From Pirellulaceae bacterium (GTDB lineage: Bacteria; Planctomycetota; Planctomycetia; Pirellulales; Pirellulaceae), in NCBI GenBank assembly GCA_020852965.1, contig JADYZV010000033.1, positions 1 through 36,678 on the forward strand: a stretch of DNA of 36,678 nt, in the 5' to 3' direction. Position 1 is the stretch's first letter. Each line of letters starts with the position of its first letter. Below the pieces are notes generated by a model. The model saw only the letters and a list, made by a program, of their open reading frames with translations, made no database searches and was not told the origin of the DNA. The position numbers and the translations under genes were made by a program. Positions 1-36,678 of this stretch are shown here, in pieces.

Positions 1-153
1 ACCGAGTATCTGCAGCAAAGCCTGAAGGGCGGCGAGCGTGGCTATATGGTTGATGTGGCCCGCGTCTACCTGGCCGATCGCTTTCCACCCCCAGCAGACA
101 GCCCAGCAGAGCCCCCCACTGAGCAATCCGCTAAGCATCGCGCCGAAAATTAG
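1..153 (+). CDS. 3' end of an unidentified protein (partial)
   Basis: Frame 1 is open from the first base to a TAG at 151-153, giving 50 residues that begin TEYLQQSLKGGERG and end in a proline- and glutamate-rich, probably disordered tail (PPPADSPAEPPTEQS). The start lies outside the window. No family is recognisable from this tail. A gap of over 500 bases separates it from the Tad genes, so it is not obviously part of that operon. Confidence 0.5.
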   Translation, partial: TEYLQQSLKGGERGYMVDVARVYLADRFPPPADSPAEPPTEQSAKHRAEN

Positions 154-693
154 TATTCGAGCATTGGGACTGGAACTCACTTCCGTCTTCGTAAGGAATT
201 CATCCAACTGAAATTGTTTAACGCCTAGCCGGATTGGCCGGTGGATTGGGAGAGATTCTACTACGGATAGTTGTCTCGATGCGGCAGCGACACGACCAGC
301 GCGGGTGTACCGGCCAAGTAGGCGCAGGCAGTAGCGGAGTTGATTGCACCGAGCCACGAGACTATGCACGAGAGGCTTTGGGGAGTGTGGTTGGCAGCCG
401 CAGGTGCGATTATCAGTTGGCAGCCGCAGGTGCCGTCGCCTGCGCAGGCCGCAAAGGTTGGTGTCGGTGATACCGGTTATGGCGGTGGTATCGCGCGCGC
501 CGTCTGAACTTCTCGCCATAAGACCCTGACAAGCTATGCTGCGCAGCCGTCAAAGTAAGGCTTTTCCCATTATTTCTAAGCAATCGCCGCAACTACCGCA
601 ATTTGTATTGTAGGTTTTCACAGCAACTTTTCTCAAGCTGACAAAGTTTGCCTAGCCTACGTCGTACACAATTGTCCTGCAGGATTGCACTCA
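154..693. other. Intergenic region upstream of cpaF
   Basis: About 540 bases with no strong gene. It contains one weak small open frame (364-507) and a 17-base direct repeat, TTGGCAGCCGCAGGTGC, at 391-407 and 417-433 (26-base period). The last 100 bases before cpaF are AT-richer and probably hold its promoter, but no convincing -35/-10 pair was picked. Confidence 0.4.
364..507 (+). CDS. possible small secreted protein, 47 aa (weak)
   Basis: An ATG at 364 opens a 47-residue frame ending at TGA 505-507. The product begins MHERLWGVWLAAAGAII, which has the charged-then-hydrophobic layout of a Sec signal peptide. An Ala-Gln-Ala-type cleavage site follows near residues 28-31, and the short mature part is glycine-rich (GDTGYGGG). 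No clear Shine-Dalgarno sequence precedes it and part of the frame is a direct repeat. It could be a genuine small secreted protein, the truncated head of a larger gene, or chance. Confidence 0.25.
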   Translation: MHERLWGVWLAAAGAIISWQPQVPSPAQAAKVGVGDTGYGGGIARAV

Positions 694-2016
694 ATGAAGA
701 CTCTCAATCAGCCCAAAAGTATCCAGGAACAATCGAAGGCGGACGAGTTTGATCTGGTCAAACGACGTATCCATAACAAACTAGTCGACAAGCTCGACCT
801 CAGCCGTATTGGCGACATGAAGGGCGAGCAACTGCGGCGCGAGATTCGCCTGGTCGTCGAACACCTGTGCGACGCGGAAAACACTCTGCTCAATCGTACC
901 GAACGCGATCGCATCATCGAAGAAGTACTGGACGAGACGTTTGGTCTAGGACCCCTCGAGTTCTTGCTCAAGGATTCCTCGATCAGCGATATTATGATTA
1001 ATGGTCCCAAAAGTATATTCGTGGAGCGCAATGGTCGTCTGGAAAAGACCGAAGTCGAATTTCGTGACAATACCCACTTGATGCAGATCATCGACCGCAT
1101 CGTTTCGAAGGTTGGCCGTCGTGTTGATGAAACCTCTCCGATGGTGGATGCTCGTCTGGAAGATGGATCGCGGGTCAATGCGATCATTCCACCATTGGCC
1201 CTGGACGGTGCCTGTGTTTCCATTCGTCGATTTGGCTCCAATCCGCTCAAGCTCGAAGACTTGTTGAACTACAAAGCCTTGACGCCAGAGATGGTGATGC
1301 TGCTGGAAGGTTGCATCAAGGCTCGACTGAACATGATCATTTGTGGTGGAACCGGTTCTGGTAAAACGACATTGCTTAACACGCTCAGCAGCTTCATTCC
1401 TAACGATCAACGCATTGTAACGATCGAAGACGCGGCGGAATTGCAACTGCAACAGGATCACGTGGTACGCTTGGAAACGCGTCCGCGGAATATTGAGGGA
1501 AATGGTGCCGTCACCGCCACGGACCTGGTAAAAAACGCCCTGCGTATGCGACCTGAGCGAATCATCATCGGTGAATGCCGAGGTGGAGAAACGCTGGACA
1601 TGCTACAAGCCATGAACACGGGTCACGATGGATCGTTAACGACGATTCACGCGAACAATCCACGCGACGGTGTGGCTCGTCTAGAAACGCTGGTCATGAT
1701 GGCCGGTTACGACTTGCCAATCAAGGCGATCCGTCAGCAATTGTCGAGCGCTGTGAACGTCATCATCCAAGCCAACCGTTTGCAAGGGGGGCCGCGTCGG
1801 GTTACGCACATCACGGAGATCACCGGCATGGAACAAGAGACGGTCGTGATGCAGGACATATTCAGATTCGTGCAAACGGGGATCAACGAAGAGGGTAAAG
1901 CTCACGGGCATTTTGAATGCACGGGCGTTCGCCCGAGCTTCATGCATCGCCTCGAGCAGTCCGGCGTTCGCTTGCCCGCCAGTGCCTTCCGTCAACGCAA
2001 AATCATGGACGCCTAA
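694..2016 (+). CDS. cpaF: Tad/Flp pilus assembly ATPase CpaF (TadA)
   Basis: This is the hexameric secretion ATPase of the GspE/VirB11 superfamily that powers assembly of Flp/Tad pili at the inner membrane. The protein shows a Walker A motif GGTGSGKT near residues 228-235, and the CpaF-specific stretch IIGECRGGE followed by [20 protein letters not shown] (Walker B and His-box region). Length is about 440 residues, normal for the family. I chose the ATG at 694 over a TTG at 685 because AGGA at 681-684 lies 9 bases upstream of it. tadB and tadC follow on the same strand, giving the core motor module. Secretin, CpaB and prepilin genes are not in the window. Confidence 0.95.
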
Positions 2017-2062
2017 TCGTTCATTGGCGTCATGTAATTGGAACTAAACCGAAGAGTTTGTC

Positions 2063-3025
2063 ATGCTGTCATTAGTAATCGTAATCGCTGTGGGGATTGG
2101 CGTTACCGCCTTGATCGGTGGCGTCGCGCTTGCCCTACGCCCTGCCGTCGAAAACAATGCCGAAAGCCGTCTGTCCATGTTGACCGGTGCGCGGCGCGCA
2201 CCAGGCGAACGAGAAGAGGCTAGCCTACTGACCAGCAGTTCGCTCGATGACACCAAGTCCATGGCCGATGACTTCCTGGCTCGCTTCGGGAATATTAATC
2301 GACTGATGGAACAGGCCGACGTGCAAATGTCTGGAACTAAGTTCTTGTCGATTTGTGCCGCAGCGGCGGGTGTTGGCGCAGTCATATGCATCGCTTCGCC
2401 GACCCCCAAATATTTGCTACCACTGTTTGCTGCCGTCACTGGCGGCTTGCCCTTGCTGTGGTTACTGCAGAAACGCAAGAAGCGCATCAATCGCTTCAAC
2501 CAGCAACTTCCTGAAGCCCTGGAGCTTCTCAGTCGCTCGCTACGCGCCGGTCACTCGTTGGCAGCAGGCTTTGGTTTGATCGCTAGCGAAATGCAAGCCC
2601 CGATTGGCACCGAGTTCGGTCGCTCATTCGAAGAACAGAACTTGGGCATTACGCTCGACGAAGCCCTCGAAGGGATGACCGAACGCGTTCCCAATATGGA
2701 CTTGCGCTTCTTTGCCACGGCGGTCATGCTGCAGCGTCAGACCGGGGGTGACTTGGCAGAAATCCTAGACAAGATCGGTCACTTGATACGCGACCGCTTC
2801 AAGCTGGCGGGCGCCATTCAAGCCTTGACCGGTGAAGGTCGGTTGTCTGGAATTGTATTGCTTTCTCTCCCTCCGACATTGTACGTCGTCATGCTGTACT
2901 TGAACTACGACTATGCCATGGTACTGATGCGTGACGAAACTGGACGTATGCTGATGGGGATCGCCCTGGTGATGCAATTTGTGGGCGCTATGGTCATTCG
3001 TAAGATTATTAATATCAAGGTCTAA
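2063..3025 (+). CDS. tadB: Tad pilus inner-membrane platform protein TadB
   Basis: TadB is one of two GspF-type membrane proteins forming the platform on which the CpaF ATPase acts. The protein starts with a hydrophobic segment (residues 1-25), has a second membrane pair near residues 100-135, a GspF domain with LPEALELLSRSLRAGHSL near residue 150, and two C-terminal membrane spans. At 320 residues it is the usual size. GAAGAG at 2050-2056 region provides a ribosome site ahead of ATG 2063. It lies 46 bases after cpaF and 3 bases before tadC, so all three are very likely one transcript. Confidence 0.92.
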   Translation: MLSLVIVIAVGIGVTALIGGVALALRPAVENNAESRLSMLTGARRAPGEREEASLLTSSSLDDTKSMADDFLARFGNINRLMEQADVQMSGTKFLSICAAAAGVGAVICIASPTPKYLLPLFAAVTGGLPLLWLLQKRKKRINRFNQQLPEALELLSRSLRAGHSLAAGFGLIASEMQAPIGTEFGRSFEEQNLGITLDEALEGMTERVPNMDLRFFATAVMLQRQTGGDLAEILDKIGHLIRDRFKLAGAIQALTGEGRLSGIVLLSLPPTLYVVMLYLNYDYAMVLMRDETGRMLMGIALVMQFVGAMVIRKIINIKV

Positions 3026-3028
3026 GTC

Positions 3029-3988
3029 ATGTTGCTCGGTTACCTTTCCAACGCCATCATTTTGCCGATCGCTGTCTTCGTCGCCATTGGTGCCATCGCT
3101 TGGTTTATCCTCAGCTACATGTTCCGACCTGAGGACGATCGAGCCGAACAACGCTTGGCCGAGCTCAGTGACCCTCGCGCACGAGCCGCAAACAATGGCA
3201 AGAAGAGCGAAGCCTTTCAACGCGCGCTCTCCAAGAGTGCCCCGGCGCTGGCCAAGTCGCTGACCCCCACCTCTGAAAAAGAGATGAGCAAGCTGCGGCA
3301 GTCGCTGGTTGAAGCTGGCTTCCGGAGTGAGACCGCGCCCGTGACCTATTTGGCCCTACGCGCCGTCGTAGCCTTGGTATTCCTGGCAGTTGGAGGTGGT
3401 GGTTCGCTGTTCCTATACGGCTTTACCGGGGCGGCTGCCATGCGAGCATTCTTCGTCGCAGCGGTTGGCTTCTACCTTCCCATCCTTGTACTGAGTCAAC
3501 TCGGTCGCCGACGTAAACAACAGATTTTCTATGGCCTCCCCGATGCGCTCGACTTAATGGTCGTATGCGTGGAAGCGGGCCTGGGACTAGACCAAGCCAT
3601 GCGTCGCGTAGCCACCGAAATGAAGAAAAGCTATCGCATCATCGCCGACGAATTCGGGATGTGCAATCTGCACTTGCAAATGGGACGCGCCCGCAACCAA
3701 GTTCTCAATGATTTGGGCGCTCGAACCGGTGTTGACGACCTTCGCGCCTTGGCTTCCATCCTGATCCAAGCCGACAAGTTTGGTTCGAGCATTGCCACCG
3801 CCCTGCGTGTGCAAAGCGATTCCATGCGAGTCAAACGCCATCAGGTCGCCGAAGAAAAAGCAGCCAAGACGGCAGTCAAGCTGATCTTCCCACTGGTGTT
3901 GTTCATTTTCCCAGGCATCTTCGTGGTACTCGTCGGCCCTGCCGGTATTCAGATGGCCCGCGAAATGTTCCCACTCATGACCAACTAG
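3029..3988 (+). CDS. tadC: Tad pilus inner-membrane platform protein TadC
   Basis: This is the second GspF-family platform protein of the Tad machine, expected to pair with TadB. Visible features are an N-terminal membrane segment, a membrane pair around residues 110-155, the GspF core motif LPDALDLMVVCVEAGLGLDQAMRRVATEM near residues 170-200, and a C-terminal span ending PAGIQMAREMFPLM. AAGG at 3017-3020 lies 8 bases before ATG 3029. The gene ends the co-directional group; the next real gene is convergent. No tadD/TPR gene follows, although one often does in Tad loci. Confidence 0.92.
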   Translation: MLLGYLSNAIILPIAVFVAIGAIAWFILSYMFRPEDDRAEQRLAELSDPRARAANNGKKSEAFQRALSKSAPALAKSLTPTSEKEMSKLRQSLVEAGFRSETAPVTYLALRAVVALVFLAVGGGGSLFLYGFTGAAAMRAFFVAAVGFYLPILVLSQLGRRRKQQIFYGLPDALDLMVVCVEAGLGLDQAMRRVATEMKKSYRIIADEFGMCNLHLQMGRARNQVLNDLGARTGVDDLRALASILIQADKFGSSIATALRVQSDSMRVKRHQVAEEKAAKTAVKLIFPLVLFIFPGIFVVLVGPAGIQMAREMFPLMTN

Positions 3989-4061
3989 CGCTTCAACCAT
4001 GTTCGATTTTGGGGTTGATCGTAGTGGACGAGGTTACGAGTCCCTGTAAAGCGATCGAATA

Positions 4062-4769
4062 TCATCGCCGGGGAGCTGACGGAGAGACGCGAATATCGTC
4101 CACTTCAATCCCCTTTTCACCACCCTTTTGCATCCACATTAGTTTGCGCTTCGCCGCGTTGAAACAAGGGCGGCTCAGCGTCTGAGTCCAAGTCCCGCCA
4201 TCCACGCTGATGTCAGCTTGCTCTCCTACAAACACTACCCGCACTTCGCGCCAATCGGTTCCACTGAGATCGAGCTTGTCTACCGGCAGGAATTCATTCA
4301 AGCGGTAGGCACCACTGACCTTATCGGCAGGGTGCCCCCCTTTCTGTCGCAGCGGATGATTCGCATCCTTCGAATGTGAATCGACTTCGAGTTGAACGCC
4401 ATCTCGCAGTAGCTTCACGCGCAGCATATGATCCACGCTGCCGAAGCCATCGTCACCATCGACAAAAAACCACATCCATCCGCCCGGCTCAAGCTGGCGA
4501 TAGCGGAACGAGATCGTCAGATCGGTTCCTTCGACAGGCAGGTAGACCATCGGCGGGTAGTTTCCAACGCCCGGCCCGTGCGTCCATAGCACCCCATCGC
4601 GCACTTCGGTGTGCTCGCTAGGAATGGGCGTGCTGAAGCGGCTTGCATCAAAATTCTCTCCGAAGGTTTCGTGAAACTGCGATGGCTCCGTTGCCTGTAG
4701 CACCGCCTGCGAAATGGGCAGTAGGCCGGCGGTCAACAATACGAGAGTTTGAAACGTGGTGCTGATCAT
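4062..4769 (-). CDS. Secreted jelly-roll (laminin-G/DUF1080-like) protein
   Basis: A 235-residue protein with a Sec-type signal peptide (MISTTFQTLVLLTAGLLPIS, cleavage near QATEP). The rest looks like a single beta-sandwich: alternating strands with FRYRQLEPGGWMWFFVDGDDGFGSVDHMLRVKL and an end IEVDDIRVSPS, the pattern seen in concanavalin-like domains that planctomycetes carry in secreted sugar-binding or DUF1080-type proteins. No catalytic motif is evident. It is convergent with tadC and lies about 100 bases downstream of the esterase gene on the same strand, so the two may be co-transcribed. The family assignment is by fold pattern only. Confidence 0.6.
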   Translation of the reverse strand: MISTTFQTLVLLTAGLLPISQAVLQATEPSQFHETFGENFDASRFSTPIPSEHTEVRDGVLWTHGPGVGNYPPMVYLPVEGTDLTISFRYRQLEPGGWMWFFVDGDDGFGSVDHMLRVKLLRDGVQLEVDSHSKDANHPLRQKGGHPADKVSGAYRLNEFLPVDKLDLSGTDWREVRVVFVGEQADISVDGGTWTQTLSRPCFNAAKRKLMWMQKGGEKGIEVDDIRVSPSAPRR

Positions 4770-4871
4770 TGGGCGGAATTCATCGATCGAATTAGTAACG
4801 GAGGTAGTATGGCAGGCAGTAAATCTGAAATCTTCAACTCCCTGTATTCGCTAAAGAACGCAGCCTTGGAC

Positions 4872-5849
4872 CTACTCGGCTTCCGGCTGAAGGTGCTTTT
4901 TCAGGAACTCGAGTTTGGCATCTTTGGGCTTCCCATCCCCGACCACCTGCAGCACATTCTCAACTCCAGCCGCATCCAATTTCTCCTTGATCATCGCACC
5001 GAACTCCGCATGATGGATTGAGAACATAACATTCGTCTCCTCAGGTAACGGAGTACCTCCCAGCGGTGTGGGGTAGTTCAAGTACGTGGGAGGATCGTCG
5101 CTGCTGACCAACTCCAAAGGACTGGCGTCTTTGACCTGCTCGGCGAACTTCGGCTGCTTCAGTTCGTCCAGCGATTGGGCACCAAACATCAGCGGGTAGC
5201 TGGCGTGAATTGCCTTCGGACCGCCAACTCGTGAAAGCACTAGCTCGGGATCGAACGTGGTCGGCCCCGCTTCGGGAACTAGACACGTAACCCGCGTTGA
5301 CATCCGCTCGATTGGATCTGCCGATGAAGGATCAGCCATGTCATCGCGATAGGCGATCCACATACAATTCACGGCTCCCGCTGAACCTCCCGTCAGGGCG
5401 AATCGGTCGGGATCGATATTCCATTCCTTGGCCTGGCTGCGGACGAACTGGACCGCGCGAGCGCAATCGTTCATCGGAGCCGGATAGGGTGCTGCCTGCT
5501 TGTCATTTTTTTTAAAAATCAACCGGTAATTGATCGAGACCACGCTGATTCCCATGTCGAGATAGGGCGAAGCGTCATAAGGAGATTTCTCCCCTCCCAT
5601 CCAGCCACCGCCATGAATGTGCATCAGCACGGGGGTAGCATTGCTCCTTTGAGCTTTGTAGAAGTCGAGTACATTGCGCTCGTAGGGCCCATACTGAACG
5701 TCTTTCAATGTTGGCGCAATCAACTCCGGCTTGGGAGGCTCGGCAGCCCTGCCGGTCATTGAAGGGAGCAAGAAGAGAGCCTGTATGGTCACGAGAGCTA
5801 CCGTGCTCCAAGAACCAAATTGGGGCGAGCGAAGAAGTGAAGCGCGCAT
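4872..5849 (-). CDS. Secreted alpha/beta-hydrolase (HGGG esterase/lipase type)
   Basis: A 325-residue protein with an N-terminal signal segment (STVALVTIQALFLLPS, then GRAAEPPKP). It carries the oxyanion motif HGGGWMGG at residues 79-86 and the nucleophile elbow GGSAG at 154-158, with Ser156 as likely catalytic serine; a C-terminal IHHAEFG may supply the histidine. This is the hormone-sensitive-lipase/BD-FAE-like arrangement that hydrolyses esters, including acetylated or feruloylated polysaccharides. The substrate cannot be read from sequence. A lectin-like secreted protein follows downstream, consistent with polysaccharide processing outside the cytoplasm. Confidence 0.8.
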   Translation of the reverse strand: MRASLLRSPQFGSWSTVALVTIQALFLLPSMTGRAAEPPKPELIAPTLKDVQYGPYERNVLDFYKAQRSNATPVLMHIHGGGWMGGEKSPYDASPYLDMGISVVSINYRLIFKKNDKQAAPYPAPMNDCARAVQFVRSQAKEWNIDPDRFALTGGSAGAVNCMWIAYRDDMADPSSADPIERMSTRVTCLVPEAGPTTFDPELVLSRVGGPKAIHASYPLMFGAQSLDELKQPKFAEQVKDASPLELVSSDDPPTYLNYPTPLGGTPLPEETNVMFSIHHAEFGAMIKEKLDAAGVENVLQVVGDGKPKDAKLEFLKKHLQPEAE

Positions 5850-5892
5850 AGATCAGTCTCTCTGCAAAATATATGGAAGTAACAGCGGTTCT

Positions 5893-5920
5893 AGTCTAAC
5901 AAGTCCCAGTCTAACAAGTC
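5893..5920. repeat. Tandem duplication of a 13-base word
   Basis: AGTCTAACAAGTC occurs at 5893-5905 and again at 5908-5920, a 15-base period, in the divergent spacer between the esterase (minus) and amidohydrolase (plus) genes. It may be a paired regulator site or a simple slip duplication. Confidence 0.6.
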
Positions 5921-6033
5921 ATTGTCGAGGAATGAACCTCTGGGAAAAGCCGTCGAATCTTGTTTCATCGGTGTCAAATCGTTTCGGAGAATTGAGCGAG
6001 GGGAATTCATGCTACAATTTCCTTGTATCAAAG

Positions 6034-6063
6034 TTTCACGCGATTAGCGACTATCGCGTGAAA
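6034..6063. promoter_or_regulatory. Perfect 11-bp inverted repeat, candidate operator
   Basis: TTTCACGCGAT at 6034-6044 is repeated as its exact reverse complement, ATCGCGTGAAA, at 6053-6063 around an 8-base spacer. It ends 24 bases before the amidohydrolase start at 6088, so it lies in the promoter or leader. With this spacing a dimeric regulator site or an mRNA hairpin are both possible; no T-run follows, so it is not an intrinsic terminator. Confidence 0.55.
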
Positions 6064-6087
6064 GCCTACGAATTAGGACGATAGAGA

Positions 6088-7116
6088 ATGTGTGATCAGA
6101 GGCTGTATGGCGGTCCCGACGGCAGAGACCGCTTAGTGACGCGACGCTCGTTTGTGGTGACTGGTAGCGTATTGGCAAGTAGTGCGTTGACAGCGACACA
6201 GGGGTGGTGCGGTCCTCAGGGGGATGAAGCGACCGAGCCGGTTGGCGCCATTCCCATCATCGACACTCACATCCACTTGTTTGATGCGAAACGACCGCAA
6301 GGAGCTCCCTATGCTGGCCCAGGTGGCGATTCCCCCCATGTGTCGCTACCACCTCGGTATCGCCGTTTGGCAGAGCCGTTGGGTATCGTGGGGGCGATCA
6401 AAGTCGAAGCCAGCCCGTGGATCGAGGACAATCTGTGGGCGCTACAAGTTGCCCAGCAGGATACGATGATCGTGGGCGTTATCGGCAACCTACAGCCGGA
6501 CAAACCCGAGTTTCCCGAGTACCTCGATCGCTTCCGCAAGAACAGTCTGTTTCGCGGCATTCGCTACGGGAATCTGTGGGGATATAGTCTCAGCCAACAA
6601 GTCGAAAATCCCGTGTTTATCGACGGCATGAAGCGATTGGCCGCAGCCGACCTTGTCTTGGACTCGGCCAATCCCGATCTTAAGTTGCTGCAAGCCATCG
6701 TGCGGCTGAGCGATCGAGTTCCTGAGCTGCGCATCATCATCGACCACTTGCCCGCCATGGAGCCCGCTAAGAGCGAACGCGCTGAGTACGAAAAACTGTT
6801 GGCCGAACTGGAGCAACGCAGCGGCGTTTATATGAAACTGTCGTCGGTCATACATCGCGTGGCGGGAGCGGTCTCCACTGAGCTCGGTGCCTATCGAGAT
6901 CGCATCGATAGCTTGATGGATGTCTTTGGCGAGGACCGAGTGATCTTTGGCAGCGACTGGCCCAACAGCGACGGCGTCGCCTCGCTAGATTCGATCGTTA
7001 GGCTGGCGCGCGAGTACCTAGCAACTCAACCGCTCCGTGTCGCCGAAAAAATCCTCTGGCGCAATTCGCTTGCCACCTATCGCTGGACGCCGCGCGCGGA
7101 AAACCAACCGAGTTAG
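6088..7116 (+). CDS. Tat-exported amidohydrolase (amidohydrolase-2 family)
   Basis: A 342-residue metal-dependent TIM-barrel hydrolase. A twin-arginine motif TRRSFVV (Arg19-Arg20) followed by a hydrophobic stretch and an Ala-rich region indicates Tat export. The mature part opens with IIDTHIHLFD, placing the metal-binding HxH at His61 and His63. A later IIIDHLPA supplies another ligand region, and FGSDWP near residue 290 carries the conserved catalytic Asp. This matches the amidohydrolase-2/LigY/lactonase-like group; the substrate (often a lactone or aromatic acid) is unknown. AGGA at 6075-6078 is a plausible ribosome site. An inverted repeat sits just upstream. Confidence 0.82.
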   Translation: MCDQRLYGGPDGRDRLVTRRSFVVTGSVLASSALTATQGWCGPQGDEATEPVGAIPIIDTHIHLFDAKRPQGAPYAGPGGDSPHVSLPPRYRRLAEPLGIVGAIKVEASPWIEDNLWALQVAQQDTMIVGVIGNLQPDKPEFPEYLDRFRKNSLFRGIRYGNLWGYSLSQQVENPVFIDGMKRLAAADLVLDSANPDLKLLQAIVRLSDRVPELRIIIDHLPAMEPAKSERAEYEKLLAELEQRSGVYMKLSSVIHRVAGAVSTELGAYRDRIDSLMDVFGEDRVIFGSDWPNSDGVASLDSIVRLAREYLATQPLRVAEKILWRNSLATYRWTPRAENQPS

Positions 7117-7162
7117 TCATCGTCCACTCCCATCCCCCCTAAGTCTTGACCTTGACCGACCA

Positions 7163-8668
7163 CTAGGGACTTGGCTCAGCAAATTGGAAAGCGTACAGAT
7201 CCGCATCTTTGATCACAAATCGTAAGCGTACCGGTTTTCCTGCAAGCGAAGAAACGTCGCTCCCCTGCTTCCATGTGACCACTCGGCGAATTTCGTTACC
7301 GATTTGTTGCTGCGCATCGTCCAGTGAAAAACCGGGTATGGGATTGCCGGCTGGGTCTTGGATCTCAACGGTAATTCCCCCCGCCGCTGAGGTTCCGAAG
7401 TTGATAGCCAATTCCTGCCCCTGGAATGTGAGTGGCTTCGTTATCAACTCACCGCCTGCGTAAGATGCTTGGGCCGAAGCGAAGCCATCGAGTCGCAACG
7501 AGTATCTTCGCAAGTGGGCGGTTGGTTGGGCGTAATCTTGATTGAGATAGACCGACATTTCCGTAGGGCTGGTCTGAACCACATTCAGAGCGGGATAATT
7601 GGTTCGCGAAACCCAATTTTGCGCACCGATACCGGGGCGCACAAAGCCGTCCAGAAAAGTTCGATCATAGAAATGCCCGCCGCGTGAAGTCATAAAAATG
7701 GCGTCTGACGTGTCCTTAAAATACTTTGGAGACACATTGATTGCACGAGCCTGTGCGTCTGATAGCACCTGCCGACCAGGCATGAAGCGTGCCGCGACGG
7801 CTACATACAGATGGGGAGCTCGAAAGTAAGGATGCGTTTGATTCGTATACAGATGCTCGATAGGCGCCTCGCCGCCCGCGTGGCGGTATTCCATCAGCTC
7901 GGGAGCCGACCAATGCAAAAAGTCGTCGCTGGTGGTTCGACAAATGCGGCGGATGCCGTCTTCGAAGACACGGAAATAGCAGACGTATTGGTTTTCGTTG
8001 GCGGACCAGAAAGCGAGGTTCTGCGAGTCAAACATGTACTTATAAGGAACCATCTCCGTCGGAATGACGGCTTCCTCACGAAGCTTTTTCCAGTGAATGC
8101 CGTCGGCGGAAACCAAGGCAACCAAGCCGCTGTTCATCGTCCCGCCAAGAGCTTTGAAACGCTGTTCTGCGGGGACACCTGGGCGAGTGTCGAGCAGCGG
8201 GCAGAAATTGTGCGACAAGGGGGCCATGCCTTCCAAGACAATGCTGTTCGACGCTTGCCCTTCAACATCAAAAATCTTCAGATCAGGCTTTGTCCACTCG
8301 ATGCCGTCTTTCGATTCAGCGTAACAGGTGACTTCTCCAGGGTTGCCGTCCGAACCAACTTTCGAACTACCTCGATAGTACAGTCGAAACAGGTCGCCAT
8401 CCTTGATCACAGTGCAGTACCCGCAGAACGCCCCTTCCCAAGGCTCGTCAAACCGCAAGGCGACTCCTTCGTCACGCGGCCGATTGAGAACTAACCGAAC
8501 ACCGTCGAGTTTTTCAATTAGAAAATTGTCGACGAACAATTCGAGACGGTCGCCGATATCGATCACATTGTCGTCGCCAGCGGCGGTTGACTGAAGATCG
8601 GTGTCGAGCAGTGAGACGAGCAACAGGGCGGCTAAACAAAGATAACGCATGATTTTTTGCAACTCCAT
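7163..8668 (-). CDS. Secreted beta-propeller glycosidase-like protein (planctomycete type)
   Basis: A 501-residue exported protein with a signal peptide (MRYLCLAALLLVSLL, starting at Met7 of the longest frame). Residues about 35-350 have the repeating beta pattern of five-bladed propeller sugar hydrolases (GH32/43-like): GDRLELFVDNFLIEKLDGV, then DGDLFRLYYRG and ESKDGIEWTKPDL. The last about 120 residues look like a beta-sandwich (EIQDPAGNPIPGFSL, VRLRFVIKDADLYAFQF). Planctomycetes carry many paralogues of this layout, usually annotated hypothetical or glycosyl hydrolase-like. Catalytic residues were not assigned. It is convergent with the amidohydrolase. Confidence 0.6.
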   Translation of the reverse strand: MELQKIMRYLCLAALLLVSLLDTDLQSTAAGDDNVIDIGDRLELFVDNFLIEKLDGVRLVLNRPRDEGVALRFDEPWEGAFCGYCTVIKDGDLFRLYYRGSSKVGSDGNPGEVTCYAESKDGIEWTKPDLKIFDVEGQASNSIVLEGMAPLSHNFCPLLDTRPGVPAEQRFKALGGTMNSGLVALVSADGIHWKKLREEAVIPTEMVPYKYMFDSQNLAFWSANENQYVCYFRVFEDGIRRICRTTSDDFLHWSAPELMEYRHAGGEAPIEHLYTNQTHPYFRAPHLYVAVAARFMPGRQVLSDAQARAINVSPKYFKDTSDAIFMTSRGGHFYDRTFLDGFVRPGIGAQNWVSRTNYPALNVVQTSPTEMSVYLNQDYAQPTAHLRRYSLRLDGFASAQASYAGGELITKPLTFQGQELAINFGTSAAGGITVEIQDPAGNPIPGFSLDDAQQQIGNEIRRVVTWKQGSDVSSLAGKPVRLRFVIKDADLYAFQFAEPSP

Positions 8669-8755
8669 GGGGGACGTAGGTGGGAAGGGTGCGGTAGAAA
8701 ACTTTTAGTTGTAATGCGAAAACATCGCACGCGAAATCATTGTCTGGCCTTGGTG

Positions 8756-8808
8756 GTAGCTACGGTCGCCAGACTGTAGGGAGTCTACGATCTGGCGAAC
8801 GTAGCTAC
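8756..8808. repeat. 18-bp imperfect inverted repeat element (REP/MITE-like)
   Basis: GTAGCTACGGTCGCCAGA at 8756-8773 pairs with TCTGGCGAACGTAGCTAC at 8791-8808 with one mismatch. Inside the loop a further AGACT...AGTCT pair is nested. This compact hairpin in a gene-free spacer has the form of a dispersed REP- or MITE-like element. Confidence 0.6.
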
Positions 8809-8856
8809 GATACTTATTTCCCGCACGATACGTAAGCTGACCCGTTTTGACCTGCG

Positions 8857-8960
8857 ATATGTGTCGGGCAGGAACATATTCGTGGAATATGTATCAAAAA
8901 ATTGAAAACAGACACATATTCCAGCGTCGTGTCACTGTTGAAAACACATTTTTTTCAATT
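8857..8960. repeat. Nested inverted repeats in an AT-rich spacer
   Basis: Three inverted pairs overlap or nest here: ATATGTGTC (8857-8865) with GACACATAT (8911-8919); ACATATTC (8874-8881) with GAATATGT (8885-8892), a 3-base loop; and AATTGAAAA (8900-8908) with TTTTCAATT (8952-8960). No open frame of note covers the segment. It may be a structured leader, an operator cluster or a decayed element. Confidence 0.5.
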
Positions 8961-9114
8961 CAGGCCCCGTCTTGAAAGTACCTCGATCAAGGCAGGATTG
9001 AGGTAGACGACCTCTCTGCCAACCTTCCGCTTTCCAGAATCCCCAAGTTTTAAAGGATCTTGAGGTATTCAGAGGCGGCCTTTCGCTGCGCCAAACCGGA
9101 ATCGGTCAGCCTAA

Positions 9115-9130
9115 AGGCAATTTATTGCCT
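9115..9130. promoter_or_regulatory. AGGCAA hairpin upstream of hipBA
   Basis: AGGCAA-TTTA-TTGCCT is a perfect 6-bp inverted repeat. The half-word AGGCAA recurs at 9156-9161 and at 9248-9253 next to the hipB start, so it may be a multi-copy binding word for the HipB repressor or another regulator. Confidence 0.4.
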
Positions 9131-9218
9131 GTTATCGCGTTTCTATTGAGGTAAAAGGCAAGATTTAGCCGTTTATGTCGCTTTTCGATCGCGTTCATTG
9201 TTAAGCGGTGATATAATT

Positions 9219-9249
9219 CCTCTTAGATGCTAAATATGACATTAAGAGG
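9219..9249. promoter_or_regulatory. Candidate hipBA operator overlapping the ribosome site
   Basis: CCTCTTA at 9219-9225 and its exact complement TAAGAGG at 9243-9249 flank a 17-base spacer. The right arm contains AAGAGG, the likely Shine-Dalgarno sequence of hipB (6 bases before ATG 9256). HipB-family antitoxins bind inverted repeats in their own promoter, so autoregulation here is an inference from position and symmetry. Confidence 0.45.
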
Positions 9250-9255
9250 CAATAA

Positions 9256-9603
9256 ATGTCCACTTACAATCTTCTGACCGACGAACAAATCGAGGCCTCT
9301 CTCTGCGGGCAACTGGAGGCCGAGCGGCTCCGTCGCAATATCACGCAGACGGAGCTAGCGCGCCAAGCGGGCGTTTCCGTTCGAACGATTCGACGAATGG
9401 AGAAGGGAGAAGGTGTCTCGCTGGCGACCTTTATCCGCACTATGAAAGCACTGAATCTAGAAGATCGTTTGGAGACGCTGTTCCCAGACCAGTCCATTCA
9501 GCCAATCGAACGTGTCCGCAAAACGATGCAAGTTCGCGAGCGGGCAAGCGGCACTCGGAAATCAGGCAAGCCGACAGGCGATTGGCATTGGGGTGACGAA
9601 TGA
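9256..9603 (+). CDS. hipB: HipB-like XRE antitoxin
   Basis: A 115-residue DNA-binding protein with an XRE helix-turn-helix at about residues 18-65 (LEAERLRRNITQTELARQAGVSVRTIRRMEKGEG). The tail is basic and glycine-rich (RERASGTRKSGKPTGDWHWGDE) and could be the part that contacts the toxin. It is expected to repress its own promoter and neutralise the kinase encoded immediately downstream. Its stop overlaps the hipA start in an ATGA junction, indicating translational coupling. Confidence 0.88.
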   Translation: MSTYNLLTDEQIEASLCGQLEAERLRRNITQTELARQAGVSVRTIRRMEKGEGVSLATFIRTMKALNLEDRLETLFPDQSIQPIERVRKTMQVRERASGTRKSGKPTGDWHWGDE

Positions 9604-10901
9604 GCGATGCGCGGATCATCCTCTGGGGACGAGACATTGCGGCTATTAGTTGGATACAAGAACGCGGGTACGCTGTCTTTCAGTATGCCCCCGAGTTCGT
9701 CGGCAGCGGTATTGAAGTTGCTCCGATCATGATGCCAGTGCGCGATGGGACTTATCAATTCCCCTCGCTCGCCAAGGAAACTTTCAAGGGACTGCCGGGA
9801 CTATTGGCCGATTCGCTCCCCGACAAATTCGGAAACGCGCTTATCGACGCTTGGCTCGCGCGCGAGGGTCGCGCGTCCCAGTCGTTCAATCCAGTGGAGC
9901 GGCTGTGTTATATCGGCAAACGCGGAATGGGTGCGTTGGAATTCAAACCTACAATTTTGGGCGCTCCCGATTCCGTTCGGGCCGTTGACATCGATGCTTT
10001 GGTCAGATTGGCAAATGATGTAGTTCAAGACCGAGCGACTCTAGGGGGAACACTCACAGGCGAGGATGAAAATCTTGCCATTCAAGACATATTGCGTGTG
10101 GGGACATCGGCCGGTGGCGCGCGAGCCAAAGCCGTCTTGTCCTGGAACGAAGCCACAGGCGAATTCCGCTCCGGACAATTGCCTGGCGAGCAAGGCTTTA
10201 CACAGTGGTTGGTCAAGTTCGACGGTGTTTTCGGCAACAAAGACAAAGAGCTTGCTGATCCGCAGGGATACGGGCTGATCGAGTACGCCTACTACAGCAT
10301 GGCCATCGAAGCGGGCTTGACCATGTCGCGCTGCCGATTGCATCGCGAACAGGGGCGTGCTCACTTCATGACACAGCGTTTTGACCGAACAGCCGATGGA
10401 AAGAAGCTGCACATGCAATCGCTTGGGGCGATGATGCACTTCGATTTCAACCAACCGGCAGCTTATTCCTACGAGCAGGCTCTGCAAGCATGTTTGTTAT
10501 TGGGTCTACCCATGCAAGACCGCGAACAACTATATCGGCGAGCCGTATTCAATGTGATCGCACGCAATCAGGACGATCACGTCAAAAACATAGCCTTTCT
10601 CATGGACCGCAGCGGAATCTGGCGACTTGCGCCAGCATTCGATATTGCCTACGCCTACAATCCAGGTGGCACCTGGACCGGCGTGCATCAAATGAGCATC
10701 GACGGCAAACGCGACAACTTTTCAAAGGAGAACCTCGTAGCACTCGCAGCGGTTGGCGGGTTAAAAAAACGCAAAGCGATCGAGATAGCCCAAGAAGTAA
10801 ATCAAGCGGTAGCCAACTGGCCACAACACGCCGCTGCCGCCGGTATCGACCCCCAGCGTTCAGCCGCCATTGCTCGTTCCTTTCGCAATGCAATCTTGTA
10901 G
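9600..10901 (+). CDS. hipA: HipA-like serine/threonine kinase toxin
   Basis: A 433-residue HipA kinase. The N-terminal domain (about 1-115) carries the typical LPGLLADSLPDKFGNALIDAWL and FNPVERLCYIGKRGMGALEF. A phosphate-loop region GTSAGGARAKAVL lies near 168-180. The catalytic loop NQDDHVKN is at 323-330, with Asp326 aligning to the E. coli HipA catalytic Asp, and the metal-binding APAFDI follows near 344-349. E. coli HipA phosphorylates glutamyl-tRNA synthetase and causes dormancy; the target here is unknown. All key motifs look intact, so the toxin is probably active. It starts inside the hipB stop codon. Confidence 0.9.
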   Translation: MSDARIILWGRDIAAISWIQERGYAVFQYAPEFVGSGIEVAPIMMPVRDGTYQFPSLAKETFKGLPGLLADSLPDKFGNALIDAWLAREGRASQSFNPVERLCYIGKRGMGALEFKPTILGAPDSVRAVDIDALVRLANDVVQDRATLGGTLTGEDENLAIQDILRVGTSAGGARAKAVLSWNEATGEFRSGQLPGEQGFTQWLVKFDGVFGNKDKELADPQGYGLIEYAYYSMAIEAGLTMSRCRLHREQGRAHFMTQRFDRTADGKKLHMQSLGAMMHFDFNQPAAYSYEQALQACLLLGLPMQDREQLYRRAVFNVIARNQDDHVKNIAFLMDRSGIWRLAPAFDIAYAYNPGGTWTGVHQMSIDGKRDNFSKENLVALAAVGGLKKRKAIEIAQEVNQAVANWPQHAAAAGIDPQRSAAIARSFRNAIL

Positions 10902-11388
10902 CACTTCACGCGATTCTTCCTTGAACGGTAGCGATAACTACGTGTCCGCCAATTCATCAAGTTGCTCAACGTCGCCTTCATTGTTGTTGCGCGCTTGTGG
11001 TGGCGAATCGTTGGCCTGGCAACGCATGGTGCAGATTTATGGTCCGCTGGTCTACAACTGGGCTCGTCGCACGGGGCTGCAACCGCAGGACGCTGCCGAT
11101 GTGGCGCAAGAGACCTTTGCCGCTGTGTCCACACGCCTGTCGCGGTTCGATCCGCAGCAAGCCGGTGCGACGTTTCGTGGTTGGCTATGGACCATTACAC
11201 GCAATAAGGCGGCAGATTTCGTCCGCGCGCGTGATGCTCAGCCACGGGCGCGCGGCGGCAGCGATCCTGCCCGAGAATTTGCCGAGCTCTTTTCTCCCAG
11301 CGGTTCAACTTACAACCATTCCGGTGACGCCTTGTGTAGATTTATTGTTGAGAATGACAATATTCTTGCCGGATGTGTGGCGGGCTGA
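10888..11388 (+). pseudogene. Truncated ECF RNA polymerase sigma factor (region 2 only)
   Basis: The frame from ATG 10888 (overlapping the hipA stop) encodes a sigma-70 region 2 of planctomycete ECF type: WQRMVQIYGPLVYNWARRTG, DAADVAQETFAAV and FRGWLWTITRNKAADFVRAR. After about residue 135 the homology ends (last family-like piece ARGGSD). The remaining about 30 residues simply read the antisense of the RES gene that begins at 11305. Region 4, needed for -35 recognition, is absent. The gene was probably cut by the rearrangement that brought in the RES gene. A product could still be made but would not work as a normal sigma factor. Confidence 0.75.
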
Positions 11389-11886
11389 TGGAACGATCAA
11401 TGCATCGAATCGGGCCGCCTTAGCGCCACGACCAATCGCTTGAGTCCACGATTCTTCTCCACTTGCCTGAATAGACTTCCAATCTTCATTCACGAGTTCC
11501 GCAAGTGTGAAACCGATTCGCGCACGAACCTTGGGGTCGGTTAGGTCCAGAACTTTTGGGAGCGAAACTTTCGCACCGGCGGTCACCCTCGGCTCGATCG
11601 TCGTCAGTGGGAAGCCAGAAGCGACAAAGTTCTGATATGCCTCGTGTGTTGCCGTGATCACGTCCAGCGAGGCGTATATTGCTTCGAGTCCTACGGGATT
11701 CCAACGACCGCCCGATTTCCCAGCCCCGGAACCGGAAATGAAGTCTCTTTGGGTCGCGTATTTCGATCCGACATTCCGCACGTTGACGCCGTCGAAGCCA
11801 TCTGCATTTGGATACAGGCCAGCAATAATCTCGAACAGTTCGATGACTTCGGGAGGATCGGTTGGCGTTGTTTTTTTCTTACTCAT
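11305..11886 (-). CDS. RES-domain toxin (NAD+-degrading family)
   Basis: A 193-residue RES-domain protein. The motif region KSGGRWNPVGLEAIYAS (about 57-73), preceded by an Arg-rich VNVRNVGSKYA and followed by THEAYQN, carries the conserved Arg, Tyr and Glu; the C-terminal SGKNIVILNNKS matches the family's end. RES toxins characterised elsewhere degrade NAD+ and are paired with an upstream Xre-like antitoxin. Here the upstream gene on the same strand is a TolC fragment and no antitoxin is visible within 2 kb on that strand. The only XRE gene nearby is hipB, which belongs to HipA. It may be an orphan or a decayed pair. Confidence 0.78.
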   Translation of the reverse strand: MSKKKTTPTDPPEVIELFEIIAGLYPNADGFDGVNVRNVGSKYATQRDFISGSGAGKSGGRWNPVGLEAIYASLDVITATHEAYQNFVASGFPLTTIEPRVTAGAKVSLPKVLDLTDPKVRARIGFTLAELVNEDWKSIQASGEESWTQAIGRGAKAARFDALIVPSARHTSGKNIVILNNKSTQGVTGMVVS

Positions 11887-11931
11887 GCACGTCGTTTCTC
11901 GCTCCGCATGAATGAACGCGTACTCAGTCAG

Positions 11932-12864
11932 TTAATCGTGTGTTTGTTCGGGTGCGGCAAGCCGCGAATCGTCATCGTTTGTCTGAAACCTAGCACCCGC
12001 TATTTCCGATGATCCGCACCACCAGTGGATGGCGGTAATCACCTTGCGGTATTCTCCGACGGCTCCGAAGTATTGAGATGCAGAGCGGGTTCGACGTTCT
12101 TCGGCCCGCAGGAGCAGGTCGGCAATTTGCCCGAGTTGCTCTACACTCCCTTGAGAGATATGGTCGCGATAGATCCCAGTTTCATCAATATTCGCCTGTA
12201 GCATTTTACGGTAGTCTTTCATGGCAACGAACGTCGCCTTCAAACTGCGCCATTGTGTGTTCAGGTTGTCCTCCACAAAGAATTCAGCATCTCGCAGTTT
12301 TCGTTTGAGTCCGACAAGCTGGTTTTGAAGCTTGCGAATGTTGGCGAGAGCGCGTTGGTTTTTTAAAGACAAAGCGGCATACGCCTGATAGGCGAGAGCG
12401 ATATGCCCTGTTATTTCGGCTGCGTCAGTATCTGCCGGCGGCATTGTGGCAGAGTTGGCGGTGGCCGTATCATTGGCTTCGTCCTTCGAGCGAAAGTTGC
12501 TAGCGGGCAGCAAATCTTTTTGCGCAGCGGTTAACTCCGCTTCAAGCTGGGCGATTCTTGACGTGAGGTTCCGAAAACTCGCGTCCTTGCGTAAGGCTTC
12601 CGCTAGGACTTGTTCCCAGTCCCACTCGACGGCGACTTCGCTCGGTACTTCCGTGGGACGAATCATCCGTTCATCGGTCTGTCGCAAACCGATCTTCTCT
12701 CGCAACAGGTTTTCGCGACCGAAAACTCCACGCGGGTCGTTGCCTGGCACAGTCGAACCAACCATGGCCGCGTGTAAATTCGATTCAAACTGTTTGTAAA
12801 GGGCTCGTGATTGGGCTTCCGCTTCAATGGACCGACCGTTGGCTTTGGATTGTTCAACACTCAA
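11932..12864 (-). pseudogene. TolC-type outer-membrane efflux protein, tail fragment
   Basis: The frame (TTG start at 12864) resembles the C-terminal half of planctomycete TolC-family proteins: EAEAQSRALYKQFESNL, ERMIRPTEVPSEVAVEWDWEQVLAEAL, then coiled-coil helices (AYAALSLKNQRALANIRKLQNQL) and LLLRAEERRTRSASQYFGAVGEYRKVITAIHW. The signal peptide and N-terminal half are missing, and the segment between the two helical arms looks shortened. Family-like sequence continues in frame upstream of the TTG (ENLWR, to about 12880) and then stops at a junction with the M56 gene. Such proteins form the outer-membrane channel of metal or drug efflux pumps; this one is very unlikely to work. Confidence 0.7.
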
Positions 12865-13811
12865 CCGCCACAGATTTTCGAAGGGACTGGAGTTAGCTGT
12901 AGGAGTTGGCCAACCCTTGCAACCAGCAGGTTGCCGGGTTTCTCCGTGAACGCACTCGCCAATGGAGCCGTTTGGCTAGCTGCGGAAGTCCGCGCTGCGA
13001 CAGATGTAAGGCACTTTGCGAGAGCTATGGGCGAAGCGCGGCCATGTTCAACTGACCATCGATCTGCCAGAAATTCTGAGGCGCATTGCCATTGGCGGCG
13101 AGCGACAATGTTGAGTGGCTGAATCGCGAAGCAATTGCAAACGAATTCGCCTATCCAATTCCACATGATATCTCCGCGCAACAAATGCCCGATTTCATGC
13201 GCTAATAGTGCGTTGAGTTCTTCGTCTTCAAGTTCGGTTTCCAAGCAGGTAGGTAGCACTACTTTCCATTGAAGCAATCCAGTTGCAAAGGGCTGCATCG
13301 CGCGAGCGCTCACGAGTACCTTGATGCTATGTTTTCGCGCGGAATGTTTCTGAATTCGTCGCAAAAGTCTGATGACGCGCTGACTACAGGGCTGACAAGA
13401 CTGCATTGAGCAACGGAGTCTGTACCACTGAAATGCAAATCGAACCATCCCCAACACGCTACTCAACAGCGCAATGCCAGTAAAAGTATTTAGTAGTAAC
13501 GACTGCGACTGGCTTGCTGGCCACGTGACTGTGGGCTCGGCTTTGATTGAGGGAGCTTCGATGCCTGGATCGATTTCCATTTCGGATGCTGGCTCAGCTA
13601 TGGACACTGGCACAGGAACAATGCCAGCTTGCGCACCGTCCTCGCTGGCCATAGCAAGGGCAGGAACGGAGATCGAATCCAACGCGTCATGGTCGTTCGT
13701 GTTTGGTACGATTTCCACTTGAGGTTTTCGCGAGCTTTCGGGAAGTTGAAAGTCCTGTTGTGAAGGGACAATTGACCAACCAAGTCGCAAGTCAATTGCA
13801 GTATTGCTCAT
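12861..13811 (-). pseudogene. Truncated M56/BlaR1-type membrane metallopeptidase
   Basis: This encodes the HExxH metallopeptidase core of the BlaR1/M56 family: LLAHEIGHLLRGD with His196-Glu197-His200, a downstream ASEFLADRW supplying the third ligand, and one membrane span at about 108-130 (LLLNTFTGIALLSSVLGMVRF). Family members sense a signal and cleave a BlaI/MecI repressor. The usual N-terminal membrane helices are missing: family-like sequence runs back in frame past the ATG at 13811 toward the CopZ gene, where it ends. The C-terminus stops at KICGG a few bases into a junction with the TolC fragment. Both ends are therefore truncated, and no blaI is present. Confidence 0.65.
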
Positions 13812-13878
13812 CAACGCGATCGATGACGTTACTATCCCACGCAGCGCAGCACATTTCCACGTTTGAAGGTGGAAAGCT

Positions 13879-14328
13879 TCAATTTGCCGCGCCGACGCCG
13901 CGATTATACAGACGCTGCACTTCTTGCATGCAGCATTGTCCGCTCGGGGCTAGTACTCCGCAATTCGCTTCATTCGATTTTGACTTTGTCAGCAGCTCGC
14001 GAATCGTTGTAGGTGACCGCTCGTGAATTGCTACATCAACGTCTTCAAGGGTGAATCCGAAGCAGGGGCAGATGGCAGCACTGGTATCCTTGGGATAGAT
14101 CGGGTGGTTGAGCTCATTGACCAGGACAACTCGTTCGAACAAATCAAAATAGGCGACTTCGCAATTTGCGAATCCACAGAACCAAGCATATACACCTATC
14201 TTCGCCCGAAAATCGGCCCGTATATGATAGTCTAGCGTTGACGTTCTCACCTGGACTCCCAGCGCAGCGCAGCGCGGACAAAAGGCTCGTCCATCGGGCT
14301 CCGGTTCGCGTACAAAGGCTTTGTTCAT
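13879..14328 (-). CDS. CopZ-like [2Fe-2S]/zinc metallochaperone
   Basis: A 149-residue cysteine-rich protein. It has a Cys17-x2-Cys20 pair, Cys51/Cys56, then a CPCFG motif (Cys87, Cys89) followed by a BFD-like [2Fe-2S] region with ELLTKSKSNEANCG and CCMQEVQRLY (Cys123, Cys132, Cys133). This layout matches the Archaeoglobus-type CopZ N-terminal domain, known as a putative iron-sulfur cluster-binding metallochaperone that helps deliver copper. It appears full length. Next to a TolC fragment it suggests that a copper- or metal-resistance cluster once stood here and has been deleted. Confidence 0.72.
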   Translation of the reverse strand: MNKAFVREPEPDGRAFCPRCAALGVQVRTSTLDYHIRADFRAKIGVYAWFCGFANCEVAYFDLFERVVLVNELNHPIYPKDTSAAICPCFGFTLEDVDVAIHERSPTTIRELLTKSKSNEANCGVLAPSGQCCMQEVQRLYNRGVGAAN

Positions 14329-14523
14329 GGCATTCTCGCAAGCTGCTCTAATCCTGCACGTTCATTCATCGATATCCGTTCACGCGAAAGTCGCTGATCG
14401 CTCCGCCGGTCAGTCGCACTGACGCGACCATGAAGATTGACACTACCACTATGTTACTCGCCAAAAGCAACGATAAAAAGAACGCTGGTTGGGTGAATTG
14501 CGACGATAATCTTCCGTACGATG

Positions 14524-15948
14524 CTAGGCGAGCAACTCGTCGATTACCTTTCCACCAAACTGGCTGAGCTGTTTGAAGCGACCCGCATGGAAGTAGGTCA
14601 GTCGGTTGTCATCGAGTCCCAGTAGACGCAACAGTGTAACATGCACATCTCGCAGAGGATGCACGCAGGTGACCGCCTCCATGCCGAGCTCATCGGTTGC
14701 GCCAATCGTATGTCCAGCGCGAACACCTCCACCGGCGAACCACATGGTCATGGCCTTGGCATTGTGGTCGCGTCCATACGACTTGCTCCCACCGCGCAAG
14801 CCATTGTCTGGTGTTCGTCCGAATTCGCCGCAGAAGAAGACCAACGTGTCATCGAGCATGCCCCGCTGTCTAAGATCCTTCAGTAGCGCTGCGATGGGTT
14901 GATCGACGCTCCGGATCAGCGCACCGTGGGCACGATGAATGTAGTCATGACTATCCCAGTTCCCAGCGTAGGCTTGTATAAATCGAACTCCCTGTGAGGC
15001 CAATCGACGCGCCAGCAAGCACTTGCGCCCAAAGTCATCCGTGTGAGCGTTACCGATCCCATACATTTCAAGTGTTGTTGCGTCCTCATCTGCCAGATTG
15101 AGGATCTCAGGAACTTCCGTTTGCATGCGGTAAGCCAGCTCGTACGAGGCCATTCGCGCTTCCAGGTCGGTCCGATTGGGGCGCTGTTCCAAATGTCCTT
15201 GGTTCAAGTCCGCCAGTAGATCCAAGTTCGCGCGCTGTAGTTCAGGGGTCACACCTGACGGCGGCTTGAGGTCGAGAATAGGACTGCCGGTCGGTCGCAG
15301 AGTTGTTCCCTGAAAGGCAGCGGGTAGGAATCCGTTGGACCAATTCGCCGCTCCACCTTGCGGATAGCTCGACCGCGGCAATACGACGAAAGCCGGAAGA
15401 TCTTCATTCATCGATCCCAATCCGTAGGTAACCCACGAACCGACAGCCGGGTCGCCGCCGAAGCGGTTGCCGGTGTTGATATGGTAACAAGCGGTTGGGT
15501 GATTTACCGACTCGGCTTGAGCACCTCGATAGAAGCAGATCGAGTCGACTTGTTCGCGTAGGTGGACCCACACTTTGCAAATGTCTGCTCCGCTTTCGCC
15601 GGCCTTTTCAAAATCGAAAGGCGATTTGACGAAGTAGCGTTTCCCCGAAGACATCGCGCTTTGCTGTTCACCGTTGCGAGAAAACTCCTCCAGGTGTCGT
15701 CGATTCAACTCGGGTTTGGGATCGAACGTATCGATGTGCGATGGCCCTCCCTCCATCATCAGAAAGATGCAGCGCTTTGCCTTCGCCGGCAGAAGGGCGC
15801 TGCGCTCAAGTCGCTTCGGCAGTAAGTCGGGAGTTTCTTCGGCACTGAGCAGCGAGGTCAATGCGATGGAACCCAGGCTCGCACCGAGACCGTAGACAAA
15901 TTCTCGACGTATTAGGGGGGAGTGTTTAGTCAAGATAAATAAACTCAT
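14524..15948 (-). CDS. DUF1501 protein (Tat-exported, sulfatase-like fold)
   Basis: A 474-residue DUF1501 protein with a Tat-type leader (RREFVYGLGASLG at about 14-26, then a hydrophobic stretch). Typical motifs are CIFLMMEGGPSHIDTFDPKPELN near 60-82, SWVTYGLGS, FIQAYAGNWDSHDYIH and VFFCGEFGRTPDNG; the family has an alkaline-phosphatase/sulfatase-like fold. In planctomycetes DUF1501 genes are nearly always next to a PSCyt1/DUF1549/DUF1553 gene, as here: its first 23 bases overlap the end of the upstream gene. The biochemical role of the pair is unknown. Confidence 0.9.
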   Translation of the reverse strand: MSLFILTKHSPLIRREFVYGLGASLGSIALTSLLSAEETPDLLPKRLERSALLPAKAKRCIFLMMEGGPSHIDTFDPKPELNRRHLEEFSRNGEQQSAMSSGKRYFVKSPFDFEKAGESGADICKVWVHLREQVDSICFYRGAQAESVNHPTACYHINTGNRFGGDPAVGSWVTYGLGSMNEDLPAFVVLPRSSYPQGGAANWSNGFLPAAFQGTTLRPTGSPILDLKPPSGVTPELQRANLDLLADLNQGHLEQRPNRTDLEARMASYELAYRMQTEVPEILNLADEDATTLEMYGIGNAHTDDFGRKCLLARRLASQGVRFIQAYAGNWDSHDYIHRAHGALIRSVDQPIAALLKDLRQRGMLDDTLVFFCGEFGRTPDNGLRGGSKSYGRDHNAKAMTMWFAGGGVRAGHTIGATDELGMEAVTCVHPLRDVHVTLLRLLGLDDNRLTYFHAGRFKQLSQFGGKVIDELLA

Positions 15949-18712
15949 TTAAGTTAAAGAGCACAAGGCACAGTTGAGACAAGCCACGCGTTCGCGCGTC
16001 GGCCTCCGCTGGCTGGAGGTCGGGAACATAGTTTTTGTAGGCTGGCATGATCTCGACAAAGTCATACGGCTCCCCCGTTTTTTCGGCCATGATCGTGCGC
16101 GTAATTTCGGCGGGTAGCTTTTCAGGCGAGTGGTTCAGACTTTCTTCGCAATGCGTAGCGGACGTCCAATGGAGAAGGCAAATTTCCACTTCTGTTGGAG
16201 TCGCTGCGCGGCTCAGCGCAATTTCGAACGCGCGTGAAACGATCTGAGCATCGGAACCTTTTTCGCTCAACAGCCGCACAGCGAACGCCAGGGCGCGATC
16301 CCGCGTTTCGACTGAATTGACGAGCGTCAGCGCCTGTGGTGCCACCGTCGAAGTCTCTCGCATTTCACACGCTTTGTCGGGGCTGGGTTGATTGAATGAT
16401 TCCAAAAAGGGATCACGCAGTCCGCGAATCTTTTCCGCATATAGGCTTCTTCGATTGCGTTGGCTGGGAAGTGGATCGGGTTCGTAGACCGATGCGACCC
16501 CACCCATAATTTGACGTGGCTGCATGGCCACTTCGAGATTAATATCAGGTCGACAAGGAATGCCGCCTACCTGCCTGTTCAGTTCGCCACTCGCCGACAG
16601 CATCGCATCTCGCAATTCTTCCGCAGTCAGACGACGTGGGACAAATGCGGCATAGAATTCGCGATTCGCGTCCCGTTGATCGAGCTCTCGTGGATCGGGA
16701 TGTCGCGAACTTCGCCGATAGGTGCTGGATGTTACGATCAGTTCATTCAACGACTTGACTGACCAATCATGGGCCATGAACCAATCCGCGAGGTAGTCCA
16801 GCAATTCAGGATGCGTTGGTAAAGCGCCGGTCGCGCCAAAATTGTTTGGATTGCCGGCCAGTCCCTTACCAAAGTGCCAACTCCATATACGGTTCACAAT
16901 GACTCGCGCGGTCAACGGGTTTTTCCTATCAGCAATCCACCTCGCCAACGATAGGCGGCGCTTCTCTAGTCCGCCTTTGATGTCAGGAGCGTCCATATGA
17001 CCCAAGGATATGGCGGCGCTCAGTGGGCCTGGCTGCACCAATTCGCCTCGAGAGAACGTATCTCCACCGTTCAGGATTGTGTCGTGTTCAAGAGTACCCT
17101 TGTCCCAGGGATCATCGGGAAGCGACAGACGGCTAGCGACACTCGACCGCTCAATCGTCTTGCCGGTGTATGCCGCCAAGGCGATCGGCTGTGTTTTGTC
17201 CAGTTCCCACCGATGCCGCGCGATGTTCTTGGTCATGCGGCCTACGGACGCTTCATCGCCTGGATCCAGGCCGTTGTCCCCCACCTTGGCTTCGTGCGTT
17301 TCGCTGCGTTGACGTCGCTGGATAGATGCCTTAAGCTCTTTCCGCTGTTGCTCATAGGCGGCAATCTTAGCCTGCGTCCACTGATCCGCCTCAGCAAAAC
17401 CAAGTTGGTTTTCGCTTTCGAGAAACGCCGCATCGCGTTCGGCGAATTGAGTGGTCGAGAAAACCGCCAGCATCGCGTAGTAGTCCCGTGTGGGGACAGG
17501 ATCAAACTTGTGGTCGTGGCACTTCGCGCACTGTAACGGATGCGCCAGAAACGTTTGCCCGACCGAATCCGTAATGTCGTCCAACCACTGTTGACGCGTC
17601 TCTCGAAAGACGCTCATGCTCGTCTGTTCCCAAGGCCCCATCCGCAAAAATCCCGTCGCGATCAGGCAGTTAGGATCGTCGGAGTCGAGCTCGTCACCAG
17701 CCAATTGTTGCAAGATAAATTGGTCGTACGGTAGATCTTGGTTGAACGCCCGAACGACATAGTCGCGATACCGCCAAGCGTTGGGACGGGCAAAGTCATT
17801 GGCAAGTCCGGCCGAATCGGCATAGCGAACCACGTCCAGCCACATTCGGCCAAAATGCTCTCCATAGTGCGGCGAGGCCATTAGCTCTCTCGCATACTTG
17901 CTTACCGCAGTTGCCGGATCCTGAACGAATTCTTCAACGAACTCTTGGACCGCTTCAGTATCCGGTGGCAAACCAGTGAGCCCAAAGCTCATCCGCCGCA
18001 CCAGTTCGCGAGGATTGGCACTAGGAGCAGCCTTCAATCCGAGCGCCGTTAGCTTCCGATCAACAAACCAATCGACTGGGTGCTCGCCGTTGCCAATCGG
18101 CTCCACCGCGAGCGGTCGATAGGCCCAGAGTTGCTTCTCGTCATAACGGCGGTGGGTCCATTCATTGTTCAAGCCCCCCGACGTCTTGACGACTACACCC
18201 TGAGCAAACTGTTGTTGAATCAACTTCGTCCGATTCGAATCTGGCCACGGAGCGCCTGCATCAATCCAATCACGAATCGACCAGGCTTGCTCTTCGGTGA
18301 GCCGTTCCGAAGCCTTGGGAGGCATTTCGAAGTCTTCTTCCTCTCCGATGGTTACTCGGTATAGCCAACTCGATTCGCTGCTTCCCGGGACCAGCACTCG
18401 ATCGCCAAAGGAGTCTCCGCCAACAAGCATTGAATCGCGCGAACGCAAGTCCAAACTGCCCCCAAGTTCTTCTGGATCGTCACCATGGCAGGCCATGCAC
18501 TTTTCCGCCAGCAGAGGCTGAACACTCAACACGAATAGCTGCTCGCCGGTTGTTACCGAACCAGCGGACTGCGTAGCGTTTCCGTCTTCGGCAGCAACGC
18601 CCCTTAGAATGCCGGGACCGGCGCCCAACGTCGCAACGACTCCAACGCAAAACAGAAGAATGGCCCTAGTGAGTTCCTGAAGATACCAGTTTGCGCAGCT
18701 AATCTCGGTCAT
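15926..18712 (-). CDS. Planctomycete cytochrome protein PSCyt1-DUF1549-DUF1553
   Basis: A 928-residue exported protein. The N-terminal hydrophobic segment (RAILLFCVGVVATLGAG) is a signal peptide. A c-type haem site CMACH follows at 72-76 in the PSCyt1 domain, which ends near MPPKASERLTEEQAWSIRDWIDAGAPWP. DUF1549 follows at about 190-390 (RRMSFGLTGLPPDTEAVQEF; CAKCHDHKFDPV, a second CxxCH), then DUF1553 from about 590 (NRIWSWHFGKGLAGNPNNFGATG). The protein is probably periplasmic and is co-transcribed with DUF1501. These pairs are expanded in planctomycetes and proposed to act in redox-linked polymer breakdown, which is not proven. Confidence 0.92.
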   Translation of the reverse strand: MTEISCANWYLQELTRAILLFCVGVVATLGAGPGILRGVAAEDGNATQSAGSVTTGEQLFVLSVQPLLAEKCMACHGDDPEELGGSLDLRSRDSMLVGGDSFGDRVLVPGSSESSWLYRVTIGEEEDFEMPPKASERLTEEQAWSIRDWIDAGAPWPDSNRTKLIQQQFAQGVVVKTSGGLNNEWTHRRYDEKQLWAYRPLAVEPIGNGEHPVDWFVDRKLTALGLKAAPSANPRELVRRMSFGLTGLPPDTEAVQEFVEEFVQDPATAVSKYARELMASPHYGEHFGRMWLDVVRYADSAGLANDFARPNAWRYRDYVVRAFNQDLPYDQFILQQLAGDELDSDDPNCLIATGFLRMGPWEQTSMSVFRETRQQWLDDITDSVGQTFLAHPLQCAKCHDHKFDPVPTRDYYAMLAVFSTTQFAERDAAFLESENQLGFAEADQWTQAKIAAYEQQRKELKASIQRRQRSETHEAKVGDNGLDPGDEASVGRMTKNIARHRWELDKTQPIALAAYTGKTIERSSVASRLSLPDDPWDKGTLEHDTILNGGDTFSRGELVQPGPLSAAISLGHMDAPDIKGGLEKRRLSLARWIADRKNPLTARVIVNRIWSWHFGKGLAGNPNNFGATGALPTHPELLDYLADWFMAHDWSVKSLNELIVTSSTYRRSSRHPDPRELDQRDANREFYAAFVPRRLTAEELRDAMLSASGELNRQVGGIPCRPDINLEVAMQPRQIMGGVASVYEPDPLPSQRNRRSLYAEKIRGLRDPFLESFNQPSPDKACEMRETSTVAPQALTLVNSVETRDRALAFAVRLLSEKGSDAQIVSRAFEIALSRAATPTEVEICLLHWTSATHCEESLNHSPEKLPAEITRTIMAEKTGEPYDFVEIMPAYKNYVPDLQPAEADARTRGLSQLCLVLFNLNEFIYLD

Positions 18713-18764
18713 GAAACATTTGCGATCTAATCAAGTAGGCATAGTGCGGAGAATATCTGCCATC

Positions 18765-18812
18765 GTGGATCTTGCTAAAGATCCCGCATGGAGAATCTCT
18801 AGCAAGATCCAC
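18765..18812. repeat. Perfect 13-bp inverted repeat (dispersed-element type)
   Basis: GTGGATCTTGCTA at 18765-18777 and TAGCAAGATCCAC at 18800-18812 are exact complements separated by 22 bases. It lies upstream of the DUF1553 gene (minus strand) in a spacer with no intact gene. It may be a REP/MITE-like dispersed element or a leader hairpin. Confidence 0.65.
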
Positions 18813-18895
18813 TACGAAAATCCCGACACGAATTCCCGGTTGTTGCTTAACAACAGCAACAGCGTCAAACGATCCGTCTATCACGTAGAACTATT

Positions 18896-19138
18896 TTACT
18901 TGGAAAGCGTAAGGGAAAAATTAATGGTGTTCTTTCCTTTGACCACGTCGTCAGTCAGCTCGCTCCGATTGTGATATCTGGGTGGAAGGCGGGCCTTGCC
19001 AATGAGTGGCTCAGCATCTTCGCCGGGAATTTCCGTGCGGATCATCACTTTGTGCTGACCCAACATAGCGCCTTCGACGCCATCGAGTTAGTGCAAAGAA
19101 TACTGTTCCTTTTCGTCGGTGGTTCGCAACGACCATTC
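18896..19138 (-). pseudogene. Remnant of a carboxypeptidase-regulatory-like (TTR-fold) secreted protein
   Basis: On the minus strand a coherent frame reads TTDEKEQYSLH, then a stop (TAA, 19088-19090), then LDGVEGAMLGQHKVMIRTE and on to SELTDDVVKGKNTINFSL, with its own stop at 18896. This strongly resembles the C-terminal end of the small planctomycete lipoproteins with a carboxypeptidase regulatory-like domain (pattern TTDExGxYxL, GAxxGxHKVxI, SxLTxxVxxGxN). The 63 codons after the internal stop are intact. Upstream of about 19140 the pattern is lost and there is no signal peptide. I infer a gene killed by a nonsense mutation and 5' decay. Confidence 0.5.
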
Positions 19139-19250
19139 GATGGCTAACACACGACGCTCGTATTTGCCAATGGCTCTCCGTCCAGTCCGGCGGCGGCTAT
19201 GTGATGGCGGCGCGATCAGCGACTTTGGCGGGAACGTTTACCTAGCAATC

Positions 19251-21349
19251 CTAGGGAACGGGCTCGAAACATAGCAACCGTCCATTTTCGAGAGCAACGA
19301 AGATCTGACCTCGATGGTCAATGGACGTTCCCCCCTTGACGGCAAGGCTAGGGAGCGGGAGACTCCAACGGTCCGTGCCATCCGCTGTATTGATAGCCAC
19401 CAGACTCGCCGCTTGTTCATTCCCATCAGGATGGCACGTTGCCAGAAGCGTATCATCCGAAACCACGAAGCTGGTGAAACGGCGATCCGCTCTATCTTGC
19501 CAAATCATATCGGGGGTCTCGCCACCACGACGCACCCAACGGGCCGCTTCCTTAGGAGTTTGAGGGGTTCCTGGCGGCAGCGGTGATTGCCGAAAAAGAT
19601 TGGTGAACTGGCTCCCCTCGTAGCTAGCGTCATGCGAAAGCTGGCAACCGCACATCCATGGCCCCCAGTACAAATGTCCACCCGCAACGATCACTCCATC
19701 CTGACACGGCGGCCGCATCGGATCGATGTGCTGGGCAGTGTTGGATTCCGTCAGTACTCGGACAGTCCCTCCGTTGGCTCGAAAAAAATGCTATCAGCAC
19801 AGCCCGTCGCACGCGTGCATGCACGCCGGGCCGGAAACGTAGATAGCACGTGTCCGGTCGAGTAATCCAGCTTCACGCCCCCTTCGGAGGTTTGTGGGCC
19901 CGCCGCCCAAATGGCATCCTCGCGCAGCACGATTTGGAGATTTCCCGTCGCATGTGTCCACTGGAGCCGGCCATCATCCGCCGACGCCACAACCATCCTC
20001 TGACGCTGCGGCCCCGCAAAAAAGAGATGGTCTTCATTACACTTCATGTAGCAAGTCGTCGCGTACCCCGTAGTATAATGTTGCGCTTTCTGGTTGTCGC
20101 CGATCGCATCCAGCAGATCTTGGTCGGTATTTGTCCACAGGCGCTGGCCGGTATGCAGATCGACCGCCGCCAGAGACTTTCCGGGGGCATAGCAGAAGAG
20201 TTTTGAATCGTTCATACACACCGCGCGCGCATCCAAGAACTCATCCGCGCGATGATACCATAGCCGCTGCTTGGTTTTCATGTCGATGGCGACCAGGGTT
20301 CTGCCAAAGCCGAACGACGTTTGCGGGTCGTTGTAATCGTGCCCGTCCCACATGGCCCAGGGCCAATGACCTAGCCCACGCCGCACTGCCTTTTGGGTTT
20401 CAATTTGATTCTCTGTATTGCCGACCATGGCGTAAAGAATCCCTTGTCGAGCTGCCATCCATTTCCACACAGGTCCATCGCTGATGTCACGGCCCACAGT
20501 AATCTCTTCTCGAATCTCTCCCGTCTCCCCGTCGATTACTTTGCAGGCTTCATGATCGCCGAGATACAGTGCGTCGTCGGTAGCGAACATGGTGTTGCGA
20601 TGCAACATGAAACCCTCGGAGAGCGGTCGCCGCCAAATGATGGTGCCGTTGTAGGCGTTAATGCACAACAACGTGTTGAGCATTTCATTCTGGTTGGCTT
20701 TGTGGGCGATGTGTCCCATCGCCTTGTAGATTCGCCCTCCTGCGACGACCGTCTGTTCCGGCATCGGACAAAACATGGGGTAACCCAGAAATTGAGTTCG
20801 AAAACTTCCACGCACCAACTGATCGTTGGATTGCGGATTGTTGTCCGGTCCGTGGTAGGGATGTGTCCACTGGTCTATACCTTCGGGAATACCCTTGACA
20901 AGTGTTCGTTCCGCCGAACCTCCCTTGGTCGACGACCATAGCGCGATGCCGCGCGGTACCAAAACGCGTTCAATTGCCGAATCCGAAAGTTGCTGGGGTT
21001 GGCCAAAAACGAGAACGCGATCGGCTATGTTATCGCCAAGACTTAGTGAATCCATCGCAGCCAGTTGTACAAACAGTCGCGTACCCAAAACGCCCGCTTG
21101 CTTTGCTGCTCGGCGTGCGGCGGCGGCAACTTTATCTTCATCGGTTTGGAAATAGATTGTCAACTCGCTGGCCTCGGCGAGCTCAACTAGATAGCTCGGA
21201 TTCTCTTGAGGAAGTCCCACAACGGCCAGGATCCCTTTGTGAATTCCAAGCTGCTGTAGATGCAGGTCCACGTCGTCAGACACTGCGCCTCTGCTGGGCA
21301 ACAGCACGAATACTAAACAGATTGCAGGCAACCAAGATCGAGTTCGCAT
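19251..21349 (-). pseudogene. PQQ-like beta-propeller protein, split by a -1 frame change
   Basis: The first part (ATG 21349, signal peptide MRTRSWLPAICLVFVLLPS) encodes about 530 residues of PQQ-like propeller blades: NAYNGTIIWRRPL, DGPVWKWMAA, AVDLHTGQRLW, SADDGRLQWTHATG. It ends early at 19751. The propeller continues in another frame from about 19780 to 19251 (DGVIVAGGHLYWGPW, DTLLATCHPDG, GQIFVALENGRLLCFEP). The frames join at seven A on the plus strand (19782-19788), read ATT TTT TTC on the coding strand; one more T, or a -1 slip, restores the full protein of about 700 residues. A Met at codon 30 of the longest frame is preferred as start because the signal peptide begins there. Sequencing error, decay or slippage are all possible. 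Confidence 0.72.
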
Positions 21350-21436
21350 GGTATGGATCCAGTATTGACTAGACGACAAGCAGCCCCAGCTACAATGTCG
21401 AGCCAACCTCCATTGCCACGACGGTAGGCTCGGCAC

Positions 21437-21690
21437 ACGTCAGTTTAACAATTATTGTGCCACAAGTGGGGACAATCCTGCTCAGTATTCCCGAGCGGAA
21501 GATCTGAATGTTGTCAATGTCCTTGAGATAGGTCATCACCAGGGGACCGACTTCAGGCAACTCGGTTTTAGCACGGAACTTCGAGAGATCCGAGGGAACT
21601 ACTGTTTAGTCTCCGACCAAGGGACCCGCGCTGATTGCAAATCAATAGGCCGCAAATGGTGAGCAGAAACACTGGTATAGGCGTGATGAA
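21437..21690. other. Gene-free spacer
   Basis: No convincing gene. A short minus-strand open stretch reads SDLSKFRAKTELPEVGPL and YLKDIDNIQIFRSG, without start or family match; it may be a further gene remnant ahead of the PQQ gene. Confidence 0.3.
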
Positions 21691-21699
21691 AGATTGATC

Positions 21700-22061
21700 A
21701 AGCCGTTGCTCAAAACCGTGAGCTTCGTGATAGAGAAGCGGAGTTGAAGCTGGAGATTGACACGGCCGACCGTGGAATACACGAAACTATCGACATTGCA
21801 GCGACGGCGCTTAAACCTCCGCAAAGCCCTCGTCCTAGGTGGGTTACGGCTGATTGCGCCCCAAAACGTCGAACCCTCGGAATCGTTTGTTTGAACTGCT
21901 CTGTTGGTGACGTAAACCTATGCGCCACAATGGAAAGCCCTTCGACCTGTTGGCCGAAGGGCTTCATACTAAAAAGTCGGGGTGACAAGACACCAGATGA
22001 ACTTTTTTGGGATGCGGTTGAATCGGAGCGGTTCAATCTTTCGAGTATCCAATTCAATTAG
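21700..22061 (+). pseudogene. Decayed 3' end of a site-specific serine recombinase
   Basis: Pieces of a planctomycete-type recombinase C-terminus appear in two plus-strand frames: LNCSVGDVNLCATM, then (other frame, from 21935) KPFDLLAEGLHTKK, then back to SRGDKTPDELFWDAVES. Joined in order these give one continuous family-like stretch, so two compensating indels near 21933 and 21975 are implied. Several stops lie upstream and the catalytic N-terminal domain is absent. A hairpin AGCCCTTCG/CGAAGGGCT (21936-21963) lies within. The remnant borders the SIR2 defence gene and the plasmid-type block, and suggests past integration. The family call rests on remembered motif patterns. Confidence 0.45.
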
Positions 22062-22078
22062 CGGCTACCAGAAAGTGA

Positions 22079-25000
22079 CTAGTGGCCCGTTCGCTTGAGG
22101 ATTTGGACAAGGCGCAGGTAACGAGGGTCGGTCGCGAGCTTTGGATCTGCAGCAACTACTTTTCTCAAGCAACTATCCAAGTCCAGTGGTGCCAGAGAAT
22201 TGTCACCAACAACGGCATCTAGCAATTCCAACGTGTCTGCTGGAAAGACGGTTGGGAGTTGCGACTCGTCCAGTATACGAACGACAAGATCAGCGTGTTC
22301 AATAGGAATTAGCCATGCACGGACCGTAGACAACGCTTGCGGAAATTGTTTGCGGGCGGCAATACAGAGTCTAGCGAGTGAATCTGCTAGTCCTTCAGAA
22401 ATCAAGTTGACCGATTTCGGCCAAAGTTCCTTCCAGAAAGGCAGAATGCGGTTAGTCCAGTAGTCTTCACGTTGATCACCGGCACCCTCTAGTAACTGCG
22501 TCATTCCATTTGCTGCTGCCAGCAGACCTTCGGGAGGTAAGGCGAGTAGTGCGTTGGCGAACTTACTTTTAAGGGCATCCAGGGGATGCTCTATACCTGC
22601 GAGTACTAGCAACGTGGCGTATTGAACGGCGAAATCTCCTAGTTCGGCATAGTGTTTAGAAGTTTCAAGGAACTCTTCCATGAATTTGTCTAAAAGCGGA
22701 CGATATAGTCGCGGTGTCCACAGGTACCCTTCCCACACAGCTTGGGCTTCTGTGCCCTTGCTGGTCCAATCGAATAATGGCAACAAGTAAGTCTCAGTCC
22801 ACTGCCGGTCGACTCGGTAAAGTGGGATCAAGTTTGCCGCCAAGATGACGCGTCCATGGCAAAACTTATCGACTGATGAGTCGCAAAGCTGTGTAAAGAT
22901 TTGCTCGACGTCTTCAGGAAGACCGTCATTGTCTTTGGGCACCCGGTTGAACCAAACGTTTACTACTGACTGAGCTACGTGACCAACAGGGTGATTGATT
23001 GCAGCACTAACGGCGTCGGTGGAACAGCTACCTTCGGAGTCCACCAGTTCAAGAATTCGCTTACATAGACCAAAAAACTCAGTTTGATTCTGGTCCAGCC
23101 CCTTCGACGCTTCTTCTAGCCACCAAGCAACGTTATGCAACAGTTCTTTCAGAATGTGGCCAGGCATCGAATTAACGAGCCCCGCAAAGTATCTCCACGA
23201 ATTCTTTTGTTGACGTTTCTCGCTCCAAACCTGTAACGCTCCCCTCCAGAACGGTATCGGCCAGTTGCCTTCGCGTGCCAAATCACACAGGGCGAATCCG
23301 CTATTTAGAAGATGATACCGACACCGATTCAGCCATTGCGTGTTGTCGTTTTGTGCTGAAGCTGAAGAATCAGTGTTTCTTAACCATTCGGCCAACTCCG
23401 AACGCTTCTTCGGGATCGGAACGACTTCGGTTGATTCTTCGTCGTCGGGAAAGCCGGTGCCGCTCATCCAGTGCGAAAACTCTTCTTTCTGATTCTTCGA
23501 AAGTTTCCAATCGGGATTAGCGATTCGGAGAGATTCCAATTTCTCCGCCGCCTCCTTACCCATGTTGACTTCACCCTTTTCAAGCTTGCTTAGTCTCAAC
23601 CATATGGCGCGATCCGATAGGCTCTTCCACTCTTGCTCCTCGCGATCAGCAGGATACATTTTCCGGGGTGGTCCATTAAGGATTGCTTCTTCGATTGAAC
23701 TTCTTTCACCGGGCGTGAGTTGATGTCCTTGAGTTTCCAACAGACGCATCGCCTCACGCTTAGTTTCGGGTGCCCATAGCCACCAAGCGTCATCATTCAA
23801 TAACCAAGCTGTCCACTGTGCGGATGGAATGAAACCGCCATGACAAGCCGCAAAGAGTGCCAAACGTTTGAAAGTCGGGAAGGGGATTGGAAACCAACTT
23901 GTCGCAACTGATGTCGCTTGTACAGGATCTAATTCATTGAGTGCCTTCCAGGAATCACGAACGAGTTCAATCAGCACTAACCAATCGCGATGGCCTCTAT
24001 TCTGCACATGATCATCTATAGAGGGCATGTGCCAACTAGATCGATCATTCAAACTATCTGCAAGTCCCAGCTCCTCGTGAACATCGAGCGAGTCTCGCAA
24101 AAGCTGCTGAAAGTCATTCAGCAGCAGCGGCAACGCGTTTTGCCATTTTGCTGATTTTTCCATCTCACGAAAAAACTGCAGTGGGTGATCGGCTGCCAGG
24201 GTAACTTCGCAATCGACCAAATGATCGAGTTTGTCGGGTGACTTGTCGCCTATGTTGTATTCCCACCAACGGAATGGTGCCTTCATAGTGACTCGTACTG
24301 ACAGGATTTGACGGAGATTAAGCCGCACTGTGGCGGTCAAACCATCACGATTAAGGCAATTTCGCCATCGATACAAATCAAACCTATTGGATTGCGATTT
24401 TACGCGACCAGCAAGTACGAGTCTCCACAAGGTTCGCATAGCGGTACGGGGAATCGCATCTTCACTCTTGGAGCGTATTTGCTCTAGTTCGTGAGTCTTG
24501 TTCTCTGATTCAAGTTCGTTCAATCGATCCAATTGGTTCTCGATCAGTCTGGTCAGATGGGAATTGAGTTGACCTCCGTGCTGGACCATCCAAAGCACAA
24601 GCTTTGGGTTATCGAGGTGGCGTAACAGCCACCGACCTATGTGCAACATCACATTGTCTAAAAGTGCAGGAGAGTTCCACCCCACTAAATTCATCCATGG
24701 CGCGTGCGTATACGGTGCTGGACGCCGCACTAAACTGAATTGGAGCTTATCGTCGGATTGAGTGTGCGGGATCACATTGAAGCGGGACAGATCTTGATGC
24801 TGAAATCGTTCGGATGCGAAGGCCTCTAGCCAATCAAGTGGTGGTACTGGCTCAAAATCGGCAAATCGCTTTGCAGGTTCTCCCGTCGCGTCTGACAATG
24901 CCCAGATCATTCGGCCAACATAGTCATCCTCAGGCGTGCTTTTTGCTGGTCGAGACATTGCGTTGTCGACAACGATTCTTTCCTTTCCGAGTATTCCGTC

Positions 25001-25885
25001 ACGATATATGTCAGCCCATTCTCTTAAGGTATTGTGGAGCGCGGAATGGTCGTGCGTGCCTGAGGGCACTTCGTAGAGAATTGGGGTAACACCCTTGGCT
25101 TCCCATTCGATTGATTTACGGTGCGCTTGGTTTGGTGCACAGTCTCCGAATGCGTAAGCAGCTGGAGTGGATTCTCCGAGCATTCGGTCCGCGGCCAAAG
25201 CATCCATCATGTATCGAAGCACTGGGTCGTTGATGCTATACCCAACGAAGCAAACGACATAGTCCCGGAAAAGCTCGGAAACGAATCGAGCGGCCCAACG
25301 CTCAGTAAGATATGCATTCCCAAAGTCGCCGCTGGTGATTACCAATCGGTTAAGCTCACCCTTCTCCGGTAATTTCGGCAGTAGTCCATGAAGATATACC
25401 AAGCCGTTCCACCGACTCCTTTTGGGGATCGGGAGCAGAGGGGCGCAAAACGTGTAGACCGGGAGTTTGTCTCGCTTGATTATATGCTCAAAAATGCGGT
25501 CAAAGTTTGTGGTTACGAGTCGAATAGCTCCGTCTCTGCATTGCGACAAGTTAAGCAATGACTCATGCGTTTGGGTCGCTAGTTTTCTCCGAAGCTTCGG
25601 CTTGAGAGAAGAGTGTAGAGCGGTGCGAACCGCAACTCTTTGTCCAGGGTACCGCCGCTCCAAGAGATCTAACGTTGCGTCGAAATGTGAACGGTCGTAC
25701 GCCTCCTGTTCGATTTCTTCGAGACTGGTGCCCAAACGACTATAAATCGCATCGACTAATCCCTGGAATCCGGGCAGTCCTGCTGGGTATGAGATTCCTG
25801 CACCGCAGAAAAACACGACCCGACCTTCCTCATGTGCCTGAAGCAAGTATTCTGGAATATCTGGGCCACGTGCTACTAACTGCAT
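22079..25885 (-). CDS. SIR2-domain NADase-type defence protein (DSR-like), 1268 aa
   Basis: The N-terminal about 270 residues form a SIR2-like Rossmann domain: FFCGAGISYPAGLPGF (GAGIS at 28-32), VTTNFDR (Asn127), YLHG (His166) and GYSINDPVLRYMMDAL (215-230). Asn and His in these positions are the catalytic pair in SIR2 NADases of antiphage systems (ThsA, DSR2). The remaining about 1000 residues are helix- and tryptophan-rich, without transmembrane segments or other recognised domains, as in the sensor half of DSR proteins. The expected role is phage-triggered NAD+ depletion. It stands alone: no partner gene is adjacent on its strand. A perfect inverted repeat (25926-25946) lies about 40 bases upstream of the start. 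Codons look intact throughout. Confidence 0.8.
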   Translation of the reverse strand: MQLVARGPDIPEYLLQAHEEGRVVFFCGAGISYPAGLPGFQGLVDAIYSRLGTSLEEIEQEAYDRSHFDATLDLLERRYPGQRVAVRTALHSSLKPKLRRKLATQTHESLLNLSQCRDGAIRLVTTNFDRIFEHIIKRDKLPVYTFCAPLLPIPKRSRWNGLVYLHGLLPKLPEKGELNRLVITSGDFGNAYLTERWAARFVSELFRDYVVCFVGYSINDPVLRYMMDALAADRMLGESTPAAYAFGDCAPNQAHRKSIEWEAKGVTPILYEVPSGTHDHSALHNTLREWADIYRDGILGKERIVVDNAMSRPAKSTPEDDYVGRMIWALSDATGEPAKRFADFEPVPPLDWLEAFASERFQHQDLSRFNVIPHTQSDDKLQFSLVRRPAPYTHAPWMNLVGWNSPALLDNVMLHIGRWLLRHLDNPKLVLWMVQHGGQLNSHLTRLIENQLDRLNELESENKTHELEQIRSKSEDAIPRTAMRTLWRLVLAGRVKSQSNRFDLYRWRNCLNRDGLTATVRLNLRQILSVRVTMKAPFRWWEYNIGDKSPDKLDHLVDCEVTLAADHPLQFFREMEKSAKWQNALPLLLNDFQQLLRDSLDVHEELGLADSLNDRSSWHMPSIDDHVQNRGHRDWLVLIELVRDSWKALNELDPVQATSVATSWFPIPFPTFKRLALFAACHGGFIPSAQWTAWLLNDDAWWLWAPETKREAMRLLETQGHQLTPGERSSIEEAILNGPPRKMYPADREEQEWKSLSDRAIWLRLSKLEKGEVNMGKEAAEKLESLRIANPDWKLSKNQKEEFSHWMSGTGFPDDEESTEVVPIPKKRSELAEWLRNTDSSASAQNDNTQWLNRCRYHLLNSGFALCDLAREGNWPIPFWRGALQVWSEKRQQKNSWRYFAGLVNSMPGHILKELLHNVAWWLEEASKGLDQNQTEFFGLCKRILELVDSEGSCSTDAVSAAINHPVGHVAQSVVNVWFNRVPKDNDGLPEDVEQIFTQLCDSSVDKFCHGRVILAANLIPLYRVDRQWTETYLLPLFDWTSKGTEAQAVWEGYLWTPRLYRPLLDKFMEEFLETSKHYAELGDFAVQYATLLVLAGIEHPLDALKSKFANALLALPPEGLLAAANGMTQLLEGAGDQREDYWTNRILPFWKELWPKSVNLISEGLADSLARLCIAARKQFPQALSTVRAWLIPIEHADLVVRILDESQLPTVFPADTLELLDAVVGDNSLAPLDLDSCLRKVVAADPKLATDPRYLRLVQILKRTGH

Positions 25886-26297
25886 CGCCTATGAGCTTTC
25901 CGGGGTCGCTGAGTTATGTTTCGTGGCGGTCATTAGCCATGACCGCATCGGCCTGAGAGTAGCATATTCGGGAGGAGAGAGGAGACGTCAGGCACTATTT
26001 CGCATTGACCGTCTGAAGAATGGATCGAGGTGCCGTGTTAGGTGCCACTTTCTTGCCGCGCTCTTGCCGCCTGATTAGAATTGGAGCACGTGCGATACAC
26101 GCACCGATGCCTGATCGCTTAAGCGTTCGCCCGAACTCCACCATCCACCAAACCACGTTGATTCAATCGGCCCTTCCCCGGCTGGCACAATAAGGGGACT
26201 TCTCGGTTCATACCCACACATTTCCTGACCACGGCATTGACCGAACACGCCCATGCGGGGCTGTTCGTGGAATGACGTGTAAGTGATGGAGGAAGGT
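25886..26297. other. Spacer between SIR2 gene and small ORF pair
   Basis: About 410 bases without a convincing gene; minus-strand open frame 26075-26350 has no ribosome site or family signal and overlaps the small plus-strand gene. The spacer holds the upstream regions of both divergent genes, the hairpin at 25926-25946, and a leader stem-loop at 26243-26266 (GAACA/TGTTC plus GCCC/GGGC with one bulge). Confidence 0.4.
25926..25946. promoter_or_regulatory. Perfect 8-bp inverted repeat upstream of the SIR2 gene
   Basis: GCGGTCAT at 25926-25933 and ATGACCGC at 25939-25946 are exact complements around a 5-base loop, 41-61 bases upstream of the SIR2 start. It is a candidate operator or leader hairpin; no regulator gene is adjacent. 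Confidence 0.45.
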
Positions 26298-26453
26298 ATG
26301 AATTTCTTTAACAAAGAAGTCGAGAAGCGGCGAAGAGAGATATATCGCAAACGAGAGTGCCTCGCTGCCCAGCGATTGCTTTCTCAAGCGATGTTTATCG
26401 TGTTGGGCTTTGCGATGACTATGGTCATAGCAATGCTCACACTAACTATCTAA
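26298..26453 (+). CDS. Small single-TM protein, 51 aa (first of a pair)
   Basis: GGAGGAAGG (26288-26296) is an excellent ribosome site for ATG 26298. The 51-residue product has a strongly basic, probably helical N-terminal half (NKEVEKRRREIYRKRE) and one C-terminal transmembrane helix (AMFIVLGFAMTMVIAMLTL), ending TLTI. An intrinsic terminator begins 9 bases after the stop. Charged N-terminus plus one TM is the layout of small membrane toxins and of small regulatory membrane proteins; no named family is recognised. A second gene of the same design follows at 26684. ATG 26286 is in frame but would place the ribosome site inside the gene. Confidence 0.65.
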   Translation: MNFFNKEVEKRRREIYRKRECLAAQRLLSQAMFIVLGFAMTMVIAMLTLTI

Positions 26454-26461
26454 CTTCGCCC

Positions 26462-26480
26462 GCCCCGAAAGGGGCTTTTT
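26462..26480 (+). terminator. Intrinsic terminator of the first small ORF
   Basis: GCCCC-GAAA-GGGGC (26462-26475) is a perfect 5-bp stem with a GNRA tetraloop, followed by TTTTT (26476-26480). Confidence 0.85.
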
Positions 26481-26492
26481 ACTAATACCACA

Positions 26493-26524
26493 CTTGCCTC
26501 GGGCGATCCAAGAGGCCCGGCAAG
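26493..26524. other. Stem-loop between the two small ORFs
   Basis: CTTGCC-TC-GGGC pairs with GCCCGGCAAG across an 8-10 base loop, with a 2-base bulge. No T-run follows, so it may be a leader structure or small RNA rather than a terminator. Confidence 0.4.
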
Positions 26525-26683
26525 TTTCGAGATACTAGCTATTTCCTCGGCTGGCGAAAAAAATGAGGAGACTTTACCGGACCGACTCCGACCTTCACCT
26601 CCAACAGAATCAACGGGCTACCGATACGCTGGCTGCAAGCCATCGTACAGGCCGTCTGTGCTTGATTAAATGGAGAGAAAGGT

Positions 26684-26833
26684 ATGCACCCGCAAAAGAG
26701 AGTGGTTCAAGTGGTAAAGTGGCAGGAACAGTTAGTTCGACGATACGAGCTAGAAGTTGCTAAGCGGCTTTTCTGGCACTTCATCTTGTTCATGATCGTT
26801 TACACGATCGCGATCTTGATGATCTCAAAATAA
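26684..26833 (+). CDS. Small single-TM protein, 49 aa (second of a pair)
   Basis: GGAGAGAAAGG (26672-26682) precedes ATG 26684. The 49-residue product has a basic amphipathic N-terminus (HPQKRVVQVVKWQEQLVRRYELEVAKR) and one C-terminal TM helix (LFWHFILFMIVYTIAILMI), ending SK. It matches the first small ORF in length, topology, a shared A-Q/K-R-L word just before the TM, and a similar leader (ATGGAG..AAGGTATG). It also has its own terminator. Function is unknown; membrane-acting toxin, stress peptide or modulator of a larger membrane protein are possible. Confidence 0.65.
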   Translation: MHPQKRVVQVVKWQEQLVRRYELEVAKRLFWHFILFMIVYTIAILMISK

Positions 26834-26845
26834 CCATTCCTGCCC

Positions 26846-26875
26846 ACCGGTTCCTTTTCAGGTACCGGTTTTTTA
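26846..26875 (+). terminator. Intrinsic terminator of the second small ORF
   Basis: ACCGGT-T-CC pairs with GG-T-ACCGGT around a TTTTCA loop (one T-T mismatch), followed by a T-rich tail TTTTTATT. Confidence 0.8.
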
Positions 26876-26901
26876 TTGATATCACCTTCGCCCCAGCGAA
26901 A

Positions 26902-27159
26902 TCAACGCACGGCGGGGATAGTTCCCAGTGAAACTGCGTTCTCTTCGAGAAGACTCAATGCTCGTCGGCGGTTACCTGCGATAAGCTCTTTTAGAACCGC
27001 GGTTGCAAAACGCTCATCGAGGTTTGCCCAGAAGGGGACCGCGTCCTGGCCGCCATCTAGCGGCGGGAGACGCAAGCTACCACCGGCTTGCTGAAAGCTG
27101 CGTAGACCACAGTTATCGATGATTCCTTCGAATGATTTGAGCATCCCTCCACGTACCAC
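26902..27159 (-). CDS. Hypothetical protein, about 85 aa
   Basis: The frame starts at GTG 27159 or ATG 27144. GGAGGG lies directly against the ATG, which is too close, so the start is uncertain. The product (GIIDNCGLRSFQQAGGSLRLPPLDGG, then FWANLDERFATAVLKELIAGNRRRALSLLEENAVSLG) looks like a small soluble helical protein; no family is recognised. It is on the same strand as, and 45 bases after, the class V aminotransferase-fold gene, so it may be the last member of a three-gene operon. Confidence 0.4.
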   Translation of the reverse strand: MVRGGMLKSFEGIIDNCGLRSFQQAGGSLRLPPLDGGQDAVPFWANLDERFATAVLKELIAGNRRRALSLLEENAVSLGTIPAVR

Positions 27160-27203
27160 AGTCGGAAGCGATTAGTAAAGTTCTATCTACAAGTTTTCTC
27201 GAA

Positions 27204-28460
27204 TCACGATTTAGGGCTAACTTCCGTAGCCTCTAGCTCCATCTGTAAGCAGTCAGCGAATGCTTCAGCGAGCCAATCGAAGTAATCGGAGCTAAAGCTG
27301 GAGTCTTCAAAAGCAATGCGAACCAGGCCGGAATCGTAGGCCGATAGTGCGATGCGGTGCTCCAAGAAACGCTCCTTGATCTTATCGGCTGACGTTGGGC
27401 GGTATTCGCGAAAGCGATTTAATCGTGATTCGAACAGTAGAATCTGGCTTTCCATCTCGGGCACCGGTGCTACCGGCTTCCAGCCATTCTTGATTGCCGC
27501 CTCGGTAACTCCTGCTCTTGCCTTCGCGTCGACCTTTGGAAACTTCCGCCATGAAACATCGGCTGCAGCAGCAGAGGCGGTGAGTAGGGGAGCGAGCAAC
27601 ACCGTCTCGCCGTATGCCCGAGCATGCCTTGATTGCAGCTCCTCGCAAAATCCCAACAGCGGATCGGATAGCTCGCCGTTTTCTAACCAGGTGCGATAGG
27701 AATCGCTGATGAACCCTCGTGATTCCTCACGCCCGAAGAACGCGAGTCCTAGAGGGTAAAACGCTCGCAGCCACTTATGACAGCCAGCAAGGAACAAGTC
27801 GCAGTAACCGTCCCGAAGTGACAACGGCACGTGGCCAAACGATTGCGCTCCGTCAACTACGACAAACTCAATCGGAGCCAGCGAGCGAATGCGCTGGATG
27901 ATCTCCTGAATTGGCAAATGAACGCCGAGGTTATCTACGAGCGGCAAAAACAGCCCATCGCAGCGGCATTGAACGTACTCATTTGCGATGCGATCAATGA
28001 CATCCGGCACTGCGATTCGATCCCGCAAAATTGCATGACGAAGTGGCAATGCAGTGGTTCTCAACGTGGCGTCTTTGCGCTCCCGTTCTAGAATTTGCTG
28101 GTACGCTGGCCATGTGAGGTCAGTAATCAGCACGTTATTGCAGCGGCTGGCGAACAACTTCGCTGAAAACTTCATCAACTCCGCGGACCTGGCCGCCATT
28201 ATCAGCTCGCATTCAGGGTCCGCATCCGCAAGAACTACAAGTTCGCGTTTGAGATCCCCGATCCCTTCCCAGTAGCGTAAGCCCTGATACTGCTCCTGAA
28301 GGGATTCTGGCCAAGCGGAGTAGCCATCAAAAATGATGGTTGATAAGTGGGCTGAGCAGCCGTGGTCTAATGCGAACTTTGTAAAGTCATTCGAGGCACA
28401 GCAGGCACTTAGCGTCATTCTGCCAAGCCGTGCCGTGTCTAAGTACAGCGGTGGGAACAT
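27204..28460 (-). CDS. PLP-dependent class V aminotransferase-fold protein
   Basis: A 418-residue protein from ATG 28460; the longer TTG frame back to 28559 would overlap the upstream gene by 61 bases. The core of the class V (cysteine desulfurase-like) fold is visible: FVVVDGAQSFGHVPL with Asp203 and Gln206 contacting PLP, then DLFLAGCHKWLRAFYPLGLAFF with the PLP-binding Lys229. The N- and C-terminal regions are divergent and the substrate cannot be named. It begins 38 bases after a membrane-protein gene of the same strand. Desulfurase-like proteins take part in some phage-defence DNA modifications, but no partner of the Dnd/Ssp systems is present. Confidence 0.72.
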   Translation of the reverse strand: MFPPLYLDTARLGRMTLSACCASNDFTKFALDHGCSAHLSTIIFDGYSAWPESLQEQYQGLRYWEGIGDLKRELVVLADADPECELIMAARSAELMKFSAKLFASRCNNVLITDLTWPAYQQILERERKDATLRTTALPLRHAILRDRIAVPDVIDRIANEYVQCRCDGLFLPLVDNLGVHLPIQEIIQRIRSLAPIEFVVVDGAQSFGHVPLSLRDGYCDLFLAGCHKWLRAFYPLGLAFFGREESRGFISDSYRTWLENGELSDPLLGFCEELQSRHARAYGETVLLAPLLTASAAAADVSWRKFPKVDAKARAGVTEAAIKNGWKPVAPVPEMESQILLFESRLNRFREYRPTSADKIKERFLEHRIALSAYDSGLVRIAFEDSSFSSDYFDWLAEAFADCLQMELEATEVSPKS

Positions 28461-28498
28461 GATAGGAAAGAACCTCCATGTTCCTGATCGTAGAGTGA

Positions 28499-29380
28499 TC
28501 AATGCTGCTGATCTAGTAGTTCGCGATAAGAAATCGAGTAAACCGCTAGGCGGCTCCAATGGGATTCTGCCTGCTGCAGCTTGTCAAAATCGAAACTCAG
28601 CATAAACCGGATAGTTCTGCCGGTGGGGTCTAGCCGCTGAGTGCCAACTGCGCGATAGCCGTAAATGCCAAAGTCATTGAGCAAATCTGTGTCAGCCCCC
28701 AGTGCGGATTCGCGCAGTAGTCGAATCCAAATCCCGTGGCGATGCTGCTCATCAAGCCAGGAGTGAATCGGCTCTATGGGAAACAGTGAGTCTTCCGCCC
28801 AGAGGTGGTCAGCAATGATCGCGATTCGCTCGATGCTCACAACACGTGCATCGTGCAGTTCAAGGTTGAGCCGAGTGCTTTGCTGGCCGGGCCCATCCTG
28901 CCAGTAGTGCGGGCTCTCGATATAGGCAGCAGAACGATACATGTGTAGCCCAGGGCTTCGAAGTAACTCTTCGTATACAACTCGCCAGCTCTCCGTTGAG
29001 GGGAACTCAATGGTGCCGGTGCCCATTGATGAACATTGGTCGACTGTGGATTGCAGTCGTTGCAGCACTAAACGCCGGTAGATCGGGTCTTTTTGATTCG
29101 CCACTTGGCATAGTGCTTCTGCGAGTTCGGTGTGAATTGTCGAGATTTCTTGATCGCGGGAAAGATCCAAAAGCGTTCTCACAATTAGAGGCTGTGACTC
29201 TGAATCTTGCAGCGAATGGAGTATCAGAAGGCCAATAGCTACCAAGGCAGAGAGCAGTAGGGCTAGATAGGCTGGTGCGACGGCCGGTGCAGTAATCGAG
29301 ACAGACAAGCCGATTGCGGCAAGAGCAAGCGCTGCGGGAAGCGGCGGTATCGGAGGAAGGAAAAGGCTTTTGTGTGCCAT
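28499..29380 (-). CDS. Membrane-anchored protein with a PLD-like/uncharacterised cytoplasmic domain
   Basis: A 293-residue protein when started at ATG 29380, immediately before two membrane helices (LPAALALAAIGLSVSITAPA and YLALLLSALVAIGLLIL). The longer frame to 29446 adds an unlikely N-terminus. The soluble part (about 75-293) contains YRSAAYIESPHYWQDGPGQQSTRLNLEL, ARVVSIERIAII, GIWIRLLRES, LLNDFGIYGYRAVGTQ and GRTIRFMLSFDFDKLQQAESHW. This pattern resembles uncharacterised bacterial domains sometimes annotated as PLD-like or DUF6879-like; I cannot assign catalysis. It is the first gene of a probable operon with the aminotransferase-fold gene and lies downstream of parAB on the same strand. 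Confidence 0.55.
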   Translation of the reverse strand: MAHKSLFLPPIPPLPAALALAAIGLSVSITAPAVAPAYLALLLSALVAIGLLILHSLQDSESQPLIVRTLLDLSRDQEISTIHTELAEALCQVANQKDPIYRRLVLQRLQSTVDQCSSMGTGTIEFPSTESWRVVYEELLRSPGLHMYRSAAYIESPHYWQDGPGQQSTRLNLELHDARVVSIERIAIIADHLWAEDSLFPIEPIHSWLDEQHRHGIWIRLLRESALGADTDLLNDFGIYGYRAVGTQRLDPTGRTIRFMLSFDFDKLQQAESHWSRLAVYSISYRELLDQQH

Positions 29381-29647
29381 AACTGTTTGATGGATGGACT
29401 CAATCTGAATTCCATCAGCATGGCAAAACTGGTCACAGCTGCGCAACTTGTTGGCCGGAGTTTCTTAACTGATCGGAGTCAATGAACATTGCGCTCAGTA
29501 CCGGCGAAACTTAGCTACCTAGATAGTACCCGCCAGTTGGAAAGATCGGCGACGAAGATTTTTTTGTAACGTTGAGTAGCTCACAGGATTGAGAGCAGGC
29601 AGGTTGCTCCGTCTGCCAACTATGGGCCATCGTATTTGCCGCTTTCG

Positions 29648-30547
29648 TTAGCTCAATTGCACGTTATTCTCGATTCGCAGCCGCACTTCATCGAGTGCTT
29701 GTTGCAGTGCTTGCTCAAGCTCGTAGTAGTTAGCCTTCTTATCGGATGCTACGGTGATCTTCCAACCATCCTCGGTGACAAAGGTCTGCTTTACTCCCCG
29801 AGCGCGAGGGGATGCTTTGCCTTTTCGCTCCCGGACCTTCTTCTGCACGGTTGCGATCGACAGATTTTCTTCACCGGATGCAATCGCAGACTGTTGTTGC
29901 TCGGAGCTGAGTTTCGAAAGCTCGTACGCAGCGCGGGCAGACAACTCGCCATCTTCAACTTTGGTTTGAATCTCAGCGGGTAGGGAGAGTAACGCCATCG
30001 AGCGAGCGATCTTTCCTGGGCTGACACGAATTGCCGACGAAAGCTCCTTCGCTGTCCAGCCATTGAGTTTGATGAGCTGATCAAACGCTTTGGCTTCTTC
30101 GATTGGCTTTAGATCCTCTCGCAAGAGGTTCTCAATGAGCTGCTGCTCTAGGATGTCGGTCTTTGTGAGCTCTCCTTCCTGGAAGTAGCACTCGGCGGTA
30201 GGCAGCCCAGCGTGTTTGATGGCGCGGAACCTACGCTCGCCGGAGATGATGATCCATTTGCCGTGGTTTTCAGACCACCGAACGCGAATAGGGTGAAACT
30301 GGCCCTTCTCACGAATGCTTTGGGCAAGATGCTCGATTTCTTGCTCATCGAATTCCGTGCGAGGCTGCTCTGGATCCGGAATCAGGTTATCAACCGCCAG
30401 CGTGCCAAAGGTTCTGAGCGCTCGTCGGCCAACGTCTTTCGCATTTGGCACTGGGCTCAACTGCGGCCGAGAGTCATTCGCTCGCACGCCCATGGATTCA
30501 TCGAGCTTGCCTTTGATCTTCTCAAGTACGTTTCTGGTGCTAGTCAT
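29648..30547 (-). CDS. parB: ParB partition protein (CTPase/DNA-binding)
   Basis: A 299-residue ParB. The N-terminal ParB/Srx fold contains IPDPEQPRTEFDEQEIEHLAQSI, GQFHPIRV and the CTP-binding arginine motif GERRFRA (103-109), then ENLLREDLKPIEEAKAF. A helix-turn-helix (TAKELSSAIRVSPGKIARSM) lies at about 165-185. The C-terminal region replaces the usual dimerisation domain with a basic linker and a helical end. It would load on a centromere and interact with ParA. It starts 6 bases after the parA stop. The strand order ParA-ParB and the palindromic repeats upstream of parA fit a low-copy replicon partition operon. Confidence 0.92.
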   Translation of the reverse strand: MTSTRNVLEKIKGKLDESMGVRANDSRPQLSPVPNAKDVGRRALRTFGTLAVDNLIPDPEQPRTEFDEQEIEHLAQSIREKGQFHPIRVRWSENHGKWIIISGERRFRAIKHAGLPTAECYFQEGELTKTDILEQQLIENLLREDLKPIEEAKAFDQLIKLNGWTAKELSSAIRVSPGKIARSMALLSLPAEIQTKVEDGELSARAAYELSKLSSEQQQSAIASGEENLSIATVQKKVRERKGKASPRARGVKQTFVTEDGWKITVASDKKANYYELEQALQQALDEVRLRIENNVQLS

Positions 30548-30553
30548 AAACCT

Positions 30554-31366
30554 CTATGCAAATGTCCGTCGTTTGTTCTTCTGACTGATTCTGGCAACCA
30601 GCTCTTCAACCAAAGTTCTCATCGTTGCAGCCGCTGCGGATTTCGCGCTGTAGAATTCGACCGGCTGCCGACAAGCCAAAGCGACTTTGAATGCCGATGC
30701 CTCTGGCACAATCGTATCAAGCACCATCTCGCGGTAGAGTTCTCGCAACCGCTCTTCGTAGGAGCGATGAACCAAGAGGCGCTTGTCATACCTTGTTACT
30801 AGGTGGCCAAGGCGGCGAAGCGTTGGATTTAGCTGCCGAGCGTTATCAATCGCCTGATGCACGGCCCGAAGCCCTTGAGTGCCGAAGTCTTCTGGCGGAA
30901 CGGGAATAACGACGTAGTGCGCTGCGATCATCGAGTTCCAGCTGCACTGATACAGATTCGGTGGGCAATCAATCAAGACAACATCGTACGCGTCTTGCTG
31001 CTCCAGAAACTCGCGCACTACAAACTGCGTCATCCCGGCAGTTGCCGGTTTCGGTGCGTTGTAGTCGGCGAGGTGTTGATTCGCGGGAACGATGGAGATG
31101 TTCTCAAATCCAGTTGGGCGAATCAGTAGTTGTTGATCGAGAAAGAAGCAGGACTCATCGAACAAGGCGGCAAGCGTTTCACTTGCAGGCAGGTTCTCCA
31201 CAAAATCCGATCCGAGAAATCCCTGACTGAGTGAGCCTTGCGGATCGGCATCAACGAGAAGAACGGAGTAGCCGTGCGCTGCGAACGCTCCTGCTAAGTG
31301 GAAGCAAGTAGAGCTTTTCCCGCAGCCTCCTTTTTGATTGATGAGACAAAGAGTGATCGCTGCCAT
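30554..31366 (-). CDS. parA: ParA partition ATPase
   Basis: A 270-residue ParA/MinD-family ATPase of the short (type Ib-like) form without an N-terminal DNA-binding extension. The deviant Walker A motif QKGGCGKSS begins at residue 11, VDADPQGSLSQGFL follows at 38-51, and the Walker B region is YDVVLIDCPPN. It would form ATP-dependent patterns on the nucleoid and move ParB-bound DNA. The first palindromic repeat copy (31396-31416) lies 30 bases upstream of its start, consistent with autoregulation by ParB or RepA. It is followed at once by parB. Confidence 0.93.
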   Translation of the reverse strand: MAAITLCLINQKGGCGKSSTCFHLAGAFAAHGYSVLLVDADPQGSLSQGFLGSDFVENLPASETLAALFDESCFFLDQQLLIRPTGFENISIVPANQHLADYNAPKPATAGMTQFVVREFLEQQDAYDVVLIDCPPNLYQCSWNSMIAAHYVVIPVPPEDFGTQGLRAVHQAIDNARQLNPTLRRLGHLVTRYDKRLLVHRSYEERLRELYREMVLDTIVPEASAFKVALACRQPVEFYSAKSAAAATMRTLVEELVARISQKNKRRTFA

Positions 31367-31395
31367 GTGTACTCCGAAAGACTGCTGGCACTGAA

Positions 31396-31416
31396 CCGAT
31401 TTCCAATGGAAATTCC
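31396..31416. repeat. Palindromic repeat copy 1 (upstream of parA)
   Basis: Core ATTTCC-AAT-GGAAAT within a 21-base identical unit (CCG before, TCC after). It is followed by a partly conserved second block (GTAATCACT and ATAGGATTGAGGG). Position just upstream of parA suggests an operator or centromere site. Confidence 0.8.
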
Positions 31417-31597
31417 GGATAAGCTGCCGTAATCACTTTCGATACGGTGGCATATAGGATTGAGGGTCGCAATCGGTTATTTTTAGTGGAGCGCTTTGTG
31501 AGTTCCTTCGGCTCAGAGAGCTGGCATGGCAGCGTCAATATGGAGGTCTAAGAGTCCGCGGCTTACCCGTTGAGTGACGCTTTGGAAACTGGATGCG

Positions 31598-31728
31598 CCG
31601 ATTTCCAATGGAAATTCCGCGCAAACACTCGTTATCACTAGCGAATCGTCCAAAATAGGCTGAGGGGGTCTATCCGCATTTCCAATTTCTCTGACAGTTA
31701 CCAGCCAGCATGTACAAGTCGTTTGCGT
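31598..31728. repeat. Composite repeat copy 2 (about 131 bp)
   Basis: This starts with the full palindromic unit (31598-31618). It continues with TCGTTATCACTA, GCGAATCG, CAAAATAGGCTGAGGGGGTC, a half-site ATTTCCAAT (31678-31686), and CCAGCCAGCATGTAC followed by GTCGTTTGCGT. It is nearly identical to the copy at 32965-33096, with scattered changes and one 1-base indel. The high conservation of non-coding sequence indicates a functional cis element. Confidence 0.85.
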
Positions 31729-31773
31729 TGCAGTGACTCCCATGCAGACGGGAGTGCCGTTTGCGGATTTGGC

Positions 31774-31823
31774 AAAAAAAGAGACACGAGAAAGGAAGTG
31801 GTAAAACCTTCTTCTCGTGTCTC
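31774..31823 (-). terminator. Intrinsic terminator for the minus-strand HD-like gene
   Basis: On the minus strand GAGACACGAGAA (31823-31812) pairs perfectly with TTCTCGTGTCTC (31792-31781), followed by TTTTTTT (31780-31774). It begins 16 bases after the stop of the gene at 31839-32507, so it separates that gene from parA. Confidence 0.85.
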
Positions 31824-31838
31824 AGACGTAGGAATCCC

Positions 31839-32507
31839 TCAGCCGGTCCAGGTCCAGGGCGTAACGTCGCGGAATGGCGGATTGCATGGGAAGGGGGACC
31901 ACCGGGGCGAAAATCGGCAGGGTGCAGTACCTGTTCCGAGGACTACCAACCCACCTTGAACGCTAACTGGTGTTTTCCAAGTTAATTTCAGCTCGCCCCC
32001 ACTAAAGAACGTGGGGGGAACTTGGACTTCGACACTCATCCCTGCAGCCGCGACAATCGCAGCGTTGCTGCAACTCTCCCGTAGCTGTCCTGAAAAAGCG
32101 TCCCCTAGGGCCTCCTTACAGGCGGTTAATTCTTCGGAGAACTCATTCAGATAGTGCGGGCTAACTTTAGCGACGGACTCTGCGATGAGAGCAGCGAGAT
32201 CGCACGCTTTTACTAGACGAACCCAATGTGGGGCCATCTGGAGCCGCCTCAACCATTCTTCGTTAGTTTCGTCCGGCTGCCTTGATAGGCACATGACGGC
32301 CTGGGCTACCTCGGGTCCGAAAGCACGGTCGAGCGCATCAAAGCCCACGTCGATGCCTACGACAGCGGCTTGGATAAATGCCACTATCACGGCGTTCTCC
32401 CGAACTTCTTCCGATGCAAACCTTCTTACCAACCCAGCTACTGCATTGACGGTAGCAATCGGCGAACCGTGAAACGCATAGCGATTCCGGAATTCATCTA
32501 CTCCCAT
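31839..32507 (-). CDS. HD-domain-like protein lacking the HD pair
   Basis: A 222-residue protein with a good ribosome site (GGAGAAGG) before ATG 32507. Residues about 20-115 follow the helical pattern of the HD hydrolase domain of RelA/SpoT-type enzymes: the family's AALLHDVVEDT is here VAFIQAAVVGI (His-Asp replaced by Gln46-Ala47). FGPEVAQAV follows at 63-71, and LVKACDLAAL (Asp103) aligns with the family's KLADRL. Without the HD pair it should not bind catalytic metal, so it is probably a pseudoenzyme or binding protein. The last about 60 residues look unrelated and possibly beta-rich. It sits between the two pairs of palindromic repeats of the replicon. Confidence 0.5.
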   Translation of the reverse strand: MGVDEFRNRYAFHGSPIATVNAVAGLVRRFASEEVRENAVIVAFIQAAVVGIDVGFDALDRAFGPEVAQAVMCLSRQPDETNEEWLRRLQMAPHWVRLVKACDLAALIAESVAKVSPHYLNEFSEELTACKEALGDAFSGQLRESCSNAAIVAAAGMSVEVQVPPTFFSGGELKLTWKTPVSVQGGLVVLGTGTAPCRFSPRWSPFPCNPPFRDVTPWTWTG

Positions 32508-32533
32508 GGCCTTCTCCTTTTTGAGAATGCGAC

Positions 32534-32558
32534 CTCAATACTCACAATCGGTATTGAG
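32534..32558. promoter_or_regulatory. 8-bp inverted repeat upstream of the HD-like gene
   Basis: CTCAATAC (32534-32541) and GTATTGAG (32551-32558) are exact complements with a 9-base spacer, 27-51 bases upstream of the ATG at 32507. Likely operator or leader hairpin. Confidence 0.5.
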
Positions 32559-32964
32559 TGATCGCGAATGCCGCACAGGCGCGTTCAGACACCTCTGAGG
32601 CACTCACGATCAATCGCAAACTGGCGAAGGAATTAGCCGCAAATTGCAGTCGCTTCGACACGAGAAAAGAGAAATTGACTAATCAGTCATCAAGACTTCA
32701 CCCTTCGTGGGATAAACTCAAGAACTACATCAATAACCTTTTCCCTTTCTCGATCTCCGGCAAGGGCTTGGCGTGCGCCTGCTGGAGACCTAAGAATTTC
32801 CAACTACCCGTTTGCAGTTTCTTGAAAGACCCTCCACCTACAGTCGCTTCCAGTAGGTCGAATAAATTATTGACTGCCAGCTTCCGAAAGCCGTGAGATC
32901 CATCAAATCAATATGAAAACTCTATGGGATGGTCGGCACAGGGCTTCCATGTGTCACCAGCGAG

Positions 32965-33096
32965 CCGATTTCCAATGGAAATTCCGTGCAAGCATTCGTT
33001 ATCACTAACGAATCGCCCAAAATAGGCTGAGGGGGTCTATCCCGATTTCCAATACCTCTCGTCGTTTGCCAGCCAGCATGTACGTGTCGTTTGCGT
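32965..33096. repeat. Composite repeat copy 3 (about 132 bp)
   Basis: Near-identical direct repeat of 31598-31728: full palindromic unit at 32965-32985, TCGTTATCACTAACGAATCG, CAAAATAGGCTGAGGGGGTC, half-site CCGATTTCCAAT at 33042-33053, and CCAGCCAGCATGTAC ending GTCGTTTGCGT. Here TCGTTA...TAACGA forms a small extra palindrome. Confidence 0.85.
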
Positions 33097-33135
33097 CGCA
33101 CTTTTTCGATGATTCGCGGAAGTCGGTTTCCAAAC

Positions 33136-33212
33136 CCGATTTCCAATGGAAATTCCTTGCAAGCGTCGGAAACAATTGAGGAATCGCCGGAAATAGTCTC
33201 AGGGGGTCTATT
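33136..33212. repeat. Composite repeat copy 4, upstream of repA
   Basis: The palindromic unit is intact at 33136-33156. The second block is more diverged (GAGGAATCGCCGGAAATAG, then CTCAGGGGGTCTATT). It lies about 200 bases before repA, so it may also serve as a repA operator. Confidence 0.8.
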
Positions 33213-33409
33213 ACGTAGTGCTACTACCGAGCATGCGCCGGGTTGGCCCCACGGTCCGGCCATCTGGCTGCGTGCAACTCGCAATTCGAGTCTATCCCAA
33301 CTCCTCTCGGGCCGCGCGTACTGGCCTGAAAAGACTTGAAAAAAGTACATTCCAAGTTTCGATGTTCCATGCTAGTTCGTTTAACTGGGTTAAAGCTTAA
33401 ACGGGTCGC

Positions 33410-34684
33410 ATGGCAGCTAAGAGCGCTCAGGCAAAACGCACTACCGGAGTCGGTCAACTATCCTTGGTTGAGCACGCCTTGTGTCCGCTCGATTCTCGCA
33501 GTTCGTTAGTCGATAACTTGGTGTTTGACGCCGAGTACCACTACTACGCCGATTCTGATTCGAAGCGCTCAGCCCGCGCTCGAGTGTTCTGTCCACTTGG
33601 ACTTTCCGCCGCGGATGAACTCTACCTCTGGGGACTACTCGCCCTCACCCTACTCCAGCCAAACCCCGAACCGGAACTCTTTGCCACTCCTCACTGGTGC
33701 CTGCGCCAGCTTGGTGTCATCAACCAAATGAACAAGCGTGGCGGTCGTCAGTACAAGCAGTTTGCCGAAGCCATTCGCAGACTCTCCGCTGTAACGTACA
33801 TGAATGATGGCTTCTACGATCCGATTCGCGAAGAGCATCGCCGGGTCAGCTTCCGCTTCTTTAGCTACAGTCTTCCGGTAGACCTGGAATCAAGTCGCAG
33901 TTGGCGAATTGCCTGGGACCCGATCTTCTTCGAAATGGTCCAAGCGGCTGCTGGCCACTTCCGATTCGATTTGGCGGTCTATCGCGAACTGGATGCTGCC
34001 AGCAGACGGCTGTTTCTGTTCGTCAGTAAAGTGCTCCCTCGCCGCTCGCACTTAAACGCCCTTCGGCTTGAGCATGTCGCAGTGAACATTCTCGGGTTTA
34101 GCCCATCGGTTGCGACTCGCGATATGAAGGTAAAGGTCTCGAAGTGCCTTCAGAACCTGATCGATCTTCATGTGCTAAGCGATGCCGAGGTATTTAAGAC
34201 CGCACCTGGCCGCTACTTCGTTCGTCTATCTCGTGGCCCCTACTTCGCTCAGAAATCCCAACGAGCCTACATCGCAAGCGCTGAAGACTCGCCGCTGTTC
34301 GAAACCCTGCAGCAGATTGGTTTTGAAGAAGCTGCCGCTGCGAGACTGATCGCCAAGTTCCCTACCCGACTTCTTTCTGAATGGTCTGACATTACCCAAG
34401 CTGCCATCGAGCGTTTTGGAGTCAGCTACTTCCACAAGAGTCCAATGGCGTATCTTGTGGACTCAGTGACCAAAGCTTCCACTGGAAACCGCACTGCGCC
34501 AGATTGGTGGCAAGACCTGAAGCGCGCTGAGCGGCAAGAAATGCAGATGTCGGTAGAAAGCCAACGAGTGTTCACGCAGATTCGTGCGGAACTCTTTGGC
34601 GATGCAACCGATGTCGGTGAATCGGCAAAGCGCGGCAACACTCAACTTGCAAGCGTAAGCCAGATTCTGCGTAACGGTTTGTAA
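33410..34684 (+). CDS. repA: Plasmid-type replication initiator protein
   Basis: A 424-residue protein resembling replication initiator A proteins with winged-helix domains. Family-like parts are LGLSAADELYLWGLLALTLLQP, TPHWCLRQLG, KQFAEAIRRLSAVTYMNDGFYDP, HRRVSFRFFSYSLPVDLESSRSWRIAWDPIFFEMVQ and LYRELDAASRRLFLFVSKVLPRRS. The initiator would bind iterons and open the origin together with DnaA. Three iteron-like repeats and a perfect DnaA box lie 200-320 bases downstream of the stop, and parAB is encoded nearby on the opposite strand. Start ATG 33410 has only a weak ribosome site. The gene looks intact. Confidence 0.8.
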   Translation: MAAKSAQAKRTTGVGQLSLVEHALCPLDSRSSLVDNLVFDAEYHYYADSDSKRSARARVFCPLGLSAADELYLWGLLALTLLQPNPEPELFATPHWCLRQLGVINQMNKRGGRQYKQFAEAIRRLSAVTYMNDGFYDPIREEHRRVSFRFFSYSLPVDLESSRSWRIAWDPIFFEMVQAAAGHFRFDLAVYRELDAASRRLFLFVSKVLPRRSHLNALRLEHVAVNILGFSPSVATRDMKVKVSKCLQNLIDLHVLSDAEVFKTAPGRYFVRLSRGPYFAQKSQRAYIASAEDSPLFETLQQIGFEEAAAARLIAKFPTRLLSEWSDITQAAIERFGVSYFHKSPMAYLVDSVTKASTGNRTAPDWWQDLKRAERQEMQMSVESQRVFTQIRAELFGDATDVGESAKRGNTQLASVSQILRNGL

Positions 34685-34775
34685 TCTGCTTGCTTACGCT
34701 CAAAGCCGCCGCATACCTTTTCAAATGCGCCATTCTCAAATCCAGAATCAATCCGTCAAAGCAAGTTCCTTTGTC

Positions 34776-34807
34776 TGTACAAGTACTCTTGTACAAGTAC
34801 TTTGTAC
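34776..34807. repeat. TGTACAAGTACT direct and inverted repeats
   Basis: TGTACAAGTACT occurs at 34776-34787 and 34790-34801 (14-base period) followed by TTTGTAC. The words TTGTACAA and AGTACT are themselves palindromic. The repeat lies between repA and the iterons, so it may be part of the origin or a site of replication control. Confidence 0.6.
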
Positions 34808-34896
34808 GCGATCGGCGGGCCATCCAAAATCATCGAAAAAGTCAAGCGATCTTGGCCTGTTGCAGGAGGAGCGACAACACAATGTTTTTCAAAAAT

Positions 34897-35003
34897 GCGA
34901 CGACACCGACACGCCTATGGCTGTGAATAGCGACGGCACCGACACGCATCCTGCACTTTTTTCTGCGATGCCACCGACACCAGCAGCAAGAAAGTTATCC
35001 ACA
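34897..35003. other. oriV: Candidate iteron origin (oriV): three iterons and a DnaA box
   Basis: A 16-base iteron GCGAYGNCACCGACAC is present at 34897-34912, 34930-34945 and 34965-34980, spacing 33 and 35 bases (about three helical turns, same face). A partial fourth GCGACAACAC is at 34871. A perfect DnaA box TTATCCACA follows at 34995-35003, then AT-richer sequence to about 35085 suited to strand opening. Its place directly downstream of the initiator gene is that of iteron plasmid origins. Confidence 0.7.
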
Positions 35004-35181
35004 GTATTTCTGATGTGCATCTTGCTGAAACTTTGCCTCTCAAATCTCTTCAAACGCTGTCGAATCATTACATTTTGATTCACTTTCAGTTCCCATCTTG
35101 CCTGCCCAAAACCAATCCATAGAGGCCACCGCAAACACCTCTTTTTGGCTTGATTGACGCGCAAAGTGGCGTGAAAAGTCG

Positions 35182-35406
35182 TTGCGGGATCGTTTCAATT
35201 TGATAACGACTTTGCTAGCGGTTGGGATCGGATCCCTTACCGCGGCTGTTGCTTACGTCAACGCGTTGCTGCGAGCGAGCTGCAAATTCAGTTCGCCAGT
35301 GGTGGCTGCTGACAAACTTTGGCAGACAGTTGCGCCCGCTAAACCTGGACTCACCATCCAGGCTAAGGGAGCGGGGTTAACCATCCGCTACGCAACTGGC
35401 CCGTAG
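35182..35406 (+). CDS. Possible small membrane protein, 74 aa
   Basis: A TTG-started frame gives MRDRFNLITTLLAVGIGSLT followed by AVAYVNALL, an N-terminal membrane helix or signal anchor, and a soluble tail ending GLTIRYATGP. No ribosome site or family is evident. It is the only sensible frame between the origin and the structured RNA region, but could be chance. Confidence 0.3.
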   Translation: MRDRFNLITTLLAVGIGSLTAAVAYVNALLRASCKFSSPVVAADKLWQTVAPAKPGLTIQAKGAGLTIRYATGP

Positions 35407-35593
35407 AGCTGGATGCATCGAGAGGTGCTTGTCCAGATCGACGGAGGCTTTGTCGAGTAATCCGCAGTTAAGCAGTTGGTATTTGTATCATCAACTGACC
35501 TTTCCTCCGAGTAATCCGACAATTCGATCCGATGCTGTAGCGGTTTATCGCACAAGGCTCTCACAAGCCTTGGGCGGGGGCGATGCGGAAGAA

Positions 35594-36315
35594 CCTTAGG
35601 AGAATTTCTCTTCTAAGGCTGTCATCAACTGAAACAGGTGAGGTGTCTCGATGATGCGTAATCCTGTGCAAGGGGCTCGGAGTCTCGGACTTCGTTCAAC
35701 TTGCCCGGCGTGGGGAGTTTCGAGTCTGGCAACAGACCGAACCGGAGCGGACTGGCTCCGGAGTTCGCGGGCAAATCCCGCGACTGCGAATAGCTCAACC
35801 ATGAGAGGCCCGCGAGGGCTTGCCGGTGAATCTTGCAGAAGACGGTGCCAAATAGCGAAAGACCTTGGTTGTTGGGTAAGGGGATGCTTCCACGTTCGGT
35901 CCCCAGAAATGCTTGTCAGCGCCGCTAGCGGCGCGTGTGAGCGAAACTATGCCGGTTCTGGTGAACCGGACATACGACCAACGTCCCTCTCGTTCAATCG
36001 GGATAGCGACGTGAGCTGCGAGATAGAAGTGATGACTAACGCAGGATGCTCTGCGGCAGCCGGTTGGTTACCGGTGCCTGGGAGAAGTCACCCAGGTGAT
36101 TCAAACGCCGTAGAGCGGGAGTGTGGTCTGAGTAGAAAGTCTGGGAGTGATCAAGTGGGAACTTGATTGCAAGCCGAGCGATGTTCCCTGCAAGGCAGTG
36201 GGGACTCGTTGATGTCGTACCAGGTGGTGCTGGCGACACATGTCACGACGAAAGGACCGACGGGCACTATGAGCTGTTGGAGTATTGTGCGGTCGATTCC
36301 CGTTTTCGGGAATCG
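35594..36315 (+). ncRNA. Large structured RNA region, HEARO/omega-RNA-like (IscB type), no nuclease gene
   Basis: No protein family is visible, but stable hairpins follow one another: CCTTAG/CTAAGG (35594-35618), CCGGAGC/GCTCCGG (35742-35761), TCGCGGG/CCCGCGA (35765-35783), CCGGTTC-tggt-GAACCGG (35952-35969), CCGGT/ACCGG (36060-36074), CCTGGG/CCCAGG (36077-36096), ATCAAGT-ggga-ACTTGAT (36150-36167) and CGATTCCCG-tttt-CGGGAATCG (36294-36315). The segment 36001-36045 (GGATAGCGACGTGAGCTGCG and AACGCAGG), with the hairpin around GAGAAGTCA, is like the HEARO motif I recall from IscB/IsrB loci. Group II intron domain I is the main alternative; no domain V or reverse transcriptase is present. Strand is inferred from GNRA/UUUU-type loops and the motif. 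Confidence 0.45.
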
Positions 36316-36678
36316 GCTGTCCTTGGTAGGGCGCGAGGCGGTTACACAAGGCTAGTGCGGGAGCACTGGTGTTCTGTGACGGCGAATCAACGGCGTACGC
36401 CCGGGATCTATTTCGACTCCGGCGTTGCCGTCGACTGGTTCTTTGCGTGAGTGGTTCTATGGATTGGCGAAGCACTATTTAAGAATGTGGTGTTTCGCCG
36501 AATCTGAGTTTTTCACCGCGTTTTCTCAGTGGCTTTGAACTGCACGCACTTATGTGACCGAGACTGAAAAGACTGCCAATTTCAGCGGGGGAGACACTGC
36601 CAGGCGCGTAGGGAGGAATTCCTACTTCAGTTCTTACTTTTCTTGCTACTTGACCAAAAAATGAAATCTAATTTGTCT
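36316..36678. other. End of window, no gene recognised
   Basis: Continuation of the structured region to about 36440 (for example AGTGC-GGGA-GCACT at 36354-36367), then ordinary AT-balanced sequence to the end. No open frame with a family match. If an IscB-type gene belonged to the RNA it would be expected here or just beyond, but none is visible. Confidence 0.4.

Follow-up and report, generated by a model that had tools for sequence, protein, structure and literature searches.

The DNA analysed here (the window) is one whole contig of 36,678 nucleotides, C33 of 199, from the genome of a Pirellulaceae bacterium. It encodes PSCyt1/PSCyt2/PSD1 and DUF1501 proteins, consistent with a planctomycete origin. 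Three genes on the minus strand precede the region of interest, namely parB (29648–30547; Pfam ParB_N at 6.7e-19 and HTH_ParB at 8.5e-18), whose best NCBIfam matches are nucleoid_noc, below its cut-off, and parB_part; parA (30554–31366), encoding a ParA ATPase (Pfam AAA_31 at 7.4e-33, and CbiA); and orf222 (31839–32507), which lies between parA and repA and matches PHROG 990 (metal-dependent phosphohydrolase) at 4.1e-7 over 59 residues only. The repA gene is found on the plus strand (33410–34684) as an intact open reading frame of 424 aa, divergent from parA as it is in relatives too, and is assigned as a replication initiator from its predicted fold, which resembles RctB and RepE. The initial annotation had placed parAB near a replication origin with an intact initiator gene just upstream of the repeats, and the Pfam matches of the two par genes and the position of repA bear out both statements.

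Downstream of repA, the 16-base sequence GCGAYGNCACCGACAC is present on the plus strand in three exact copies (34897–34912, 34930–34945 and 34965–34980), with start-to-start spacings of 33 and then 35 bases, just as had been described. The pattern occurs three times in the 8,366,829-base genome, always within this triple, and the reversed pattern, used as a control, does not occur at all. With up to three mismatches to GCGAYGNCACCGACAC allowed, we counted 10 sites in the window, whereas 100 shuffles averaged 2.70 and never exceeded 9. A perfect DnaA box, TTATCCACA, follows on the plus strand (34995–35003) as the sole exact copy in the window, and a box takes the equivalent place in the related loci L003 and L004; the distance from the third repeat is 14 bases and not the 15 first reported. 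The AT-rich sequence that had been claimed beyond the box does exist (35004–35110) and may be an unwinding region, but its enrichment is modest, with 59.8% A+T against 46.6% window-wide. A TGTACAAGTACT repeat or palindrome (34776–34807) lies between repA and the iterons, and a related motif was seen in L003, L004, L058 and some other loci. An initiator gene adjoining direct repeats, a DnaA box beside the repeats and, more weakly, an AT-rich region are features by which the locus resembles an iteron-type theta replicon. In particular, the RepE/Rep_3 iteron plasmids of the F and pPS10 type likewise have an initiator gene, direct repeats and a DnaA box alongside. These plasmids carry tighter arrays of longer repeats, whereas the window has three widely spaced ones and a RepA that lacks a Rep3_N (PF01051) match.

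The initial annotation had suggested comparing the protein with Rep_3/RepA/TrfA-type profiles, and RepA matched none of them. No sequence match to RepA was found in Pfam, NCBIfam, PHROG or PDB chains, and in Pfam no family was reached up to an E-value of 10, including Rep3_N, RPA (PF10134) and TrfA (PF07042). By sequence, RepA falls outside PF01051, PF10134 and PF07042 as these families are delimited. An AF2 model built from 40 aligned members was of fair to good confidence (pLDDT 81.0, pTM 0.77), and a Foldseek search with this model returned RctB domains 2–3 first (E 1.6e-8, TM-score on target 0.59, rmsd 6.8) and RepE second (E 1.4e-3, rmsd 9.0), RctB being the only match at E ≤ 0.001 and both superpositions being loose. 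An earlier model made from five rows was weak (pLDDT 61.8) and was replaced; its Foldseek list was also led by RctB and RepE. The pLDDT 81 model is consistent with a tandem winged-helix fold of the RctB/RepE (Rep_3-like) kind, superposed loosely. RctB, the chromosome 2 initiator of Vibrio (PDB 5tbf, 5ubf), is an iteron-binding initiator, and the predicted fold of RepA is like that of RctB over 290 alignment columns. The two proteins differ in that their identity is 16% (at the rmsd of 6.8) and that RepA, at 424 aa, is shorter than the open frame of 660 residues found in the Vibrio record.

Sequence links to other initiators became visible with distant members and profiles. In a collection of 72,556 plasmid records, the distant member L082 matched a single one, through an ORF with 25% identity (E 9e-3) that we take to be Vibrio RctB; the family profile gives this Vibrio ORF no score. 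L082 also scored 0.0013 against the RPA profile, under its cut-off. The family profile itself reaches RPA-type Reps in G105 (6e-29) and on pK2D_1 (5e-21), as well as the Reps of C61 and C29, two contigs of the window's own genome (2e-13 and 3e-13, respectively). Taken together, the RctB/RepE-like model and the reach of the profile to RPA-type Reps suggest that RepA works like the iteron initiators and is distantly kin to them. Kinship of the family profile to the TrfA of pPNAP05 was considered as well, and the comparison gave no support for it. Neither the window RepA nor its relative with 88% identity had a match in the 72,556 plasmid records, and no RepA was found in viral contigs.

We then compared the origin region among relatives. 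A single-sequence search found kin of RepA in 2 of 294 genomes of the phylum, own genome included, and the genome_contigs search gave three RepA loci in two MAGs. A five-row profile matched 72 of 397 genomes of the class, the weakest of these matches including distant RPA-type kin, with at least 11 weak ones on PF10134 genes. For locus comparison, 40 of the approximately 100 listed profile matches were fetched. In a quick 40-row Rep tree, 27 Reps including that of the window form one group with an SH-aLRT of 92, below the 95 mark. The subfamily as used here consists of these 27 tree loci and L004 (28 loci), and the other family loci are the remaining 13 in the tree and L088 (14 loci). Five loci were kept out of the Rep alignment: L004 and L005 as partial, L088 and L089 as distant or of RPA type, and L033 as of RPA type; L004 and L088 were therefore placed by evidence other than the tree.

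The 33/35 spacing and the TTATCCACA box are common to three species, with repeats at 1949, 1982 and 2017 and the box at 2047 in L003, and repeats at 965, 998 and 1033 and the box at 1062 in L004; the letters of the repeats differ. Scanning for three 16-mers at a spacing of 31–36, with 15 dinucleotide shuffles per locus (hits score at least 38, largest shuffle 30), we found a triple within 350 bases past the rep stop at 26/28 subfamily loci and at 4/14 other family loci. L065 has its triple farther down (score 39 in a 500-base scan), and L066 has none within 500 bases of the rep stop. The letters of the iterons vary from species to species while their spacing is constant, as would be expected if initiator and sites co-evolve. 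An exact TTATNCACA box after the third repeat was present at 12 of the 28 subfamily loci, the window among them, and in 10 of these 12 it reads TTATCCACA; the help of DnaA may thus be replaced or weaker elsewhere. According to the initial annotation, homologous loci lacking the repeats and the box would have spoken against an iteron origin. The repeats hold up well, being kept at 26/28 loci and at one more in the wider scan, but the box, at 12/28, is not universal. All of these counts come from loci with shared ancestry and do not represent 28 independent events. As far as sequence comparison can tell, the proposal of an iteron origin is confirmed and may be extended to the whole replicon subfamily, and this apparent type of replication start is found in many planctomycetes.

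In connection with partition, four identical palindromes, ATTTCC-AAT-GGAAAT, flank orf222 between parA and repA (31399–31413, 31601–31615, 32968–32982 and 33139–33153), and the genome of 8.37 Mb has no ATTTCCNNNGGAAAT site besides these. A palindrome with ATTNCN arms and a three-base centre was found within 2.5 kb of the parA start at 28 of the 33 loci with parA, comprising 26/26 subfamily loci with parA fetched plus C29 and C61, which have another rep; it was absent within that distance in L031, L033, L036, L085 and L091. The pattern was picked after examples had been seen in several loci, and the arithmetic chance of finding it is about 0.005 per locus. Most relatives carry ATTGCC-N3-GGCAAT, and the window and L058 have the same change on both arms. 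With a Walker-type ParA, an HTH ParB and repeated parS-like palindromes, the genes would belong to a ParABS system of type I, and the presence at this locus of both a putative iteron-type origin and ParABS is well supported.

Following the origin, a structured RNA of about 870 nt lies within the next 1.3 kb. The initial annotation had noted neither this RNA nor the parS-like palindromes. Its core (35399–36265, plus strand) is given by a consensus fold of 20 sequences and by profile matches at 28/28 subfamily loci, and is closed by a helix that pairs the base of D5 (35399–35404) with 36260–36265. The first element is a D5-like hairpin with an AGC triad (35406–35439, plus strand), followed on the same strand by a D6-like element for which two pairings are possible, extending to about 35463 or 35531. 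The consensus fold then shows a multi-branched domain (35584–36043) and two further domains (36048–36116 and 36125–36258), which would be D1, D2 and D3 by their order. A long hairpin 3' of the core (36338–36383, plus strand), in which 16 of 18 pairs are changed on both sides, is D4-like by position.

Several comparisons bear on the reality of this fold. The ordinary group II model RF00029 matches the window D5/D6 (35404–35533) with 36.3 bits (E 5.2e-5), which is under the 40-bit cut-off, and matches L003 over the cut-off. An alignment of 23 D5–D6 segments, 22 of them distinct, has 97.5% of its cells paired and shows double changes at 9/20 pairs, all nine belonging to the 14 pairs of D5; in the short D6 hairpin no pair is changed on both sides. 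The covariation score was reached by 0 of 500 shuffles and collapsed in slid versions, while the count of further pair types was reached by 223 of 500 shuffles and is the one of five measures not above shuffles. This alignment holds 23 of 28 listed sites (omitted were L062, L074 and L030, with a one-base insert, L067, with a D6 insert, and the degenerate L036), the list itself excluding three loci in which D5 is split (L004, L066 and L071), one near-duplicate (L079) and two truncated loci (L068 and L072). For the full-length RNA, RNAalifold on 20 sequences gave 236 pairs with 94.3% of cells paired, and 181 of the 236 pairs have a both-side change in at least one sequence, a raw count taken without a shuffle control. 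The 20 sequences come from 22 listed (minus L079 and L084), with the split or truncated L004, L066, L068, L069, L071 and L072 and the loci with another rep excluded.

A profile of the RNA, seeded with the window, L003 and L058, matched at 28/28 subfamily loci and at 0/14 other family loci; in L068 and L072 the RNA is cut by the contig end. The RNA is, then, a fixed part of one replicon subfamily, in which an orphan ribozyme class sits beside the origin. A reverse transcriptase of the L004 kind was found in L004, L066 and L071 only, where a second intron entered D5, and there is none in the window, L003 or L058. Circularly permuted group II RNAs, as characterised by Roth et al. (2021; PMC8637638), are about 900 nt long, begin with D5 and D6, continue with a large multi-branched domain and then smaller ones, have no internal ORF and are often plasmid-borne, one of them lying near the origin of pPNAP05. 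The window RNA matches this published description in domain order and size, the order D5-D6-D1-D2-D3-D4 following from position and double changes, with D1–D4 named by order only. By its architecture we assign it to the circularly permuted group II RNAs, and it is on architecture that the assignment rests, because nhmmer with the RNA profile gave no match in pTT8 nor in 50,000 of the 58,808 bases of pPNAP05. The main text of PMC8637638 does not name planctomycetes, and unlike the examples presented there, the RNA has a fixed place beside the origin across the whole replicon subfamily.

The RNA has a regular neighbour. An acpG-like ORF of about 240 aa follows it on the same strand at 24 of the 27 tree loci (the window being counted via contig C176) and in L004; no such gene was seen in L067, nor in L068 and L072, two loci that stop within the RNA. 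In the window, the contig is cut by the end of a multicopy insertion sequence (36553–36678) that parts the RNA from the acpG-like gene on C176. The same sequence begins at least seven other contigs, and C176 starts with the other end of the element, then a 25-base copy of window positions 36528–36552 and then the acpG-like gene. In L003, which is free of the insertion sequence, the RNA, the acpG-like gene and similar following genes are in one piece. The contig sequences indicate that the insertion sequence entered between the RNA and the acpG-like gene in this genome. AcpG (TTHC007) resembles the acpG-like product in that it is similar in size and its gene also lies beside a permuted group II RNA, but the hhalign comparison gave a probability of 1.9% (E 0.026), and the pTT8 gene compared had been picked by size and place.

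The pair of RNA and acpG-like gene also occurs near rep and par genes of other types, as in C29 and C61 of the same genome and in G105, and in G266 and contig C38 of G216, where the rep-like ORFs were judged by their position beside parA/parB. Among nine acpG-like regions with another rep or none, seven had an RNA match, and the profile found none at L035 and L037. No rep was recognised in the fetched stretches of C152, G002, G270 and G242, by comparison with window genes and by eye. The closed plasmid pK2D_1 has a match to the RNA profile at 4016–5051, between a gene annotated as Replication initiator protein A (1–1461) and an acpG-like gene (5488–6189). The Isosphaeraceae plasmids of PMC5352709 are planctomycete RPA (PF10134) plasmids, and such plasmids, pK2D_1 for example, show distant sequence kinship to the RepA family profile. 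pK2D_1 thus shares the permuted RNA and the acpG-like gene with our locus, whereas the window RepA itself has no PF10134 match.

The locus had been called a self-sufficient replicon, which our data do not support as fact. No 15-mer from the opening 1500 bases of the window recurs in its final 2000, so that the proposed check for a circular contig showed no end overlap, and the same was true of all 17 contigs tested, window included; furthermore, the 72,556 plasmid records gave no match to the window RepA or its 88% relative, and the module is found in chromosome-sized contigs. In the nearest relative, G610, RepA (88% identical), par, RNA and the acpG-like gene lie together at 5.763 Mb of a single contig of 6.53 Mb, in a stretch of modestly lower GC (0.47–0.52) with direct repeats about 46 kb apart (5.747 and 5.793 Mb) and further copies at 5.744 and 5.756 Mb. 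G595 and G346, likewise single contigs, carry rep, parA and the acpG-like gene, so that the module lies within the contig in three genomes assembled as one piece, 6.5 to 8.9 Mb in size. The module may therefore be chromosomal in the window's genome too. As to the borders of the G610 stretch, tRNA-bounded att sites were considered and dropped, since neither the tRNA-Pro nor the tRNA-Ser sequence is repeated at a distance, and GC skew at 21 stretches of G610 gave no clear origin signal.

With such relatives, the locus could be a chromosomal genomic island with inherited plasmid rep/par, whose origin is silent or rarely used and which is inherited along with the chromosome or transmitted by excision. 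The placement in G610, with its lower GC and flanking direct repeats, the single contigs of G595 and G346 and the lack of a circular contig among 17 would all fit an island, and we regard it as a possible, if somewhat doubtful, explanation. A silent origin would presumably not need the iterons, parS-like sites and rep that are kept across the subfamily, and the closed planctomycete plasmid pK2D_1 has a related set consisting of an RPA-type rep, the permuted RNA and the acpG-like gene. The direct repeats in G610 would also suit integration of a circle by one crossover, although their extra copies may simply mark a multicopy element. We read the locus as a plasmid-type element that may also live integrated; that it is an autonomous plasmid is plausible, but unproven.

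We consider it very unlikely that the three repeats are an operator of RepA or partition sites and no origin. A repeat-like site upstream of repA (33084–33099), inverted and also present in L058, would be expected of a promoter operator, but this candidate operator is common to the window and L058 only and near chance level by shuffles. The triple, by contrast, is downstream of repA, where AT-rich DNA and a DnaA box adjoin it, the parS-like palindromes are distinct from it, and the modelled RepA resembles iteron initiators. A decayed intron of the ordinary group II type, there by chance, would agree with the match of D5/D6 to RF00029 (L003 above the cut-off, the window below), but this explanation of the RNA is highly improbable given that D5 comes ahead of the large multi-branched domain and has its base joined by a helix to the 3' end, that the RNA is found at every subfamily locus, that most of its pairs are double-changed (the 181 of 236, without shuffle control) and that the window, L003 and L058 have no reverse transcriptase like that of L004.

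Very probably, the locus forms the core that replicates and partitions a low-copy planctomycete element of plasmid type, with the permuted RNA and the acpG-like gene as fixed parts. In such an element, RepA, as a tandem winged-helix protein of the RctB/RepE kind, would bind the three 16-bp iterons, which are about three helical turns apart, and together with DnaA on the adjacent box would melt the neighbouring AT-rich DNA for helicase loading, while bridging of iterons by RepA would limit initiation. Between parA and repA, ParB would bind the four ATTTCC-N3-GGAAAT sites, and ParA would move copies of the element apart; the module could also reside in the chromosome. A more speculative idea, and on present evidence an unlikely one, is that the replicon makes use of the permuted RNA and the adjoining acpG-like gene: the ribozyme, transcribed from the origin region, would produce circular or branched RNAs that control initiation, priming, copy number or maintenance of the element. 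Such a role would explain why no subfamily member examined is without the RNA and why the RNA recurs near other rep/par types. The occurrence of the RNA at 28/28 subfamily loci and 0/14 other loci of the same family offers a clean deletion test of its role.

Planctomycete model strains are described in PMC11958385 as being without a replicative plasmid, and elements for plasmid replication are, in that account, only starting to emerge. The locus offers a compact, defined rep-iteron-par module of which dozens of natural variants are available for testing. More broadly, it shows an orphan ribozyme class in constant association with one subfamily of replicons.

Between the repA stop codon and the iterons of the window lies a TGTACAAGTACT repeat (34776-34807), and a motif related to it is present in close relatives. 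Upstream of repA we also found one iteron-like site in inverted orientation (33084-33099), and its counterpart in the homologous locus L058 is identical in its letters. In seven loci (L062, L070, L072, L073, L084, L090 and L096), an antisense gene of the RNase_T exonuclease kind is located between the origin and the permuted RNA, an assignment for which the Pfam search covered only the copy on C61, a contig of the window's own genome.

In L004, L066 and L071, the D5 hairpin of the permuted RNA is interrupted by an ordinary group II intron encoding a reverse transcriptase (1363-3773 in L004), and the insertion point within the hairpin is identical in all three. The reverse transcriptases of L066 and L071 are 68% and 74% identical, respectively, to that of L004.

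In the MAG Dive100_bin4.32, two contigs each hold part of repA (L005, 10600-10733; L004, 1-139). Because a short repeat and inverted ends are found there, the breaks look, from the sequence, like an IS insertion; the L005 part additionally carries a frame change. The window contig terminates in a multicopy IS (36553-36678), and on C176 (1-149), the contig of the window's genome that carries the acpG-like gene, the other IS end is followed by a 25-base copy of window 36528-36552.

Downstream of the acpG-like gene, L026 (C176, 1037-7060), L003 (4355-10379) and L034 (11591-16995) contain genes that look, by eye alone, like DISARM components (PLD, DUF1998-like, helicase). The window encodes the anti-phage sirtuin Dsr1 (22079-25885; NCBIfam NF041818, 1838.6 bits against a cut-off of 1400). 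At 9256-10901, the gene for an HTH protein precedes that for a HipA-type protein.

An acpG-like gene is also found, with two permuted-RNA-like segments, on a cyanobacterial plasmid (Calothrix, AP018278.1; L140). Lastly, the window's genome contains two additional parAB modules with another rep, L027 (C29) and L030 (C61), and also a PF10134 gene (G000:C81:90346), and thus perhaps holds four replicon modules.
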